This document shows positions 1-64,000 of a DNA stretch of 64,000 nucleotides, piece after piece. A program made the translations under genes and the position numbers. Within the stretch, counting starts at the first letter, position 1, and each line of letters opens with the position of its first letter. A model generated the notes under the pieces. That model made no database searches. It was given only the letters and a program-made list of their open reading frames with translations, and was not told the origin of the DNA. Origin of the DNA: Salipiger sp. H15 (GTDB lineage: Bacteria; Pseudomonadota; Alphaproteobacteria; Rhodobacterales; Rhodobacteraceae); assembly GCF_040409955.1 (NCBI RefSeq), contig NZ_CP123384.1, positions 1,274,501-1,338,500 on the forward strand, read 5' to 3'.

Positions 1-95
1 TCTCGGTGAGCCTCGTGACCGGCCTGTTCCCGCTGCTCTTCGCGACGCTGCGCGGCAACGACATGCGGACCGTCCCGGTGATCGCCCGCTCCTGA
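1..95 (+). CDS. C-terminal end of an unidentified protein (5' end outside window)
   Basis: The frame is open from the window edge to a TGA at 93-95 and encodes only the last 30 residues. They begin with a hydrophobic stretch (LVTGLFPLLFATL) and finish with a short basic tail ending in VIARS. The hydrophobic part could be the end of a membrane segment. Too little is present to name a family, and no function is proposed. The gene converges with the esterase gene that follows. Confidence 0.45.
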   Translation, partial: SVSLVTGLFPLLFATLRGNDMRTVPVIARS

Positions 96-110
96 TTCAG
101 CCATAAAGAC

Positions 111-137
111 GCCGCGCCCGCGGGAGCACGGCGCGGC
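111..137. terminator. GC-rich hairpin between convergent genes
   Basis: Inverted repeat GCCGCGC (111-117) and GCGCGGC (131-137) with a 13-base loop, lying between the stop codons of two convergent genes. There is no T-run on either strand, so it would be a weak or Rho-assisted terminator at best. This is inferred from position and pairing only. Confidence 0.3.
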
Positions 138-183
138 GCGCAGGGGCGATCTGCGGCGGAATTCCGGCACTTGACCCGAGCTT

Positions 184-855
184 CTACCTGTCCTCGGCCT
201 GCGCGATGAGCGCCTCGACGCTCGGACCCAGCGTCGCGACGACCCGCTTCACGCCCTCCGCGTTGGGGTGAATCCCGTCATCCTGCATCAGCGCCGAGAG
301 CTCGGCAGGCGACGTCGCCCCCTCGCGCAGCCCGGTGAAGAAATCCGCGAAGAGCAGCGTGCCGTGCGCCTCGGAAAGCTCGGGATAGATGGCGTCGAAC
401 TGCGCCTTGTAGTCGGGGCCGTAGTTGCCCGGCGCGGTCATGCCGACCAGCAGCACCGGCAGGTTGCGCGCCTGCGCCTCGCCGAGGATGCCGTCGAGAT
501 TGCCGCGCGCGGTCGCGGGGTCGATGCCGCGCAGCATGTCGTTGCCGCCGAGCGTCACGATCATCGCGTCGATCTCGGGGGTCAGCGACCAGGCCACGCG
601 CGAGAGCCCGCCCGCCGTCGTGTCGCCGGAGACGCCGCCGTTCACGATGGTCACCTCGTGCCCGTGCTCCGCGAGCCAGCCCTGCAGCTGCGGCACCAGA
701 CCGTCCGGCGCGGGCAGCCCGTAGCCCTGCGTCAGGCTGTCCCCGAGCGCGAGGATCTCCAGCGCCGAGGCGGGCAGGGGGGCTGCCAGAAAAGTGAGGC
801 AGGCCGCAGCCTTGCTGAGGAGGGCAAAGCCCCCATATGTCAGTGAACGTGCCAT
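184..855 (-). CDS. tesA: SGNH-hydrolase esterase, TesA-like arylesterase / lysophospholipase
   Basis: Predicted exported GDSL/SGNH esterase of 223 residues that hydrolyses thioesters, aryl esters or lysophospholipids. It has a hydrophobic leader (start MARSLTYGG, signal-like stretch ending near PASA), block I with the nucleophile in ALGDSLTQGYG, block II glycine in NGGVSGDT, block III in TLGGNDMLRG, and the Asp/His pair in DGIHPNAEG near the C-terminus. The ATG at 855 is preferred because an upstream in-frame extension runs into the divergent ABC gene. Only 19 bases separate the two start codons, so the promoters must lie inside the coding ends. The tesA/ybbA/ybbP neighbourhood is the same as in E. 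coli, which supports the name. Confidence 0.88.
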   Translation of the reverse strand: MARSLTYGGFALLSKAAACLTFLAAPLPASALEILALGDSLTQGYGLPAPDGLVPQLQGWLAEHGHEVTIVNGGVSGDTTAGGLSRVAWSLTPEIDAMIVTLGGNDMLRGIDPATARGNLDGILGEAQARNLPVLLVGMTAPGNYGPDYKAQFDAIYPELSEAHGTLLFADFFTGLREGATSPAELSALMQDDGIHPNAEGVKRVVATLGPSVEALIAQAEDR

Positions 856-874
856 TTCCCGAAAGGCCCTTTCG

Positions 875-1573
875 ATGCCCGATCCCGTGATTGCCCTCAA
901 TGATGTCACCCTCAGCCTCAGGGGCAATGCCGGACCGGTCGAAATCCTTCACGGAATCTCGATGGAGGTCGCGCGGGGCGAGACGCTGGGGCTGATCGGG
1001 CCCTCGGGATCGGGGAAGAGCTCGCTGCTGATGGTCATGGGCGGGCTCGAAAGCGCGACGTCGGGCCGCGTGTCGGTGCTCGGGCAGGATTTCACCGGCA
1101 TGGACGAGGACAAGATGGCGCGGTTCCGGCGCGATCACATGGGCGTGGTGTTCCAGTCCTTCAACCTCATCCCGACGATGACCGCGCTCGAGAATGTCGC
1201 GACGCCGCTGGAGCTGGCCGGGCACAAGGATGCCTTCGCCCGTGCCGAGGCCGAGCTCGAGCGGGTGAACCTTGGCCACCGCGCCGGGCATTACCCGTCG
1301 CAGATGTCGGGCGGTGAGCAGCAGCGCGTGGCGCTGGCCCGCGCCTCGGCGCCGAGGCCGCAGATCCTGCTGGCCGATGAGCCCACCGGCAACCTCGACG
1401 GCAGCACCGGGCAGGCGATCATGGACCTGCTCTTCGGGCTGCGCGACGAGCACGGCGCGACGCTGGTGCTGGTCACGCACTCCAACCGTCTGGCCGAGCG
1501 CTGCGACCGCGTGGTGCGGCTGACCGACGGGCGGATCGACCCCGCCGGGCTTCGGGCGCGGGCCGCCGAGTGA
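875..1573 (+). CDS. ybbA: ABC transporter ATP-binding protein, YbbA/LolD-like
   Basis: ATPase subunit (232 aa) of a MacB/LolCDE-type ABC system that works mechanically on envelope substrates rather than as a classical importer. Motifs visible: Walker [10 protein letters not shown] (residues 42-50), Q-loop [18 protein letters not shown], signature [14 protein letters not shown], Walker [14 protein letters not shown] (typical of the o228/LolD group) and H-loop VTHSNRLA. The start [11 protein letters not shown] at 875 is chosen because it begins at the canonical first strand and is preceded by GAAAGG. It is followed after 10 bases by its large permease and is divergent from tesA. The physiological substrate of YbbAP is not settled. 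Confidence 0.9.
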
Positions 1574-1583
1574 GGGTGGTTTC

Positions 1584-4109
1584 ATGAGCCTCACCACCGC
1601 CGCCCGTTTCGCCCGTCGCGAGCTGCGCGGCGGCGTTCACGGCTTCCGCATCTTCATCTCTTGCCTCGCGCTCGGCGTCGCCGCCATCGCCGGGGTCGGC
1701 TCGGTGCGCACCGCCATCGAGGCGGGGCTCTCGGACCAGGGCGCGGTGCTGCTCGGCGGCGACGCGCAGGCCGAGTTCACCTACCGCTTCGCCTCGGGTG
1801 AGGAACGCGCCTGGCTCGAGGGCATCGCGACCGAGGTCTCGGAGATCACCGATTTCCGCTCCATGGCCACGGTCACACGGGACGGCGAGACCGAGCGCGG
1901 CCTGACGCAGGTGAAATCGGTCGACGAGGCCTACCCGCTGCTGGGCGAGATGCAGCTCGATCCGCCGATGCCGCTGTCGCAGGCGCTGGACGGGGGCGAG
2001 CACCCCGGCGCGGTGATGGCCCCGGTGCTGGCCGACCGGCTGGGGCTCAGGCCGGGCGACACGTTCCGGCTCGGCACGCAGGACTTCACGCTTTCGGCGG
2101 TGATCCTGCGCGAGCCCGATGACGCGGGCGACGGCTTCGGCCTCGGCCCGCGCACGCTGGTGCGCACCGCCGACCTCGGCAACAGTGGGCTCTTGGCGCC
2201 GGGATCGCTCTACGAGACCGAGTACCGCCTGCTGCTGCCGCCCGGCAGCGATCTCGACGCGCTGAAGGACGAGGCGGCGGAGCGCTACCGCGAAAGCGGC
2301 ATCCGCTGGCGCGACGCGCGCAACGGCGCGCCGGGCATCTCGCGCTTCGTCGAGCGGCTCGGGCGGTTCCTCGTGCTCGTCGGCCTCTCGGGGCTGGCGG
2401 TGGGCGGCATCGGCGTCTCGGCCGCGGTGCGCGCCTATCTCGCGCGCAAGACTTCGGTGATCGCCACGCTGCGCACGCTCGGGGCGTCGCGAAACACCAT
2501 CTTCCTCACCTATTTCCTGCAGATCGGCGCGCTGTCGCTGGTCGGCATCGCGCTCGGCCTCATTCTCGGCGCGGGCGTGCCGCTGCTCTTCGGCCCGCTC
2601 ATTGCCAGCGCCCTGCCGGTGCCGGTGATCTTCACCGTCTACCCCGGGCCGCTGGCCGAGGCGGCGCTCTATGGCGTGCTGACCGCGCTGCTCTTCACAC
2701 TCTGGCCGCTGGCCCGCACCGAGGAGGTGCGCGCCGCCACGCTGTTCCGCGACGCGCTCGACAGCGCGCGGGGCCTGCCGGCGAAGCGCTACGTCTTCGC
2801 CACGCTGGTGCTGCTGGGGCTGTTGGTGGGGGCTGCGACGCTCTTCTCGGGCGACCGCAAGATCACCCTCTGGACCGCGGGCGGGCTCATGGCGGCGCTG
2901 GTGATCCTCGCGCTGGCCGCGACCGGCATCCGCTGGCTGGCGCACCGCGCGGCACCCATGGCGCGCGGCCGCCCGGCGCTGCGTTGGGCGCTCTCGGCGA
3001 TCGGCGGCCCGCGCGAGACCGCCGCCTCGGTGGTGCTATCGCTGGGGCTGGGCCTGTCGGTGCTGGCGGCCATCGGCCAGATCGACGGCAACCTGCGCGC
3101 CGCCATCTCGCGCGACCTGCCAGAAGTCGCGCCCTCGTATTTCTTCGTCGACATCCAGCCGGACCAGATCGAAGGGTTCAAGGCGCGGCTTGCCGGGGAC
3201 AAGGCGGTCAGCCGGGTCGACACCGCGCCGATGCTGCGCGGCGTGCTCACCCGGATCAACGGGCGCGACGCGCGCGAGGTCGCGGGCGGGCACTGGGTGG
3301 TGCGCGGCGACCGCGGCGTCACCTACGCGGCGCAGCCGGACGCGCGCACCAAGGTCACCGTCGGAGAGTGGTGGCCCGAGGACTATTCCGGCGCGCCGCA
3401 GGTCAGCTTCGCCGCCGAGGAGGCCGCCGAGATCGGGCTCAAGCTCGGCGACGAGATCACCCTCAACATCCTTGGCCGCGACATCACCGCGACGGTCACC
3501 AGCTTCCGCGAGGTGGACTTCTCGAGCGCCGGGATCGGCTTCGTCATGACGCTGAACCCCGCCGCGCTGGCCGGGGCGCCGCACACGTGGATCTCCACGG
3601 TCTATGCCGAGCCGCAGGCCGAGGCGCAGATCCTGCGCGACCTCGCCAACGCCTATCCCAACATCACCGCGATCCGCGTGCGCGACGCCATCGACCGGGT
3701 CTCGGAACTGCTCGAGGGCGTGGCCGGGGCGATCCGCTGGGGCGCGGCGGCGACGCTGCTGACCGGCTTCCTGGTGCTGATCGGCGCGGCCTCGGCCGGC
3801 GAGGCGGCGCGCAGCTACGAGGCGGCGGTGCTGAAGACCCTCGGCGCCTCGCGCGCACGCATCCTGCAGAGCTTTGCCCTGCGCTCGGCGCTGCTCGGCG
3901 CGGCGGCGGGGGTCGTGGCGCTGGTCGCGGGCATCCTCGGGGGCTGGGCGGTGAGCCACTTCCTCATGGAGACGGAGTTCGACGTGATGTGGGGCTCGGC
4001 CTTCGGCATCATCCTCGGCGGCGCACTGGCGACGCTGCTGGCGGGGCTAGCCTTCGCCTGGCGGCCGCTGTCGGCAAGACCTGCCCGGGTTCTGCGCGCG
4101 CGCGAATAG
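1584..4109 (+). CDS. ybbP: ABC transporter permease, YbbP-like with two FtsX/MacB domains
   Basis: Large inner-membrane protein of 841 aa, partner of the preceding ATPase. An N-terminal membrane helix (FISCLALGVAAIAGVGSV) precedes a periplasmic MacB-type domain. A FtsX-like helix block follows at about residues 255-450, with the coupling motif TLRTLGASRNTIF. A second periplasmic domain and a second FtsX block (VLKTLGASRARI, residues about 710-830) complete the duplicated architecture of the family. TLGAS occurs in both halves, as expected for the cytoplasmic coupling helix. Family members are about 800-850 aa, so this is full length. It probably moves or extracts envelope lipid-linked material, but this is unproven. 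Confidence 0.88.
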   Translation: MSLTTAARFARRELRGGVHGFRIFISCLALGVAAIAGVGSVRTAIEAGLSDQGAVLLGGDAQAEFTYRFASGEERAWLEGIATEVSEITDFRSMATVTRDGETERGLTQVKSVDEAYPLLGEMQLDPPMPLSQALDGGEHPGAVMAPVLADRLGLRPGDTFRLGTQDFTLSAVILREPDDAGDGFGLGPRTLVRTADLGNSGLLAPGSLYETEYRLLLPPGSDLDALKDEAAERYRESGIRWRDARNGAPGISRFVERLGRFLVLVGLSGLAVGGIGVSAAVRAYLARKTSVIATLRTLGASRNTIFLTYFLQIGALSLVGIALGLILGAGVPLLFGPLIASALPVPVIFTVYPGPLAEAALYGVLTALLFTLWPLARTEEVRAATLFRDALDSARGLPAKRYVFATLVLLGLLVGAATLFSGDRKITLWTAGGLMAALVILALAATGIRWLAHRAAPMARGRPALRWALSAIGGPRETAASVVLSLGLGLSVLAAIGQIDGNLRAAISRDLPEVAPSYFFVDIQPDQIEGFKARLAGDKAVSRVDTAPMLRGVLTRINGRDAREVAGGHWVVRGDRGVTYAAQPDARTKVTVGEWWPEDYSGAPQVSFAAEEAAEIGLKLGDEITLNILGRDITATVTSFREVDFSSAGIGFVMTLNPAALAGAPHTWISTVYAEPQAEAQILRDLANAYPNITAIRVRDAIDRVSELLEGVAGAIRWGAAATLLTGFLVLIGAASAGEAARSYEAAVLKTLGASRARILQSFALRSALLGAAAGVVALVAGILGGWAVSHFLMETEFDVMWGSAFGIILGGALATLLAGLAFAWRPLSARPARVLRARE

Positions 4110-4180
4110 GTGGCTTGAACCTTGCGTCAGGGGCTGGCAGTTCAGCCCTGACCAAAGGCTGAAAAGAACGGACCTCTTCC

Positions 4181-5062
4181 ATGACCGATTCCCTGCCGAT
4201 GCCGATCTCGGCCCCGATCACCCCGGCGCAGCGCACCAGCATCCTCAACCTGCTGCGCCGCGCCGCCAAGGCCGAGATCCTGCCCCGCTTCCGCGCCCTC
4301 GACCCGTCCGAGATCTCCGAGAAGACCGGGCGGCAGGACCTCGTGACCGCCGCCGACAAGGGCGCCGAGGCGATGATCGCGCGCGGCCTGCAGCGCATGT
4401 ACCCGCACGCGCTGATCGTCGGCGAGGAGGCGGTGGCCGAGCATCCCGAGATCCGCGACCGCATCGGCGACGCGGAACTGGCCTTCACCATCGACCCGGT
4501 GGACGGGACGTGGAACTACGCGCACGGGCTCGCGACCTTCGGCATCATCCTGTCGGCCACGCGCTTCGGCGTTCCGGTCTTCGGGATGATCTACGATCCG
4601 ATCATGGACGATGTGGTCATCGCCGAGACCGGCGGCCCGGCCGAGCTGCTCTTCCCGCGCCGCCGCCTGAGCCGTCACCTCTCGGTCTCGCCCGGCGGGC
4701 AGCTTTCCGAGCTGCAGGGCTTCGTGCCGCTCTACCTCTTCCCCGAGGAGAAGCAGGCGCAGGCCGCCGCCGTGCTGCCGCGCTTCGAGCGCAGCCACAC
4801 GCTGCGCTGCTCGGCGCACGAGTTCCGGCTCTTCGCGCAGGGCTCGGTGGACTTCCTCTTCTCGGCGCGGCTGACCCCCTGGGACCACGCCGCGGGGGCG
4901 CTGATCTCGAAATGCGCGGGCGGCCACGTGGCGATGCTCGACGGCTCGGACTACAACGCCAAGCTGCGCGAGGGCGTGCTGCTCTGCGCCTCCAACAAGG
5001 AGACCTGGGAGCGCATCCGCGACGCCTTTTCATTCCTGCTGGAGGCGCCCGCGACGGCCTGA
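4181..5062 (+). CDS. Inositol monophosphatase family phosphatase
   Basis: Mg2+-dependent, Li+-sensitive-type sugar phosphatase fold of 293 aa. Metal ligands are recognisable: Glu in GEEAVAE (residues 81-87), DPVDGTWNYAHG (105-116) and the late Asp in WDHAAGAL. These match the IMPase signatures, so myo-inositol-1-phosphate, histidinol-phosphate or PAP are possible substrates; the sequence does not decide among them. The DPVDGTWNY form is common to inositol-phosphatase and HisN-type members. The gene stands alone after the ABC pair, with a strong terminator 20 bases downstream. Confidence 0.82.
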   Translation: MTDSLPMPISAPITPAQRTSILNLLRRAAKAEILPRFRALDPSEISEKTGRQDLVTAADKGAEAMIARGLQRMYPHALIVGEEAVAEHPEIRDRIGDAELAFTIDPVDGTWNYAHGLATFGIILSATRFGVPVFGMIYDPIMDDVVIAETGGPAELLFPRRRLSRHLSVSPGGQLSELQGFVPLYLFPEEKQAQAAAVLPRFERSHTLRCSAHEFRLFAQGSVDFLFSARLTPWDHAAGALISKCAGGHVAMLDGSDYNAKLREGVLLCASNKETWERIRDAFSFLLEAPATA

Positions 5063-5082
5063 GCCGCGGTGCAGGACGAACG

Positions 5083-5112
5083 AAAAGGGCGGGACCGAGG
5101 TCCCGCCCTTTT
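5083..5112 (+). terminator. Intrinsic terminator after the IMPase gene
   Basis: Near-perfect hairpin: AAAAGGGCGGGACC (5083-5096) pairs with GGTCCCGCCCTTTT (5099-5112). The A-run and T-run flanks let it work on both strands. It sits 20 bases after the IMPase stop codon. Confidence 0.85.
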
Positions 5113-5118
5113 GCGTTG

Positions 5119-5166
5119 AAAGCCTTCGGCTTTGCCTCCGGCGGGGATATTTGGACCATGTGGAGG
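5119..5166 (+). repeat. Intergenic repeat, copy a (hairpin + GGATATTTGG motif)
   Basis: A short hairpin AAAGCC-TTC-GGCTTT (5119-5133) is followed by CCGGCGGGGATATTTGG and ACCATGTGGAGG. The second part closely matches copy h at 50434-50458 (GGGATATTTG ... CATGTGGAAGG). The arrangement gene stop, hairpin, hairpin, GG(A/G)TATTTG recurs at other gene ends in this window. Confidence 0.6.
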
Positions 5167-5237
5167 CGCAGGCCGCGCGGCACCCCGGGCCGGGATCCCG
5201 GGGGCGCCCGGCGAGGGGCGCCGCCCGTTGTGCGTGC

Positions 5238-8087
<2,850 letters not shown>

Positions 8088-8162
8088 GTCGATCCGTCCC
8101 GAATAGGTCGTGGAGTGGCAGCAGTGTAACAGCTGTTCCGGGGGCAAGGCGCGGCCCTGCCC

Positions 8163-8218
8163 CTTTCATCTTTCCTCAAATACTCACCGGCCCGGCGTCG
8201 CCGCCCGCGAAGGCGGCG
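8163..8218 (-). repeat. Intergenic repeat, copy b (hairpin + GTATTTGAGGAAAGA motif)
   Basis: Read on the minus strand after the gcvH stop, a 7-bp stem (8212-8218 with 8199-8205) is followed by CCGGTGAGTATTTGAGG and AAAGATGAAAGG. This is a diverged member of the same intergenic repeat family seen at 23275, 26196, 42673, 44900 and 58183. It lies in the 149-base gap between gcvH and gcvP inside the operon. Confidence 0.55.
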
Positions 8219-8236
8219 GGGCAGGGCGCGGGGACC

Positions 8237-8596
8237 TCAGCCGATGAAGTCCTTGTAGGCGGCCTCGTCCATGAAGTCGTCGAGCGCCGAGAGGTCCTCG
8301 ATCTTCATCTTGAAGAACCAGGCGTCGCCCTCGGGGTCGTCGTTGACCTTGGACGGCTCATCGGCGAGCGGGCTGTTCACCTCGACGATCTCGCCGTCGA
8401 GCGGGGCGAGGATGTCGGAGGCGGCCTTGACCGACTCGATCACCACCACCTCGTCATCCTTGCTGACCGTGGTGCCCTCTTCGGGCAGTTCCACGAACAC
8501 GACGTCGCCCAGCTGTTCGGCGGCGTGGGTGGTGATGCCCACGACGACCAGGTCGCCCTCGACGCGGAGCCATTCATGCTCTTCGGTAAATTTCAT
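8237..8596 (-). CDS. gcvH: Glycine cleavage system H protein
   Basis: Lipoyl-carrier protein of 119 aa that shuttles the aminomethyl and dihydrolipoyl intermediates among GcvP, GcvT and lipoamide dehydrogenase. The biotin/lipoyl-type fold is clear: HEWL near the N-terminus, [12 protein letters not shown], then the modified lysine in ESVKAASD (K57), and the final helix ending AAYKDFIG. It starts at ATG 8596 behind AGGGACAGGA and lies 19 bases after gcvT. Confidence 0.97.
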
Positions 8597-8615
8597 CGTC
8601 CTGTCCCTGACTGTC

Positions 8616-9743
8616 TCAGCGTTTGTAAGTCTGCGTCACGAAGGGCATCTCTGCCACTTCCACGGCGAGGCGCTTGCCGCGCACCTCGCCGAAAAGCTTG
8701 GTTCCGGTCACCGCGTGGTCACTGTCGACGTAGCCCATGGCGATCGGAGTGCCCGTGGTCGGCCCGAATCCGCCCGAGGTGACCCGTCCGATCGGCGCGC
8801 CGCCCTCGGCTTCGGCGAAGATCTCGACGCCTTCGCGCATCGGGGCACGGCCCTCGGGGCGCAGCCCGACGCGGGCGCGGGGCGCGCCGCCGTCGAGCTC
8901 GGCGAGGATCTTCGCGGCTCCGGGGAAGCCGCCCTCGCGGTCGCCGCCGCTGCGGCGGATCTTCTGGATCGCCCAGGTCAGCGCGGCCTCGACCGGCGTG
9001 GTGGTGGTGTCGATGTCATGGCCGTAGAGGCAGAGCCCGGCCTCGAGCCGCAGCGAGTCGCGCGCGCCAAGGCCGATCGGCTCGACGTCGTCATGCGCCA
9101 GCAGGGCGCGGGCCAGCTCGACGGCCTTGTCCTCGGGCACCGAGATCTCGAACCCGTCTTCGCCGGTGTAGCCCGAGCGCGAGATCCAGCACTCGGCGCC
9201 GCAGAGCTCGATCGTGGCGACATCCATGAAGCGCATGTCGCGGACCGCGGGGTTGAGCGAGGCCAGAACCTCCTCGGCCGCCGGACCCTGCAGCGCCAGC
9301 AGCGCGCGGTCGCCGAGCAGGCGGGGCGTCACGCCTCTCGGCTCGAGCCCGGCGCGCATCAGCGCCATGTCCTGGGTCTTGCAGGCGGCGTTGACCACGA
9401 CGAAGAGGTGATCGCCGCGGTTGGCGATCATCAGGTCGTCCTCGATCCCGCCCGCGTCATTGGTGAAGAAGCCGTAGCGCTGGCGGTTCTCGGCCAGCCC
9501 GGCGATGTTCACCGGCACCAGCGCCTCGAGCGCCAGCGCGATGGCGTCCACGCTCTCGCCGGACAGGATCACCTGCCCCATGTGGCTGACGTCGAACAGC
9601 CCGGCCTTCTCGCGCGTGTGCAGATGTTCCTTGAGTACGCCGAGCCTGTACTGAACCGGCATCTCGTAACCGGCAAAGGGCACCATCTTGGCGCCCAGCT
9701 CGATGTGCAAATCATGTAAGGGCGTGCGTTTAAGCTCGTCCAT
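8616..9743 (-). CDS. gcvT: Glycine cleavage system T protein (aminomethyltransferase)
   Basis: Tetrahydrofolate-dependent aminomethyltransferase (375 aa) producing 5,10-methylene-THF and ammonia from aminomethyl-GcvH. Typical family sequence: [26 protein letters not shown] at the N-terminus, FDVSHMGQ, the glycine-rich [13 protein letters not shown] segment, and the C-terminal barrel beginning near FPGAAKIL. The start MDELKRTPL at 9743 has GGGGAG at a good distance; the in-frame extension upstream would reach the riboswitch platform. First gene of the operon, behind the glycine riboswitch. Confidence 0.96.
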
Positions 9744-9785
9744 GCGCTCCCCGATCCTCTCGTCCCGGAACGGCGCAGGGCCCCC

Positions 9786-9826
9786 GGGCATTTCCCGCGC
9801 GGATCTGTCCCGCGCCCGAAATGCCC
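9786..9826 (-). promoter_or_regulatory. Putative expression-platform hairpin of the glycine riboswitch
   Basis: Inverted repeat GGGCATTTC (9786-9794) with GAAATGCCC (9818-9826), with further GC pairs inside. On the minus strand it lies just after aptamer II and 43 bases before the gcvT start. Its 5' arm overlaps the last bases of the aptamer II P1 strand, so ligand-bound aptamer and hairpin should exclude each other. There is no T-run, so it may act on translation or through Rho. Confidence 0.55.
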
Positions 9827-9975
9827 CCTCTGTCCTTTCGCCTGAGATCGTTATCCCTTCGGCGGGCGCTTGGAACGCCTCTCTCCAGAGTTTTTAGGTG
9901 TCGCGAAGGTCCTGTGGCCTGAGAGTTTCCGGGGCGGTTGCTCCTTCGGCACCGGTCTGACCGGTTCTCCCATCG
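9823..9975 (-). promoter_or_regulatory. Tandem glycine riboswitch
   Basis: Two glycine aptamers in series on the minus strand. Aptamer I (about 9975-9913) shows GGGAGAACCGG, GCCGAAGGAGCAA and AAACTCTCAGGC. Aptamer II (about 9893-9823) shows CTGGAGAGAGGCG, GCCGAAGGGAT and ATCTCAGGCGAAAGG followed by ACAGAGGGGG. These are the conserved cores of the gcvT-type riboswitch. It directly precedes gcvTHP, where glycine normally turns expression on. Confidence 0.95.
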
Positions 9976-9990
9976 CGATGGCCGGAAACT

Positions 9991-9996
9991 ATTATA
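9991..9996 (-). promoter_or_regulatory. Consensus -10 element for the gcv leader
   Basis: TATAAT on the minus strand, overlapping the TAA stop of the Rrf2 regulator gene. A start site about 7 bases downstream (near 9984) would put the transcript's 5' end immediately before riboswitch aptamer I. No convincing -35 hexamer was found at 16-18 bases. Confidence 0.45.
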
Positions 9997-10480
9997 CTTG
10001 CGCGACCGCCGCAAGCGCGCCCGTGCCACGCGGGACCGAGCAGGCCCTGCCCGGGACGAGGATGTCGATCAGCGGGGCATTGTCGCAGACCAGCTCGTCG
10101 AGGGTGATCGGATCGAGCGTCGCGTAGAAGGCGTTCGCCGCCTCGGTGAGCGCGAGTCGCAGCCGGCAGGCATCGGTCAGCGGGCAGGTATTGTCCGCGT
10201 CGGCGAAGCATTCGGCCAGCGGCACGGGGGATTCGAGCGTGCGGAACACCTCGCCGATCTGGATCTGGTCGGCCGGGCGCGCCAGTTCGAGCCCGCCGTT
10301 GCGGCCGCGATGGGTGCTCAGAAATCCAAGCTGCGCCAATTGGTTGATCACCTGAGCCAGGTGATTTTCCGAAGCGTTGCAGCATCTCGCGATCTCGGAT
10401 TTCGTCACCAGCCGCCCGGTATTTGCGGCGCAATGCATCAGGACGCGGATCGCGATATTCGTTCTCTTGGTCACGCGCAC
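9992..10480 (-). CDS. Rrf2-family Fe-S transcriptional regulator, NsrR/RirA-like
   Basis: Winged-helix regulator of 162 aa, start ATG 10480. The DNA-binding helix-turn-helix spans about residues 24-60 (SEIARCCNASENHLAQVINQL, then RGRNGGLELA). Three cysteines, C91, C99 and C105 (ECFADADNTC and DACRL), give the C-x7-C-x5-C spacing of NsrR/RirA proteins that hold an Fe-S cluster and respond to nitric oxide or iron. NsrR is favoured because of the sequence around the cysteines and the predicted FNR-type promoter upstream; RirA is the alternative. Cysteines C33/C34 in the recognition region are unusual. The gene ends 17 bases before the glycine riboswitch. Confidence 0.8.
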   Translation of the reverse strand: MRVTKRTNIAIRVLMHCAANTGRLVTKSEIARCCNASENHLAQVINQLAQLGFLSTHRGRNGGLELARPADQIQIGEVFRTLESPVPLAECFADADNTCPLTDACRLRLALTEAANAFYATLDPITLDELVCDNAPLIDILVPGRACSVPRGTGALAAVAQV

Positions 10481-10506
10481 GGAAATGTCCTCGCTTTGAA
10501 TGATTG

Positions 10507-10555
10507 CCGGTTTAGATACAGGGCGTGGTCAAAGACTGATTTGACTCACATCAAT
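10507..10555 (-). promoter_or_regulatory. Predicted class II FNR/CRP-type promoter of the Rrf2 gene
   Basis: An FNR-type palindrome TTGAC-TCAC-ATCAA (10542-10555) is centred at 10548.5. On the minus strand TATCTA lies at 10519-10514. A start site at 10507 would put this hexamer at -12 to -7 and the palindrome centre exactly at -41.5, the class II geometry. It could act on the divergent gene at 10569 only as a repressor-like site, being 13 bases from that start. Confidence 0.6.
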
Positions 10556-10568
10556 TTGAAGAAAGAAA

Positions 10569-11141
10569 ATGCGTGGAATGAGCACATCTTATTTTTTCGG
10601 TTATGGCTCGCTCGTCAACCGCAGAACGCACGGGTTCGAACCGGCGCACCGGGCCTCCGCCTCGGGCTGGCGGCGGGTCTGGGCGCGGGTGCCGGGGCGG
10701 CCGGTGTCGCTGCTGACCGTGCTGCGTGATCCCTCCTGCGAGATCGAGGGGCTGATCGCCCCGGTCGATGCCGAGGGCTGGGCGGCGCTCGACCTGCGCG
10801 AGGCCGGCTACGACCGCACCGATGCGTTGCGCGACGTGCGCCATCCCGCGCAGACCGTGGCCGAGATGGCGATCTACGTGGTGCCCGAGGTGGACCGCAT
10901 GGCGCCCGACACCGACCACCCGGTGCTGCTGAGCTATCTCGACGTGGTGCTGCAGGGCTACCTCGACGAATTCGGCAAGCCGGGGGCCGAGCGTTTCCTC
11001 GCCAGCACCGCCAACTGGGACGCGCCGATCCTCAACGACCGCGCCGCGCCGCAATACCCGCGCGCGCAGAGCCTGAGCGACGCCGAGCGGGCCTTCGTCG
11101 ACGCGGCGCTGGCAGGGTTGGGCGCGAAGGTCTTCGCCTGA
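10569..11141 (+). CDS. Gamma-glutamylcyclotransferase-like (AIG2 fold) protein
   Basis: Small cytoplasmic protein (190 aa) with the family hallmark YFFGYGSL near the N-terminus, the substrate-loop glycines of the cyclotransferase fold. Members release 5-oxoproline from gamma-glutamyl compounds. Here the substrate cannot be told, and the remainder (VDRMAPDTDHPVLLSYLDVVLQGYLDEFG) looks like a Roseobacter subgroup. The start could be ATG 10569 (behind GAAGAAAG) or ATG 10578, which begins MSTSYFFGYGS like homologues. Its stop overlaps the next start by one base, so the two are co-translated. Confidence 0.72.
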   Translation: MRGMSTSYFFGYGSLVNRRTHGFEPAHRASASGWRRVWARVPGRPVSLLTVLRDPSCEIEGLIAPVDAEGWAALDLREAGYDRTDALRDVRHPAQTVAEMAIYVVPEVDRMAPDTDHPVLLSYLDVVLQGYLDEFGKPGAERFLASTANWDAPILNDRAAPQYPRAQSLSDAERAFVDAALAGLGAKVFA

Positions 11142-12370
11142 TGACACCGCGCTGGCTGCTGATGCTCGGCCGCGTCTCGAAGCGGCTCGGGGTCCGCGTG
11201 CTCACCGGCGCGGTGCTGGCATTGCTCGCGGTCGCGCTGGCGCCGGTCTTCCAGGGGTTCATCCCGGACTGGATGAAGGATCGGTTCGGCAAGGACGCGG
11301 TGACGCCGATCCTGTCGATCCTCGCCACCACAATGCTGACCGTCACCACCTTCTCGCTCTCGGTCATGGTGCAGGCGTTCCAGTCCGCCGCCAGCCAGGC
11401 GACGCCGCGCGCCTATCGGCTGCACCTCGAGGACAGCACGGCGCAGACCGCGCTCGCCGCGTTCACCGGGACCTTCCTCTTTTCGCTGACCGCGCTCGTG
11501 CTGTTCAACGCCGGCCTCTATTCCGAGGAGTCGGCGGTGGTGATCTTCTTCCTGACCATCGCCAGCATCGTCGCGGTGATCGCCGCCATGCTGCGCTGGA
11601 TCGGGCACCTGAGCGTCATGGGCAGCATGGACCACACGCTGGACCGCGTGATGGAAAACGCGCTGCCGCCGCTCGAGCGCGCGATGGAGCGGCCATCGCT
11701 GGGCGCGGCACTGCCCGGCGGGGAACTACCATCGGACGCGCGCGAGGTCCCCGCGAGCCGGGCGGGATACGTGCAGTACATCAACCTCGAGGCGCTGGAA
11801 GAGAAGCTTGCCGCCGCCGAGGCGGTGTTCCGCGTCATCGCCCATCCCGGCGCGCATCTCGTGCCGGGCATGCCGCTGGGGCAGGTCGCCGGCGGGCATG
11901 TCGCGCCGGAGGAGATCGCCCGGTGCTTCACCCTCGGCCCGGCGCGCACCATGGAACAGGACGCCCGCTACGGGGTCATGGTGATGAACGAGGTCGCCAT
12001 CCGCGCGCTCTCGCCTGCGGTCAACGATCCCGGCACGGCGATCGACGTGGTGCAGCGGCTCGAGCGGATGCTGATGGGGCTCGGTGTTCCGGCGCAGGCG
12101 CCGCCCGAGTTCCCGCATGTGCAGATGGCGCCGCTGGACCCGGCGCACCTGCTCGAGGACGGGTTCTACCCGCTGATCCGCGACGGCGCGGCGCGGCCCG
12201 AGGTGATCTCCTGCGTGCTCTCGGCGATGAAGGTGCTGCGGCGGGCGGAGTGGCTGGCGCTTGCCGAGGCGGCGGAGGTCACGCGCGCCTACACCTTCGC
12301 CCATGCCGAGGCGGCGCTGACCGTCGAGGCGGATCGGCGCTGGCTGGAGGAGAAACGCGCCGAGGCGTGA
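11141..12370 (+). CDS. DUF2254 membrane protein
   Basis: Integral membrane protein of 409 aa. Four hydrophobic segments in the first 175 residues (around VLTGAVLALLAVALAPVF, ILSILATTMLTVTTFSLSV, FTGTFLFSLTALVLF and VIFFLTIASIVAVIAAM) precede a soluble domain with DARYGVMVMNEVAIRALSPAVNDPGTA, a recognisable DUF2254 stretch. Function unknown. It starts in the overlapping TGATG of the preceding gene. A bidirectional terminator follows. Confidence 0.82.
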   Translation: MTPRWLLMLGRVSKRLGVRVLTGAVLALLAVALAPVFQGFIPDWMKDRFGKDAVTPILSILATTMLTVTTFSLSVMVQAFQSAASQATPRAYRLHLEDSTAQTALAAFTGTFLFSLTALVLFNAGLYSEESAVVIFFLTIASIVAVIAAMLRWIGHLSVMGSMDHTLDRVMENALPPLERAMERPSLGAALPGGELPSDAREVPASRAGYVQYINLEALEEKLAAAEAVFRVIAHPGAHLVPGMPLGQVAGGHVAPEEIARCFTLGPARTMEQDARYGVMVMNEVAIRALSPAVNDPGTAIDVVQRLERMLMGLGVPAQAPPEFPHVQMAPLDPAHLLEDGFYPLIRDGAARPEVISCVLSAMKVLRRAEWLALAEAAEVTRAYTFAHAEAALTVEADRRWLEEKRAEA

Positions 12371-12396
12371 CCCGGCACCCCGGCACCCCGAATGAA

Positions 12397-12422
12397 AAAG
12401 GCGGACCCGGGGGTCCGCCTTT
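12397..12422. terminator. Bidirectional intrinsic terminator
   Basis: AAAGGCGGACCC (12397-12408) pairs with GGGTCCGCCTTT (12411-12422), flanked by A- and T-rich ends. It serves the convergent DUF2254 and gltX genes. Confidence 0.85.
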
Positions 12423-12443
12423 CGCATTTCGATCGGGCGAGGC

Positions 12444-13778
12444 TTACTTCGCCAGGTCCTTTGCCGGGATCTTCTCGAGCAGCGGCAGCACGTCGGCCAT
12501 CTCGGGCCCGCGCTCGAGCCCGGTGAGGGCCTTGCGCAGCGGCATGAAGAGGCCCTTGCCCTTGCGGCCCGTGGCCTCCTTCACCGCCTGGGTCCACTCG
12601 CCCCAGGTCGCCTGGGTGTAGGGGCCCTCGGGCAGCAGTGCCATCGCCTCGGCGATGAACGCGCGGTCCTCGTCGGCGATCAGCGGCTCGGCGCCGTCGC
12701 GGAACAGCTCCCACCAGCCGGCGATGTCCTTGCGGGTGACGATGTTCTCGCGCGCGACGTTCCAGAACGCCTCCTGCTTGCCGGCGGGCACGCCGAGCGC
12801 GGTCAGCTCCTCGGCCACGTCGGCCAGCGGCAGCTGGTGCAGCTTGCGCGCGGTCAGCGGGTAGAGGTCCTGCTCGTCGAACTTGGTCGGGGCAGCGCCG
12901 AACTGGCTGAGGTCGAAGCCATCGGCGATCTCTTCCAGCGACAGGCGCAGTTCGACCGGCTGGCTCGAGCCGAGCCGGGCCATCAGCGACAGCAGCGCCT
13001 CGGGCTCGACGCCCGCCTCGCGCAGGTCGCGGATCGACAGCACGCCGAGGCGCTTCGACAGCGACTCGCCCTGCGGGCCGGTGAGCAGCGAGTGGTGCGC
13101 GAAGCCGGGGGCGGTGCCGCCGAGCGCCTCGATGATCTGGATCTGCGTCGCGGTGTTGGTCACGTGGTCCGAGCCGCGCACGATGTTGGTCACGCCCATG
13201 TCGATGTCGTCGACGACCGAGGCGAGCGTGTAGAGGATCTGCCCGTCACCGCGGATCAGCACCGGGTCCGACACCGAGGCCGCATCGATCGAGATCGGGC
13301 CGAGGATGCCGTCGGGCCAGTCGATGCGTTCCTGGATCAGCTTGAAGCGCCACACGCCGTTGCCGCGCTCGGCGCGCAGCTTGTCCTTCTCGGCCTCGGA
13401 CAGCTCCAGCGCGGCGCGGTCGTAGACCGGCGGCTTGCCCATGTTGAGCAGCTTCTTGCGCTTGAGGTCGAGTTCGGTCGGCGTCTCGAAGGCTTCGTAG
13501 AAACGGCCCATGGCGCGCAGCTCGTCGGCGGCGGCGTGGTAGCGGTCCAGCCGCGCGCTCTGTCGCTCCGTCTTGTCCCAGTGCAGACCGAGCCATTCGA
13601 GGTCGCGCTTGATGCCGTCGACATACTCTTCCTTGCTGCGCTCGGCATCGGTGTCATCGATGCGCAGGATGAAGGTGCCGCCGGACTTGCGCGCGATCAG
13701 GTAGTTGAACAGCGCGGTGCGGAGGTTGCCCACATGGATGTGACCGGTGGGCGACGGTGCGAAACGGGTGGTGGTCAT
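12444..13778 (-). CDS. gltX: Glutamyl-tRNA synthetase
   Basis: Class I aminoacyl-tRNA synthetase of 444 aa that charges tRNA-Glu (and in many alphaproteobacteria also tRNA-Gln, for later amidation). The HIGH-equivalent is HIHVG (13-17) in RFAPSPTGHIHVGN; the KMSKS-equivalent is SLSKR (239-243). The DDTDAERS motif supports GluRS. Alphaproteobacteria usually carry two gltX copies, so whether this is the discriminating one cannot be told here. Start ATG 13778 follows AGGAGG. It is divergent from the PfkB kinase. Confidence 0.95.
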   Translation of the reverse strand: MTTTRFAPSPTGHIHVGNLRTALFNYLIARKSGGTFILRIDDTDAERSKEEYVDGIKRDLEWLGLHWDKTERQSARLDRYHAAADELRAMGRFYEAFETPTELDLKRKKLLNMGKPPVYDRAALELSEAEKDKLRAERGNGVWRFKLIQERIDWPDGILGPISIDAASVSDPVLIRGDGQILYTLASVVDDIDMGVTNIVRGSDHVTNTATQIQIIEALGGTAPGFAHHSLLTGPQGESLSKRLGVLSIRDLREAGVEPEALLSLMARLGSSQPVELRLSLEEIADGFDLSQFGAAPTKFDEQDLYPLTARKLHQLPLADVAEELTALGVPAGKQEAFWNVARENIVTRKDIAGWWELFRDGAEPLIADEDRAFIAEAMALLPEGPYTQATWGEWTQAVKEATGRKGKGLFMPLRKALTGLERGPEMADVLPLLEKIPAKDLAK

Positions 13779-13843
13779 GGAAGCCTCCTGCATACGCGGG
13801 TGGCAATTTCACAAGCGCGCGCATTTGTCCAGTTCGCGGACCC

Positions 13844-13879
13844 TTGGCGGAGTGCCGAAGCGGTGTATTCTCCGCCCCA
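13844..13879 (+). promoter_or_regulatory. Candidate promoter giving a leaderless pfkB mRNA
   Basis: TTGGCG (13844-13849), 16-base spacer, TATTCT (13866-13871), then 7 bases to the A of the ATG at 13879. No Shine-Dalgarno sequence precedes this ATG. A 7-bp inverted repeat GGCGGAG (13846-13852)/CTCCGCC (13870-13876) overlaps both hexamers and could be an operator. Confidence 0.4.
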
Positions 13880-14832
13880 TGAGAGACATCCTGACCGTCA
13901 CGCTCAACCCCGCCCTCGATCTGTCGACCTCCGCCGATCGCGTGGTCGCCGGGCCGAAGCTGCGCTGCACCGCGCCAAGCGCGGATCCGGGCGGCGGCGG
14001 CATCAACGTGGCGCGGGTCGCGGCCGAGCTCGGCGGCCCGGCGCGGGCCTTCGTGGCGCTTGGGGGGCCGACGGGAATGCGGCTCGAGGCGGCGCTGGTC
14101 GAGCTTGGCCTGCCGCTGGTGCGGATGCGCGCGCCGGGCGAGACGCGCGAGAGCATGGCGGTCCACGACCGGCACAGCGGCGAGCAGTACCGCTTCGTCA
14201 TGCCGGGCCCGGATTGGGAAGAGGAAGACGTGCTCGACGCGCTCTCCTCGATCGCCAGCGCGGTGCACGAAGGCGGCATCGTGGTGCTGAGCGGAAGCCA
14301 TCCGCCGGGGGTGCCGGACGATTTCCCGGTGCGGCTTGCCCGGGTGCTGCAGGGGCGCGGCGCCTGCCTGATCGTCGACACCTCGGGGCCGGTGCTCGAG
14401 CTTCTGGCGCGCGGCACCGATCCCGCGCCCGCCGTGCTGCGCATGGACAGCCTCGAGGCCGAGGAGCTTGCCGGGCGTCCGCTGATGACCCGCGCCGACT
14501 CGGCGCGGTTCGCCGCGGAGTTGGTGTCGCGCGGCGCGGCCGAGCGGGTGATCCTCGCCCGCGGCCCGGACGGGTCGGTGATGGCGGGGCCGGAGGGGCT
14601 CTGGCAGGTGAACGCCGCCAAGGTCACGGTGCTGTCGGCGGTCGGCGCGGGTGACAGTTTCGTCGGCGCCTATGCCTTCGGCATTTCCGGGGGGCTGAGC
14701 GCGCCCGAGGCGCTGGCGCTCGGCGCGGCGGCGGCCAGCGCGACGGTGACCACGCCGGGCACGCGGCTCTGCACGCGGGCGATGGTGCAGGACCTGCTGG
14801 CCCAGTGCGGCGCGAGCGAGATCGCGGTCTAG
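13879..14832 (+). CDS. pfkB: PfkB-family hexose-phosphate kinase (6-phosphofructokinase II type)
   Basis: Ribokinase-fold sugar kinase of 317 aa. TVTLNPALDLST begins the fold, DPGGGGINVARVAAELGG is the substrate-binding signature in the form typical of E. coli PfkB rather than FruK (AGGKGINVS), and SAVGAGDSFVGAYAFG contains the catalytic base Asp. It likely phosphorylates fructose-6-phosphate or a related sugar phosphate; 1-phosphofructokinase or tagatose-6-phosphate kinase remain possible. The start MRDILTVTLNP at 13879 is supported by the fold's first strand. The gene stands alone, divergent from gltX. Confidence 0.83.
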   Translation: MRDILTVTLNPALDLSTSADRVVAGPKLRCTAPSADPGGGGINVARVAAELGGPARAFVALGGPTGMRLEAALVELGLPLVRMRAPGETRESMAVHDRHSGEQYRFVMPGPDWEEEDVLDALSSIASAVHEGGIVVLSGSHPPGVPDDFPVRLARVLQGRGACLIVDTSGPVLELLARGTDPAPAVLRMDSLEAEELAGRPLMTRADSARFAAELVSRGAAERVILARGPDGSVMAGPEGLWQVNAAKVTVLSAVGAGDSFVGAYAFGISGGLSAPEALALGAAAASATVTTPGTRLCTRAMVQDLLAQCGASEIAV

Positions 14833-14940
14833 CGCCGCACCGGCGGGACAACGCTTGGCATCACTAGGTGGTTCGGCCCTTCAGGGGCGCTCCTTTCCCC
14901 CGACCAGAGAGAGATGGCCGGGGGAGACGGAGAGGCCGGG

Positions 14941-15936
14941 TCAGGCGACCGCGGCGTGTTCCAGACGATGCAGCTGCAGCCGCACCATTGTCTGGTTGAG
15001 AAGTATGTAGGCGATCTCGCCGAAAGTGACAGGGCCGGTGAAGCTGCCGGTGCGTTTTTCTTCCAGCTCGCCGTAGAGGAAGTTGAGGATGCAGTTGCAC
15101 GAGAGCTCCTGCGCGCCGTCCCCCTGCGCGCGCTGTGCGAAGATCGTGGCATAGTCGCCGGGGCTGTGAGCGATGCGGTAGGACACGCCCTCGATCACCG
15201 GCGCGTAGAAGGCGACCCCCTCGGCCCCGACCGACTGGAACGAGACGTTGATCATCGCGCCGGCGTAATTGGCCACCAGCGGCAGGCGCGTGTCGATGCC
15301 CTGCGCCTGCACCCACTCGGCGAAATCCACCTCCGCGCCGTCGACCATGGCGCGGCGCGCCGAGAAGCCGGTGGCGGCAAAGCTGATCTCGGCCCCGCCG
15401 GTGTCCTGCTCGAAGAGGTTGAGGATCTCGACATTGGCGATCCGGTCGGCGGGCAGCTTCACGTGCAGCACCAGCGCGCCCTCGTCGTAGGCGGTGCCGC
15501 GGCTGCCGTCGAAGACCTTGGGCTTGCGCGTCGCGAGGTCGTCGAGATGCACCCCGGTGACCCAGCCCATCACCGGCTGGTCGAAGAGGCCGGGGAATTC
15601 CGCCGCGCCGATCGCATAGGCCTCGTGCGCCTTGCTGAAGGCGGGGATCAGGATGACCGAGAGCCCGTCCTCGTAGCGGCCCATGGTCAGGCTCGGCAGG
15701 TCCTCGCCCTCGTAGAGCACGGGGCGGGCATCCTCGGCTGCCTCGATCTCGGTGACGAAGAGGTTCTCGCGGTCCACGTGGCCGCCGTCCTCGGTCATGA
15801 AATAGACCGAGGTGCCGCCGATCCAGCGGCCGCGCGGCAATGCCGTCAGCGCCTCTTCCGCACCGGCGATGACGAGCGTCGCGCCCGCCGCGATGCGCTC
15901 TGCAGCCTGCGCCGGGGTCATCAGGGTGTTCTTCAT
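14941..15936 (-). CDS. Conserved protein of unknown function (possibly DUF6976)
   Basis: Soluble protein of 331 aa without signal peptide or membrane helix. Conserved-looking blocks are LPRGRWIGGTSVYFM near residue 35, ENLFVTEI, and SCNCILNFLYGELE with two cysteines near the C-terminus. I believe this belongs to an uncharacterised proteobacterial family, perhaps DUF6976, with a distant likeness to FIST-type sensory domains; that assignment is from memory and uncertain. It follows a 69-aa gene by 27 bases on the same strand, and the pair looks like a two-gene operon. Start ATG 15936, preceded by GGAAAG. Confidence 0.6.
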   Translation of the reverse strand: MKNTLMTPAQAAERIAAGATLVIAGAEEALTALPRGRWIGGTSVYFMTEDGGHVDRENLFVTEIEAAEDARPVLYEGEDLPSLTMGRYEDGLSVILIPAFSKAHEAYAIGAAEFPGLFDQPVMGWVTGVHLDDLATRKPKVFDGSRGTAYDEGALVLHVKLPADRIANVEILNLFEQDTGGAEISFAATGFSARRAMVDGAEVDFAEWVQAQGIDTRLPLVANYAGAMINVSFQSVGAEGVAFYAPVIEGVSYRIAHSPGDYATIFAQRAQGDGAQELSCNCILNFLYGELEEKRTGSFTGPVTFGEIAYILLNQTMVRLQLHRLEHAAVA

Positions 15937-15963
15937 CGGCTTTCCTTTCCGTGGCCTGCCCTG

Positions 15964-16173
15964 TCAGAAGAGGGCGATGTCCTTGGTGGCGAAGGCGTTC
16001 TTCTCGAAGTAGCCGCGCAGCTCGGCGATCTTGCCGGTCATGTCCGCAGGCTTCGACCTCACCTCGCGCCGCAGCCGGGTGACGAGGATCTTCGTGGCAA
16101 GCACGGCGCCCGACAGTTCCGCCTCGGAGGTCAGAACGCGGCGCCAGCAGGGGTTAGATGCGTCCGGGATCAT
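15964..16173 (-). CDS. Small conserved protein of unknown function
   Basis: Basic, soluble protein of 69 aa (MIPDASNPCWRRVLTSEAE..., ending KNAFATKDIALF). No domain recognised. The start is decided by AAGGAG six bases before ATG 16173; a GTG 15 bases further upstream overlaps this ribosome-binding site and is rejected. It is first in a two-gene operon with the unknown 331-aa protein and divergent from the metallo-hydrolase gene, suggesting a small partner or regulator of that protein. Confidence 0.6.
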   Translation of the reverse strand: MIPDASNPCWRRVLTSEAELSGAVLATKILVTRLRREVRSKPADMTGKIAELRGYFEKNAFATKDIALF

Positions 16174-16336
16174 CCACGGCTCCTTCACTGGTCATGATCG
16201 CGGACACCGGGCTATCCCGATTCCGTTTAACGCCGCGCAAATACGCGGATGTGATGAGGCGCAGAATTCGGTGTTATGGCCTGTTGACGCTGGGGAGCTA
16301 TGCTTTCGCGCAGAACAGCAGGAGAGGACGACGACA

Positions 16337-17266
16337 ATGCAAAAGGACAAGATCACCCGCCGCACGGCGCTGACCTGCGCCGCGGCGCTTCCGCTTGCCG
16401 CCGGGCTCGGCGGGGCCGCCCCCGCCCGCGCGCAGGCGGCGCAGGGGCCGCAGGTGCCGCGCGTCTACCGCGTGCCGCTCGGCGAGTTCGAGGTCACCGC
16501 GATGATGGCGGGCACGCGCACCGTGCCGGACCCGCAGGGCACCTTCGGGATGAACGTCAGCCCCGAGGAATTCGCCGAGGTGTCGGAGGCCGCGCACATT
16601 CCCACCGACAAGGCGCAGTTCTTCTTCACCCCGACGCTGGTCAACACCGGCAGCGCGCTGATCCTCTTCGACACCGGGCTCGACCCGGCGGGGATCGTGG
16701 CGGCGGTCGAGGCGGCGGGCTACACGGCGGAAGACGTCAGCCACGTGGTGATCACCCACATGCACGGCGACCATATCGGCGGCCTCTCGGACGGCGGCAC
16801 GCCGACCTTCGCCAATGCCGCGCTGCTGACCGGGCAGGCGGAATGGGACCACTGGACCGCCGCCGGCAACGAGACCTTCGAGGACAAGGTGCGCCCGCTC
16901 GAGGCGGAGTTCGCCTTCCTCAGCAACGGCGGCGAGGTGGCGCCGGGGATCACCGCGGTGCTCGCCCCGGGGCACACGCCGGGGCACATGTGCTTCATGC
17001 TCGAGAGCGGCGGGAAGAAGATGATGCTCACCGCCGATCTTGCGAACCACTACGTCTGGTCGCTGGGCAAGCCCGACTGGGAGGTGCGCTTCGACATGGA
17101 CAAGGAGCTCGCCGCCTCGTCGCGGCGCAAGATCCTCGGCACGCTGGCCGAGGACGGCACGCCCTTCATCGGCTACCACATGCCGTTCCCGGCGATCGGC
17201 TACGTCATCGCCGAGGAGGACGGGTTCCGCTACCTGCCGCACAGCTACCAGTTGCTGATGAGCTGA
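16337..17266 (+). CDS. Tat-exported MBL-fold metallo-hydrolase
   Basis: Periplasmic metallo-beta-lactamase-fold hydrolase of 309 aa. The twin-arginine leader KITRRTALTCAAALPLAAG ends near PARAQA, so it is exported folded with its metals. The signature HMHGDH (residues 141-146) gives the first metal site; GHTPGHMC and the Asp in LTADLANH supply further ligands. Members include lactonases and phosphorylcholine-esterase-like enzymes, and the substrate is not predictable. Start ATG 16337 follows AGGAGAGG. A bidirectional terminator lies downstream. Confidence 0.85.
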   Translation: MQKDKITRRTALTCAAALPLAAGLGGAAPARAQAAQGPQVPRVYRVPLGEFEVTAMMAGTRTVPDPQGTFGMNVSPEEFAEVSEAAHIPTDKAQFFFTPTLVNTGSALILFDTGLDPAGIVAAVEAAGYTAEDVSHVVITHMHGDHIGGLSDGGTPTFANAALLTGQAEWDHWTAAGNETFEDKVRPLEAEFAFLSNGGEVAPGITAVLAPGHTPGHMCFMLESGGKKMMLTADLANHYVWSLGKPDWEVRFDMDKELAASSRRKILGTLAEDGTPFIGYHMPFPAIGYVIAEEDGFRYLPHSYQLLMS

Positions 17267-17286
17267 GACGGCGGGGCAAAGGAAAA

Positions 17287-17315
17287 GGCGGCGCGGTCCG
17301 GTGGGCCGCGCCGCC
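17287..17315. terminator. Bidirectional terminator hairpin
   Basis: GGCGGCGCGG (17287-17296) pairs with CCGCGCCGCC (17306-17315), with AAAA on the left and CTTGTCTT on the right. It separates the convergent metallo-hydrolase and PKHD genes. Confidence 0.75.
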
Positions 17316-17335
17316 CTTGTCTTGGTCGCACAGGC

Positions 17336-17887
17336 TCAGCGGAAGGCCGGACCGTGCGCCCAGATGGTCAGCGAATGCCGCTCGCCGCCGGTGACCGGGG
17401 TGACCCGGTGCAGCATGTAGGAGGGGAAGAGCGTCGCCGTGCCGCGCGCCTTCTCGGCGGTGATCACGTGGTTGGACGGCATCACTTCCAGCGCGCCGCC
17501 GTCGTAGGCGGTGGGCTCCGACAGCTGCACCACCATGGTCAGCTTGCGCCGCGAGGCGAGCCGGCCCTCGCCGATGTCCGAATGCCAGTCGAAATGCCCC
17601 TCGCGCTCGGCGCCGTAGCGGGCGACCTGGGCGCTTTCGTCGAAGGCGTCGAGCGCGAAGTCATAGGCGCTGCGGTTGGCCTCACGCACGAGGTCGATGA
17701 TCCGGTCCATCACCCAGCCGGTGCCCTCGACGTCATCGAGCCAGACGAGGTCCGCCCGGCGCAGGTCGTGCGCGCGCTGCTGCCCGACGAGCCGCGCATC
17801 CGAGGCCTCGGCATTGCGCGCGATCTCGACGAGGCGCGTGCATTCCGCCTCGGAAAAGGCTTCGGGGATGCTGTGGACGGTGATCAT
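17336..17887 (-). CDS. PKHD-type Fe(II)/2-oxoglutarate dioxygenase
   Basis: Cytoplasmic 183-aa double-stranded beta-helix dioxygenase related to prolyl-4-hydroxylase and YbiX. The metal motif HxD lies in GHFDWHSD (H102/D104), the distal His in YMLHRVTPV, and the 2-oxoglutarate-binding Arg in TGGERHSL. The order matches the PKHD family. The substrate may be a protein prolyl or aspartyl residue; unknown. Start ATG 17887 is fixed by AAGGAG seven bases upstream; a longer in-frame reading has no ribosome-binding site. Confidence 0.85.
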   Translation of the reverse strand: MITVHSIPEAFSEAECTRLVEIARNAEASDARLVGQQRAHDLRRADLVWLDDVEGTGWVMDRIIDLVREANRSAYDFALDAFDESAQVARYGAEREGHFDWHSDIGEGRLASRRKLTMVVQLSEPTAYDGGALEVMPSNHVITAEKARGTATLFPSYMLHRVTPVTGGERHSLTIWAHGPAFR

Positions 17888-18156
17888 GGGCAATTCTCCT
17901 TGGGCGAAGCGCGCAGCTAAGGGCGGCGGCGGCGAAGTTCTGTGCCATTTGCGACGCAATGGCCCGAAAGCGACCTGTCTTCGCGTCATTTGCGGGGTCT
18001 GTGAGGGGACTCCGGCCACGCCGGTTTCGCAGGCTTCTACGCCACCGGGCGGGGCGGGGGATGGGACACGGCGTCGCGGGGACGGGCCGCCTCAATTCGC
18101 CCGCCGCGGCGTGCTGCCCCCTTTTCCGCCGCGCGGACGCAGGCCATATCTGGCGC

Positions 18157-18546
18157 ATGAAAGATCCCGATCTCGCCGCCTTCGAGACCATGGCCCGCGC
18201 CGCGGTCGATGCCCTGCCTCCGCCCTTCCGCGCCGCCGCCGCCGAGGTGGTGCTGCGCGTCGAGGACTGGCCGCCGGACGCGATCCTCGACGAGATGGAG
18301 ATCGACGACCCGCTCGAACTCACCGGGCTCTACGAGGGCATCCCGATGACCGAGAAGTCCTCGAGCTGGCCATCGCCCTATCCCGACACGGTCTGGCTGT
18401 TCCGCGAGCCGATCCTGCAGGAATGGCGCGAGCGCGACGACGTGACTCTCGAAGAGCTGGTCACCCACGTGACGGTGCACGAGTTCGCCCACCATTTCGG
18501 CTGGTCCGATGACGACATCGCCAGCATCGACCGCTGGTGGGAGTGA
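18157..18546 (+). CDS. Zincin-like metallopeptidase family protein
   Basis: Small acidic protein of 129 aa with HEFAHHFG (HExxH) near the C-terminus, typical of the 'metallopeptidase family' (possibly DUF1025-related) widespread in Alphaproteobacteria. Its extreme shortness leaves the zincin core and one helix. Activity is unproven in the family as far as I know. The start MKDPDLAAFE has no Shine-Dalgarno; CATATC lies six bases before the ATG, so a leaderless transcript is possible. It converges with the glycosyltransferase gene. Confidence 0.72.
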   Translation: MKDPDLAAFETMARAAVDALPPPFRAAAAEVVLRVEDWPPDAILDEMEIDDPLELTGLYEGIPMTEKSSSWPSPYPDTVWLFREPILQEWRERDDVTLEELVTHVTVHEFAHHFGWSDDDIASIDRWWE

Positions 18547-18552
18547 CCGGGC

Positions 18553-19596
18553 TCAGCCCCTGACGCCGCTCTCGCGCATCAGGTCGCGCATCCGGGCGAC
18601 GAAGCGCTCGGCCCCCAGCTCTCCCTGCGCGGTCTCCTTCGCGGCGCCGCCGAGGCGCTGGCGCAGGGCCAGGTCCTCGATCAGCCGGGTCAGCGCCTCC
18701 TCGACCGCGCCGGGGCGCTCGACATCGACATGCAGGCCGTTCTCGCCGTGCCGCACGTAGCCCGCCGAACCCGCGTCGGTCGAGATCACCGGAACGCAGC
18801 CATGGGCCATGGATTCCACCGGGGCGAAGCCGAGCGGCTCGCGCACCGAGGGCAGGATGCAGATGTCCGCCTGCGCGTAGAGCCCCGGCATCTCCATGAA
18901 GGGCACGTTGGCGCGCAGGTCGAGCCAGGGCTCGGCCGCCGCTTCCGCCTGCAGCGCGGCGATCTGCGCGGCGTGCTTCTGCGGATCGCCCGTGGTGCCG
19001 ACGAGCATCAGCCGCACCTTGCCCGCACGGCCCGCCGCGCGCAGCGCCTCGATCACGAGGCCATGGTTCTTGCGCGGGTTGTAGAGCTTGGCGACGCAGA
19101 GCACGGTCACCGGCCCCTCGCCGCTGCGGGCCGGGGCCTCGGGCGCGGCGACCACCGGCCAGGGGATGTAGCGTGCGCCGCGGTCCGGCGGGACCGAGGT
19201 GTCGAGCCCCAGCACCGGCGTCACGCGGCGCAGCGGCAGGCCGTGGAAGCGGCGGGTCAGCTTGCGCTTCAGCGGCTCGCGCCAGTGGTAGGGGTTGAGG
19301 TCGTAGAACCACATCGGTGTGCCGCTGGCGCGGGCCAGCCGGGCAACGGCGCGGCGGTGCGGGGCGACGTTGCGCAGGATCACGAGGTCGGGCTTCAGCG
19401 CCTCCCAGGCGGCGCGCAGCTCGGCGGGCGCGACATCCTCGGGAAAGAGCTTCGGCGCGACGATGCTGTGATCCTCGGTCCTGCCGTGCCCGGCGCCCCA
19501 GACCGCCACGTCGACCCCGGCCTCGTTCAGCGCGCGCGTGGCTTCCCAGAGGTTCGTGTGGAACCGCTGCACGACGAAGAGGATCCGCGGCCGCAT
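18553..19596 (-). CDS. Glycosyltransferase, GT4-like
   Basis: Retaining GT-B glycosyltransferase of 347 aa. The acceptor half starts MRPRILFVVQRFHTNLWEAT; the donor half contains LYNPRKNHGLVIEAL and the E-x7-E motif in REPLGFAPVESMAHG, followed by VISTDAGSAGYVRHGENG. It probably adds a sugar to a lipid or surface glycan. The start is 5 bases after the nadE stop, so the two genes are translationally linked, though no metabolic link is obvious. Confidence 0.82.
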   Translation of the reverse strand: MRPRILFVVQRFHTNLWEATRALNEAGVDVAVWGAGHGRTEDHSIVAPKLFPEDVAPAELRAAWEALKPDLVILRNVAPHRRAVARLARASGTPMWFYDLNPYHWREPLKRKLTRRFHGLPLRRVTPVLGLDTSVPPDRGARYIPWPVVAAPEAPARSGEGPVTVLCVAKLYNPRKNHGLVIEALRAAGRAGKVRLMLVGTTGDPQKHAAQIAALQAEAAAEPWLDLRANVPFMEMPGLYAQADICILPSVREPLGFAPVESMAHGCVPVISTDAGSAGYVRHGENGLHVDVERPGAVEEALTRLIEDLALRQRLGGAAKETAQGELGAERFVARMRDLMRESGVRG

Positions 19597-19601
19597 CGCG
19601 C

Positions 19602-21260
19602 TCACCCGTTGTCGCGCCAGCGGTTGGCGATCGGGTAGCGCCGGTCGAGCCAGAACGCCTTCTGCGAGAGCCGCGCGCCGGGGGCGGACTGGAAGCGCTT
19701 GTATTCCGAGATGTAGAGCAGGTGCTCGACCTTCTTGGCATCGGCCCGGTCGTAGCCCGCCGCGACGCAGTCGGCGATCGAGCCGTCGCGGTCGACGAGA
19801 ATCTCGAGGATCGCGTCCAGCACCGGGTAGTCGGGCAGGCTGTCGCTGTCCTTCTGGTCGGGGCGCAGCTCTGCCGAGGGCGGCTTGGTGATGATCCGCT
19901 CGGGGATCACCTCGCCCGCGGGGCCCATCATCCACGGCCGCGCGTTCTCGTTGCGCCAGCGGCAGATGGCGAAGACCCGGGTCTTGTAGAGATCCTTGAT
20001 CGGATTGTAGCCGCCCGCCATGTCGCCGTAGATCGTGGCATAGCCCACCGCCACCTCGGACTTGTTGCCGGTGGTCAGGAGCATCTCGCCGAACTTGTTG
20101 CTGAGCGCCATCAGCAGCAGCCCGCGCAGGCGCGACTGGATGTTCTCCTCGGTCAGGTCGGCCTTCCGCCCCTCGAAGAGCGGCGCCAGCGTGTTGGTGA
20201 TGGCAGTGCGGCCCTCGGAGATCGGCACGAAATCGTAGTGGCAGCCGAGGTTCGTGGCGCAGGCCTTGGCGTCCTCGAGCGAATGCTCGGAGGTGTATTC
20301 CGACGGCAGCATCACGCAGCGCACGTTCCCGGCGCCGAGCGCATCGGTGGCGATGGTCGCGACCAGCGCCGAGTCGATGCCGCCCGACATGCCGAGCAGC
20401 ACCTTGCCGAAGCCGGTCTTGCGGCAATAGTCGCGCAGGGCCAGCACCATGGCGTGGTAGTCCTGCTCCATGTCGCTCGGGTGCTGCACGAAGCGCCCGT
20501 CCTCGGCGCGCCAGCCCTCGGGGGTGCGGATAAGGTCGACCTGCGCGATCTCCTCCTCGAAGACGGGAAGCTGCAGCGCCGCCTCTCCGCCGGGGTTCAG
20601 CACGAAGGAGCCGCCGTCGAAGATCTGGTCGTCCTGCCCGCCCACCATGTTGAGGTAGACCAGCGGCAACCCGGTCTCGATCACGCGGGCCACCATCTTG
20701 TTGAGCCGGGTGTCGTGCTTGCCGCGGCGATAGGGCGAGCCGTTCGGCACCAGCAGGAACTCGGCGCCGGTCTCGGCATGGGTCTCGGCCACGTCCTCGT
20801 ACCATGCGTCCTCGCAGATCGGCGAGCCGATGCGGACGTTGCCCACCGCGTAGGGACCGCCGATGTCGCCGCTGTCGAAGACCCGGACCTCGTCGAAGAC
20901 CCCGTAGTTGGGCAGGTGGTGCTTGAAGACCTCGGTGACGATGCGTCCGCCGCGGCAGATCAGGTAGGCGTTGAAGAGCTCGGTGCCCTCGATCCACGGG
21001 CAGCCGATCCCGAGGGCGGGACCGTCGGCGCAGTCCTCGGCAAGTTTCCGCACCACCGCCATGCAGTCCAGCGTGAAGGCGTGCTTCATCGGCAGGTCCT
21101 GGGCGTTGTAGCCGGCGATGAACATCTCGGGCAGGGCGACGAGCTGCGCCCCGGCCTCGCGGCCCTCCTCCCAGGCGGCCTTGGCCTTGGCGGCATTGCC
21201 GGCAAGATCGCCCACCGTGGGGTTCAGCTGCGCGATGGTCAGGCGGAAACGGTCAGCCAT
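19602..21260 (-). CDS. nadE: Glutamine-dependent NAD+ synthetase
   Basis: Two-domain enzyme of 552 aa making NAD+ from deamido-NAD+ with glutamine as nitrogen donor. The N-terminal nitrilase-type amidase has the E45 (LPEMF), K113 (FKHHLPNYG), C149 (GSPICEDAW) triad. The C-terminal synthetase has the P-loop LGMSGGIDSALV (290-300) and TTGNKSEVAVGYATIYGDMAGGYNPIKD. Start MADRFRLTIAQLNP at 21260 fits homologues. Divergent from the MORN gene. Confidence 0.95.
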   Translation of the reverse strand: MADRFRLTIAQLNPTVGDLAGNAAKAKAAWEEGREAGAQLVALPEMFIAGYNAQDLPMKHAFTLDCMAVVRKLAEDCADGPALGIGCPWIEGTELFNAYLICRGGRIVTEVFKHHLPNYGVFDEVRVFDSGDIGGPYAVGNVRIGSPICEDAWYEDVAETHAETGAEFLLVPNGSPYRRGKHDTRLNKMVARVIETGLPLVYLNMVGGQDDQIFDGGSFVLNPGGEAALQLPVFEEEIAQVDLIRTPEGWRAEDGRFVQHPSDMEQDYHAMVLALRDYCRKTGFGKVLLGMSGGIDSALVATIATDALGAGNVRCVMLPSEYTSEHSLEDAKACATNLGCHYDFVPISEGRTAITNTLAPLFEGRKADLTEENIQSRLRGLLLMALSNKFGEMLLTTGNKSEVAVGYATIYGDMAGGYNPIKDLYKTRVFAICRWRNENARPWMMGPAGEVIPERIITKPPSAELRPDQKDSDSLPDYPVLDAILEILVDRDGSIADCVAAGYDRADAKKVEHLLYISEYKRFQSAPGARLSQKAFWLDRRYPIANRWRDNG

Positions 21261-21450
21261 GAGCCACATCCTTTTGGTCACATCCGCGTGCCCACATAGC
21301 AGAACCACGCCGGAGGGGAAGGAGGCGAGGGGAAAGAACGGGCAAAAGAGATTGTCAGCCAAGGGGGTGTTGGTTAGTTTCGCGACGGCAGAAGGGCCGA
21401 ATATCGGCGCAGAACAACAGGCATCCGGCAGGGGCCGGCAGGGAAGGCGC

Positions 21451-22971
21451 ATGAAGCTCTCAGGCAGAACCATCCTTACGGCGGCGGCGGTGGCGGCGCT
21501 CACCTATCCCGCGCTCGCGCAGGTCGCGGGGGGCGAGGTTCAGACCAAGCAATACGACGACGGCGGGGTCTACGAGGGCACCTTCCAGAACGGGTTGCAG
21601 CACGGCACCGGCACCTACCGCCTGCCGAACGGCTACGAGTACACCGGGCAATGGGTCGAGGGCGAGATCCGCGGCGAGGGCGTCGCGCGCTTCCCCAACG
21701 GCTCGGTCTACGAGGGGCAGTTCGCCAAGGGCAAGCCCGAGGGCGTCGGTCGCATCGTCTTTGCCGACGGCGGCACCTACGAGGGCTCCTGGCTCGACGG
21801 CAAGATCACCGGCAAGGGCGTCATGCAATACGCCAACGGCATGCGCTACGAGGGTGCCTTCCGCAACGCGTTGCACCACGGGCGCGGCGTGATGACCGGC
21901 CCCAACGGCTACCGCTACGAGGGCGACTGGGTCAACGGCGTGAAGCAGGGCAATGCCGAGATCGCCTATCCCGACGGCTCGGTCTTCGAGGGCCGGGTGG
22001 CCAACGGGCTGCGCGACGGCCAGGGCAAGCTCACCATGCCCGACGGGCTGGTCTACGAGGGCACCTGGCGCGAGGGCCAGATCGACGGCATCGGCAAGCT
22101 CACCCAGCCCAACGGCGACGTCTACGAGGGCGAACTGGTCGACGGCCGCCGCGAGGGCCAGGGCAAGGTCACCTATGCCAACGGCGACGTCTACGAGGGC
22201 GCCTTCGACAATGACCAGCGCCAGGGCATCGGCGCCTTCATCGGCGAGGACGGCTATCGCTACGAGGGCGACTGGGTCTCCGGCCAGATCGAGGGTCTGG
22301 GCAAGGTCACCTATCCCGACGGTTCGGTCTACGAGGGCGCCTTCCTCGGCGATCTCGCGAATGGCGCGGGCAAGATCACCTATCCCGACGGCTCGACCTA
22401 CGAAGGCGCCTGGGTCGAAGGGGTGATCGAGGGCGAGGGCGTGGCGCGCTACGCCAACGGCCTCGTCTACGAGGGGACCTTCAGGAACGCCCGCAACGAC
22501 GGCAAGGGCACCATGACCTACCCCGACGGCTACCGCTACGAGGGCGACTGGAAGGATGGCCAGCGCCATGGCGAGGGGGTCGCGACCTATCCCGACGGCA
22601 CGGTCTACACCGGCGCCTTCCGCGACGGGCAGCGCCACGGCCAGGGCACGATCACCATGCCCGACGGCTTCCGCTACGAGGGTGCCTGGGCGAATGGCGA
22701 GATCGAGGGCGAGGGCGTCGCGACCTATGCCAACGGCGACGTCTACGAGGGCCATTTCAAGGACGGCAAGCGCCAGGGCGAGGGCACCATGCGCTATGCC
22801 ACCGGCGAAGAGAGCACCGGCGACTGGGTGAACGGCGTGCTGACCACCGACACGCCGGTGCAGGAGAGCGAGAAGCCCGCCGGCGCCGAGGCTGGGACCC
22901 CGGACACCCCGGAGGCCGACGCGGTTCCCGCCGAGCCCGACGCCGCCACCGCCACCACGCCCGGCGAATAG
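21451..22971 (+). CDS. Exported MORN-repeat protein
   Basis: 506-aa protein with a Sec signal peptide (MKLSGRTILTAAAVAALTYPALAQ) followed by about 18 consecutive MORN repeats of 23 residues (YEG-x4-G-x3-G-x-G-x3-YPDG type), nearly without spacing variation, from about residue 30 to 450. A degenerate nineteenth unit and a Pro/Ala/Glu-rich tail follow. MORN arrays form extended beta-hairpin ladders that mediate lipid or protein contacts. Export places it in the periplasm or outside. The underlying DNA is a degenerate 69-bp tandem array, so unit number may vary between strains. Ribosome-binding site GGGAAGG precedes ATG 21451. Confidence 0.88.
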   Translation: MKLSGRTILTAAAVAALTYPALAQVAGGEVQTKQYDDGGVYEGTFQNGLQHGTGTYRLPNGYEYTGQWVEGEIRGEGVARFPNGSVYEGQFAKGKPEGVGRIVFADGGTYEGSWLDGKITGKGVMQYANGMRYEGAFRNALHHGRGVMTGPNGYRYEGDWVNGVKQGNAEIAYPDGSVFEGRVANGLRDGQGKLTMPDGLVYEGTWREGQIDGIGKLTQPNGDVYEGELVDGRREGQGKVTYANGDVYEGAFDNDQRQGIGAFIGEDGYRYEGDWVSGQIEGLGKVTYPDGSVYEGAFLGDLANGAGKITYPDGSTYEGAWVEGVIEGEGVARYANGLVYEGTFRNARNDGKGTMTYPDGYRYEGDWKDGQRHGEGVATYPDGTVYTGAFRDGQRHGQGTITMPDGFRYEGAWANGEIEGEGVATYANGDVYEGHFKDGKRQGEGTMRYATGEESTGDWVNGVLTTDTPVQESEKPAGAEAGTPDTPEADAVPAEPDAATATTPGE

Positions 22972-23027
22972 GCGCGGAACATCCTGCCGCGCCACGGGTT
23001 TTCCTCCCAGCCAAGGGAGAAGACGCG

Positions 23028-23243
23028 ATGAGCAGGTTTCAGGTCGGAGAGACGGTGCGATGGAACTGGGGCGACGGGGTCGCCACCGGCAGGATCACCG
23101 AGCGGTTCGACAGGAAGGTCTCGCGCCGCATCAAGGGGCACGAGATCACCCGCAACGGCTCGGCCGCCGCCCCGGCCTTCCTGATCGAGCAGGACGACGG
23201 CGGCCGGGTGCTGAAGCTGGAAAGCGAGCTCGAGAAGACCTGA
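23028..23243 (+). CDS. DUF2945 (TUDOR-like 'hypervirulence-associated') small protein
   Basis: Compact 71-aa protein: FQVGETVRWNWGDGVATGRITERF then DGGRVLKLESELEK. This is the pattern of the DUF2945/TUDOR-like beta-barrel family. Function unknown in bacteria. GGGAGAAG precedes the ATG. It follows the MORN gene by 56 bases and may share its transcript. Confidence 0.82.
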   Translation: MSRFQVGETVRWNWGDGVATGRITERFDRKVSRRIKGHEITRNGSAAAPAFLIEQDDGGRVLKLESELEKT

Positions 23244-23274
23244 GGCGCGCCGCACCTCCCTAACCGCGCCCGCC

Positions 23275-23296
23275 CTTCTTCTCTTTCCAAATACGC
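23275..23296 (+). repeat. Intergenic repeat, copy c (exact 22-bp unit)
   Basis: Exact copy of a 22-bp unit beginning CTTCTTCTCT and ending CAAATACGC, 32 bases after the DUF2945 stop and in its sense orientation. Identical at 26196-26217 and, inverted, at 42673-42694 and 44900-44921. Confidence 0.75.
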
Positions 23297-23377
23297 AAAT
23301 CCCGCCCCCTCCACCCGCGCGGCGCCGCCGCTCAGGTGGCGGAGGGACACCCGCAAAGGCACCGCGTCAGCCGCAAC

Positions 23378-24205
23378 TCAGCCCAGTTCCAGCGTCGCGA
23401 CCGCGTGCAGCCCGGGGCCGGGCAGCGGCGCCGGGCCGCGGTACATGCGCGCGGTGTGGAACATCGGCTCCATCCCCATCTTGAGGCAATGTCCCGCGAG
23501 CGCCGCCGACTCCGCCGGCAGGTCGATCATCACCTGCGCGTCGCCGCTGTGCTGCGCCGCCGCCTCGAGCAGCGCCTTCGCAACGTCGAGGTCCGGCGCG
23601 CAGAGCGGGCCGATCTTCCAGCCGTCGCGGCAGCGACGGAGCGTCAGGAAGCCGTTCACCGCGCCGTTGACCCGGTGCACCAGCGTGAAGCGGGTCTGTT
23701 CGGGCTCGAGCCAGGCCGCGCAGAAGGCGGGCTTGGCATAGCCGCAGGCGCGGCGCTCCATCTCCATCAGCAGCGGGTGGTCCGCCGCCGCGGCCGAGGT
23801 CACCCCCTTGCCGTGCCCGGGGCGCAGCGGGCCGGCGAAGCGCTTGGTCTGCCCGGCCAGCACGAAGCCCGACTTGCGGTAATTCTCCTGCTGCGCCGGC
23901 ACGCCGTCGAGCCCGACGGTCCGCTCGCCGGCATGTTTCAGCGCGTGCAACCACAGCGCGTGGGCGATGCCCTGCCCGCGGTAGGCCGGGGCGCAGAGGT
24001 AGAGCCCCAAGAAGGCGAGGCTCTCGGAATGGTTCACCACCGAGATCGCCGCCGCCATGTTCCCGCCGAGCTCGGCGCAGAAGAATCCGTTCGGATCGGT
24101 GGCGTGAAAGACCTCCAGATCCTCGAGCCCCGGGTTCCAGCCTTCCGCGGCTGCCCAGTCGAGCGCCCGGCCCAGGTCGGCCCGGGTCATGGTCCGCAGC
24201 ATCAT
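23378..24205 (-). CDS. GNAT-family N-acetyltransferase
   Basis: 275-aa protein. The N-terminal GNAT fold contains the acetyl-CoA-binding motif APAYRGQGIAHALW (residues about 72-85), and ENYRKSGFVLAGQTKRFAG closes it. A second, degenerate GNAT-like half follows (FTLVHRVNGAVNGFLTLRR...), the tandem arrangement of YitI/YqjX-type proteins. Substrate unknown. Its ATG overlaps the stop of the upstream GntR gene (ATGATGA context), so the two are co-translated. Confidence 0.82.
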   Translation of the reverse strand: MMLRTMTRADLGRALDWAAAEGWNPGLEDLEVFHATDPNGFFCAELGGNMAAAISVVNHSESLAFLGLYLCAPAYRGQGIAHALWLHALKHAGERTVGLDGVPAQQENYRKSGFVLAGQTKRFAGPLRPGHGKGVTSAAAADHPLLMEMERRACGYAKPAFCAAWLEPEQTRFTLVHRVNGAVNGFLTLRRCRDGWKIGPLCAPDLDVAKALLEAAAQHSGDAQVMIDLPAESAALAGHCLKMGMEPMFHTARMYRGPAPLPGPGLHAVATLELG

Positions 24206-24915
24206 GGCCGCAGCGCGTCGCGCAGGGTCTGCGGCGGAGGCGGCGCCTCGCGCAGGTCGAGCGAAGACAGCAGGTCGAGCAGGTGGCCCTTCATCATCTC
24301 CTCCGCCGTGGCACCGTCGCCCCGCTCCAGGGCGTTCAGCAGCGCCTCGTGCGCATGAGTTTCGCACATTGCCTTGGGTCTGCGCCAGTAAAGAGCGATG
24401 ACCAGCGAGGATCTCGCGATCAGCTGGGTGATGAACTCGGCGATGGTGGACTGGTCGGCGATGCGCGCGATCTCGATGTGGAACGCGCCCGAGAGCCGCA
24501 GCGCGGTGCCGTAGTCGCCCCGGTCGAGCGCCTCGTGCTCGGCCTTGTTGTGGGCGCGCAGCCGGGTCACGGCCTCGGGCGTCATGCGCTCGGCGGCCGA
24601 GCGGGCGGTGCGCGGCTCGAGCAGGGCGCGCGCCTCGAAGACCTCGCGCGCCTCGCGGATCGAGGGCTCGGCAACAAAGGCGCCGCGGTTCGGCTCGATG
24701 GTCACCAGCTGCTCGTGCGCCAGCATCTGCAGCGCCGAGCGCACGATGGTGCGGCCGACGCCGAAGATCTCGCCGACCTCGTCCTCGTTCAGCTTCAGCC
24801 CCGGTGCCAGCCGGTGCTCGTGCACGGCCAGCGTCAGCGCGTCGGCCACCGCCCGCGCTTTCGACCCCTTGCCGCGACCCGGCTCGGACGCCGGTTTTCC
24901 AGACCCTGTGCTCAC
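24202..24915 (-). CDS. GntR-family (FadR/FCD) transcriptional regulator
   Basis: 237-aa repressor-type regulator. The winged helix (about 20-90) includes LNEDEVGEIFGVGRTIVRSALQML. The FCD ligand-binding domain follows, with metal-ligand candidates in HIEIARIA and HEALLNAL. GTG 24915 is the start, fixed by AAAGGGAG at correct spacing. It is divergent from an ABC importer/racemase operon, and a GTATAC-centred palindrome between them is the likely operator, so the regulator probably senses that importer's substrate. Confidence 0.85.
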   Translation of the reverse strand: MSTGSGKPASEPGRGKGSKARAVADALTLAVHEHRLAPGLKLNEDEVGEIFGVGRTIVRSALQMLAHEQLVTIEPNRGAFVAEPSIREAREVFEARALLEPRTARSAAERMTPEAVTRLRAHNKAEHEALDRGDYGTALRLSGAFHIEIARIADQSTIAEFITQLIARSSLVIALYWRRPKAMCETHAHEALLNALERGDGATAEEMMKGHLLDLLSSLDLREAPPPPQTLRDALRP

Positions 24916-24997
24916 GCCTGTCTCCCTTTCGCGTCACTGTTTCCGAGCGGGAGGCCGGGCACAAGCTGCGAAGGGATCGCATGGGATGATTGAATGG

Positions 24998-25009
24998 ATC
25001 GTATACAAT
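24998..25009. promoter_or_regulatory. Candidate FCD-GntR operator
   Basis: ATcGTATACaAT, a near-palindrome centred on GTATAC within an AT-rich patch of the 271-base divergent region, 83 bases from the gntR start and 178 bases from the ABC operon. GTATAC-centred sites are common for FadR/UxuR-type GntR proteins. Single copy in the window. Confidence 0.45.
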
Positions 25010-25186
25010 CTGATCTCAAAAAGCGCACATCGACGGGCGATATTGGTGAAAATTTGAGCGGGCCGCAGAATTTCTCCTGCCGTAGCGTCGGCCGCGCTTC
25101 GTTTTTCGCGGGCAGGGGGCACAGGATCGGGAAGCAAGAGGCATCCGCGCAACGCCGCGGGGCAGGGCCGGACCAGCGGGGAACAC

Positions 25187-26170
<984 letters not shown>

Positions 26171-26195
26171 CGGGAAGGCAGGAGCGGTCCTGCCG

Positions 26196-26217
26196 CTTCT
26201 TCTCTTTCCAAATACGC
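26196..26217 (+). repeat. Intergenic repeat, copy d (exact 22-bp unit)
   Basis: Identical to copy c, 26 bases after the ATPase stop and inside the operon, before the binding-protein gene. Confidence 0.75.
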
Positions 26218-26263
26218 ATCTGCAACGACCACAAACCACAAAACACAAGACAGGGAGACTACA

Positions 26264-27529
26264 ATGACCAAACCGACCCTCAGCCGCCGGACGCTCCTCA
26301 AGGGCGCCGCCGCGGCCGGCGCCGCAAGCGCCTTCCCGGCACCGATGATCTGGGCGCAGAACATCAAGGACGTGACCCTGCGCCAGTTCGGCACCGGCGT
26401 GTCGAACCTCAACGAGGTGGCGCAGAAGGTGAAGGAAGACCTCGGCTTCACGCTCGAGATGACCGCGCTCGATTCCGACGCGGTGACCCAGCGCGCCGCC
26501 ACCCAGCCCGGCAGCTTCGACATCGCCGACATCGAGTACTGGATCTGCAAGAAGGTCTGGCCGACCGGCAACCTGCAGGCGATGGATGTCAGCAAGATCA
26601 AGAACTACGACAAGATCGTCGGCATCTTCAAGGACGGCAAGCTGACCCCCGAGTCGACCATCGCGCAGGGCACCGCGCCGCACACCGTGGGCTTCACCGA
26701 CGGCCCGGACGGCACCACCTTCGCCTCGGAACAGACCAACTGGATGACCCTCATCCCGACGATCTACAACGCCGACACGCTGGGCATCCGCCCCGACCTC
26801 ATCGGCCGTCCGATCGAGACCTGGGCCGAGCTGCTGAACCCCGAGTTCAAAGGCAAGGCCTCGATCCTCGACATCTCGTCGATCGGCATCATGGACGCCG
26901 CGATGGTCTGCGAGTCGATGGGCGAGATCGCCTATGGCGACAAGGGCAACATGACCCGCGAAGAGATCGACAAGACCATGGCGATCTTCACCGAGGCCAA
27001 GAAGGCCGGCCAGTTCCGCTCGTTCTGGAAGACCTTCGACGAGAGCGTCAACCTGATGGCCTCGGGCGAGGTGGTGATCCAGTCGATGTGGTCGCCCGCG
27101 ATCACCGCGGTGAAGTCGCGCGGCATCGACTGCGTCTACCAGCCGCTCAAGGAAGGCTACCGCTCGTGGGGCGGCGGCATCGGCCTGTCGAAGAACCTCT
27201 CGGGTCTCGAGCTCGACGCGGCCTACGAGTACATCAACTGGTACCTCGACGGCTGGGTCGGCGGCTTCCTGATGCGCCAGGGCTACTACTCGGCGGTCCC
27301 GGAAACCTCGAAGAACTTCATGACCGAGAACGAGTGGGGCTACTGGTTCGAGGGCAAGGAAGCCACCGACACCATCACCAACCCGTTCGGCGACGCCATG
27401 GCGAAGGCCGGCGAGAAGCGCGACGGCGGCTCCTTCCAGGAGCGCATGGGCTCCGTCGCCTGCTGGAACGCTGTCATGGACGAGAACCAGTACATGGTCC
27501 GCAAGTGGAACGAGTTCATCTCCGCCTGA
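26264..27529 (+). CDS. Tat-exported ABC solute-binding protein, PotD/PotF-like
   Basis: Periplasmic binding protein of 421 aa. The leader SRRTLLKGAAAAGAASAFPAPMIWAQ carries a twin-arginine motif, unlike the Sec leaders of the other binding proteins in this window. The mature part has the extracellular binding-protein fold of the spermidine/putrescine group (PTIYNADTLGIRPDLIGRPIETWAELLNPEFKGKASILDI). The ligand is unknown; the racemase at the operon end suggests a hydantoin-, amino-acid- or related N-compound. A strong hairpin follows the gene. Confidence 0.85.
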   Translation: MTKPTLSRRTLLKGAAAAGAASAFPAPMIWAQNIKDVTLRQFGTGVSNLNEVAQKVKEDLGFTLEMTALDSDAVTQRAATQPGSFDIADIEYWICKKVWPTGNLQAMDVSKIKNYDKIVGIFKDGKLTPESTIAQGTAPHTVGFTDGPDGTTFASEQTNWMTLIPTIYNADTLGIRPDLIGRPIETWAELLNPEFKGKASILDISSIGIMDAAMVCESMGEIAYGDKGNMTREEIDKTMAIFTEAKKAGQFRSFWKTFDESVNLMASGEVVIQSMWSPAITAVKSRGIDCVYQPLKEGYRSWGGGIGLSKNLSGLELDAAYEYINWYLDGWVGGFLMRQGYYSAVPETSKNFMTENEWGYWFEGKEATDTITNPFGDAMAKAGEKRDGGSFQERMGSVACWNAVMDENQYMVRKWNEFISA

Positions 27530-27558
27530 TCCGCGCCCGCTGGTCCTGACCAAGACCG

Positions 27559-27586
27559 CCGCGCCCCGGTTCTTCCCGGGGCGCGG
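27559..27586 (+). promoter_or_regulatory. Intercistronic hairpin after the binding-protein gene
   Basis: CCGCGCCCCGG (27559-27569) pairs perfectly with CCGGGGCGCGG (27576-27586), six-base loop, no T-run. Position after the binding-protein gene suggests mRNA 3'-end protection or partial termination, giving more binding protein than permease. Confidence 0.65.
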
Positions 27587-27635
27587 CACGCTGCGGGCCC
27601 CGCCCGCACCGAACGACCCACCTTCCGGAGGCCCC

Positions 27636-28499
27636 ATGCGCGCTGGCGAAACGAACCGACACCTGACCGGCTGGCTGCTGGCATCGCCCCTGACCCTCGT
27701 CCTGATCTTCTTCCTCGTCCTGCCCATCGCGATGATCGTCGTCGTCAGCTTCTGGCAGGCGACGGAATTCTCGATCGTCCCGGCCTTCAGCTGGGAGAAC
27801 TACGAGTTCCTCTTCGGCTCTCCGGTGACCTACCGGGTGTTCGGCAACACGATGAAATACGCGCTGATCGTCTGGGCCTTCACCCTGGTGATCGGCTTCA
27901 CCGTCGCCTATTTCCTCGCCTTCCACGTGCGCACCCAGACCTGGCAGATCGCGCTCTTCCTGCTCTGCACGATCCCGTTCTGGACCTCGAACATCATCCG
28001 GATGATCTCGTGGATCCCCTTCCTCGGGCGCAACGGGCTGGCCAACTCGGCGCTGATCTCGGCGGGCATCGTCGACGAGCCGGTGGACTGGCTGCTCTAT
28101 TCCGATTTCTCGGTGATCCTCGCCTTCGTGCACCTCTACACGCTGTTCATGGTGGTGCCGATCTTCAACACCATGATGCGCATCGACAAGTCGCTGATCG
28201 AGGCGGCCTATGACGGCGGCGCCAGCGGCTTCCAGACGCTGACCAACGTGATCATCCCGCTCTGCAAGCCCGGCATCATGATCGGCACGATCTTCGTCGT
28301 CACATTGGTGATGGGCGACTTCGTTACGGTGCGATTCATGTCAGGCTCGCAATCGGCCAACGTCGGCCGCCTCATCCAGAACGATATCGCGCTGCTGCAA
28401 TACCCCTCGGCCTCGGCCACGGCGGTGGTGCTGCTGATCACCGTGCTGATGGTCATCGGCATCCTTCTGCGCTTCGTCGACATCCGCAAGGAGCTCTGA
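27636..28499 (+). CDS. ABC importer permease, PotB-like
   Basis: Inner-membrane permease of 287 aa with six hydrophobic segments, from WLLASPLTLVLIFFLVLPIAMI to AVVLLITVLMVIGILLRF. The EAA loop (LIEAAYDGGASGFQTLTNVIIPLCKPGI) docks on the ATPase. Start ATG 27636 follows CCGGAGG. Paired with the next permease, three bases away. Confidence 0.88.
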   Translation: MRAGETNRHLTGWLLASPLTLVLIFFLVLPIAMIVVVSFWQATEFSIVPAFSWENYEFLFGSPVTYRVFGNTMKYALIVWAFTLVIGFTVAYFLAFHVRTQTWQIALFLLCTIPFWTSNIIRMISWIPFLGRNGLANSALISAGIVDEPVDWLLYSDFSVILAFVHLYTLFMVVPIFNTMMRIDKSLIEAAYDGGASGFQTLTNVIIPLCKPGIMIGTIFVVTLVMGDFVTVRFMSGSQSANVGRLIQNDIALLQYPSASATAVVLLITVLMVIGILLRFVDIRKEL

Positions 28500-28502
28500 T
28501 CC

Positions 28503-29342
28503 ATGGATTCCCGCCCCCGCTCCTTCTACGTGCTCGGTGCCTTCTTCGTGCTGTTCCTGCTGTTCCTCTACGGGCCGACCTTCACCATCGGCATCCTCAG
28601 CTTCCAGGGCCCGCAGGGCGGGCTCACCTTCCCGATGCGCGGCGCCTCGCTGCACTGGTTCCACGACCTCTTCGAGCAGCAGGCGGTGGGCGACATCTGG
28701 GGCAGCTTCCGCCGCAGCTTCGCGCTGGGGCTGATGGTGATGGTCACCACCGTCGTCGTCTCGGTGATGGGCGGGCTCGCCTTCCGCAAGCGCTTCGCCG
28801 GCAACGCGGTGCTGTTCTACCTGGTGATCACCGCGCTGGTGATCCCGTCGATCCTCGTCTCGCTGGGGGTGGGCCTCATCTTCAGCCAGGCCGGGCTGCC
28901 GATCCACTGGGCGACCTCGGGCTTCGGCGCGCAGCTGACCTGGACGCTGCCCTTCGGCCTGCTGATCATGTTCGCCGTGTTCAACCGCTTCGACAAGTCC
29001 TACGAGGAGGCGGCCCGCGATCAGGGCGCGAGCAACTGGCAGATCGTCCGGCACGTGATCCTGCCGATCATCGCGCCCTCGCTGATCGGCGTCGCGCTCT
29101 TCGGCTTCACCCTCAGCTACGACGAGTTCGCCCGGACGTTGCTGACCGCGGGTAGCTACAACACCCTGCCGCTCGAGATCTACGGCATGACCACCAACGT
29201 CACGACGCCGGTGATCTTTGCGCTCGGCACGCTGACCACCGCCTTCTCCTTCGGCATCATCGGGGTCTTCCTGCTCACCGTCTGGTCGATGAACCGGCGG
29301 CGGGCGAAGCAGGGCTCGGACGCCGGCAAGGGCATGGTCTGA
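28503..29342 (+). CDS. ABC importer permease, PotC-like
   Basis: Second permease (279 aa), six predicted helices, EAA loop YEEAARDQGASNWQIVRHVILPIIAPSL. With the PotB-like partner it forms the channel. Starts three bases after the preceding stop and ends two bases before the racemase gene. Confidence 0.88.
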   Translation: MDSRPRSFYVLGAFFVLFLLFLYGPTFTIGILSFQGPQGGLTFPMRGASLHWFHDLFEQQAVGDIWGSFRRSFALGLMVMVTTVVVSVMGGLAFRKRFAGNAVLFYLVITALVIPSILVSLGVGLIFSQAGLPIHWATSGFGAQLTWTLPFGLLIMFAVFNRFDKSYEEAARDQGASNWQIVRHVILPIIAPSLIGVALFGFTLSYDEFARTLLTAGSYNTLPLEIYGMTTNVTTPVIFALGTLTTAFSFGIIGVFLLTVWSMNRRRAKQGSDAGKGMV

Positions 29343-29344
29343 GC

Positions 29345-29983
29345 ATGGCCTACGTCATCATCAACCCCAACAGCACCGAGGCGATGACCGAGGCGATGCT
29401 CGCCGTGGCGCGCAGCGCGGCGCCGGGCATCGAGATCGAGGGCTGGACCAATGCCGGTGGCCCGCCCGCGATCCAGGGCCATGCCGACGGGCTGAAGGCG
29501 GCGCCGCCGCTGCTGGAACTGGTGGGCAGGGCCAATGCCGAGGGGATGCAGGGAATCATCATCGGCTGTTTCGACGACACCGCGCTCGAGGAGGCGCAGG
29601 CGCGCTCGAAGGTGCCGGTGATCGGCATCGGGCAGGCGGCCTATCACATGGCCGCCCTGCGCGGCTGGAGCTTTTCCGTTGTGACCACGCTCTCGATCTC
29701 GGTGCCGGTGCTCGAGGGCAATATCGTCGGCTACGGTTTCGAGCACCTGCTGGCCAGGGTGCGCGCCTCGGAGGTGCCGGTGCTGGCGCTCGAGGAGGAC
29801 CCCGAGGCGGCGACCGAGGCGGTGGCCGCCGAGACCGCCCGCGCCATCGCCGGGGACGGGGTGGATTGCGTGATCCTCGGCTGCGCCGGCATGGCGAAGC
29901 TGACGGCGCACCTGCGCGGGCGGTTCAACAAGCCGATCCTCGACGGCGTGGAAAGCGCGGCAAAGCTGATCTCGGTGCTCTGA
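29345..29983 (+). CDS. Asp/Glu/hydantoin racemase family protein
   Basis: 212-aa PLP-independent racemase fold. The two catalytic-cysteine positions are present: GCFDDTAL (first) and LGCAGMAKL (second), with INPNST at the N-terminus as in hydantoin racemases. Located directly after the importer permeases, it probably racemises the imported compound or its first product before hydrolysis; no hydantoinase or carbamoylase gene is in the window, so the substrate is inference. Confidence 0.82.
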   Translation: MAYVIINPNSTEAMTEAMLAVARSAAPGIEIEGWTNAGGPPAIQGHADGLKAAPPLLELVGRANAEGMQGIIIGCFDDTALEEAQARSKVPVIGIGQAAYHMAALRGWSFSVVTTLSISVPVLEGNIVGYGFEHLLARVRASEVPVLALEEDPEAATEAVAAETARAIAGDGVDCVILGCAGMAKLTAHLRGRFNKPILDGVESAAKLISVL

Positions 29984-30011
29984 GCGAACGCCGCGGGTCC
30001 CGGCCCCCGGG

Positions 30012-30815
30012 TCAGGCGGAGACCGTCGCGGTCGCGCGCCTCGTCACCCCGCCTTCCGCCATCTTCGGCCAGCTCGCAATGATCGCCGCGCAGCCGGTCA
30101 CCTCGTGGCGCGCCAGCAGCTCCGGCAGGTCCACCAGCCGCCCGGTGATGATCCGCTCGCCGGGTTTCGAGACCTCGACCGCGATGGTCAGCGGCGCATC
30201 CTCGGGCATCCCGGCCTCGAGCAGCGAGCGGGTGATCCGCCCGGACTGGCTCACCGCCATGTAGAGCGCCAGCGTGACGCCGGGCCTTGCATGGCGGGCA
30301 CAGTCGGGCATCGGGTCCCCGGCGCGGGCATGGCCGGTGGCCAGAACCAGCGCCTCGGTCTCGCCGCGCGTCGTAAGCGGGATGCCGGCGCGGGCGGCGG
30401 CGGCCATGGCGGCGGTCACGCCCGGGACGATCTCGGTCTCGATGCCGTGCATGTGCGCGGCCTCCAGTTCCTCGGCGGCGCGGCCGAAGATGCCCGGGTC
30501 GCCGGACTTCAGCCGGACCACGTTGCGGCCCTGCAGCGCGGCGGCGACGATCACTGCGTTGATCTGTTCCTGCGGCCAAGCATGGGCGCCGACTTCCTTG
30601 CCGACGAAGACCAACTCGGCGCGCGGCCCGGCCAGCGCCAGCACCCCGGGATCGACCAGCCGGTCGTAGAAGATCACATCGGCCGACTGCAGCCGCGCCA
30701 CCGCGCGCAGGGTCAGCAGGTCCGCCGCTCCCGGCCCGGCACCGACGAGGGCGATGGTCCCTTTCGCCGGCATCTCGTCCGGCGCGGCGATCGGAAAGCT
30801 GGGAAGAACGCTCAT
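30012..30815 (-). CDS. cobA: Uroporphyrinogen-III C-methyltransferase (SUMT)
   Basis: 267-aa SAM-dependent methyltransferase producing precorrin-2, the precursor of sirohaem needed by the nitrite reductase encoded just upstream. Motifs: VGAGPGAADLLTLRA (SAM loop), VIFYDRLV, RLKSGDPGIFGRAAEE and VPGVTAAMAAAARAGIPLT. It lacks the CysG dehydrogenase/ferrochelatase half, so those steps must be elsewhere. Last gene of the nitrate operon, 10 bases after nasA. Confidence 0.93.
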   Translation of the reverse strand: MSVLPSFPIAAPDEMPAKGTIALVGAGPGAADLLTLRAVARLQSADVIFYDRLVDPGVLALAGPRAELVFVGKEVGAHAWPQEQINAVIVAAALQGRNVVRLKSGDPGIFGRAAEELEAAHMHGIETEIVPGVTAAMAAAARAGIPLTTRGETEALVLATGHARAGDPMPDCARHARPGVTLALYMAVSQSGRITRSLLEAGMPEDAPLTIAVEVSKPGERIITGRLVDLPELLARHEVTGCAAIIASWPKMAEGGVTRRATATVSA

Positions 30816-30825
30816 CTCGGGATCC

Positions 30826-33465
30826 TCATTCGGCGGCTTCGGGGGCGGGGGTCTTCACGCGGGCCAGAAGGGCGGCGAGCTCGGGGCGGCAGGAGCCGCA
30901 GTTGGTCCCGGCCTGCAGCGCCGCGCCGATGGCGTCGACGCTCATCAGCCCCTGCGTCTCGATCGCGCCGAGGATGGTGTTCACGCCCACGTTGAAGCAG
31001 GCGCAGACCACCGCGCCCGGATCGGGCTGGTCGGCGGGAGCGCGGCCGGTCAGCACGTGCGGCGCGGCCTCACCGGGCAGCGTCGCGACATGGCTGCGCA
31101 TCACCGCCACCGGCTCGGGCGAGACGAAGAGCGCGGCGAGCAGCCGGCCCTCGGCATGGAAGGCGATGCGCACCGAGCCGCGGCGCGGGTCGCTGACCAC
31201 CTGCGCCTCGGCGCGGGGCAGGCCGAAGAGCCGGCGCGCCGCGGCCTCCCAGTCGGCGGGGGCCTCGGCGCCGGCCATCTCCAGCCGCCAGCCGCTCTCG
31301 GTGCGGGCGACCGCCCAGTAGTCGCTCTCGGGGGCCATCTCGGTGCAGGAGACCGCGAAGCCGTACCACTTGGCCGCGAAGGGGGCGAGCGCGACCACCG
31401 CGCCCTTGCTCTCGGGCTGGCCCGAGATCGGGTCGGTGATCGGCGGCACGAGGGCATCCACCCGCGCCGCGGGCGCTGTCTCACCGGTCCAGTGCATCGG
31501 AGCGAAGACCTCGCCCTTCTGTACCTTGTCGGTGACCAGCGCCCGCAGCAGCGCCGTTCCGTGAGTGGAGGTGACCCGGACGAGGCTCGCAGGCGAAATG
31601 GCAAGCTCTGCCGCGTCCGAGGGGTGGATCTCGAGGAAGGGCTCGGCGAGGTGGGCAGAGAGCCGCGGCGAGCGCGCCGTGCGGGTCATCGTGTGCCACT
31701 GGTCTCGGATGCGCCCGGTGTTGAAGCGGAACGGGAAGCGCGGCGCGGTCCGGTTGGCGAAGTCCTTCCACTTCACCGGCACCATGCGGGCGCGGCCGCT
31801 CTCGGTGAAGAAGGCGCCGTCGCCGAAGAACCGCCCGCCCCTGCGAGCCCCGGCAAAGGGCCAGCGGAAGGGCTCGAGCGCGGCGTAGTCGACGTCGGCA
31901 AGATCCGCGTGGCCCGAGATGTCGAAATCCTTGCCGAAGCCGCCCGCGATGCCCGAGAGCGCGGCGTATTCGCGGAAGATCTCGGCGGGCGAGGCGTAGT
32001 CGAAGGCCTGCCGCCAGCCCATGCGCTTTCCCACTTCCGAGAGGATTTCCCAGTCCGGCATCGCCTCGCCCGGCGCGGGCAGCGCGGCGCGCTGGCGCGA
32101 AATTGTCCGGTCGGAATTGGTGACCGTGCCCTCCTTCTCGCCCCAGGCGGTGGCGGGCAGCAGCACGTGGGCAAGCCGCGCGGTGTCGGTGGCGGCGGTG
32201 ATGTCGCTGACCACGACGAAGGGGCAGTCCTTGATCGCGTCGCGCACGCGGTCGGCATCGGGCATGGTCACGGCAGGGTTGGTGTGGATCACCCAGAGCG
32301 CCTTGATCCGGCCCTCGCCCACCGCCTGGAAGAGGTCCACCGCCTTCAGCCCGGGCTTGTCAGGGATGGTCGGCGACGACCAGAACTCGCGCACGGCGGA
32401 GCGGTGGGAAATATTCTCTATATCGAGATGGCAGGCGAGCATGTTGGCCAGCCCGCCGACCTCGCGCCCGCCCATGGCGTTGGGCTGGCCGGTGACCGAG
32501 AGCGGGCCCATGCCCGGCTGCCCGATGCGGCCGGTGGCGAGGTGGCAGTTGAGGATGGCATTGACCTTGTCGGTGCCGGAGGAGGACTGGTTGACCCCCT
32601 GGCTGAACACCGTGACCACCTTCTCGGTGCGCACGAAGAGATCGTAGAAGGCGCGCAGCTGCGCCCCGGAGAGCCCGGTGCGGGAGGGATCGTCGTCAGA
32701 GGCGGCCTCCAACGTTTCCACGAACCCCTCGACATGCGGCATGAAACCCTCGTCCACCGCGCCCTGAACGGCGATCTCGGTCAGGAGCCCGTTGAACAGC
32801 GCCACGTCGGTGCCCGGCTTCAGCGGCAGGTGCAGGTCGGCGATGTCGCAGGTGGCGGTGCGGCGCGGGTCGATGACGACGACCTTCATCTTCGGGCGCG
32901 CCTTCTTGGCCGCGACGACGCGCTGGTAGAGCACCGGGTGGCACCAGGCGAGGTTGCTGCCCACCAGCACCACGAGGTCGGCCTCGTCGAGGTCCTCGTA
33001 AGTGCCGGGCACGGTATCGGTGCCGAAGGCGCGCTTGTGGCCCGCCACGGTCGAGGCCATGCAGAGCCGAGAATTCGTGTCGATGTTGGCCGAGCCGATG
33101 AAACCCTTCATCAGCTTGTTGGCGACGTAATAGTCCTCGGTCAGCATCTGGCCGGAGACGTAGAAGGCGACGCTGTCCGGCCCGTGCTCGGCGATGGTCT
33201 CGCGGAAGCGCAGGGCAACGAGATCGAGCGCGGCGTCCCAACCCGTCTCGATTCCGTTGACACGCGGGGTCAGGAGCCGCCCCGCGAGGCCCAGCGTCTC
33301 GCCCAGCTGCGAGCCCTTGGAGCAGAGCCGCCCCTTGTTGGCCGGGTGCGCGGGATCGCCGCGCACGTCGAGCCCGCCCGCCCCGTCGGGGCGCAGCAGC
33401 ACGCCGCAGCCGACCCCGCAATAGGCGCAGGTCGAGCGGATTTCAGGCAGGCCCGATCCGTCCAT
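30826..33465 (-). CDS. nasA: Assimilatory nitrate reductase catalytic subunit
   Basis: Cytoplasmic Mo-bisMGD enzyme (879 aa) reducing nitrate to nitrite. The N-terminal [4Fe-4S] ligands are C14, C17, C21 and C49 (CAYCGVGC ... LCSKG). The molybdopterin domains follow, then a C-terminal BFD-like [2Fe-2S] domain with CACFNVG and NCGSC. The C-terminal cluster is typical of Klebsiella-type NasA and takes electrons from a partner. No separate NasB-type flavoprotein is present, so NirB/NirD probably supply electrons as in Paracoccus. ATG 33465 and GTG 33468 are both possible behind AGGAG; the start overlaps the nirD stop. Confidence 0.94.
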   Translation of the reverse strand: MDGSGLPEIRSTCAYCGVGCGVLLRPDGAGGLDVRGDPAHPANKGRLCSKGSQLGETLGLAGRLLTPRVNGIETGWDAALDLVALRFRETIAEHGPDSVAFYVSGQMLTEDYYVANKLMKGFIGSANIDTNSRLCMASTVAGHKRAFGTDTVPGTYEDLDEADLVVLVGSNLAWCHPVLYQRVVAAKKARPKMKVVVIDPRRTATCDIADLHLPLKPGTDVALFNGLLTEIAVQGAVDEGFMPHVEGFVETLEAASDDDPSRTGLSGAQLRAFYDLFVRTEKVVTVFSQGVNQSSSGTDKVNAILNCHLATGRIGQPGMGPLSVTGQPNAMGGREVGGLANMLACHLDIENISHRSAVREFWSSPTIPDKPGLKAVDLFQAVGEGRIKALWVIHTNPAVTMPDADRVRDAIKDCPFVVVSDITAATDTARLAHVLLPATAWGEKEGTVTNSDRTISRQRAALPAPGEAMPDWEILSEVGKRMGWRQAFDYASPAEIFREYAALSGIAGGFGKDFDISGHADLADVDYAALEPFRWPFAGARRGGRFFGDGAFFTESGRARMVPVKWKDFANRTAPRFPFRFNTGRIRDQWHTMTRTARSPRLSAHLAEPFLEIHPSDAAELAISPASLVRVTSTHGTALLRALVTDKVQKGEVFAPMHWTGETAPAARVDALVPPITDPISGQPESKGAVVALAPFAAKWYGFAVSCTEMAPESDYWAVARTESGWRLEMAGAEAPADWEAAARRLFGLPRAEAQVVSDPRRGSVRIAFHAEGRLLAALFVSPEPVAVMRSHVATLPGEAAPHVLTGRAPADQPDPGAVVCACFNVGVNTILGAIETQGLMSVDAIGAALQAGTNCGSCRPELAALLARVKTPAPEAAE

Positions 33466-33797
33466 CACGCGGCACTCCTCTTTCCAACGGCATGGCCGTC
33501 GAGCAGGATGCGGCCCGCGTCGAGCCGCACCGGGTAGGTGGCGATGCGGCCCTCGTCGGCACCCTGCGCCTCGCCGGTATTGAGGTCGAACACCCAGTTG
33601 TGCAGCGGGCAGGTGACCTTCCCGCCGTGCACGATGCCCTCCGACAGCGGCCCGGCCTTGTGCGGGCAGGCGTTGGAGGCGGCGAAGACCTCGGCCTCGG
33701 CGGTGCGGAAGATCGCGACGCAGCCCACCGGCGTCTTCACCAGCCGCGCCCCGCGCAGGGGGATGTCGTCGATATGTCCGATGTCGATCCAGCTCAT
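33465..33797 (-). CDS. nirD: Nitrite reductase small subunit with Rieske [2Fe-2S] site
   Basis: 110-aa Rieske-fold protein. The cluster ligands are kept: ACPHKAG and CPLHNW (C-x-H ... C-x2-H), unlike enterobacterial NirD, which lost them. It probably carries electrons between NirB and NasA/NirB sites, like NasG of Paracoccus. Both ends overlap their neighbours by ATGA, indicating tight translational coupling. Confidence 0.92.
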   Translation of the reverse strand: MSWIDIGHIDDIPLRGARLVKTPVGCVAIFRTAEAEVFAASNACPHKAGPLSEGIVHGGKVTCPLHNWVFDLNTGEAQGADEGRIATYPVRLDAGRILLDGHAVGKRSAA

Positions 33798-36229
33798 TCC
33801 GCGGCCTCCAGCGTGAGATCGGCGAGCGGATGGAAGCGGCGCGCCGCCTCCGGCTTGGCCCGCTCGGCCCAGGGGTCCTTTTGGTAAACGGACTGGAAGA
33901 GATCGAAGCGTTCGACCAAAGCCTGCCGCTCGGCGGCGTCGGCGAGGGTCTCCTTCACCCAGTCGAGCCCGACCTTGGCGACCCACTTGTAGGGCCGGTC
34001 GAGATATTTCGCGTGCTCGCGGTAGAGCTGGATGAAGGCGACGGTCCAGTCGATCGCCTCTTCCTCGGTCCGCACGTCGACCAGCCGCTCGGTTTCTTTC
34101 ACGTCCATCCCGGCCGCGCCGGCGACGCCGATCTGGAACCCCGAGTCGACGCAGACGATGCCGACGTCCTTGCAGGTGGCCTCGGCGCAGTTGCGCGGGC
34201 AGCCCGAGACGCCGAGCTTGACCTTGTGCGGGGTCCACGAGCCCCAGAGCCGCCGCTCGAGCGCGATGCCGAGCCCGGTGCTGTCCTGCGTGCCAAAGCG
34301 GCACCATTCGCTGCCGACGCAGGTCTTCACCGTGCGCAGACCCTTGCTGTAGGCGTGGCCCGAGACCATGCCGGCCGCGTTCAGGTCGGCCCAGATCGCC
34401 GGCAGGTCTTCCTTGCGGACGCCCAGGAGGTCGATGCGCTGGCCGCCGGTGACCTTGACCGTGGCGCCGTAAGTCTCGGCCGCCCGGGCGATCGCCATCA
34501 GCTCCTGCGGGGTGGTCATGCCGCCCCACATGCGGGGCATCACGGAATAGGTGCCGTCCTTCTGGATGTTGGCGTGGTTGCGCTCGTTGACGAAGCGGCT
34601 CTGCGGGTCGTCCACGTAGTCGAGCGGCCAGTCGGCGAGCAGGTAGAAGTTCACCGCCGGGCGGCAGACATGGCAGCCGTTGCGGCTGGTCCAGCCGAGC
34701 TCCTGCCAGACGGCCTCCTGCGACTTCAGCTCCTGCGATTTGATCAGGCGGCGCAGGTCCTCGTGGCTGAGGTCGGTGCAGCCGCAGATCGGCTGCGCGG
34801 TCGGCAGCACGAAGGCATCACCCAGCGTCGCGCCGAGGATCTGCTCGACCAGTCCGGTGCAGGTGCCGCAGGAGGCGCTGGCCTTGGTCCTTGCCCGCAC
34901 GGCGCCGAGATCCCCGGCACCGGCATTGATTGCGTCTTCGATCTGTCCCTTGCAGACGCCGTTGCAGCCACAGATCTCCGCGTCACGCGGTAAGGCTGCA
35001 ACGGCCGCCATAGGGTCCGCGGCGGGCCCCCCCTGGTAGGCCGGGCCGAAGATCAGCGTCTCGCGCATCTCCCCGACGTCGGTGGCGTCCTTGATGAGGC
35101 CGTGGAACCACGCGCCGTCGCCGGTGTCGCCGTAGAGCACCGCGCCGATGAGGCGGTTGCCCTCGAGGATCAGCCGCTTGTAGACGCCGCGCGCCGGGTC
35201 GCGGAAGACGATGTCCTCGCGGCCCTCGCCCTCGGCGAAATCGCCCGCCGAGAAGAGATCGCAGCCGGTGACCTTGAGCTTGGTGGCGAGCTCCTTCTGC
35301 ACGAAGGTGGCCTTTTGTCCGAGCAGGGTCTGCGCCAGCACCTTGGCCTGATCGTAGAGCGGTGCGACGAGGCCGAAGATCGCCCCGGCGTGTTCGACGC
35401 ATTCGCCAAGCGCCAGCACGTCGGGGTCCGAGGTGACCATCTGGTCATTCACCACGATGCCGCGGTTCACCTCGAGTCCCGCCGCCTTGCCGAGCGCGGT
35501 GCTCGGGCGGATGCCGACCGCCATGACCAGCAGGTCGCAGGGCAGCTCGGTGCCGTCGTCCAGTTGCAGCGCGCGGACATGGCCCTTGCCGTCCGAGAGG
35601 ATCTGCTTGGAGTTGGCCTTGCAGTGGACGCGGATGCCCTTCTGCGTCAGCGAGCGGCGCAGCAGGTAGCCCGCCGCCTCGTCGAGCTGGCGCTCCATGA
35701 GGTGGCCCATGATGTGCACCACGTCGACCTCGGTGCCGCGCGCGGCCATGCCGGCGGCGGCTTCGAGCCCCAGCAGACCGCCGCCGATGATCACCGCGCG
35801 CTTGCCCGCGCCGAGGGCCATCATCGCCTCGGTGTCCTCGAGGTCGCGGTAGGGGATCACCCCCTGCAGGTCGTGGCCGGGCAGGGGGATGATGAACGGG
35901 CTCGAGCCGGTGGCGATGACCAGCTTGTCGTAGGGCAGGGCGCCCTGCTCGCCGGTCACTATCCTCGCCGCGGTGTCGACCCTCAGTACCTTCTCGCCGA
36001 AGCGGCAGGTGACGCCGCGCGCCGCGTACCAGGCATCGTCATGGGTGACGATCTCGGCATAGGTCTTTTCGCCGGCCAGCACCGGCGAGAGCATCAGGCG
36101 GTTGTAGTTGCCGCGCGGCTCGGCGTTGAAGAGGGTGATGTCGTAGGCATCGGGGGCCGCGTCGATGAGGTGTTCCAGCATCCGGCCAGAGGCCATGCCC
36201 GCCCCGATCACGATGAGTTTCTGCGCCAT
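33794..36229 (-). CDS. nirB: NADH-dependent assimilatory nitrite reductase, large subunit
   Basis: 811-aa sirohaem enzyme reducing nitrite to ammonium. Order: FAD/NADH pyridine-disulfide domain (VIGAGMASGRMLEHL; second GGGLLGLEAAAGMAARG), BFD-like [2Fe-2S] domain (CGCNGVCKG, CGTCTGLVEQ), then the sirohaem/[4Fe-4S] domain with CVGSEWCRFG and GCPRNCAEA supplying four cysteines. ATG 36229 has GGAG at good spacing; GTG 36238 overlapping the upstream stop is the alternative. NirB/NirD likely also feed electrons to NasA. Confidence 0.94.
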   Translation of the reverse strand: MAQKLIVIGAGMASGRMLEHLIDAAPDAYDITLFNAEPRGNYNRLMLSPVLAGEKTYAEIVTHDDAWYAARGVTCRFGEKVLRVDTAARIVTGEQGALPYDKLVIATGSSPFIIPLPGHDLQGVIPYRDLEDTEAMMALGAGKRAVIIGGGLLGLEAAAGMAARGTEVDVVHIMGHLMERQLDEAAGYLLRRSLTQKGIRVHCKANSKQILSDGKGHVRALQLDDGTELPCDLLVMAVGIRPSTALGKAAGLEVNRGIVVNDQMVTSDPDVLALGECVEHAGAIFGLVAPLYDQAKVLAQTLLGQKATFVQKELATKLKVTGCDLFSAGDFAEGEGREDIVFRDPARGVYKRLILEGNRLIGAVLYGDTGDGAWFHGLIKDATDVGEMRETLIFGPAYQGGPAADPMAAVAALPRDAEICGCNGVCKGQIEDAINAGAGDLGAVRARTKASASCGTCTGLVEQILGATLGDAFVLPTAQPICGCTDLSHEDLRRLIKSQELKSQEAVWQELGWTSRNGCHVCRPAVNFYLLADWPLDYVDDPQSRFVNERNHANIQKDGTYSVMPRMWGGMTTPQELMAIARAAETYGATVKVTGGQRIDLLGVRKEDLPAIWADLNAAGMVSGHAYSKGLRTVKTCVGSEWCRFGTQDSTGLGIALERRLWGSWTPHKVKLGVSGCPRNCAEATCKDVGIVCVDSGFQIGVAGAAGMDVKETERLVDVRTEEEAIDWTVAFIQLYREHAKYLDRPYKWVAKVGLDWVKETLADAAERQALVERFDLFQSVYQKDPWAERAKPEAARRFHPLADLTLEAAE

Positions 36230-36234
36230 GCCGG

Positions 36235-37917
36235 TCACTCCGCTGCCAGCGCCGCCGGGGCGGGTTTCGGTTTCGGACGTGCGCCGTGCTCGTATTCCTC
36301 GAGGAAGTCGAGCACCTCCTGCCGGTAGGCGTAGTAGTCGGGGTGCTCGAGCAGCGCCTTGCGGGTGCGCGGGCGCGGCAGGTTCACCTCGGTGATCTTG
36401 CCGATGGTGGCCTGCGGGCCGTTGGTCATCATCACCACGCGGTCGGCGAGCAGGATCGCCTCGTCGACGTCATGGGTGACGCAGATCGCGGTGACCTTGG
36501 TGCGGCTCCAGACCTCCATCAGCACCTCCTGCAGCTCCCAGCGGGTGAGGCTGTCGAGCATGCCGAAAGGCTCGTCGAGCAGCAGCAGCTTGGGCGAGAG
36601 GGCGAAGGCGCGGGCGATGCCGACGCGCTGCTTCATGCCGTTCGACATGTCGGCGGCGCCGCGGTCCATCGCATCGGCAAGCCCGACCCGCTCGAGGTAG
36701 TATTCGACCACGTCCTGCCGCTCGGCCTGCGACGCCTTGGGATAGACCTTGTCGACGCCGATGGCGCAGTTCTCGCGGGCGGTGAGCCAGGGGAAGAGGT
36801 TCGGCGACTGGAAGACCACGGCGCGCTCGGGATCGGCGCCCTCGACGTGGCGGCCGTCGAGCTTGATCGCGCCCTTGGAGATCGAGTTGAGCCCCGCCGC
36901 CATGGTCAGCACGGTGGACTTGCCGCAGCCCGAATGGCCGATCAGCGAGATGAACTCGCCGCGGTTGATCTTGAGGTTGAAGTCCTCGACCACGGTGAGC
37001 GGGCCCTTGGGGGTCGGGTAGATCTTGTGCAGTTGGCTGAAGTCGAGGAAGCGCTCGTCGATCAAGCCCTCCTGCGCCTGCTGCACGGCCAGCGGCACGG
37101 CGTGGATCGGGGTGACGTTCGGGAGCAGGCGCGAGCCCTCGACCTTGCCCTTGATCCCGACGTCCATGAGATAGCCGGTGACCTCGGCGCGCAGCTTCTT
37201 GAAGCCCTCGTGGTGGTTCATCTCGCTCCGCTCGCGCGGGCGGGGGATGCTCACGCGGAATTCCTTCCCCAGCGTGCCGTCGGGGTTCAGCGCGATGATC
37301 CGGTCGGCGAGGGTGATCGCCTCGTCGACGTCGTTGGTGATCAGCACGCAGGTCTTCTTGTCCTGCTCCCAGATGCCCTCGATCTCGTCGGCGAGGTTGG
37401 CGCGGGTCAGCGCGTCGAGCGCCGAGAGCGGCTCGTCGAGCAGCAGCATCTCGGGCGACATGGCGAGCGCGCGGGCGACGTTGACCCGCTGGCGCATGCC
37501 GCCCGAGAGCTCGGCGGGGCGGCGGTGGGTGGCGTGGCTCAGGCCGACCATCTTGATGTAATGGGCGGTCTTCTTCGCCTTCTCGGTCTTGGTCATCTCG
37601 GGGAAGACCGTGTCGAGCGCGAGGCGCACGTTGCCCTCGACCGTCAGCCACGGCATCAGCGAGTAGTTCTGGAAGATCACGCCGCGCTCGGGGCCGGGGC
37701 CCTCGATGTCGAAACCCTTGAAGGCGACACGGCCCCTGCTGGGTTTCTCGAGCCCGGCCATCAGGTTGATCAGCGTGGTCTTGCCGGTGCCGGAGAAGCC
37801 GAGGATCACGAGGAACTCGCCCTCCTCGACGCTCAGGTTGATGTCCTTCAGCACGTGGGTCGCGTGGGTGCCCTCGCCGAAGCTTTTCGAGACGTTCTGG
37901 AACTCAAGGATGGCCAT
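36235..37917 (-). CDS. nrtCD: Fused nitrate ABC transporter ATPase (NrtC-NrtD type, two NBDs)
   Basis: 560-aa protein with two complete nucleotide-binding domains. NBD1: Walker A GFSGTGKTT (40-48), signature LSGGM (137-141), Walker B LLLDE, but Asn195 replaces the switch His (LITNDVDEA). NBD2: Walker A GHSGCGKST (327-335), signature MSNGM (424-428) instead of LSGGx, intact H-loop His482 (VTHDVDEA). A linker of about 90 residues joins them. It energises NrtA/NrtB nitrate uptake. Head-to-tail pairing places both deviations at one ATP site. Start ATG 37917, five bases after nrtB. Confidence 0.93.
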   Translation of the reverse strand: MAILEFQNVSKSFGEGTHATHVLKDINLSVEEGEFLVILGFSGTGKTTLINLMAGLEKPSRGRVAFKGFDIEGPGPERGVIFQNYSLMPWLTVEGNVRLALDTVFPEMTKTEKAKKTAHYIKMVGLSHATHRRPAELSGGMRQRVNVARALAMSPEMLLLDEPLSALDALTRANLADEIEGIWEQDKKTCVLITNDVDEAITLADRIIALNPDGTLGKEFRVSIPRPRERSEMNHHEGFKKLRAEVTGYLMDVGIKGKVEGSRLLPNVTPIHAVPLAVQQAQEGLIDERFLDFSQLHKIYPTPKGPLTVVEDFNLKINRGEFISLIGHSGCGKSTVLTMAAGLNSISKGAIKLDGRHVEGADPERAVVFQSPNLFPWLTARENCAIGVDKVYPKASQAERQDVVEYYLERVGLADAMDRGAADMSNGMKQRVGIARAFALSPKLLLLDEPFGMLDSLTRWELQEVLMEVWSRTKVTAICVTHDVDEAILLADRVVMMTNGPQATIGKITEVNLPRPRTRKALLEHPDYYAYRQEVLDFLEEYEHGARPKPKPAPAALAAE

Positions 37918-37922
37918 GGCGC

Positions 37923-39005
37923 TCACCGGTTGTTCGAGAAGGTGAAGAGGGACTGCAGGGCGAACATCACGCGGTCGAGCAGGAAGCCGATGATGCCGAT
38001 GGTGAAGACCGCGACCATGATCTTGGCCAGCGAGGAGGAGGAGCCGTTCTGGAACTCGTCCCAGACGAACTTGCCGAGGCCGGGGTTCTGGGCGAGCATC
38101 TCGGCGGCGATCAGCACCATCCAGCCAACCCCGAGCGACAGGCGCAGGCCGGTGAAGATCAGCGGCAGGGCCGAGGGCAGCACCAGCTTGGTGATCTTCG
38201 TCCAGGTGTTCATCTTGAGCACCTTCGAGACGTTCACCAGGTCCTTGTCGATCGAGGCGACGCCGAGCGCGGTGTTGATCAGCGTCGGCCAGAGCGAGCA
38301 GAGCGTCACGGTGATCGCCGAGATGAGGAAGGACTTCGAGAACATGCCGTCGTTGCTGGCATAGGCGGCCGAGACCACCATGGTCACGATCGGCAGCCAT
38401 GCCAGTGGCGAGACCGGCTTGAAGATCTGCACCAGGGGGTTGATCGCGGCGTTGGCGGTGGGCGAGAGCCCCGCGCAGATGCCGAGCGGAATGGCGACGG
38501 CGCTGGCAATCAGGAAGCCGAAGAACACGGTTTTGATCGAGGTCCAGATCTGCTGGTAGTAGCTGGGCGAGCCGGTATAGGCGACCTCCTTGACCTGGTC
38601 GGCCTTGCCCGCCGCGATCAGCTTTTCGTTGCGCTGCGCCACCATGGCCTCGAACTTGGCCTGCTTGACGGCCTTGGCCTCGGCGTCGTGGTGCAGGTTC
38701 ACCGCCTCGGCCCAGACCTGCGCCGGGCCGGGCACCGCGCCGAGCGAGGTCTGCACCTGCGGCGCCAGCGTGCCCCAGAGCACGAGGAAGGCGGCGATGG
38801 CCACCAGCGGCACGCCCAGCAGGCGCCAGACGTCCGCCAGCTGCGCCTTGGGGTTGTCGCCGGCGGCCGCCTTGAGCAGCGGGGTGATCCAGGCAAGGCC
38901 GAGCAACTTGAACCAGGCGTCCGCCTTGTTGATGCGGGTGAAGAGACGCGCCCGGCGAGCCTCGCGCTCGGCGTCTCGGGCGAATTCGGGATCGACGGTG
39001 GTCAT
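37923..39005 (-). CDS. nrtB: Nitrate ABC transporter permease
   Basis: 360-aa inner-membrane subunit of the NrtABCD uptake system. A charged N-terminal region (RDAEREARRARLFTRINKADAWFK) precedes the hydrophobic core. The coupling region includes INPLVQIFKPVSPLAWLPI, VNVSKVLKMNTWTKITKLVLPSALPLIFTGLRLSLGVGW. Members are typically 270-360 aa; this one has a longer N-terminal extension with an extra helix and a periplasmic loop. AAGGA precedes ATG 39005. Confidence 0.92.
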   Translation of the reverse strand: MTTVDPEFARDAEREARRARLFTRINKADAWFKLLGLAWITPLLKAAAGDNPKAQLADVWRLLGVPLVAIAAFLVLWGTLAPQVQTSLGAVPGPAQVWAEAVNLHHDAEAKAVKQAKFEAMVAQRNEKLIAAGKADQVKEVAYTGSPSYYQQIWTSIKTVFFGFLIASAVAIPLGICAGLSPTANAAINPLVQIFKPVSPLAWLPIVTMVVSAAYASNDGMFSKSFLISAITVTLCSLWPTLINTALGVASIDKDLVNVSKVLKMNTWTKITKLVLPSALPLIFTGLRLSLGVGWMVLIAAEMLAQNPGLGKFVWDEFQNGSSSSLAKIMVAVFTIGIIGFLLDRVMFALQSLFTFSNNR

Positions 39006-39083
39006 GGGTCCGGTCCTTGGTCTGGATGGCGCAAGGGGGGAGCGGCGCGCATCGGGATGAGGAAGAGGGTGCTATGTGATGGA

Positions 39084-39117
39084 GGGGGACCGGGGGGTGA
39101 GGGTGCCCCGGTCCCCC
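39084..39117 (-). promoter_or_regulatory. Intercistronic hairpin after nrtA
   Basis: Perfect 12-bp stem GGGGGACCGGGG (39084-39095)/CCCCGGTCCCCC (39106-39117), no T-run on the minus strand, placed right after the nrtA stop. Probably stabilises the nrtA message or attenuates downstream expression. Confidence 0.65.
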
Positions 39118-39123
39118 GGTCGA

Positions 39124-40485
39124 TCAGCCCTGGACTTCGTTGCCGACGACCTTCTGGTCGCCCTTGAGGCCGATCGGCAGGCTGTCGAGATAGGCGTTCG
39201 GGGCCTTGCCGTCGTAGGCGATGCCGTCGATCACGTCCGCGGCCGGGGTCGGTGCCTTGTAGCCGTCGCTGTCCCAGTCGAAGTCGGCTTCGTTCGCCAG
39301 GCCCTCGTCGACCAGCGCACGGGCGGCCTCGAGGTAGATGTCGGGGCGGTAGACCGACTTGGCGACCTCGTCGTACCAGCTGTCGGGCTTGGCCTCGGCG
39401 ATCTGGCCCCAGCGGCGCATCTGGGTCAGGTACCAGACCGCGTCGGAGTAGTAGGGGTAGGTCGCGTTGTAGCGGAAGAAGACGTTGAAGTCGGGAACCT
39501 CGCGCTTGTCGCCCTTCTCGTATTCGAAGGTGCCGGTCATCGAGTTGGCGATCACCTCGGCGTCGGCGCCCACGTACTCCGGCTTCGACAGCAGCTCGAC
39601 CGCCTCCATGCGGTTGGCGTTGTCATTCTCGTCGAGCCACATGGCGGCGCGGATCAGCGCCTTGACGATGGCCTTGGTGGTGTTGGGGTTCTCTTCGGCG
39701 AACTCGGCGGTGATGCCGAAGACCTTCTCGGGGTTGTTCTTCCACAGCTCGTAGTCGGTGATCACCGGCACGCCGATGCCCTTGAACACGGCCTGCTGGT
39801 TCCACGGCTCGCCGACGGCGTAGCCCGAGATGGTGCCGGCCTCGAGCGTGGCGGGCATCTGCGGCGGCGGGGTGACCGAGAGCATCACGTCGGCGCCGAT
39901 CTGGCCCGAGATGTTCTCGGGCGAGTAGAAGCCCGGATTCAGGCCACCGGCGGCGAGCCAGTAGCGCAGCTCGTAGTTGTGGGTCGAGACCGGGAAGACC
40001 ATGCCCATGTTGAAGGGCTTGCCCTCGGAGCGGAACTTCTCGACCACCGGCGCCAGTGCCTCGGCGCTGACCGGGTGCTGCGGCAGGCCCGCGTCGGTCT
40101 CGGCGATATTGGGCTTCATCATCTCCCAGACCTCGTTGGAAACGGTGATGCCGTTGCCGTTCAGGTCCATCGAGAAGGGGGTGATGATATGCGCCTCGGT
40201 GCCGTAGCCGATGGTGGCGGCGATCGGCTGGCCCGCCAGCATGTGCGCGCCGTCGAGGGTGCCGCCGATCACGCCGTCGAGCAGGACCTTCCAGTTGGCC
40301 TGCGCCTCGAGGGTGACGAAGAGCCCCTCGTCGAGGAAGTAGCCCTGCTCGTAGGCCACCGCGAGCGGCGCCATGTCGGTCAGCTTGATGAAGCCGAAGG
40401 TCAGTTCGTCCTTTTCGAGCTCCTGGGCCAGCGCCGGGGAGACGAGCGCGGTGGAGGTGGCGAGAGCGATGAGAAGTTTCTTCAT
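39124..40485 (-). CDS. nrtA: Nitrate ABC transporter substrate-binding protein
   Basis: 453-aa periplasmic nitrate-binding protein. The leader [21 protein letters not shown] is a Sec signal. The mature domain matches NrtA/CmpA ([52 protein letters not shown]). Start ATG 40485 follows GGGACGGA. It is preceded by a 274-base leader with a terminator that NasT is expected to overcome. Confidence 0.94.
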
Positions 40486-40539
40486 GGTCGTTCCGTCCCT
40501 TGTTGGAAGGTCCGGAGTGCGATCTGCCCGGACCAAGAC

Positions 40540-40590
40540 AAAAAAGCCGCTGACACGCCGTGACGGATGTCACGGGGGTCGAGCGGCTTT
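40540..40590 (-). terminator. Leader terminator of the nitrate operon (NasT antitermination target)
   Basis: On the minus strand AAAGCCGCT (40590-40582) pairs with AGCGGCTTTTTT (40551-40540); an inner CGTGAC/GTCACG hairpin fills the loop. The six-T run makes this a canonical intrinsic terminator, yet it sits 55 bases before nrtA. Two more hairpins precede it: 40594-40649 (CATGG/CCATG plus CAGGCA/TGCCTG) and 40659-40675 (GTGGC/GCCAC). With nasT upstream this fits ANTAR-controlled antitermination. Confidence 0.8.
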
Positions 40591-40759
40591 GCTCATGGAT
40601 CCCAGGCATTGGGAGAAATCTTCGGGTCGGGCGCCATTGCCTGACCATGAGGAAGCTTGTGGCTCAGCCGGCCACGCGGATCAAAGGAAAATCGTTAATG
40701 ATGCGCCGGCAGCGAAGGATTTCACGCCGCGGTCATGCTGCATGCGCAAAATGGCGGCA

Positions 40760-41935
40760 TCAGGTTTCGCGGGGCTCAAAAATTCGGCCATCGAAGAACC
40801 GATCGGGGCCGAGGTAGAGCTTGCCCGATTCCGACGCGACGGGGAGTCGCGCGGTGAGGCTGCCCTCGAGTTTCGACGAGGCGCCGGGCAGGTCGGCGCT
40901 GGTTCCCGCGAGCGCGGCGCGGTGCAGGTCCGAGCGGAAGGTGGCGCGCGCGGCCCTGCCGGCGGCGTCCGGGTCGATGCCGGCGCGGGCGGCAAGCTGG
41001 CGGCCGATCCACTCGGCCTGGCTGCGCCAGGGGAAGGTTGCGGCACCGGCGTGGAACTCGAGCATGCCCGGCACCTGACGCTCCTCGCCCTGCGCCGAGA
41101 TCACCATGCGCCCGGCCAGCGCCCGGTCGAGCACCTCGGCGGGAACGCCCAGGTATTCCGGGCGCGAGAGGATCTCGGCGGTGAGGCTGCGCGAGTCGGG
41201 CTCGGACAGCCAGCGCCCGGCCCGCCAGGTCGCGCGGATCAGCCGTCCGAGCAGCGATTGCTCGGTCTCGGCCCAGTCGGAGCGCACCGCCAGCACCTTT
41301 TCCGGCGCAAAGGACCAGATCGCGGTGCCGGGCAGCAGCAGCGCGCCGACGCCATTCTCCACCGCCATCGAGCCCCAGGGTTCGCCGACACAGAAGGCGT
41401 CGATCTCGCCCGCCTCCATCGCGTCGGCCATGAGCGGCGGCGGCACGGTGCGCACCTGCAAAGCCTCGGGCACCGAGAGGCCGAGCGCGGAGAGCCAGTA
41501 GTAGAGCAGCTCGGCATGCATCGAGAAGGGGAAGGGCACGCCGATGCGCAGCGTGGTGTCGGTGGCGGCGATCAGCGCCTCGCCCGCGGCGCGCGCGTCG
41601 TCGAAGCCGAAATCGTGCCCCTGCGCGCGCAGCTTCTCGGCCAGCGCGTTGCTGACGCCGATGACATTGCCGTTCACCGACAGCACCGAGACCGCCGAGA
41701 GCGCCGCGCCCGCGCCGCCGAGACCGAGCGCCGCGGCCACGGGCACCGGCGAGAGCATGTGCGCCGCATCCACCCGGCCGAAGCTCAGCATGTCGCGCAG
41801 GCTCGACCACGACGGCGCGCGCTTGAGGTCGAGCGCGATGCCCTCCTCGGCGGCATAGCCCATCTCCTGCGCGAGGATCAGCGGCGCGGCATCGGTGAGC
41901 GGGATGAACCCGACGGCAAGCGTGGTGGTCTTCAT
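40760..41935 (-). CDS. nasS: Nitrate sensor NasS
   Basis: 391-aa cytoplasmic relative of NrtA (VGFIPLTDAAPLILAQEMGY; VDAAHMLSPVPVAAALG; CVGEPWGSMAVENG) with no signal peptide. In the NasS-NasT pair it holds NasT inactive until nitrate or nitrite binds. The ATG overlaps the nasT stop (ATGA), matching equimolar production. Separated from nrtA by the structured leader. Confidence 0.93.
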   Translation of the reverse strand: MKTTTLAVGFIPLTDAAPLILAQEMGYAAEEGIALDLKRAPSWSSLRDMLSFGRVDAAHMLSPVPVAAALGLGGAGAALSAVSVLSVNGNVIGVSNALAEKLRAQGHDFGFDDARAAGEALIAATDTTLRIGVPFPFSMHAELLYYWLSALGLSVPEALQVRTVPPPLMADAMEAGEIDAFCVGEPWGSMAVENGVGALLLPGTAIWSFAPEKVLAVRSDWAETEQSLLGRLIRATWRAGRWLSEPDSRSLTAEILSRPEYLGVPAEVLDRALAGRMVISAQGEERQVPGMLEFHAGAATFPWRSQAEWIGRQLAARAGIDPDAAGRAARATFRSDLHRAALAGTSADLPGASSKLEGSLTARLPVASESGKLYLGPDRFFDGRIFEPRET

Positions 41936-42519
41936 CCCAGCAGCCCCGCCGCCGTCACCAGCGCCTGCGCCACGTCGGCGACGCGCTTGCCCTGGTCCAT
42001 GGCGGCCTTTCGCAAGAGCGCGTAGGCCTCGTCCTCGCCGACGCCGCGGGCCTTCATCAACATGCCCTTGGCGCGGTCGATGACCTTGCGCTCCTCGAGC
42101 GCGCGCTTGGTCTCGGCGAGCTCGGTGCGCATCCGCTGGAACATGCGGAAGCGGGCGATGGCGGCGTCGAGCACCGGCTTCACCCGCTGTGGCTTCAGCC
42201 CGTCGACCACGTAGGCCGAGACCCCCGCCTCGATCGCCGCGTCGGTGAGCCCGTCGCCCGAGCGGTCGACGAACATGGCGACCGGGCGCTCGAGCGGACC
42301 CGAGGCCAGCGCCAGTTCCTCGAGCGTGTCGCGCGACGGGCTTTCGAGGTCGATGAGCACCACGTCGGGGCTGAGCTGCTGGATACGGCGGGCGAGGCCG
42401 GTGATTTCCGAGACCACGTGGATCTCGTACTCACCGGCGTCGCGCAGGCTCTGCTGGATGAGCAGGGCGCGTTCCCGGTCGGTTTCCACGATGGCGATGG
42501 AGAGCTGGGCGGAGGACAT
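41932..42519 (-). CDS. nasT: ANTAR-domain antiterminator NasT
   Basis: 195-aa two-domain regulator. The receiver-like domain (1-120: SIAIVETDRERALLIQQSL, DVVLIDLESPSRD) keeps a central acidic residue. A coiled linker (RTELAETKRALEERKVIDRAKGML) leads into the C-terminal ANTAR domain (KGMLMKARGVGEDEAYALLRKAAM). It binds leader RNA and prevents termination before nrtA once NasS releases it. First gene of the cluster. Confidence 0.93.
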   Translation of the reverse strand: MSSAQLSIAIVETDRERALLIQQSLRDAGEYEIHVVSEITGLARRIQQLSPDVVLIDLESPSRDTLEELALASGPLERPVAMFVDRSGDGLTDAAIEAGVSAYVVDGLKPQRVKPVLDAAIARFRMFQRMRTELAETKRALEERKVIDRAKGMLMKARGVGEDEAYALLRKAAMDQGKRVADVAQALVTAAGLLG

Positions 42520-42629
42520 GGTTCCTATCCGCCACGCCGGCGCGGGCTTGTAAAGCCGGGCCGTGCCGGGGAGGGGCTAGAAATCGGGCAGGCGGTGAAA
42601 TCTTGGGCGTTTGCGCGGCAGGGAAGGGG

Positions 42630-42694
42630 GAGGGGGCGCAGCCCCCTCTTGGCCTGCGGCCAATTCACCCCGGCGTATTTGGAAAGAGAAGAAG
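42630..42694 (+). repeat. Intergenic composite repeat, copy e (two hairpins + 22-bp unit)
   Basis: Hairpin 1 GAGGGGGC-GCA-GCCCCCTC (42630-42648), hairpin 2 TTGGCC-TGC-GGCCAA (42649-42663), then CACCCCGG and the exact 22-bp unit at 42673-42694 (inverted relative to copies c and d). It fills most of the gap between nasT and the FAD oxidase gene. Confidence 0.75.
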
Positions 42695-42706
42695 CCGGGG
42701 GTGGCC

Positions 42707-44029
42707 TCAGAGGTCGAAGAGCGCGGCGCCGACGTAGGCCGGGGCGAGCAGGGCGCGGCGGAAGCGGCCGAGCGGGAAGCGGCTCGGCGGCGTCTGCAGG
42801 AGGGCAGGGGAGCGGGCGCGCGCGGGCTTGCCCTGCACGAGGTCGGCGAGCAGCAGGCCGGCGTGGCTGCCCATGGCGACGCCGTTGCCGTGGAAGCCCA
42901 TTCCGGCGAAGAGGCCGGGATGCTCGGGCATCGCGCCGACGAAGGGGGTGAGCCGCGCCATGAGGCAGACGAGACCGGCCCATTCGTGGCCGATCGTCAC
43001 GCCCTTCCAGGCGGGGAACATGGCGACGAACTCGCGGCGGATACGGGCGCTGATCGCCCGCTGCGCCCGGGGTGTGGCGGTGAGCCCGCCGCGCATGCCG
43101 AAGAGGAAGCGGTTGTCCGGCAGCAGGCGGAAATAGTGCAGCAGCTGGCGCGTGTCATAGGCCATCTGGCGCGAGGTCCAGCCGGCAGCGGCGCGCTGCA
43201 TCTCGGTGAGCGGCTCGGTGACGATGACGCTCGACTGCACCGGCATGTAGCGCCCGCGCAGCCAGTCTGGCAGGTCCTCGGAGGAATAGCCGTTGGTGGC
43301 GAGGATCACCCGGTCGGCGGTGAGCACCGCTTCCGGCGTGGTGAGGTGCCACTTGCCTTCCGCGCGGCGCAGCGCGGTGACCGGGCTGTGGCCGTGCAGC
43401 GTGGCGCCGGCGGCCTGGGCGGCGCGGGCGAGCCCGGCGTGGTACTTGCGCGGGTTGAGCGCGAAGCCGAGCGGGGTGGTCATCGCGCCCTGGAACGGCC
43501 CGGCCAGCCCCTCGGCGGCGAGCTCCTCCTGCGGGATGAGGCGGGGGGTGACGCCGTAGAGCGCGGGCATCGCCTCGGCGCTCTCGGCGAAGCCGCGCCA
43601 GGCGCGGGGGGTGTGGGCGAGCAGGGTCTCGCCGTCGGAATGGGTGTCGGCGTCGATGCCGTGCTCGGCGATGAGACCCGCGGCGGTCTCGATGGCGGCG
43701 CGCTCGGTCTGGCACCAGTCGCGCAGGCCCTCCGCGCCGTGGCGCTGGCGGAGCAGCGCGTGGGGGGCCTTGGCGCCACCGAGGCAGCAGAATCCGCCGT
43801 TGCGCCCCGAGGCGCCGTAGCCCGGGTGCTCGGCCTCGAGCAGCGCCACCTCGACGCCGTCCTGCGCAAGATGCAGCGCGGCCGAGAGGCCGGTGAAGCC
43901 GCCGCCGATCACCGCGACCTCGGCATGGCGCGGGGCGGCCAGCGGTGCCCAGTCCATGACCGGCACGGTGTCCGCCCAGAAGCAGGCGCCCTGCGGCCCG
44001 TAAGCCGCAGTCTCGTAGATGCGTTTCAT
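42707..44029 (-). CDS. FAD-dependent amine oxidase, PuuB/DadA-like
   Basis: 440-aa flavoprotein. The dinucleotide motif VIGGGFTGLSAALHLAQDG (about 40-58), EAEHPGYGASGRNGGFC and the C-terminal GMGFHGNGVAMGSHAG match gamma-glutamylputrescine oxidase-type deaminating oxidases. It lies in a cluster with a putrescine-like ABC importer and a class III aminotransferase, so it likely oxidises a polyamine or its gamma-glutamyl derivative; a D-amino-acid substrate is the alternative. Last gene of the minus-strand operon. Confidence 0.82.
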   Translation of the reverse strand: MKRIYETAAYGPQGACFWADTVPVMDWAPLAAPRHAEVAVIGGGFTGLSAALHLAQDGVEVALLEAEHPGYGASGRNGGFCCLGGAKAPHALLRQRHGAEGLRDWCQTERAAIETAAGLIAEHGIDADTHSDGETLLAHTPRAWRGFAESAEAMPALYGVTPRLIPQEELAAEGLAGPFQGAMTTPLGFALNPRKYHAGLARAAQAAGATLHGHSPVTALRRAEGKWHLTTPEAVLTADRVILATNGYSSEDLPDWLRGRYMPVQSSVIVTEPLTEMQRAAAGWTSRQMAYDTRQLLHYFRLLPDNRFLFGMRGGLTATPRAQRAISARIRREFVAMFPAWKGVTIGHEWAGLVCLMARLTPFVGAMPEHPGLFAGMGFHGNGVAMGSHAGLLLADLVQGKPARARSPALLQTPPSRFPLGRFRRALLAPAYVGAALFDL

Positions 44030-44042
44030 GCCCGTCTTTCCG

Positions 44043-44861
44043 TTACTCGGCGCGCACCGCCGCCTGTTCGTCGCGGCGCTGCGCCACCGCCGCCCGCTTC
44101 GACAGCAGCGAGGCGATGATCACCCCGACCGTGACGATGCCGATCATGATCGTCGAGAGCGCGTTGATCTGCGGGCTGACGCCGAGGCGCACGGCCGAGA
44201 AGATCTTGATCGGCAGGGTGGTGGCCGAGGGGCCGGTGGCGAAGCTGGCGATCACCAGGTCGTCGAGCGACAGGGTGAAGGCGAGCAGCCAGCCGGAGAT
44301 CACCGCCGGGGCGATGATCGGCAGGGTGACCAGCCGGAACGCCTCGAAGGGCGAGCAGCCGAGGTCGAGCGCCGCCTCCTCGAGCGACTTGTCGAAGGTG
44401 GTCAGCCGCGAGGAGACCACCACCGAGACGTAGCACATGGCGAAGGTGGTGTGCGCGAGCACGATGGTGAACACGCCGCGGTCGAGGTTGATGCCGATGA
44501 AGAGCAGCAGCAGCGCGAGGCCGGTGATCACCTCGGGCATCACCAGCGGCGCGTAGATCATCCCGGAAAAGAGCGTGCGGCCGTGGAAGCGCCCGGCGCG
44601 GACCAGCACGTAGGCGGCCATGGTGCCGAGGATCGTCGCCAGCGTCGAGGAGAAGACCGCGACCTTCAGCGTCACCCAGGCGGCGTCGAGGAAGGCCTGG
44701 TCGCGGAAGAGCTCGCCGTACCACTTGGTCGAGAAGCCTGCCCAGACCGTGACGAGGCGGCTTTCGTTGAAGCTGTAGAAGACCAGCAGCACCATCGGCA
44801 GGTAGAGGAAGGCGAAGCCGAGGGTCAGCGAGACCGTGTTGAACCAGCTGAAGCGTCTCAT
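44043..44861 (-). CDS. potI: Polyamine ABC importer permease, PotC/PotI-like
   Basis: 272-aa inner-membrane subunit with six helices (LTLGFAFLYLPMVLLVFYSF first) and the EAA motif EEAALDLGCSPFEAFRLVTLPIIAPAV. Partner of the PotH-like permease upstream. Its ATG lies 70 bases after that gene, the gap being filled by repeat copy f. Confidence 0.88.
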   Translation of the reverse strand: MRRFSWFNTVSLTLGFAFLYLPMVLLVFYSFNESRLVTVWAGFSTKWYGELFRDQAFLDAAWVTLKVAVFSSTLATILGTMAAYVLVRAGRFHGRTLFSGMIYAPLVMPEVITGLALLLLFIGINLDRGVFTIVLAHTTFAMCYVSVVVSSRLTTFDKSLEEAALDLGCSPFEAFRLVTLPIIAPAVISGWLLAFTLSLDDLVIASFATGPSATTLPIKIFSAVRLGVSPQINALSTIMIGIVTVGVIIASLLSKRAAVAQRRDEQAAVRAE

Positions 44862-44899
44862 GCCCTGACTCCGGCTTTCTGGCCGTCGGCGGGCCGGGT

Positions 44900-44921
44900 G
44901 CGTATTTGGAAAGAGAAGAAG
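44900..44921 (-). repeat. Intergenic repeat, copy f (exact 22-bp unit)
   Basis: Exact 22-bp copy on the minus strand, 11 bases after the stop of the PotH-like permease and inside the operon. On the plus strand a GGCC-N7-GGCC stem precedes it. Confidence 0.75.
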
Positions 44922-44931
44922 CGGGGGAGGC

Positions 44932-45822
44932 TCATCCTTCGGCCTCCCGCTGCTTCTGCTCGTTGCGCTGGAAGAGGATGATCGGGACGATCAGGATCAG
45001 CAGCAGCACCACGGCCACCGCCGAGGCCACCGGCCAGTCGCGGTTCGAGAAGAACTCTTCCCAGAGCACCTTGCCGATCATCAGTGTCGACGACCCGCCG
45101 AGCAGCGAGGGGATGACGAACTCGCCGATGGTGGGGATGAAGACGAGGAAGCAGCCGGCGATGATGCCGTTGCGCGACAGCGGCCAGGTGACCAGCCAGA
45201 AGGCGGCGAAGCGCGAGCAGCCGAGGTCCTCGGCGGCCTCGAGCAGCGAGCCGTCGAGCTTTTCCAGCGCCGAGTAGATCGGCAGGATCATGAAGGGCAG
45301 GTAGGTGTAGACCACGCCGATGTAGACGGCGGTTGTGGTGTTCATGATCTGCAGCGGCGCGTCGATGATGCCGAGCCAGAGCAGCACCTGGTTGAGCACG
45401 CCCTCGTTCGACAGGATCCCCATCCACGAGTAGACGCGGATCAGGAAGGAGGTCCAGAACGGCAGGATCACCAGCATCAGCAGGGTCGGGCGCCATTCCT
45501 CGGGGGCGCGGGCCATGGCATAGGCCACCGGGTAGCCGGCGCAGAGCGTCAGGAAGGTCGAGATCGCGGCGATCTTCAGCGAGGAAAGATAGGCCTTCCA
45601 GTAGAGATCGTCGGTGGTCAGGAAGGTGAAGTTCTCGAAGTCGAGCTCCGAGAAGAAGCTCTTCAGCCCCTCCCAGCCGGCGGTGAGGTCGAGCTGCGGC
45701 GTGTAGGGCGGGCGCGACAGGGCGATGTCCGAGAGCGAGATCTTCAGGACGATCAGGAAGGGGATGAGGAACAGCGCCAGCAGCCAGACGTAGGGGATCG
45801 CGATGAGGACGAAGCGGCGCAT
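44932..45822 (-). CDS. potH: Polyamine ABC importer permease, PotB/PotH-like
   Basis: 296-aa permease starting with a hydrophobic segment (IAIPYVWLLALFLIPFLIVLKISLSDIAL). The coupling loop is LLEAAEDLGCSRFAAFWLVTWPLSRNGI. With PotI-like subunit it forms the channel. Begins three bases after the ATPase stop. Confidence 0.88.
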   Translation of the reverse strand: MRRFVLIAIPYVWLLALFLIPFLIVLKISLSDIALSRPPYTPQLDLTAGWEGLKSFFSELDFENFTFLTTDDLYWKAYLSSLKIAAISTFLTLCAGYPVAYAMARAPEEWRPTLLMLVILPFWTSFLIRVYSWMGILSNEGVLNQVLLWLGIIDAPLQIMNTTTAVYIGVVYTYLPFMILPIYSALEKLDGSLLEAAEDLGCSRFAAFWLVTWPLSRNGIIAGCFLVFIPTIGEFVIPSLLGGSSTLMIGKVLWEEFFSNRDWPVASAVAVVLLLILIVPIILFQRNEQKQREAEG

Positions 45823-45825
45823 GGC

Positions 45826-46947
45826 TCAGCCCTCCAGCACGACGCCGGCGGTGTCGGTGAAGCCGACCCAGACCTCGTCTTCCCAGGTGATGTGGCGGTT
45901 GGCGAGACGGCGCGCGTTGACCATCTGCGCCTTGATCATCTGACCGCCGGCGAGCTCGACGTGGTAGGTCGAGATGTTGCCGAGATAGGCGATGTCGATG
46001 ACCTTGCCGCGGAAGGTGTTGGGGCGGTCGGGCCTTTCGACGTCGATCGTCACCTTCTCGGGGCGGATGGCGAAATGCACGCTCTGCCCGGCCTGCAGGC
46101 TCTTGGCGGGCGTGGCGAGGATCGGCGGCTGGCCCTCGGCCCAGGCGATGCCGGTCTTCTCGCCGGGCTGGGTGGCGCGGCCCTCGATGATGTTCACGTC
46201 GCCGATGAAGTCGGCCACGTAGACCGAGTTCGGCGCCTCGTAGATCTCGGCGGGGGTGGCGACCTGCACGAGGTGGCCCTCGTCCATCACCGCGATGCGC
46301 GAGGCGACGGTCATCGCCTCTTCCTGGTCGTGGGTGACGATGACGAAGGTGGTGCCGGTCTTTTCCTGGATGTCCATGAGCTCGAACTGGGTCTGCTCGC
46401 GCAGCTTGCGGTCGAGCGCGCCGAGCGGCTCGTCGAGCAGCAGCAGCTTCGGCGCCTTGGCGAGCGAGCGGGCGAGCGCGACGCGCTGGCGCTGGCCGCC
46501 GGAAATCTGGTGCGGCTTGCGGCGGGCGAACTTGGTCAGCCGGGTGAGGCGCAGCATCTCCTCGACGCGGTCGCCGATGAAGGCCTTGTCCCGGCTCTCG
46601 CGGCGCAGGCCGAAGGCGATGTTGTCCCAGACCGACAGGTGCGGGAAGAGCGCGTAGCTCTGGAACATCATGTTCACCGGGCGCTGGTTCGGCGGCACGT
46701 GGCCGATGTCCTTGCCCGACAGGAAGATGTCGCCGGAGGTCGCCGTCTCGAAGCCCGCGAGCATCCGCATCATCGTGGTCTTGCCGCAGCCCGAGGGGCC
46801 GAGAAGGGCGAAGAATTCGCGCTCGTAGATGTCCAGAGACAGGTCATGGATCGCGGTGAAGTCGCCGAACGTCTTGGTCACGTTGCGGAATTCGATGATC
46901 GGTTTCTGGGCCGGGTCGGTCCAGGGGGCAAAGACGGTCTGAGCCAT
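45826..46947 (-). CDS. potG: Polyamine ABC importer ATPase, PotA/PotG-like
   Basis: 373-aa ATPase: Walker A LGPSGCGKTT, Q-loop MMFQSYALFPHLSVWDNI, signature ISGGQRQRVALARSL, Walker B LLLDEPLGALDRK, H-loop VTHDQEEAM; C-terminal TOBE domain (about 290-370). ATG 46947 is preferred over a TTG two codons upstream. A strong hairpin separates it from the binding-protein gene. Confidence 0.9.
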   Translation of the reverse strand: MAQTVFAPWTDPAQKPIIEFRNVTKTFGDFTAIHDLSLDIYEREFFALLGPSGCGKTTMMRMLAGFETATSGDIFLSGKDIGHVPPNQRPVNMMFQSYALFPHLSVWDNIAFGLRRESRDKAFIGDRVEEMLRLTRLTKFARRKPHQISGGQRQRVALARSLAKAPKLLLLDEPLGALDRKLREQTQFELMDIQEKTGTTFVIVTHDQEEAMTVASRIAVMDEGHLVQVATPAEIYEAPNSVYVADFIGDVNIIEGRATQPGEKTGIAWAEGQPPILATPAKSLQAGQSVHFAIRPEKVTIDVERPDRPNTFRGKVIDIAYLGNISTYHVELAGGQMIKAQMVNARRLANRHITWEDEVWVGFTDTAGVVLEG

Positions 46948-46970
46948 GCGCAAGGGTCCTAGGTGAGAAT

Positions 46971-47000
46971 GGCCCGCCCCCCGGATCGGAGGGGCGGGCC
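46971..47000 (-). promoter_or_regulatory. Intercistronic hairpin after the potF-like gene
   Basis: Perfect 10-bp stem GGCCCGCCCC (46971-46980)/GGGGCGGGCC (46991-47000), no T-run, between the binding-protein stop and the ATPase start. Same position and kind as the hairpins at 27559 and 39084. Confidence 0.65.
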
Positions 47001-47012
47001 GAGGCGTCAGGT

Positions 47013-48101
47013 TCAGGAGCCGGATTTGATCTTGGTCCAGAGGCGGGTCACCACGCGCTGCACGTTCGGCTCGTAGGGGGTGGTGGTGTAGAGGTTCTCG
47101 AGCGCCTCGGGCGACGGGTAGATCGCCGGGTCACCGATCACGTCATCCACGAGGAACTCCTGCGAGGCCTTGTTGCCGTTGGCGTAGTAGACGTAGTTCG
47201 ACGCCGCCGCCATGTTCTCGGGGTCCATGATGAAGTTCAGGAACTTGTGCGCCCCGTCCGGGTTCGGTGCGTCGACCGGGATCGCCATCTGGTCGAACCA
47301 CATCTGCGCGCCTTCCTTGGGCGCGTTGTAGGCCACCTCGACGCCGTTCTCGGCCTCGGCGGCGCGATCGCGCGCCTGCAGCACGTCACCCGACCAGCCC
47401 ACGGCCACGCAGATGTCGCCGTTGGCCAGCGCGTTGATGTACTCGGACGAGTTGAACTTGCTGATGTAGGGGCGGATCGCCATGTAGACCGGCTCGGCCT
47501 TGGCGATCACGTCGGGATCGTGGCTGTCGGGGTCCTCGCCGATGTACTTCAGCGCGGCGGGGATCATCTCGGAGGGCGCGTCGAGGAAGTAGACGCCGCA
47601 GGCGGCGAGCTTTTCCATGTTCTCCGGCTTGAAGACGAGGTCCCAGCTGTCGATCGGGGCGTCCTCGCCGAGGGCCTCCTTGACCTTGCTGACGTTCACG
47701 CCGAGGCCGGTGGTGCCCCACATGTAGTTGATAGAGTACTCGTTGTCGGGGTCGTACTTGGCGGTGCGCGACGAGATCACGTCCCACATGTTCTTCAGGT
47801 TCGGAAGCTTCGACTTGTCGAGCTTCTGGAACGAACCGGCCTCGATCTGGCGCTGCAGGAAGGTGCCGGTGGGCACGACCACGTCATAGCCCGAGCCGCC
47901 TGCGAGCATCTTGGTCTCGAGGACCTCGTTGCTGTCGAACACGTCGTAGATCAGGTCGATGCCGGTCTCCTGCTCGAACTTCTCGAGCAGCGATTCGTCG
48001 ATGTAGTCGGACCAGTTGTAGACGCGGACCTCCTCGGCCTGTGCCGAGGCGGCGACAAGCGCGAGAGTCGCGGTGAAAGTGAGAAGAGATGTCTTCATCA
48101 T
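47013..48101 (-). CDS. potF: Putrescine-type ABC solute-binding protein, PotF-like
   Basis: 362-aa periplasmic binding protein with Sec signal (MKTSLLTFTATLALVAASAQA). The mature start VRVYNWSDYIDESLLEKFEQETGIDLIYDVFDSNEVLETKML is typical of PotF/SpuD. MWGTTGLGVNVSKVKEAL and YINALANGDICVAVGWSGD follow the family. First gene of potF-potG-potH-potI plus oxidase. A perfect GntR-type palindrome lies 44 bases before its start. Confidence 0.9.
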   Translation of the reverse strand: MMKTSLLTFTATLALVAASAQAEEVRVYNWSDYIDESLLEKFEQETGIDLIYDVFDSNEVLETKMLAGGSGYDVVVPTGTFLQRQIEAGSFQKLDKSKLPNLKNMWDVISSRTAKYDPDNEYSINYMWGTTGLGVNVSKVKEALGEDAPIDSWDLVFKPENMEKLAACGVYFLDAPSEMIPAALKYIGEDPDSHDPDVIAKAEPVYMAIRPYISKFNSSEYINALANGDICVAVGWSGDVLQARDRAAEAENGVEVAYNAPKEGAQMWFDQMAIPVDAPNPDGAHKFLNFIMDPENMAAASNYVYYANGNKASQEFLVDDVIGDPAIYPSPEALENLYTTTPYEPNVQRVVTRLWTKIKSGS

Positions 48102-48144
48102 GTGCTCCCGTTGGTTGCGGGGTCTTCCACGCCCCGGTCACCGA

Positions 48145-48156
48145 ATTTGATCAAAT
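48145..48156. promoter_or_regulatory. Candidate GntR operator 1 (perfect palindrome)
   Basis: ATTTGATCAAAT, a perfect 12-bp palindrome, 44 bases upstream of the potF-like start. One of three matching sites around this regulator. Confidence 0.65.
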
Positions 48157-48226
48157 GTTGCATCTCTTGGCAACATCTCGGATGTTTTCATGGGCCGCGG
48201 CAGGGTGCAAGATGACGTCGCGACCG

Positions 48227-48238
48227 ATGTGATCAAAT
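48227..48238. promoter_or_regulatory. Candidate GntR operator 2
   Basis: ATGTGATCAAAT, 11/12 identical to operator 1, abutting the ribosome-binding site of the gntR gene. Its position predicts autorepression. Confidence 0.6.
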
Positions 48239-48250
48239 GAAAGGCAGCTG

Positions 48251-48904
48251 ATGAATATAAGGGCAGAGGGCGCGGGTCCGCCGGCGCATGAGCTGGTTTA
48301 CCGGCGCCTGCGCGAGATGGTGCTGTTCGGCGAGCTGGAGCCGGGCCAGGCGGTGACCATCCAGGGGCTGGTCGAGCAGCTCGAGGCCGGGATGACCCCC
48401 GTGCGCGAGGCGCTGCGGCGGATGATTTCCGAGGGAGCGCTGGCCTTCCGGGGCAATCGCCGGATCATGGTGCCGGTGCTGGACGCCGACGCGGTGGAGC
48501 AGTTGCTGCTGGCCCGGGTTGCGCTCGAGACGCAGCTTGCCCGCCGCGCCGCCGAGCGCTGCACCCCCGAGGACATCGCGCGGCTGCGCGCCACCGATGG
48601 GCGGCTCGACCATGCCATCGCGCGCGGCGACGTGCGCGGCTATCTCGAGGAGAATCACCGGTTCCACGCCGAGGTGAACGCGCTCGCCGCGGCCCCGATC
48701 CTCACCGAGCTCGTCGAGGGGCTGTGGCTGCGCTTCGGCCCGTCGCTGCGCGTGGTCTGCGGCATGTTCGGCACGCGCAACCTTCCCGACCGCCACAAGG
48801 ACCTGCTGGAGGCGCTGCAAAAGGGCGACGCCGCGGGGGCGGCCGTCGCGATGGAGGCGGACATCGTGCAGGGCATGACGCAGATCCGGGAGGGGCTCTC
48901 GTGA
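48251..48904 (+). CDS. GntR-family (FCD) regulator of the putrescine cluster
   Basis: 217-aa regulator. The winged helix (about 12-75: VYRRLREMVLFGELEPGQAVTIQGLVEQLEAGMTPVREALRRM) is followed by an all-helical FCD domain (LLLARVALETQLARRAAERC; HRFHAEVNALA; RHKDLLEALQKGD). Divergent from the potF-like operon and upstream of the aminotransferase, it likely represses both in the absence of polyamine. AAAGG precedes ATG 48251. Confidence 0.87.
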   Translation: MNIRAEGAGPPAHELVYRRLREMVLFGELEPGQAVTIQGLVEQLEAGMTPVREALRRMISEGALAFRGNRRIMVPVLDADAVEQLLLARVALETQLARRAAERCTPEDIARLRATDGRLDHAIARGDVRGYLEENHRFHAEVNALAAAPILTELVEGLWLRFGPSLRVVCGMFGTRNLPDRHKDLLEALQKGDAAGAAVAMEADIVQGMTQIREGLS

Positions 48905-48932
48905 TTCGGCCGAGCGAGATTGACGCGGAATA

Positions 48933-48944
48933 ATTTGATCATAT
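48933..48944. promoter_or_regulatory. Candidate GntR operator 3
   Basis: ATTTGATCATAT, 11/12 identical to operator 1, in the 80-base gap before the aminotransferase gene and 41 bases before its start. The surrounding AT-rich sequence (TAATTTGATCATATTATT) is unusual for this genome and looks like a promoter. Confidence 0.6.
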
Positions 48945-48984
48945 TATTGGCGACAACGTCCCGAACCGTCGAAAGGTGTCTGCC

Positions 48985-50385
48985 ATGACGCTCATCTCCG
49001 TGAACTCGCCGACCTCCGAGCTGCAGGCTCTGGACGCGGCGCATCACATGCATCCGTTCACCACCGCCTCGGATCTCGCGCGCAAGGGCGCGCGGGTCAT
49101 CACCCGCGCCGAGGGCTGCTGGCTGACCGACAGCGAGGGCGAGCGCATCCTCGACGGCATGGCCGGGCTCTGGTGCGTGAACGCCGGCTACGGGCGCAAG
49201 GAACTGGCGCAGGCCGCCGCCCGCCAGATGGAAGAGCTGCCCTATTACAACACCTTCTTCCAGACCACCCACGTGCCGGTGATCCAGCTCTCGGCCAAGA
49301 TCGCCGAGCTGGCGCCGGGGGATCTCAACACGATCTTCTACGCCTCCTCGGGCTCCGAGGCGAATGACACCAACATCCGCCTCGTGCGCACCTACTGGGC
49401 CGAGAAGGGCCAGCCCGAGCGCGACGTGATCATCGGGCGCTGGAACGGCTACCACGGCTCGTCGGTGGGCTCGGGCTCGCTCGGCGGGATGAAGGGAATG
49501 CACGCGCAGGGCGGCATGCCGATTCCCGGCATCCACCACATCGACCAGCCGCACTGGTACGCCGAGGGCGGCGACATGTCCCCTGAGGAGTTCGGGCTCG
49601 AGCGCGCCCGCCAGCTCGAGGCGGCGATCGAGGAGATCGGCCCGCACCGCGTCGCGGCCTTCATCGCCGAGCCGATCCAGGGCGCCGGCGGGGTGATCAT
49701 CCCGCCCGCGACCTACTGGCCCGAGATCAACCGCATCGTGAAGAAATACGGCATCCTGCTGATCGCCGACGAGGTGATCTGCGGCTTCGGGCGCACCGGC
49801 AACTGGTTCGGCTCGCAGACCATGGGCATCGAGCCCGACATCATGACCATCGCCAAGGGCCTCAGCTCGGGCTACCAGCCGATCGGCGGCTCGATCCTGT
49901 CGGACGAGGTGGCGGGTGTGATCGCGCGCACCGAGTTCAACCACGGCTACACCTATTCGGGCCACCCGGTGGCCTGCGCCGTGGCGCTCGAGAACCTGCG
50001 CCTTCTCGAGGAGGAGAAGATTGTCGAGCGCGTGCGCGACGTGACCGGCCCCTACCTCAAGGAGAAGTTCGAGAGCCTGACCGAGCACCCGCTGGTCGGC
50101 GAGGCGAAGATCGCCGGCATGATGGGCTCGATCGCGCTGACCCCGGACAAGGCGGCGCGCGCGCCCTTCGCGGCCGAGGCGGGCACCGCCGGCTACATCA
50201 CCCGCGAGCGCTGCTTCGCCAACAACCTGATCATGCGCCACGTCTACGACCGCATGATCATCTCGCCGCCGCTGGTGATCTCGAAGGAGGAGATCGACGT
50301 GCTGATCTCCCGCGCCTGGAAGGCGCTGGACGAGGCCCATGCCGAGCTGAAGAAGCAGGGGCTGATGAAGGCCGGCACGCGCTGA
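48985..50385 (+). CDS. spuC: Class III aminotransferase, putrescine/polyamine-pyruvate type (SpuC-like)
   Basis: 466-aa PLP enzyme. HMHPFTTASDL at the N-terminus, GLWCVNAGYGRKEL, ASSGSEANDTNIRLVRTYW, ADEVICGFGRTGNWFGSQ and the PLP lysine K291 in TIAKGLSSGYQPIGGS are typical of putrescine- or spermidine-pyruvate aminotransferases. It likely turns putrescine into 4-aminobutanal. ATG 48985 is set by GAAAGG eight bases upstream. Adjacent to the GntR regulator and its third operator. Confidence 0.88.
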   Translation: MTLISVNSPTSELQALDAAHHMHPFTTASDLARKGARVITRAEGCWLTDSEGERILDGMAGLWCVNAGYGRKELAQAAARQMEELPYYNTFFQTTHVPVIQLSAKIAELAPGDLNTIFYASSGSEANDTNIRLVRTYWAEKGQPERDVIIGRWNGYHGSSVGSGSLGGMKGMHAQGGMPIPGIHHIDQPHWYAEGGDMSPEEFGLERARQLEAAIEEIGPHRVAAFIAEPIQGAGGVIIPPATYWPEINRIVKKYGILLIADEVICGFGRTGNWFGSQTMGIEPDIMTIAKGLSSGYQPIGGSILSDEVAGVIARTEFNHGYTYSGHPVACAVALENLRLLEEEKIVERVRDVTGPYLKEKFESLTEHPLVGEAKIAGMMGSIALTPDKAARAPFAAEAGTAGYITRERCFANNLIMRHVYDRMIISPPLVISKEEIDVLISRAWKALDEAHAELKKQGLMKAGTR

Positions 50386-50397
50386 GCGGAAAAGGGG

Positions 50398-50458
50398 GAG
50401 GGGGCGCTGCCCCCTCGCCCTCCGGGCTCACCCCCGGGATATTTGACACATGTGGAAG
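50398..50458 (+). repeat. Intergenic composite repeat, copy h (two hairpins + GATATTTG)
   Basis: Hairpin 1 GAGGGGGC-GCT-GCCCCCTC (50398-50416), hairpin 2 GCCC-TCC-GGGC (50417-50427), then CACCCCCGGGATATTTG and ACACATGTGGAAGG. Thirteen bases after the aminotransferase stop. Shares hairpin 1 exactly with copies e and g and its tail with copy a. Confidence 0.75.
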
Positions 50459-50534
50459 GCCGGGGCCGGGCAGGGCTCCGGCCTTTCGCGTTTCCCGCGG
50501 GCGCGCGCTTCCCGGTGGCGGGTGTCCGGGCAAC

Positions 50535-50560
50535 AAAAAACCCGGGCGCGAACGCCCGGG
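50535..50560 (-). terminator. Intrinsic terminator of amtB
   Basis: On the minus strand CCCGGGCG-TTCG-CGCCCGGG (50560-50541) followed by TTTTTT (50540-50535). A stable UUCG-loop hairpin with a clean T-run, 33 bases past the amtB stop. Confidence 0.9.
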
Positions 50561-50593
50561 CAAGTTGGTCAAAAGCTGATAGGAAGGAGGAAA

Positions 50594-51931
50594 TCAGCCC
50601 TTGGAGAATTCGGGGTAGGCTTCCATCCCGAGCTCGGCCATGTCGAGCCCGTTGATTTCTTCCTCTTCCGAGACGCGGATGCCGAAGACCATCTTGAGGA
50701 TGAACCAGAGCACCAGCGAGACGACGAAGGTGAAGATGCCGACCACGACGATGCCGTAGAGCTGGGCGCTGAGCGTTGCCGCCGGGTTGGTGAAGACCAC
50801 CGCGATGGTGCCCCAGATGCCGCAGCACAGGTGAACCGGGATCGCGCCGACGACGTCGTCGATCTTCAGCTTGTCGAGGAACGGCACCGCGAAGACCACG
50901 AGCACGCCGCCGATGGCGCCGATGATGGTGGCCGCGCCGAGGCCCGGGGTGAGCGGCTCTGCGGTGATCGACACGAGGCCGGCCAGCGCGCCGTTCAGCA
51001 CCATGGTGATGTCGGCCTTCTTGTAGAGCAGTTGCGTGGCGATCATCGCCGCGATGGCACCGCCGGCGGCTGCCGCGTTGGTGTTGGCGAAGATGCGGGA
51101 GATGTCAGCAACGTTGGCAGCGGTGTCCATGTAGAGCTGCGAGCCGCCGTTGAAGCCGAACCAGCCGAGCCACAGGATGAACGTGCCGAGGGTTGCGAGC
51201 GGCAGGTTGGAGCCCGGGAACGGGGTCACACGGCCGTCCTTGTACTTGCCGAGGCGCGGGCCGAGCACGAGGGCACCGGCGAGGGCTGCCCAGCCACCGG
51301 TCGAGTGCACGACGGTCGAGCCGGCGAAGTCGAGGAAGTCGGTCACGCCTTCGGTGCCCGGTGCCAGGAAGCCGCCGCCCCATTTCCAGGAGGCCTCGAT
51401 CGGGTAGATGAAGCCGGCGAGGGCGACGCAGAACAGCAGGAACGGCCAGAGCTTGATGCGCTCGGCGAGGGAGCCGGAGACGATCGAGCAGGTGGTGGCG
51501 CAGAACATCAGCTGGAAGAAGAAGTCCGAGCCGACCGACGCGTAGGTGAGGTCGGTCTGGGTGTCGGCGAGGCCGACCGGCTCGAGCACGGTCGTCGAGA
51601 AGGCACCGAGGATGCCGTCGATCGACCAGCCGTCGCCCGGGTACATCAGGTTGTAGCCGACGAGGTAGTACATGACCGCGGCGATGGCGAAGAGCGCGAC
51701 GTTCTTCATCAGCTGCATGGTCACGTTCTTCTGGCGCACGAGGCCGGCTTCGAGCATCGCGAAGCCGCAGCCCATGAACATGACCAGGAAGCCGGTCACG
51801 AGGAACATGAAGGTGGTGAGGATGTAGCCGATCTCTTCGTTCGGCGGCGTGACATCGGCGTCCTGCGCGAAGCCAAGGCTCGGCAGCGCGATCAGCGCGG
51901 CGACCGGAGCCAGCGTCTTGAGAAGTTTCAT
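50594..51931 (-). CDS. amtB: Ammonium transporter AmtB
   Basis: 445-aa polytopic channel with a cleavable leader (MKLLKTLAPVAALIALPSLGFAQ) and 11 membrane segments. Amt signatures: GCGFAMLEAGLVRQKN, GSTVVHSTGGWAALAGALVLGPRLGKY (first pore His region) and VHLCCGIWGTIAVV (second pore His). GlnK from the adjacent gene blocks it when nitrogen is ample. ATG 51931 is chosen because it begins the signal peptide. Confidence 0.95.
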   Translation of the reverse strand: MKLLKTLAPVAALIALPSLGFAQDADVTPPNEEIGYILTTFMFLVTGFLVMFMGCGFAMLEAGLVRQKNVTMQLMKNVALFAIAAVMYYLVGYNLMYPGDGWSIDGILGAFSTTVLEPVGLADTQTDLTYASVGSDFFFQLMFCATTCSIVSGSLAERIKLWPFLLFCVALAGFIYPIEASWKWGGGFLAPGTEGVTDFLDFAGSTVVHSTGGWAALAGALVLGPRLGKYKDGRVTPFPGSNLPLATLGTFILWLGWFGFNGGSQLYMDTAANVADISRIFANTNAAAAGGAIAAMIATQLLYKKADITMVLNGALAGLVSITAEPLTPGLGAATIIGAIGGVLVVFAVPFLDKLKIDDVVGAIPVHLCCGIWGTIAVVFTNPAATLSAQLYGIVVVGIFTFVVSLVLWFILKMVFGIRVSEEEEINGLDMAELGMEAYPEFSKG

Positions 51932-51965
51932 ATCTTTGTTGTCCCTATCTGTCGGCCCGCCGCTC

Positions 51966-52304
51966 TCAGAGCGCGTCCGCATTGGTCTCGCCAGTCCGCA
52001 CCCGCACGGCCTGCTGCACGTCGAGCACGAAAATCTTGCCGTCACCGATCTTGCCGGTCTGCGCGGTCTGCGTGATCGTCTCGACGACCTGGTCGGCCAT
52101 CGAGCTTGCGACCACGATCTCGAGCTTGATCTTCGGAACGAAGTTCACCGCGTATTCGGCGCCGCGATAGATTTCCGTGTGACCGGACTGCGAGCCGAAG
52201 CCCTTGATTTCCGTGACCATCATGCCGCGCACGCCGATTGCGGTGAGCGCCTCGCGCACCTCCTCGAGCTTGAACGGCTTGATCGTTGCAATGATCAGTT
52301 TCAC
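51966..52304 (-). CDS. glnK: PII signal-transduction protein GlnK
   Basis: 112-aa PII protein, the exact family length when started at GTG 52304 (VKLIIATIKPFKLEEV); AAAGGGA precedes it. The T-loop has Tyr51 (RGAEYAVNF) for uridylylation, and the B/C-loops GKIGDGKIFV and AVRVRTGE are intact. It senses 2-oxoglutarate/ATP/ADP and regulates AmtB, co-transcribed 34 bases downstream. Confidence 0.95.
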   Translation of the reverse strand: MKLIIATIKPFKLEEVREALTAIGVRGMMVTEIKGFGSQSGHTEIYRGAEYAVNFVPKIKLEIVVASSMADQVVETITQTAQTGKIGDGKIFVLDVQQAVRVRTGETNADAL

Positions 52305-52333
52305 CTTGGTCCCTTTCGGTTCTTGCGGATCGC

Positions 52334-52350
52334 AGATGCGCACCGCATCT
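52334..52350. promoter_or_regulatory. Inverted repeat upstream of glnK
   Basis: AGATGC-GCACC-GCATCT, 30-46 bases before the glnK start. It may be a 5'-UTR hairpin or an operator; no NtrC or sigma-54 consensus was found nearby. The rest of the 275-base gap contains an AT-rich patch (52447-52505) that probably holds the divergent promoters. Confidence 0.35.
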
Positions 52351-52579
52351 CCTCGTATGTGCATGGGCAGAAAGCCGCTGCCCGGGCGTCATTGGAAGGG
52401 AAAGCCCCTTGTGGGGACCCCGCTGCGCTCCTATGGAGGTCAGAAAATGAGCGAAAAAAGCGGATTTGTCTAAAATTTATGCAGACCAAAAAGACAAATA
52501 TGTGACCGTTTCCCGGTCAACATCAGGCGGCAAACCCGTTATCCTCCCCCAAAACAGAGCGAAGGCCGGGCAGAGAGAA

Positions 52580-54793
52580 ATGAGTGATTCAGGGCGGGGC
52601 AAGGGCCGTTTGGTGGCCGATCGCCGCTATCCCAATGGTGGCCAGAAGGGCGGCCAGACCGCCACCGGCAGGAGCCAGGGCGCAAGACCCTCCCGAAGTG
52701 GCAGCGCAGGTGGCGCAGGAGCAGGAAGCGGACGCCGGCGCACGCCGCCGCGGCGCCCGGCGAAGAGGCGGAACTTTCTCGTGGCTTTCGTGTTGGGCAT
52801 CGTGTCTTTCGTGCTGAGCATCCTCTGGCGCATCACCTGGCGGGTCACCGCCGTGGTTGCGGTTCTCCTCGCCCTCGGCGTGGGCTATTTCTATACAAAG
52901 CTTCCCCCGGTGACCGAGTTGCTGGACGGGCGGGCGCGCGGGTCGGTCACGCTGATCGACCGCAACGGCGCGATCTTTGCCTGGCGCGGCGACCAGTTCG
53001 GCGGCGCGGTGACCGCGACGAGCGTGTCCAAGCACCTCAAGAACGCGGTGATCGCCACCGAGGACAAACGCTTCTACCACCATTTCGGCGTCTCGCCGCG
53101 CGGCGTCGCCAGCGCCATCCGCATCAACCTCGCCGAGGGGCGCGGCCCGCTCTCCGGCCACGGCGGCTCGACCATCACCCAGCAGACGGCGAAACTGCTC
53201 TGCATCGGCGTGGAATACGATCCGAGCGCCTGGAAATCCGAGGCCGACTACGTCTCGGACTGCCGCCAGTCCTCGCTGGCGCGCAAGGGCAAGGAAGCGC
53301 TCTACGCCATGGCGATGGAGCTGAAGTACACCAAGGACGAGATCCTCTCGATCTACCTCAACCGCGCCTACATGGGCGGCGGGGCCTACGGGGCGGAAGC
53401 CGCGGCCGAGCGCTATTTCGGCAAGAACGCCGCGACGCTCAACCCGCAGGAATCGGCGATCATCGCCGGGCTGCTGACCGCGCCCTCGACGCTTGCCCCC
53501 ACCGCCGACCTCGAGCGCTCGCAGAAGCGCGCCGCGACCGTGCTGCGGCTGATGCGCGACCAGGGCTTCCTCAGCGCCGCCGAGGAAGAGCAGGCGCAGG
53601 CGCATCCCGCGACCCTGTCGGCCGAAGCGCAGGCCAAGACCGGCGGCTATTTCGCCGACTGGGTGATGTCGACCGGGCCCGAGTATTTCACCCGCGACAC
53701 CATGGAAGACGTGGTGATCCGCACCACGCTCGATCCGAGGCTGCAGAAGGCCGCCGAGGACGCGATGAACGAGGTCTACACCAGCAAGGTCAAGGAAGGC
53801 TCCAAGGCCGAGGCGGCGATCGTCGTCATGTCCGCCGACGGCGCGGTGCGCGCCATGGTCGGCGGCCGCAAGACCGGCATCTCGGGCGGGTTCAACCGCG
53901 CCACGCAGGCCAAGCGGCAGACCGGTTCGGCCTTCAAGCCGTTCATCTACGCCACCGCGCTCGAACTGGGGCATTCGCCCTATGACACGGTGGTGGACGA
54001 GCCCTTCTGCATGAACATCCCCGGCTCGGGGCAATGGTGCCCGCAGAACTACTCGAAGTCCTACAAGGGCCGGGTGACGATGACCGATGCGCTGGCGCAT
54101 TCGCTGAACATCCCGGCGGTGAAGATCTCCGAGTTGGTCGGGCGCGACCTCGTCAGCAAGGTCGCCTCGGGCTTCGGCATCAAGTCCGAGCTCAACACCT
54201 CGCCGGCCATGGCGCTCGGCACCTCCGAGGCCTCGCTGCTGGAAATGACCGGCGCCTATGCCGGCATCCTCAACGGCGGCTCGGCGGTGACTCCCTACGG
54301 GCTCGTCGACCTGCGCCTCAAGGGCGACAACGAGGTGCTCATGGGCACCGGCGGCGGCATCCGCGAGCGGGTGATCCAGCCCGAGGCCGCGGGCCAGCTG
54401 ATCTGGATGATGGAGCACGTGGTCACCGAGGGCACCGGCGGACGGGCGCAGCTGCCCGGCCGCGAGGTGGCCGGCAAGACCGGCACATCGAACGACGCGC
54501 GCGACGCCTGGTTCATCGGCTTCACCGCCGATTACGTGGTCGGCGTCTGGATGGGCAACGACGACAACTCGCCGCTCACCGGGGTCACCGGCGGCGGCCT
54601 GCCGGCGGAGATCTGGCGCGAGACCATGCTGCGGGTCACCGACGGAACCGAGGTCAAGCCGCTGCCCGACGTCGAGCCCGAGGCACCGCAACGCGTGGCC
54701 CAGCCGCAGCCGCAGGCGCAGCGCGAGCCGCAGCGGGTGCGCCGCGACAACATCATCCAGCAGGTCATCCGCGATCTTCTGGGGGGGCGCTGA
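52580..54793 (+). CDS. mrcA: Class A penicillin-binding protein 1A
   Basis: 737-aa bifunctional peptidoglycan synthase. A basic Gly/Arg/Pro-rich cytoplasmic tail (1-65) leads to a membrane anchor (about 66-105). The GT51 glycosyltransferase has catalytic Glu161 in ATEDKRFYHHFG and GGSTITQQTAKLL. The transpeptidase has S450-x-x-K453 (TGSAFKPF), SLN, and K633TGTS. A Gln/Arg-rich tail ends the protein. ATG 52580 behind AGAGAG is chosen; an upstream in-frame ATG lacks a ribosome-binding site. Divergent from glnK. Confidence 0.94.
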   Translation: MSDSGRGKGRLVADRRYPNGGQKGGQTATGRSQGARPSRSGSAGGAGAGSGRRRTPPRRPAKRRNFLVAFVLGIVSFVLSILWRITWRVTAVVAVLLALGVGYFYTKLPPVTELLDGRARGSVTLIDRNGAIFAWRGDQFGGAVTATSVSKHLKNAVIATEDKRFYHHFGVSPRGVASAIRINLAEGRGPLSGHGGSTITQQTAKLLCIGVEYDPSAWKSEADYVSDCRQSSLARKGKEALYAMAMELKYTKDEILSIYLNRAYMGGGAYGAEAAAERYFGKNAATLNPQESAIIAGLLTAPSTLAPTADLERSQKRAATVLRLMRDQGFLSAAEEEQAQAHPATLSAEAQAKTGGYFADWVMSTGPEYFTRDTMEDVVIRTTLDPRLQKAAEDAMNEVYTSKVKEGSKAEAAIVVMSADGAVRAMVGGRKTGISGGFNRATQAKRQTGSAFKPFIYATALELGHSPYDTVVDEPFCMNIPGSGQWCPQNYSKSYKGRVTMTDALAHSLNIPAVKISELVGRDLVSKVASGFGIKSELNTSPAMALGTSEASLLEMTGAYAGILNGGSAVTPYGLVDLRLKGDNEVLMGTGGGIRERVIQPEAAGQLIWMMEHVVTEGTGGRAQLPGREVAGKTGTSNDARDAWFIGFTADYVVGVWMGNDDNSPLTGVTGGGLPAEIWRETMLRVTDGTEVKPLPDVEPEAPQRVAQPQPQAQREPQRVRRDNIIQQVIRDLLGGR

Positions 54794-54798
54794 GGGCA

Positions 54799-54844
54799 GC
54801 AACTTCCTTCGAAGGAAGTTGCAAAAGCCTTCGAAGGCTTTTGC
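54799..54844. repeat. Two adjoining 24-bp perfect palindromes
   Basis: Palindrome 1 (54799-54822) has half-site GCAACTTCCTTC and its complement; palindrome 2 (54821-54844) has half-site GCAAAAGCCTTC. They share GC at 54821-54822 and the same CCTTCGAAGG core. Placed five bases after the mrcA stop and before pyrF. No T-run follows. Confidence 0.75.
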
Positions 54845-54910
54845 CCCGGGCTTGACCTGAGCCGCACAGGCGGACATGAGAGGCGAAATCCCGCAAAAGG
54901 AGCCGCCCTC

Positions 54911-55642
54911 ATGTCCGCAGCCGCGTCCGACGACCGCCTGATCGTAGCCCTCGACGTGCCCAACGCCCTTGAGGGGCTGAGAATCGCCGAAGAGATCGGC
55001 GACGCCGTCTCCTTCTACAAGATCGGCCTTGGCATGCTCACCGGCGGCGGGCTGGCGCTGGCCAACGAGCTCAAGCAGGAGCACGGCAAGCGCATCTTCC
55101 TCGACATGAAGTTCTTCGACATCGGCCAGACGGTCGAGAACGCGGTGCGGGGCATCGCGCAGTTCGACCTCGACTTCCTCACGGTGCACGGCGATCCGCA
55201 CGTGGTGCGCGCCGCCAAGGAAGGTGCGTCGGGCAAGGACCTGAAGATCCTCGCGGTGACCATCCTCACCTCGCTCGACCGGGCCGATCTGGATGCCAGC
55301 CTGATCCTGCCGGGCGACATCGAGGACCTGGTGGTCGAGCGCGCCGCCCGCGCCTTCGAGGCGGGGGCCGACGGCATCATCGCCTCGCCGAACGAGGCGG
55401 CGCGCATCCGCGCGCTGCCCGAGGCCGAGGGCCGGCTCATCGTGACGCCGGGCGTGCGCCCGGCAGGCAGCGCTGACGACGACCAGAAGCGTATCGCCAC
55501 GCCCGCGAGCGCCATCGCCGCCGGGGCCGACCACATCGTCGTCGGCCGCCCGATCTGGCGCGCCCCCTCGCCGCGCGCCGCGGCGCTGGCGATCAATGCC
55601 GAGCTCGCCTCGCCGCAGGCGCAGCGCCCGAACAAGTCTTGA
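54911..55642 (+). CDS. pyrF: Orotidine 5'-phosphate decarboxylase
   Basis: 243-aa TIM-barrel enzyme of UMP synthesis. LIVALDVPN starts the barrel, and the catalytic D-x-K-x-x-D is in FLDMKFFDIGQTVENAV. VTPGVRP and AGADHIVVGRPIW form the phosphate site. AAAGGAG precedes ATG 54911. The trp leader peptide starts 31 bases after its stop, so trpS may share its transcript. Confidence 0.95.
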   Translation: MSAAASDDRLIVALDVPNALEGLRIAEEIGDAVSFYKIGLGMLTGGGLALANELKQEHGKRIFLDMKFFDIGQTVENAVRGIAQFDLDFLTVHGDPHVVRAAKEGASGKDLKILAVTILTSLDRADLDASLILPGDIEDLVVERAARAFEAGADGIIASPNEAARIRALPEAEGRLIVTPGVRPAGSADDDQKRIATPASAIAAGADHIVVGRPIWRAPSPRAAALAINAELASPQAQRPNKS

Positions 55643-55673
55643 TCGAAAGGCCGCGCGGGGCTAACCAGACGTC

Positions 55674-55718
55674 ATGACACGTCCGATGCCCCTCGCGAAT
55701 CTCTGGTGGCCCGCCTGA
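55674..55718 (+). CDS. Leader peptide with tandem Trp codons (trpS attenuator)
   Basis: A 14-codon frame, MTRPMPLANLWWPA, with consecutive TGG codons at 55704-55709 and TGA at 55716-55718. It lies in front of a Trp-tRNA synthetase gene and overlaps strand 1 of a four-strand attenuator. The Shine-Dalgarno is weak (GGGG about 13 bases upstream). Its significance rests on the Trp-Trp placement and the RNA architecture, not on conservation that I could test. Confidence 0.75.
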   Translation: MTRPMPLANLWWPA

Positions 55719-55777
55719 CATAGGCGGCCGGACACATCATGTTTTCCAATCAGGCCGCCGCATCGGGCGGCCTTTTT
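55708..55777 (+). promoter_or_regulatory. Tryptophan transcription attenuator upstream of trpS
   Basis: Strand 1 GGCCCGCC (55708-55715) can pair with strand 2 GGCGGCC (55723-55729, one bulge). Strand 2 is perfectly complementary to strand 3 GGCCGCC (55753-55759). Strand 3 (with A55752) pairs with strand 4 GGCGGCCT (55766-55773) followed by T-run to 55777: an intrinsic terminator. Ribosome stalling on the Trp codons would cover strand 1, allow 2:3, and prevent termination. Confidence 0.82.
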
Positions 55778-55840
55778 GATGAACGAGATCCCATCAAGTC
55801 CCCCATGCGGCGACCTCCCTGTCCAGACACGGAGACCCCC

Positions 55841-56887
55841 ATGGACCAGACCACCCTGACCCGACCCGAGACCGCCGACGCCTCCACGGCGCGGCCGGTC
55901 ATCCTCACCGGCGACCGCACCACCGGCCCGCTGCACATCGGCCATTACGCCGGCTCGCTGAAGAACCGGCTGGCGCTGCAGGACACGCACCAGCAGTTCC
56001 TGCTGCTCGCCGACACGCAGGCGCTGACCGACAATGCCCATGACATCGGCAAGGTGCGGCGCAACGTGCTCGAGGTGGCCTGCGACTATCTCGCTGTGGG
56101 CATCGACCCCGGCAAGACCACGATCTGCCTGCAGTCGCACCTGCCGGCGCTGGCCGAGCTGTCGATGCTCTACCTCAACTTCGTCACCGTCGCCCGGCTC
56201 GAGCGCAACCCGACGATCAAGGACGAGATCCGCGCGCGCGGCTTCGGGCGCGACATCCCCGCCGGGTTCCTCTGCTATCCCGCCGCGCAGGCCGCCGACA
56301 TCACCGCCTTCAAGGCCACGGTCGTGCCGGTGGGCGAGGACCAGGCGCCGCTCATCGAGCAGTGCAACGAGATCGTCCGGCGGGTGAACGCCGCGGCGGG
56401 GCGCGAGGTGCTGCCCGAGGCGCAGGCGCTGATCCCCGAGGCGGGCCGCCTGCCGGGCATCGACGGGCGCGCCAAGATGAGCAAGTCGGGCGGCAACGCG
56501 ATCACGCTTTCCGCCTCGGAGGACGAGATCAGTCGCGCGGTGCGGGCGATGTTCACCGACCCGGATCACCTGCGGGTCGAGGATCCGGGCAGGGTCGAGG
56601 GCAACGTCGTCTTCACCTACCTCGACGCCTTCGACGCGGAGAGGGCCGAGGTCGCCGAGCTGAAGGAGCACTATCGGCGCGGCGGGCTTGGCGACGCGGT
56701 GCTGAAGCGGCGGCTCGAGGACATCCTGCAGGCGCTGCTCGCGCCGATCCGTGCGCGGCGGGCCGAGGTTGCCTCGGATCCCGCGCATCTGCACCGGATC
56801 ATCCTCGAGGGCACGCAGGCGGCGCGCGAGGTCACCGAGGCGACCAAGCGCGAGGTGATGGACGCGCTGGGGCTGTTCCGGCTCTGA
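55841..56887 (+). CDS. trpS: Tryptophanyl-tRNA synthetase
   Basis: 348-aa class I synthetase. HIGH at 32-35 ([12 protein letters not shown]) and KMSKS at 212-216 ([12 protein letters not shown]); GDRTTGPLH at the start is typical of the TrpRS subgroup that exists as a second or alternative enzyme in several bacteria. Length is normal. ATG 55841 follows CGGAG. Preceded by a Trp leader-peptide attenuator, so expression should rise when charged tRNA-Trp falls. Confidence 0.93.
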
Positions 56888-56921
56888 ACGGGCGGGGCGG
56901 GGGGAGCGGCGCGGCTCCCCC

Positions 56922-57188
56922 TCAGTCCTCGTTGATGTCCCGGTGCCAGATCTTCGTCTGGCCCTCGCGCACGCCCATGAAGCGGCGCAGCAGTGCCCAG
57001 GCGAGCACCGCCAGCACCGCGCAGATCAGCAGCAGCATCGGCCAGCCGGTCGTGAGCCCCAGCAGCAGCAGCAGGCCCACCACCGCCGCGCCGATGGCGA
57101 AACCGAGGAAGACGAAGGCCGGGCTCAGCACCTCGAGCACGAGGAGCACCACCGCCGCCGCCATCCACACCCACCAGTGCTGGATCAT
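56922..57188 (-). CDS. Short NfeD-like membrane protein
   Basis: 88-aa protein with two or three hydrophobic helices (WVWMAAAVVLLVLEVLSPAFVFLGFAIGAAVVGLLLLL; PMLLLICAVLAVLAWALL) and a short soluble tail. This is the membrane part of NfeD proteins; the usual C-terminal OB-fold is largely missing. It overlaps the SPFH gene stop (ATGA), and SPFH/NfeD pairs form membrane-microdomain assemblies. Confidence 0.82.
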   Translation of the reverse strand: MIQHWWVWMAAAVVLLVLEVLSPAFVFLGFAIGAAVVGLLLLLGLTTGWPMLLLICAVLAVLAWALLRRFMGVREGQTKIWHRDINED

Positions 57189-58081
57189 GGCTTGCGTCCC
57201 TTCAGCAGGGTGAAGGCGTCGGCGAAGGCGTCGAGCGCGTTCGACGGCAGCACGATGGTCTGCTTGCCGTCGCCCTTGCCGAGCGCCACCAGCGCCTCGA
57301 CCTGTTTCAGCGCCACCTGGTACTGCGCCGCCTCGAGCCCGTTCTTGGCGATCGCCTCGGCGACGACCTGCGTGGCATAGGCCTCGGCCTCGGCCGAGAT
57401 GCGGCGGGCCTTGGCGGTCTGCTCGGCGGCGTAGAGATCGGCGTCGGCGGCCAACTCGACGGCGCGCTTGCGGCCCTCGGCCTCGGTCACCTGGGCGCGG
57501 CGGGCGCGCTCGGCGTTGAGCTGCTGCAGCATCGCCTCGCGGGTCTGCTGGTCAAGGTTCACGTCGAGGATCTCGGCCCGCGTCACCTCGATCCCCCAGT
57601 CATCCACCGCGTCCTCGACGTTGCCCTTGATCGTGGCGATCAGCGCGGCGCGGTTCGACTGCACCTCGTCGAGCTCCATCTTGCCGATCTCGGCGCGCAC
57701 GATGCCCGCGACGGTGGTGGCGATGGCGGCATCCACGTCGCGGATGCGGTAGACGGTCTTTTCCGGCTCGAGGATGCGGTAGAAGACCGAGGTTTCGACC
57801 TGCACCAGCACGTTGTCGGCGGTGATCGCGTCCTGGCTGGCGGTGGGCAGCTGGCGCTCGAGGATCGAGACCTTGTGCGCGACGCGGTCGAGGAACGGCA
57901 CGATGAAGTTGATCCCCGGCCCGAGCACGGCGCGGAGCCGGCCGAAACGCTCGACCACGTGCTTCTCGGCCTGCGGCACGATCCGCACCCCGAGGATCAC
58001 GCAGAGGATCACGAAGGCGGCGAGCAGCAGAACCACGAGGTTCCCGCCCACCAGATCCAGTATCAGCTCGTCCGCACCCAT
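57185..58081 (-). CDS. qmcA: SPFH/Band-7 domain protein, QmcA/stomatin-like
   Basis: 298-aa membrane-anchored scaffold. An N-terminal helix (LVVLLLAAFVILCVILGV) is followed by the SPFH core (VPQAEKHVVERFGRLRAVLGPGINFIVPFLDRV; VETSVFYRILEPEKTVYRI; AEIGKMELDEVQSNRAALI) and a long coiled coil (AMLQQLNAERARRAQVTEAEGRKRAVELAADADLYAAEQTAKARRISAEAEAYATQ). It is the paradigm partner of NfeD. ATG 58081 or GTG 58084, both behind GGGGAG. Confidence 0.9.
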   Translation of the reverse strand: MGADELILDLVGGNLVVLLLAAFVILCVILGVRIVPQAEKHVVERFGRLRAVLGPGINFIVPFLDRVAHKVSILERQLPTASQDAITADNVLVQVETSVFYRILEPEKTVYRIRDVDAAIATTVAGIVRAEIGKMELDEVQSNRAALIATIKGNVEDAVDDWGIEVTRAEILDVNLDQQTREAMLQQLNAERARRAQVTEAEGRKRAVELAADADLYAAEQTAKARRISAEAEAYATQVVAEAIAKNGLEAAQYQVALKQVEALVALGKGDGKQTIVLPSNALDAFADAFTLLKGRKP

Positions 58082-58140
58082 CACCCGTCACTCCCCGGCA
58101 CGGCGCGGCCCCGGCGTGGCACGCGCGATCAACAGTTGCT

Positions 58141-58204
58141 GAGGGGGCGCTGCCCCCTCGGCGCTGGCGCGCCTCACCCCCGGCGTATTTTGCAAGAGAA
58201 GAAG
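58141..58204 (+). repeat. Intergenic composite repeat, copy g (two hairpins + variant 22-bp unit)
   Basis: Hairpin 1 GAGGGGGC-GCT-GCCCCCTC (58141-58159), hairpin 2 GGCGC-TGGC-GCGCC (58160-58173), TCACCCCCGG, then GCGTATTTTGC and AAGAGAAGAAG (20 of 22 matching the exact unit). It lies in the divergent gap upstream of the SPFH gene. Confidence 0.7.
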
Positions 58205-58350
58205 CGGCTTGCGCCGACTATGCCCTGCCGGATGCCGCATGGGAAAGGGGTTTTGCAAGGGCGGTGCGGGCAGGGGCGGACGGACCCGCGGGGCGCGGAT
58301 GGGAACTGGCCGCGCGATCCTCGCGTTGTCCCCGCAACAGGAGAAACGCC

Positions 58351-58659
58351 ATGACCGAGATGCGCACACAGATCGGCGATATGCGCTACAACGCCGCCGA
58401 GCAACAGTTCGAGGCCCTCGTGACCTTCCATTCCGATGCCGGGAGGGTCCGGGTTGCCAGCAGTTTCAGGGCCCCGGTGACCACCCAGCCCGACGCCGCG
58501 GAGCGGATCCTGGTCTCGCGCGCGCTGGCGCTGCTCGACCGCGAGGGCACGCTGCAGGCACGTACGCCGCCGCTGCCCTCGGAGCGGCAGCGCCGCCCGC
58601 GCGAGGCAGAGCCCCGGCGGATGCGTCTCGCCTGGCTGGCGCTGTTCCGCGCCGCCTGA
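58351..58659 (+). CDS. Unidentified small protein
   Basis: 102-aa soluble protein (MTEMRTQIGDMRYNAAEQQFEALVTFHSDAGRVRVASSFRAP...), beta-rich first half, then a helical stretch and a basic Arg-rich tail. I do not recognise a family. ACAGGAGAAA precedes the ATG, and codon usage matches its neighbours, so it is likely real. It converges with the nudix gene nine bases away. Confidence 0.6.
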   Translation: MTEMRTQIGDMRYNAAEQQFEALVTFHSDAGRVRVASSFRAPVTTQPDAAERILVSRALALLDREGTLQARTPPLPSERQRRPREAEPRRMRLAWLALFRAA

Positions 58660-58668
58660 GGCGGGACC

Positions 58669-59073
58669 TCAGCCGACCGTCGCGCGCTCGTCCATGTAGC
58701 CGCGCAGCACGATGCGGAAATGCGGGATCGCGTCCTCGCGCGCGATGAACTCGTCCGGACTCATCATCAGCCAGCCCTCGCCCTCGCCGCCCCAGACGAT
58801 GTCGCCGCGGCGCTCGGCGGGCAGGTGCGCGGCGTAGTACCAGAGCCCGTCGCGCAGGTGTTCCCAGACCAGCGCCTCGGGCGGAAGCGACAGTCCGACC
58901 TCCTCGAGGGTTTCGCGCAGGGCGCAGTCGATGCCGCTCTCGCCGGGCTCGCGCGCACCGCCGGGAAAGTCGAGGTAGCCGGGCCAAGGGATACCCTCGG
59001 TGTGGTCGCGGCGCAGGATCAGCAGATCGTCACCGAGAAACAGGATCAGTTTGGCGCCTCTGAACTCCATCAT
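58669..59073 (-). CDS. NUDIX hydrolase
   Basis: 134-aa pyrophosphohydrolase. The Nudix box GGAREPGESGIDCALRETLEEVG lies at about residues 37-60, with all the consensus Gly/Glu/Arg residues intact. The substrate (NDP-X, oxidised nucleotides or others) is not predictable. Two ATGs in a row (59073, 59070) serve as start. Divergent from dinB, so it may belong to DNA or nucleotide-pool maintenance by context only. Confidence 0.85.
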   Translation of the reverse strand: MMEFRGAKLILFLGDDLLILRRDHTEGIPWPGYLDFPGGAREPGESGIDCALRETLEEVGLSLPPEALVWEHLRDGLWYYAAHLPAERRGDIVWGGEGEGWLMMSPDEFIAREDAIPHFRIVLRGYMDERATVG

Positions 59074-59149
59074 GCCTCCTGGCAATGGCACTGGGGGCCG
59101 GGAATGGCCTATACTGCCGAGGTAACACCTGTTGCCGGAATTGCCACCC

Positions 59150-60403
<1,254 letters not shown>

Positions 60404-60409
60404 CGGGAC

Positions 60410-60739
60410 CTAGCTGCCGCGGGTGAGCAGCTCGTCCTCCTCGTCCTCGGGATCGTAGCCGAGCGCCTCGAGCCCGGCCTCGAGGTTGTCGGCAAGGTGC
60501 GGCGTGCCGATCAGGTAGTCGGCAGTCGGGGTCGAGGCCTCGGAGAGGGCGGTGCCGTAGGCCTCCTCCCATTCGTCGGCGTCGAAGGCCTCGCGGCCGA
60601 TCCACATCACCGCGACGAGCGCGGCCTGTTCCTCTTCGCTCATGCGGTCGATGAAGCCGCGCAGCTCGCCCTCGGCCCGGTCGATCTCGCGGGCCATCAG
60701 GATCACGGCGGCAACCGTGCGGACGCTGATCTCTTCCAT
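60410..60739 (-). CDS. DUF3775 protein
   Basis: 109-aa acidic protein: ISVRTVAAVILMAREID, LRGFIDRMSEEEQAALVAVMWIGREAFDADEWEEAYGTA, TADYLIGTPHLADNLEAGLEALGY. This is the DUF3775 pattern, function unknown. AAGGAGA sits correctly before ATG 60739. It converges with dinB, six bases apart. Confidence 0.82.
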   Translation of the reverse strand: MEEISVRTVAAVILMAREIDRAEGELRGFIDRMSEEEQAALVAVMWIGREAFDADEWEEAYGTALSEASTPTADYLIGTPHLADNLEAGLEALGYDPEDEEDELLTRGS

Positions 60740-60842
60740 GGCGCGTCTCCTTTCTCGCCCACAGCCTGCCGCAAAGCGTACACCCCGACCTTGATCTGCG
60801 ACAAGCGGGGCGTGGAGGGCAGGGGGTGCGGAGCGGAGCGCG

Positions 60843-61859
60843 TCAGTTCGGGAGCGCGAGCGCCCGGCCGAGGAAGTCGAGCGCGCCGTCGGCCAGCTGG
60901 TCATGCACCGCCCGGCGCTCGTCGGCGCTGCTGGCGCAGAGCTCGGGATCGCCGCCTTCCTCTTCCAGCAGCTTGGCGCCGTTGGGGGTGCAGCGGGCGA
61001 AGAAGTCGTAGGGATCGGCGCCTTCGAGCGGGACCACCTCGATGCCGGTCTGCGCGGCGACGCGCGCCTCGCCCGGCAGCGGCTGGTCGAGGCCGAAGAT
61101 CCGCACGCTGGCCGCCTGCGGGGCAAGGCTGTCGGTGCGGAACTCGGCAAGGTACTCGGGGGCCACGGCCATCACCGCGCGCACGCGCGGGTCGCGGCGC
61201 GGCAGGGTCAGCGCCTGCGGATCGACGCTGGCCGGGTCGATGCCGCCGCTCGCGAACCAGTCGCAGTCGGTCGAGGGATGCGCGGTGAAGCAGTTCCGGA
61301 CATAGGCGGCCTCGTCGATCATCCCGCCGGCGAGCATCATCGCCGCGGTGCCGCCAAGCGCCACCCCGGCGACCGCGACGCGGCTCTCGTCGATGCGCAT
61401 CTGCCAGTCGGGATCGCTCAGCAGCAGGTCGAGCGCCTGACCCAGCTCGGCCGGGCGGCGCCAGATCTCGCCAAGCGCCGTGGCCGGGTCGCGCGGGCGC
61501 TGGCCGCTCACCTCGGCGACGATGTAGCCGCCCTCGGCAAGCCGCGCCGCCAGCCACGCGCCGCTGTCCTCGGACGAGCGCCGCCCGCCATGCGAGAGCA
61601 GCACGAGCGGCAGCTTGCCGGGCATCGGCGAGGCCTCGCGCTGCGCGGGGGTGCCCTCGAAGACGGCGTTGCGGCCGACCAGCTCGGAGGCGCCGCCGCC
61701 GGTCTGCGCCGGGTACCAGATGGTCATCGAAACGCCGCGGCCGAAATTCGCGTCGGGACGGATCATGTCGCTGACGCCGACACCGGTCTTGTCGCCCTCG
61801 GCGAAGCCGGGAGTCGCGAGCAGAGCCGCAAGAGCGAGGCCTGTCAGGCGGGCAAACAT
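60843..61859 (-). CDS. Exported alpha/beta-hydrolase-fold protein lacking the nucleophile serine
   Basis: 338-aa protein with Sec signal (FARLTGLALAALLATPGFA). Resembles the dienelactone-hydrolase/PAF-acetylhydrolase branch (VSMTIWYPAQ; PLVLLSHGGRRSSED). At the nucleophile elbow, normally G-x-S-x-G, it reads AGVALGG: Ala167 replaces Ser. Hence a non-catalytic or binding role, unless another residue serves. The late His region (DERRAVHDQLADGAL) persists. Monocistronic. Confidence 0.72.
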   Translation of the reverse strand: MFARLTGLALAALLATPGFAEGDKTGVGVSDMIRPDANFGRGVSMTIWYPAQTGGGASELVGRNAVFEGTPAQREASPMPGKLPLVLLSHGGRRSSEDSGAWLAARLAEGGYIVAEVSGQRPRDPATALGEIWRRPAELGQALDLLLSDPDWQMRIDESRVAVAGVALGGTAAMMLAGGMIDEAAYVRNCFTAHPSTDCDWFASGGIDPASVDPQALTLPRRDPRVRAVMAVAPEYLAEFRTDSLAPQAASVRIFGLDQPLPGEARVAAQTGIEVVPLEGADPYDFFARCTPNGAKLLEEEGGDPELCASSADERRAVHDQLADGALDFLGRALALPN

Positions 61860-61889
61860 CCGATTTTCCTTGTCGAGTCGAACGAAAAG

Positions 61890-63029
61890 TCAGGTCTGCC
61901 TTGGCAATGGCACGATACGACCCTCGGGCGCCAGATCCTCGAAATCAAAATTGTCGAGTTTTTGGGCACGCCGGCCGGCTTTCTCGGCACTGATGCGGAT
62001 CTCCGAGAGGTCGCGCGCGGCCATGCCGAAATGGCGGTCGAGGTTCTCGACCCGGTCTTCCAGCCGCTCGATGTCCTGGTGCAGAAGCCCCAGCTCGCGC
62101 CGGATCGCCCCGGCCTGCTCGCGCATCCGGGCATCCTTGAGCACCGCGCGCAGCGTGTTGAGCGTGGCCATGCAGGTGGTCGGCGAGACGATCCAGACCC
62201 GCAGCGAGAAGCCTTCGCGCACCACCTCGGGGAAGCTGGCGTGCAGCTCGGCATAGACCGCCTCGGAGGGCAGGAACATCAGCGCGGACTCGGCGGTCTC
62301 GCCATCGAGGATGTAGCGGTCCGAGATGTCGCGCAGGTGCTTGCGCACCGACATGCGAAAAGCCTGACCGGCGCGCTGCTTCGCTTCGGGCGTGTCGGCG
62401 CGGCGCAGCATCTCGTAGGCCTCGAGCGGGAACTTGGCGTCGATGACGATGTGCCCCGGCGGCTCGGGCAACTTGATCAGGCAGTCGGCGCGGCGGCCGT
62501 TCGACAGCGTCGCCTGCATCACGTAGCTGTCTGGCGGCAGCGCCTTCGAGACGATGTCGTTGAGCTGGATCTCGCCAAAGGCGCCGCGGGTCTGCTTGTT
62601 CGACAGGATGTCCTGCAGCGACAGCACGTCGCCGGAAAGCCGGGTGATGTTCTCCTGCGCCGCGTCGATCGTCTTCAGCCGCTCCTGCAGCTGGCCCAGC
62701 GAATGCGCGGTGCGGCGGGCGGTGCCATGCAGGTTCTCGGCCATGTTCTGCTGCACCTGCGCGAGGCGCTTTTCCATCAGTTGCAGCATGGCATTCTGGC
62801 TTTTCACCTGCGCCTCGGAGACATGGTGCAGCCCGCCGGCGAGCCGCTCCTGCCCTTCCGACAGCGCCTGCACCCGCTGCGACAGCTGGCTGAGCGGGTA
62901 GCCGAGCCGGGCGGCGCGGTTCGAGGCGCGGATCGACATGATGAGCAGCAGCGCAAGCAGGGCGACGCCCGCGGCGGCCCAGAGGCGCGGGTCATCGACG
63001 GCGATGCTCTGCCCGGCGATCTCGATCAT
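61890..63029 (-). CDS. rmuC: RmuC-family DNA recombination protein
   Basis: 379-aa protein. One N-terminal membrane helix ([18 protein letters not shown]), then a long coiled coil (about 50-150), then the RmuC endonuclease-like domain ([56 protein letters not shown]). RmuC limits inversion at short inverted repeats. Its ATG overlaps the mutL stop (ATGA), linking two genome-stability genes. Confidence 0.92.
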
Positions 63030-64000
63030 GTGCGGCCGAACAGCCTCTCGATGTCCGACAGCTTCAGCTCGACATAGGTGGGGCGGCCGTGGTTGCACTG
63101 GCCGGAATGCGGCGTCGCCTCCATCTCGCGCAGGAGGGCGTTCATCTCCTCGGCGCGCATCCGGCGACCCGAGCGGATCGAGCCGTGGCAGGCGACGCGG
63201 CTGAGGATCGCCTCGAGCTTTTCCTGCACCAGCTGCGAGCTGCCGTAATCCGCCAGCTCGTCGAGGATGTCGCGGATCAGCGCCTCGGCATTCACCTCGC
63301 CAAGGATCGCGGGAGTCTCGCGCACCGCCAGCGCGCCGCCGCCGAAGGGCTCGATCGAGAGACCCATGTGCGCCAAATCCTCGGCGATGTCGAGCAGGCG
63401 CGACTGGTCGTCCTGCGACAGCTCGACGATCTCGGGGATCAGCAGCGCCTGCGCCGCGACGCCGCGCTCGGCCATCTGGCGCTTGAGCTTTTCATAGACC
63501 AGCCGCTCGTGCGCGGCGTGCTGGTCGACGATGACGATGCCGGTCTCGGTCTGGGCGATGATGTAGTTCTCGTGCACCTGACCCCGCGCCGCGCCGAGCG
63601 GCAGGTGCGCGGCCTCGGGCGCCTCGGGCATGTCCTCGACCACGCGGCCGGACCAGCTGCCGCCCATCTCGGCGAAGCCCTGCGCCTGCGGGATGCGCGG
63701 CGGGGCGGGGACGAAATTGGGGTCGGGCGCCTGCGCAGCATAGGCTGCGCTGCGCGCCCCGGCCGAGGGGCGGTCCATCTGGTAGACGCGCGGGCTGGCG
63801 ACCCCCTCGGGGCGCGCGCCAAGCGGCGCGCCGCCGCCATAGGCGCCGAAGCTGCTCTCGCGCGGCAGCTCGGAGGGGACCTGCGCCGACTCGATGGGGC
63901 GGAAGTCGTGCCGCACCTCGGGGCGCAGCGCGGCCAGCGTGTCGGCCGCCACGGTGCTCGAGGCGCGGTGCCCGGCCCCGGCCAGCGCGTGGCGCAGCGC
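63026..64000 (-). CDS. mutL: DNA mismatch repair protein MutL, C-terminal part (5' end outside window)
   Basis: The frame is open to the window edge and gives the last 324 residues. A Pro/Ala-rich linker follows [17 protein letters not shown]. The C-terminal dimerisation/endonuclease domain has DQHA-x2-E-x4-E ([12 protein letters not shown]), [12 protein letters not shown] and CNHGRP, the metal-binding set of nicking MutL proteins in bacteria without MutH. The N-terminal ATPase lies beyond the window. Confidence 0.94.

Follow-up and report, generated by a model that had tools for sequence, protein, structure and literature searches.

A conserved probable trp-type attenuator on auxiliary tryptophanyl-tRNA synthetase genes of Salipiger sp. 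H15 and related Proteobacteria

In the window, i.e. the whole stretch of 64,000 nucleotides of Salipiger sp. H15 that was analysed here, our results reveal a conserved attenuator on an auxiliary tryptophanyl-tRNA synthetase (TrpRS) gene, and we consider it very likely that this enzyme of the TrpRS II type is controlled by ribosome-mediated transcription attenuation. The backup TrpRS would probably be made only when charged tryptophan tRNA is short. In the relatives, an RNA switch is tied to gene redundancy, as the attenuator is present on the spare TrpRS and absent on the sole TrpRS, and this presence/absence rule provides a natural experiment on the conditions under which attenuators are retained.

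The leader, the four pairing strands and a T-run lie, as read directly, between the pyrF stop codon (55640-55642) and the trpS start (55841), on the forward strand like all the other elements around them. As the preliminary description had stated, the gap holds a short frame with two adjacent TGG codons, MTRPMPLANLWWPA, which extends over 55674-55718 from the ATG at 55674 through TGGTGG (55704-55709) to the TGA stop (55716-55718), and short frames with such a Trp pair (WW frames) precede related genes as well. Strand 1 (CCGCCT, 55711-55716) is followed by strand 2 (AGGCGGCC, 55722-55729), the 5' arm of the antiterminator with the leader stop codon 3 nt upstream, then by strand 3 (AGGCCGCC, 55752-55759), which from pairing counts and fold energies is common to the antiterminator, the terminator and a 3:5 helix, and finally by strand 4 (GGCGGCCT, 55766-55773), which together with the T-run (55773-55777) makes up the 3' arm and tail of a predicted intrinsic terminator (55766-55777). 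The three alternative hairpins are similar in strength, with window fold energies of -14.2 kcal/mol for 1:2 (z -1.7), -16.9 kcal/mol for 2:3 (z -3.4) and -18.3 kcal/mol for 3:4 (z -4.5), and a terminator scan of 54700-56000 returned 2 matches against 0.5 expected, both of them the 3:4 hairpin. The pairings given earlier hold for 2:3 and 3:4, which are perfect complements, while 1:2 in its first form (GGCCCGCC with GGCGGCC) is imperfect and is better written as CCGCCT (55711-55716) with AGGCGG (55722-55727). Downstream of the terminator and upstream of the trpS ribosome site lies strand 5 (TGCGGCG, 55806-55812), which is able to pair with strand 3 and was recognised from pairing and covariation in relatives as an alternative partner for 55756-55762; the likely ribosome site itself is CGGAGA (55830-55835), whose GGAG is complementary to a CTCC inside 55814-55818.

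This four-strand logic is shared with the E. coli trp attenuator (RF00513, Trp_leader). The RF00513 covariance model has no match in the window or the genome, and among 14 control genomes it matches in E. coli only. Riboswitch and T-box models of Rfam 15 gave no gathering-score match at the leader site; in the whole window they match a single place, a distant glycine riboswitch aptamer (RF00504, 9897-9982, reverse strand, 57.1 bits). Three features of a trp-type attenuator are present, namely a tandem-Trp leader, an intrinsic terminator ahead of the structural gene and, with the near set of relatives described below, an exclusive antiterminator on strand 3, with termination predicted from sequence only and the covariation of 2:3 itself weak.

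In the proposed mechanism, RNA polymerase would initiate at the leader ATG or directly beside it, followed by a ribosome that translates the leaderless frame. With ample Trp-tRNA, the ribosome would reach the stop codon and cover strand 2, so that 3:4 pairs and transcription ends near 55777. With scarce Trp-tRNA, for example when the main TrpRS is inhibited or limiting or under Trp starvation, the ribosome would stall at the two Trp codons, where already at the first of them it would cover strand 1, and strand 2 would then take strand 3 ahead of the synthesis of strand 4, allowing readthrough into trpS. In an equilibrium fold of 55717-55778, from which strand 1 is omitted, 3:4 still wins once strand 4 is present, and hence such a switch must be kinetic, with 2:3 forming first. 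Antitermination in the classical attenuation model likewise relies on the kinetic order of helix formation.

The leader mRNA is probably leaderless, with the transcript starting at the ATG. A -35-like hexamer TTGATC (55639-55644) overlaps the pyrF stop codon, and by eye a -10-like hexamer TAACCA (55662-55667) is located 17 nt after it and 6 nt before the leader ATG. In a count that includes the truncated or broken locus L156 and that favoured the ATG with TTG among alternative ATGs, 85 of 93 distinct upstream regions have a TTG at positions -39 to -34 relative to the leader ATG, compared with 60 of 744 control windows; moreover, a TA-containing element is often seen by eye about 12 nt 5' of the leader ATG in relatives. 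A consensus scan yielded no strict sigma-70 site, and by eye the leader frame has no recognisable ribosome site. It is the conserved TTG spacing, the TA-containing element and the absent ribosome site that together suggest a transcript beginning at the leader ATG. The predicted promoter-like site of conserved spacing is thus placed upstream of the leader and not downstream of 55777, in agreement with what had been supposed at the outset.

The gene behind the leader (55841-56887) is assigned as a second, divergent TrpRS of the TrpRS II type, distinct from the housekeeping trpS. Its protein exceeds the NCBIfam trpS cut-off, and the closest solved structures by sequence are 1yi8 (4e-117) and 2a4m (4e-115), the next one reaching only 7e-66; 2a4m is named Tryptophanyl-tRNA synthetase II, and both are presumably Deinococcus radiodurans enzymes. 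The gene had been correctly taken for a TrpRS gene, with the correction that it is the auxiliary one: the housekeeping copy lies elsewhere in the genome (G000:C1:760954-761952) and is only 30% identical to it. The two proteins also differ in their motifs, TGDRTTG and DTQALT in the window TrpRS versus SGIQPSG and DMHAIT in the housekeeping one, i.e. Arg for Gln and Gln for His. Among 164 fetched TrpRS loci, the first position is Arg in 160 and the second is Gln in 155, where the exceptions include the housekeeping copy (Gln, His) and the distant sole copies L158-L160 (His), and in the remaining ones the search pattern was simply unmatched. These positions we take to be Gln9 and His43 of the Geobacillus enzyme, which affect indolmycin binding. 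The benefit of the auxiliary TrpRS would be that of a backup enzyme with a changed active-site sequence. TrpRS II is described as radiation-induced and as interacting with nitric oxide synthase (PMC9437257); this partner was not found in the genome of the window. As to the start of the gene, no stop codon interrupts its frame upstream as far as an ATG at 55739, which automatic annotation could choose, thereby hiding the attenuator. A start at 55739 is disfavoured, given that in Alloyangia pacifica the frame is closed 33 nt 5' of the matched start and that 55841 has a ribosome site ahead of it.

Within the genus, 13 of 20 genomes have a match to the gene at E 1e-60 or better; in the family, class and phylum samples the numbers are 12 of 295, 35 of 385 and 43 of 398, the own genome included in each, and the lower-ranking matches in the class and phylum samples are mostly distant. 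All the 22 full-length copies of the genus and family sets carry the WW leader, as had been anticipated for relatives, while a truncated copy (L024) is without it. Among the best 80 of at least 563 loci, leaders are found in Rhodobacterales, Rhizobiales, Kiloniella, Reyranella and Burkholderiaceae, and the phylum sample adds genomes that cluster, in the tree described below, with the plasmid copies of Vibrio and Klebsiella. The Trp pair and the pairing strands, and with them the trp-type architecture first noticed in the window, are conserved in relatives and present also where the gene is not downstream of pyrF. On plasmids, 101 records have a TrpRS match, including 24 of Staphylococcus and 22 of Klebsiella (plasmid searches; L161 and L167), and a WW frame lies upstream in 11 of the 12 plasmid copies fetched from them. 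Six of these are E. coli pB379_2, K. pneumoniae pKLP00155_3 and copies of Variovorax, Vibrio, Agrobacterium and Roseibium. The other five come from Burkholderia, from Methylorubrum and from three actinobacteria at about 41% identity, and in this second group some of the frames start with GTG or TTG. An Acetobacter plasmid copy has a single-Trp frame. The three actinobacterial plasmid genes (L168, L169, L170) have WW or WWW short frames upstream. On the Methylorubrum extorquens AM1 megaplasmid, the TrpRS-like frame (L171, 47% identity) is unannotated in the feature table and has the short frame MFETAHSLGYWWAPAQ upstream.

The presence of the leader follows the number of TrpRS genes, which were counted per genome with TIGR00233 at E 1e-40, a threshold that a very divergent second TrpRS could escape. 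In the named set, i.e. the best 80 of at least 563 loci less L028 (without upstream DNA) and L036, giving 78, the WW leader precedes 53 of 55 auxiliary copies and none of 23 sole copies; the leader of L089, 262 nt upstream, is in this count and outside a 330-nt scan, which gives 52 of 55. An overlapping survey, with 79 genomes in the copy count and 76 loci tabulated (G577, G519 and G608 being left out), gives 43 of 45 auxiliary versus 1 of 31 sole copies, where three of the sole loci (L124, L131, L158) have less than 300 nt of upstream DNA. Left out of these counts are the broken or truncated L024, L155 and L156, the fragment G687 and most matches of family f188 (about 41% identical). Nearly all auxiliary relatives thus retain the TGG pair, whose absence would have spoken against the preliminary description. 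Auxiliary genes without the leader are L054 and L142, single-Trp-codon frames are found on the auxiliary L088 and L109 and on the plasmid copy L166, and L141, counted as a sole copy, yet keeps its WW leader. Fisher tests of the two tables give p of 7.5e-17 and 1.1e-17, but as the same genomes recur in both and the rows are not independent by descent, these values overstate the support and a tree is the fairer test. On a quickly built, midpoint-rooted tree of 152 rows, with three single-Trp leaders scored as leader, the leader label changes 6 times where shuffles give 45, and none of 500 shuffles gives so few; at least 4 of the 6 changes are forced by starred branches. Nested among leader-bearing groups are 14 rows of Acinetobacter and 11 rows of the Cupriavidus group, all of them sole copies, and Cupriavidus basilensis (L050), the sister of the latter group, has both a second TrpRS and the leader. 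We read the roughly 6 changes as mainly losses, for example in Acinetobacter and Cupriavidus. Of the sole copies in the survey, 27 of 31 are distant (about 40-57% identical), and therefore their absent leader is weaker evidence than that in the two nested groups.

Pairing was counted in 70 of 90 distinct leaders, divided into a near set (A2, 34 rows) and a far set (A3, 36 rows), and 1:2 is uncounted in the near set because its register varies among subgroups. In the near set, 98.5% of the cells of 3:4 are paired with 2 two-sided pair changes (3 of 500 shuffles as high), 91.7% of those of 3:5 with 2 (17 of 500), and 96.6% of those of 2:3 with 1 (41 of 500). In the far set, 1:2 is paired in 99.5% of cells with 3 two-sided pair changes (0 of 500 shuffles), and 3:5 in 89.9% with 7 such pairs (1 of 500), its two-sided cells numbering 48 versus 14.4 in shuffles (0 of 500 as high), while the two-sided changes of 2:3 (81.9% paired) and of the local hairpin (78.9% paired) show no excess above shuffles there (274 and 420 of 500). 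The covariation expected among the strands is hence borne out for 3:4 by a few compensatory changes, but for 2:3 it is weak in the near set and at shuffle level in the far set. Of the far-set helices, the long-range 3:5 thus has the strongest support, and it can also form in the window (55756-55762 with 55806-55812). More tentatively, it is possible, if not yet probable, that a leaderless Trp-codon attenuator and an inhibitor-tolerant TrpRS II have spread together as a mobile cassette across Alpha-, Beta- and Gammaproteobacteria and plasmids, that the attenuator is lost when the enzyme becomes the sole TrpRS, and that a helix chain of 1:2, 2:3, 3:4, 3:5 and 5:ribosome site governs both transcription and translation.

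In most far-set sequences no clear T-run follows the local hairpin, and the mean number of T per 8 nt is 3.9 after their 3:5 helix versus 6.4 in the near-set T-run; the far-set 3:5 helix may act either as a weak terminator or on the ribosome site. Under a two-level control, the leader would gate the translation of the synthetase too, with strand 5 and the adjacent CTCC switching between strand 3 and the ribosome site, and relatives that lack a clear T-run would depend mainly on this switch. Besides the 3:5 covariation in the far set, this reading is favoured by a complementarity between the ribosome-site region and the preceding 22 nt that is better within than between sequences (permutations as good: 0 of 5000 in the near set and 6 of 5000 in the far set, figures inflated by relatedness). 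However, the modelled accessibility of the ribosome site in 90 sequences shows no difference between the stalled and finished states (means 0.31 and 0.32), being higher when stalled in 7 and lower in 11, so that a control of this site by equilibrium folding is not favoured, and we think the two-level reading on the whole unlikely.

A further action in trans, on top of attenuation, by the leader peptide or the terminated small RNA is quite improbable; such action is reported for peTrpL and rnTrpL of Sinorhizobium meliloti, where a leaderless small RNA of similar make is reported (PMC7298713). Against it, the peptide varies between lineages at positions other than the Trp codons and the residues that directly follow, as expected for a role in cis. 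In control 450-nt segments from 62 loci (L025-L086), an ATG-started WW frame of less than 32 codons occurs in 17 of 1956, and together with a terminator-like site in 1 of 1956, whereas in the 450 nt upstream of TrpRS genes the WW frame occurs in 105 and the combination in 52 of 167 fetched loci, which take in the housekeeping copy, sole copies, broken copies and duplicates. This control rate, together with the recurrence of leader and hairpin before related genes in other genomic contexts, plasmids included, leads us to reject as barely credible that the hairpin, though it starts 109 nt from the pyrF stop codon, is merely the pyrF terminator and the WW frame an accident.

Attenuation of an auxiliary TrpRS, as preferred here, is of a known kind. 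Vecchione and Sello are said to have reported in 2010 an attenuator on trpRS1 of S. coelicolor. For trpS2 of Streptomyces avermitilis an attenuator was predicted (PMC1262725), which agrees with the precedent in Streptomyces that had been invoked for the window, and auxiliary Streptomyces TrpRS of such type are indolmycin-resistant according to PMC9437257 and PMC6804068. The Streptomyces systems are alike in having a Trp-codon leader, alternative hairpins and an auxiliary TrpRS, and a Streptomyces plasmid TrpRS is also preceded by a WW frame; they are unlike in belonging to another phylum, that plasmid TrpRS being 41% identical to the one in the window, and the available portions of PMC1262725, PMC9437257 and PMC6804068 do not mention a leaderless start, strand 5 or an auxiliary-only rule. 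In S. meliloti, the trpL transcript starts at the leader ATG, and trpL/trpE(G) resembles our case in its 14-residue leader, its ATG-start transcript and attenuation via stalling at Trp codons, but controls a biosynthetic gene instead of a synthetase (PMC7298713). No description of a proteobacterial trpS attenuator was found in the open literature searched, and none appears in the available parts of PMC4833913, PMC12135181, PMC7916415, PMC3487940 and PMC10727445; the earlier supposition that the alphaproteobacterial lineage has no prior account thus stands within this literature, where neither the proteobacterial spread nor the auxiliary-only rule was found described. The Salmonella trpS2, 28% identical, was suggested to let trpS tolerate insertions, with no trpS2 attenuator mentioned in the accessible text of PMC3487940.

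Under the attenuation model, an inducible tolerance to natural TrpRS inhibitors is predicted, and this would offer a possible reason for the two dissimilar trpS genes of some bacteria. Producers of indolmycin are a marine gammaproteobacterium and Streptomyces griseus, according to PMC6804068. Elsewhere in the window, two successive palindromes, each centred on TTCGAA, are seen by eye at 54799-54842, directly 3' of the gene preceding pyrF.
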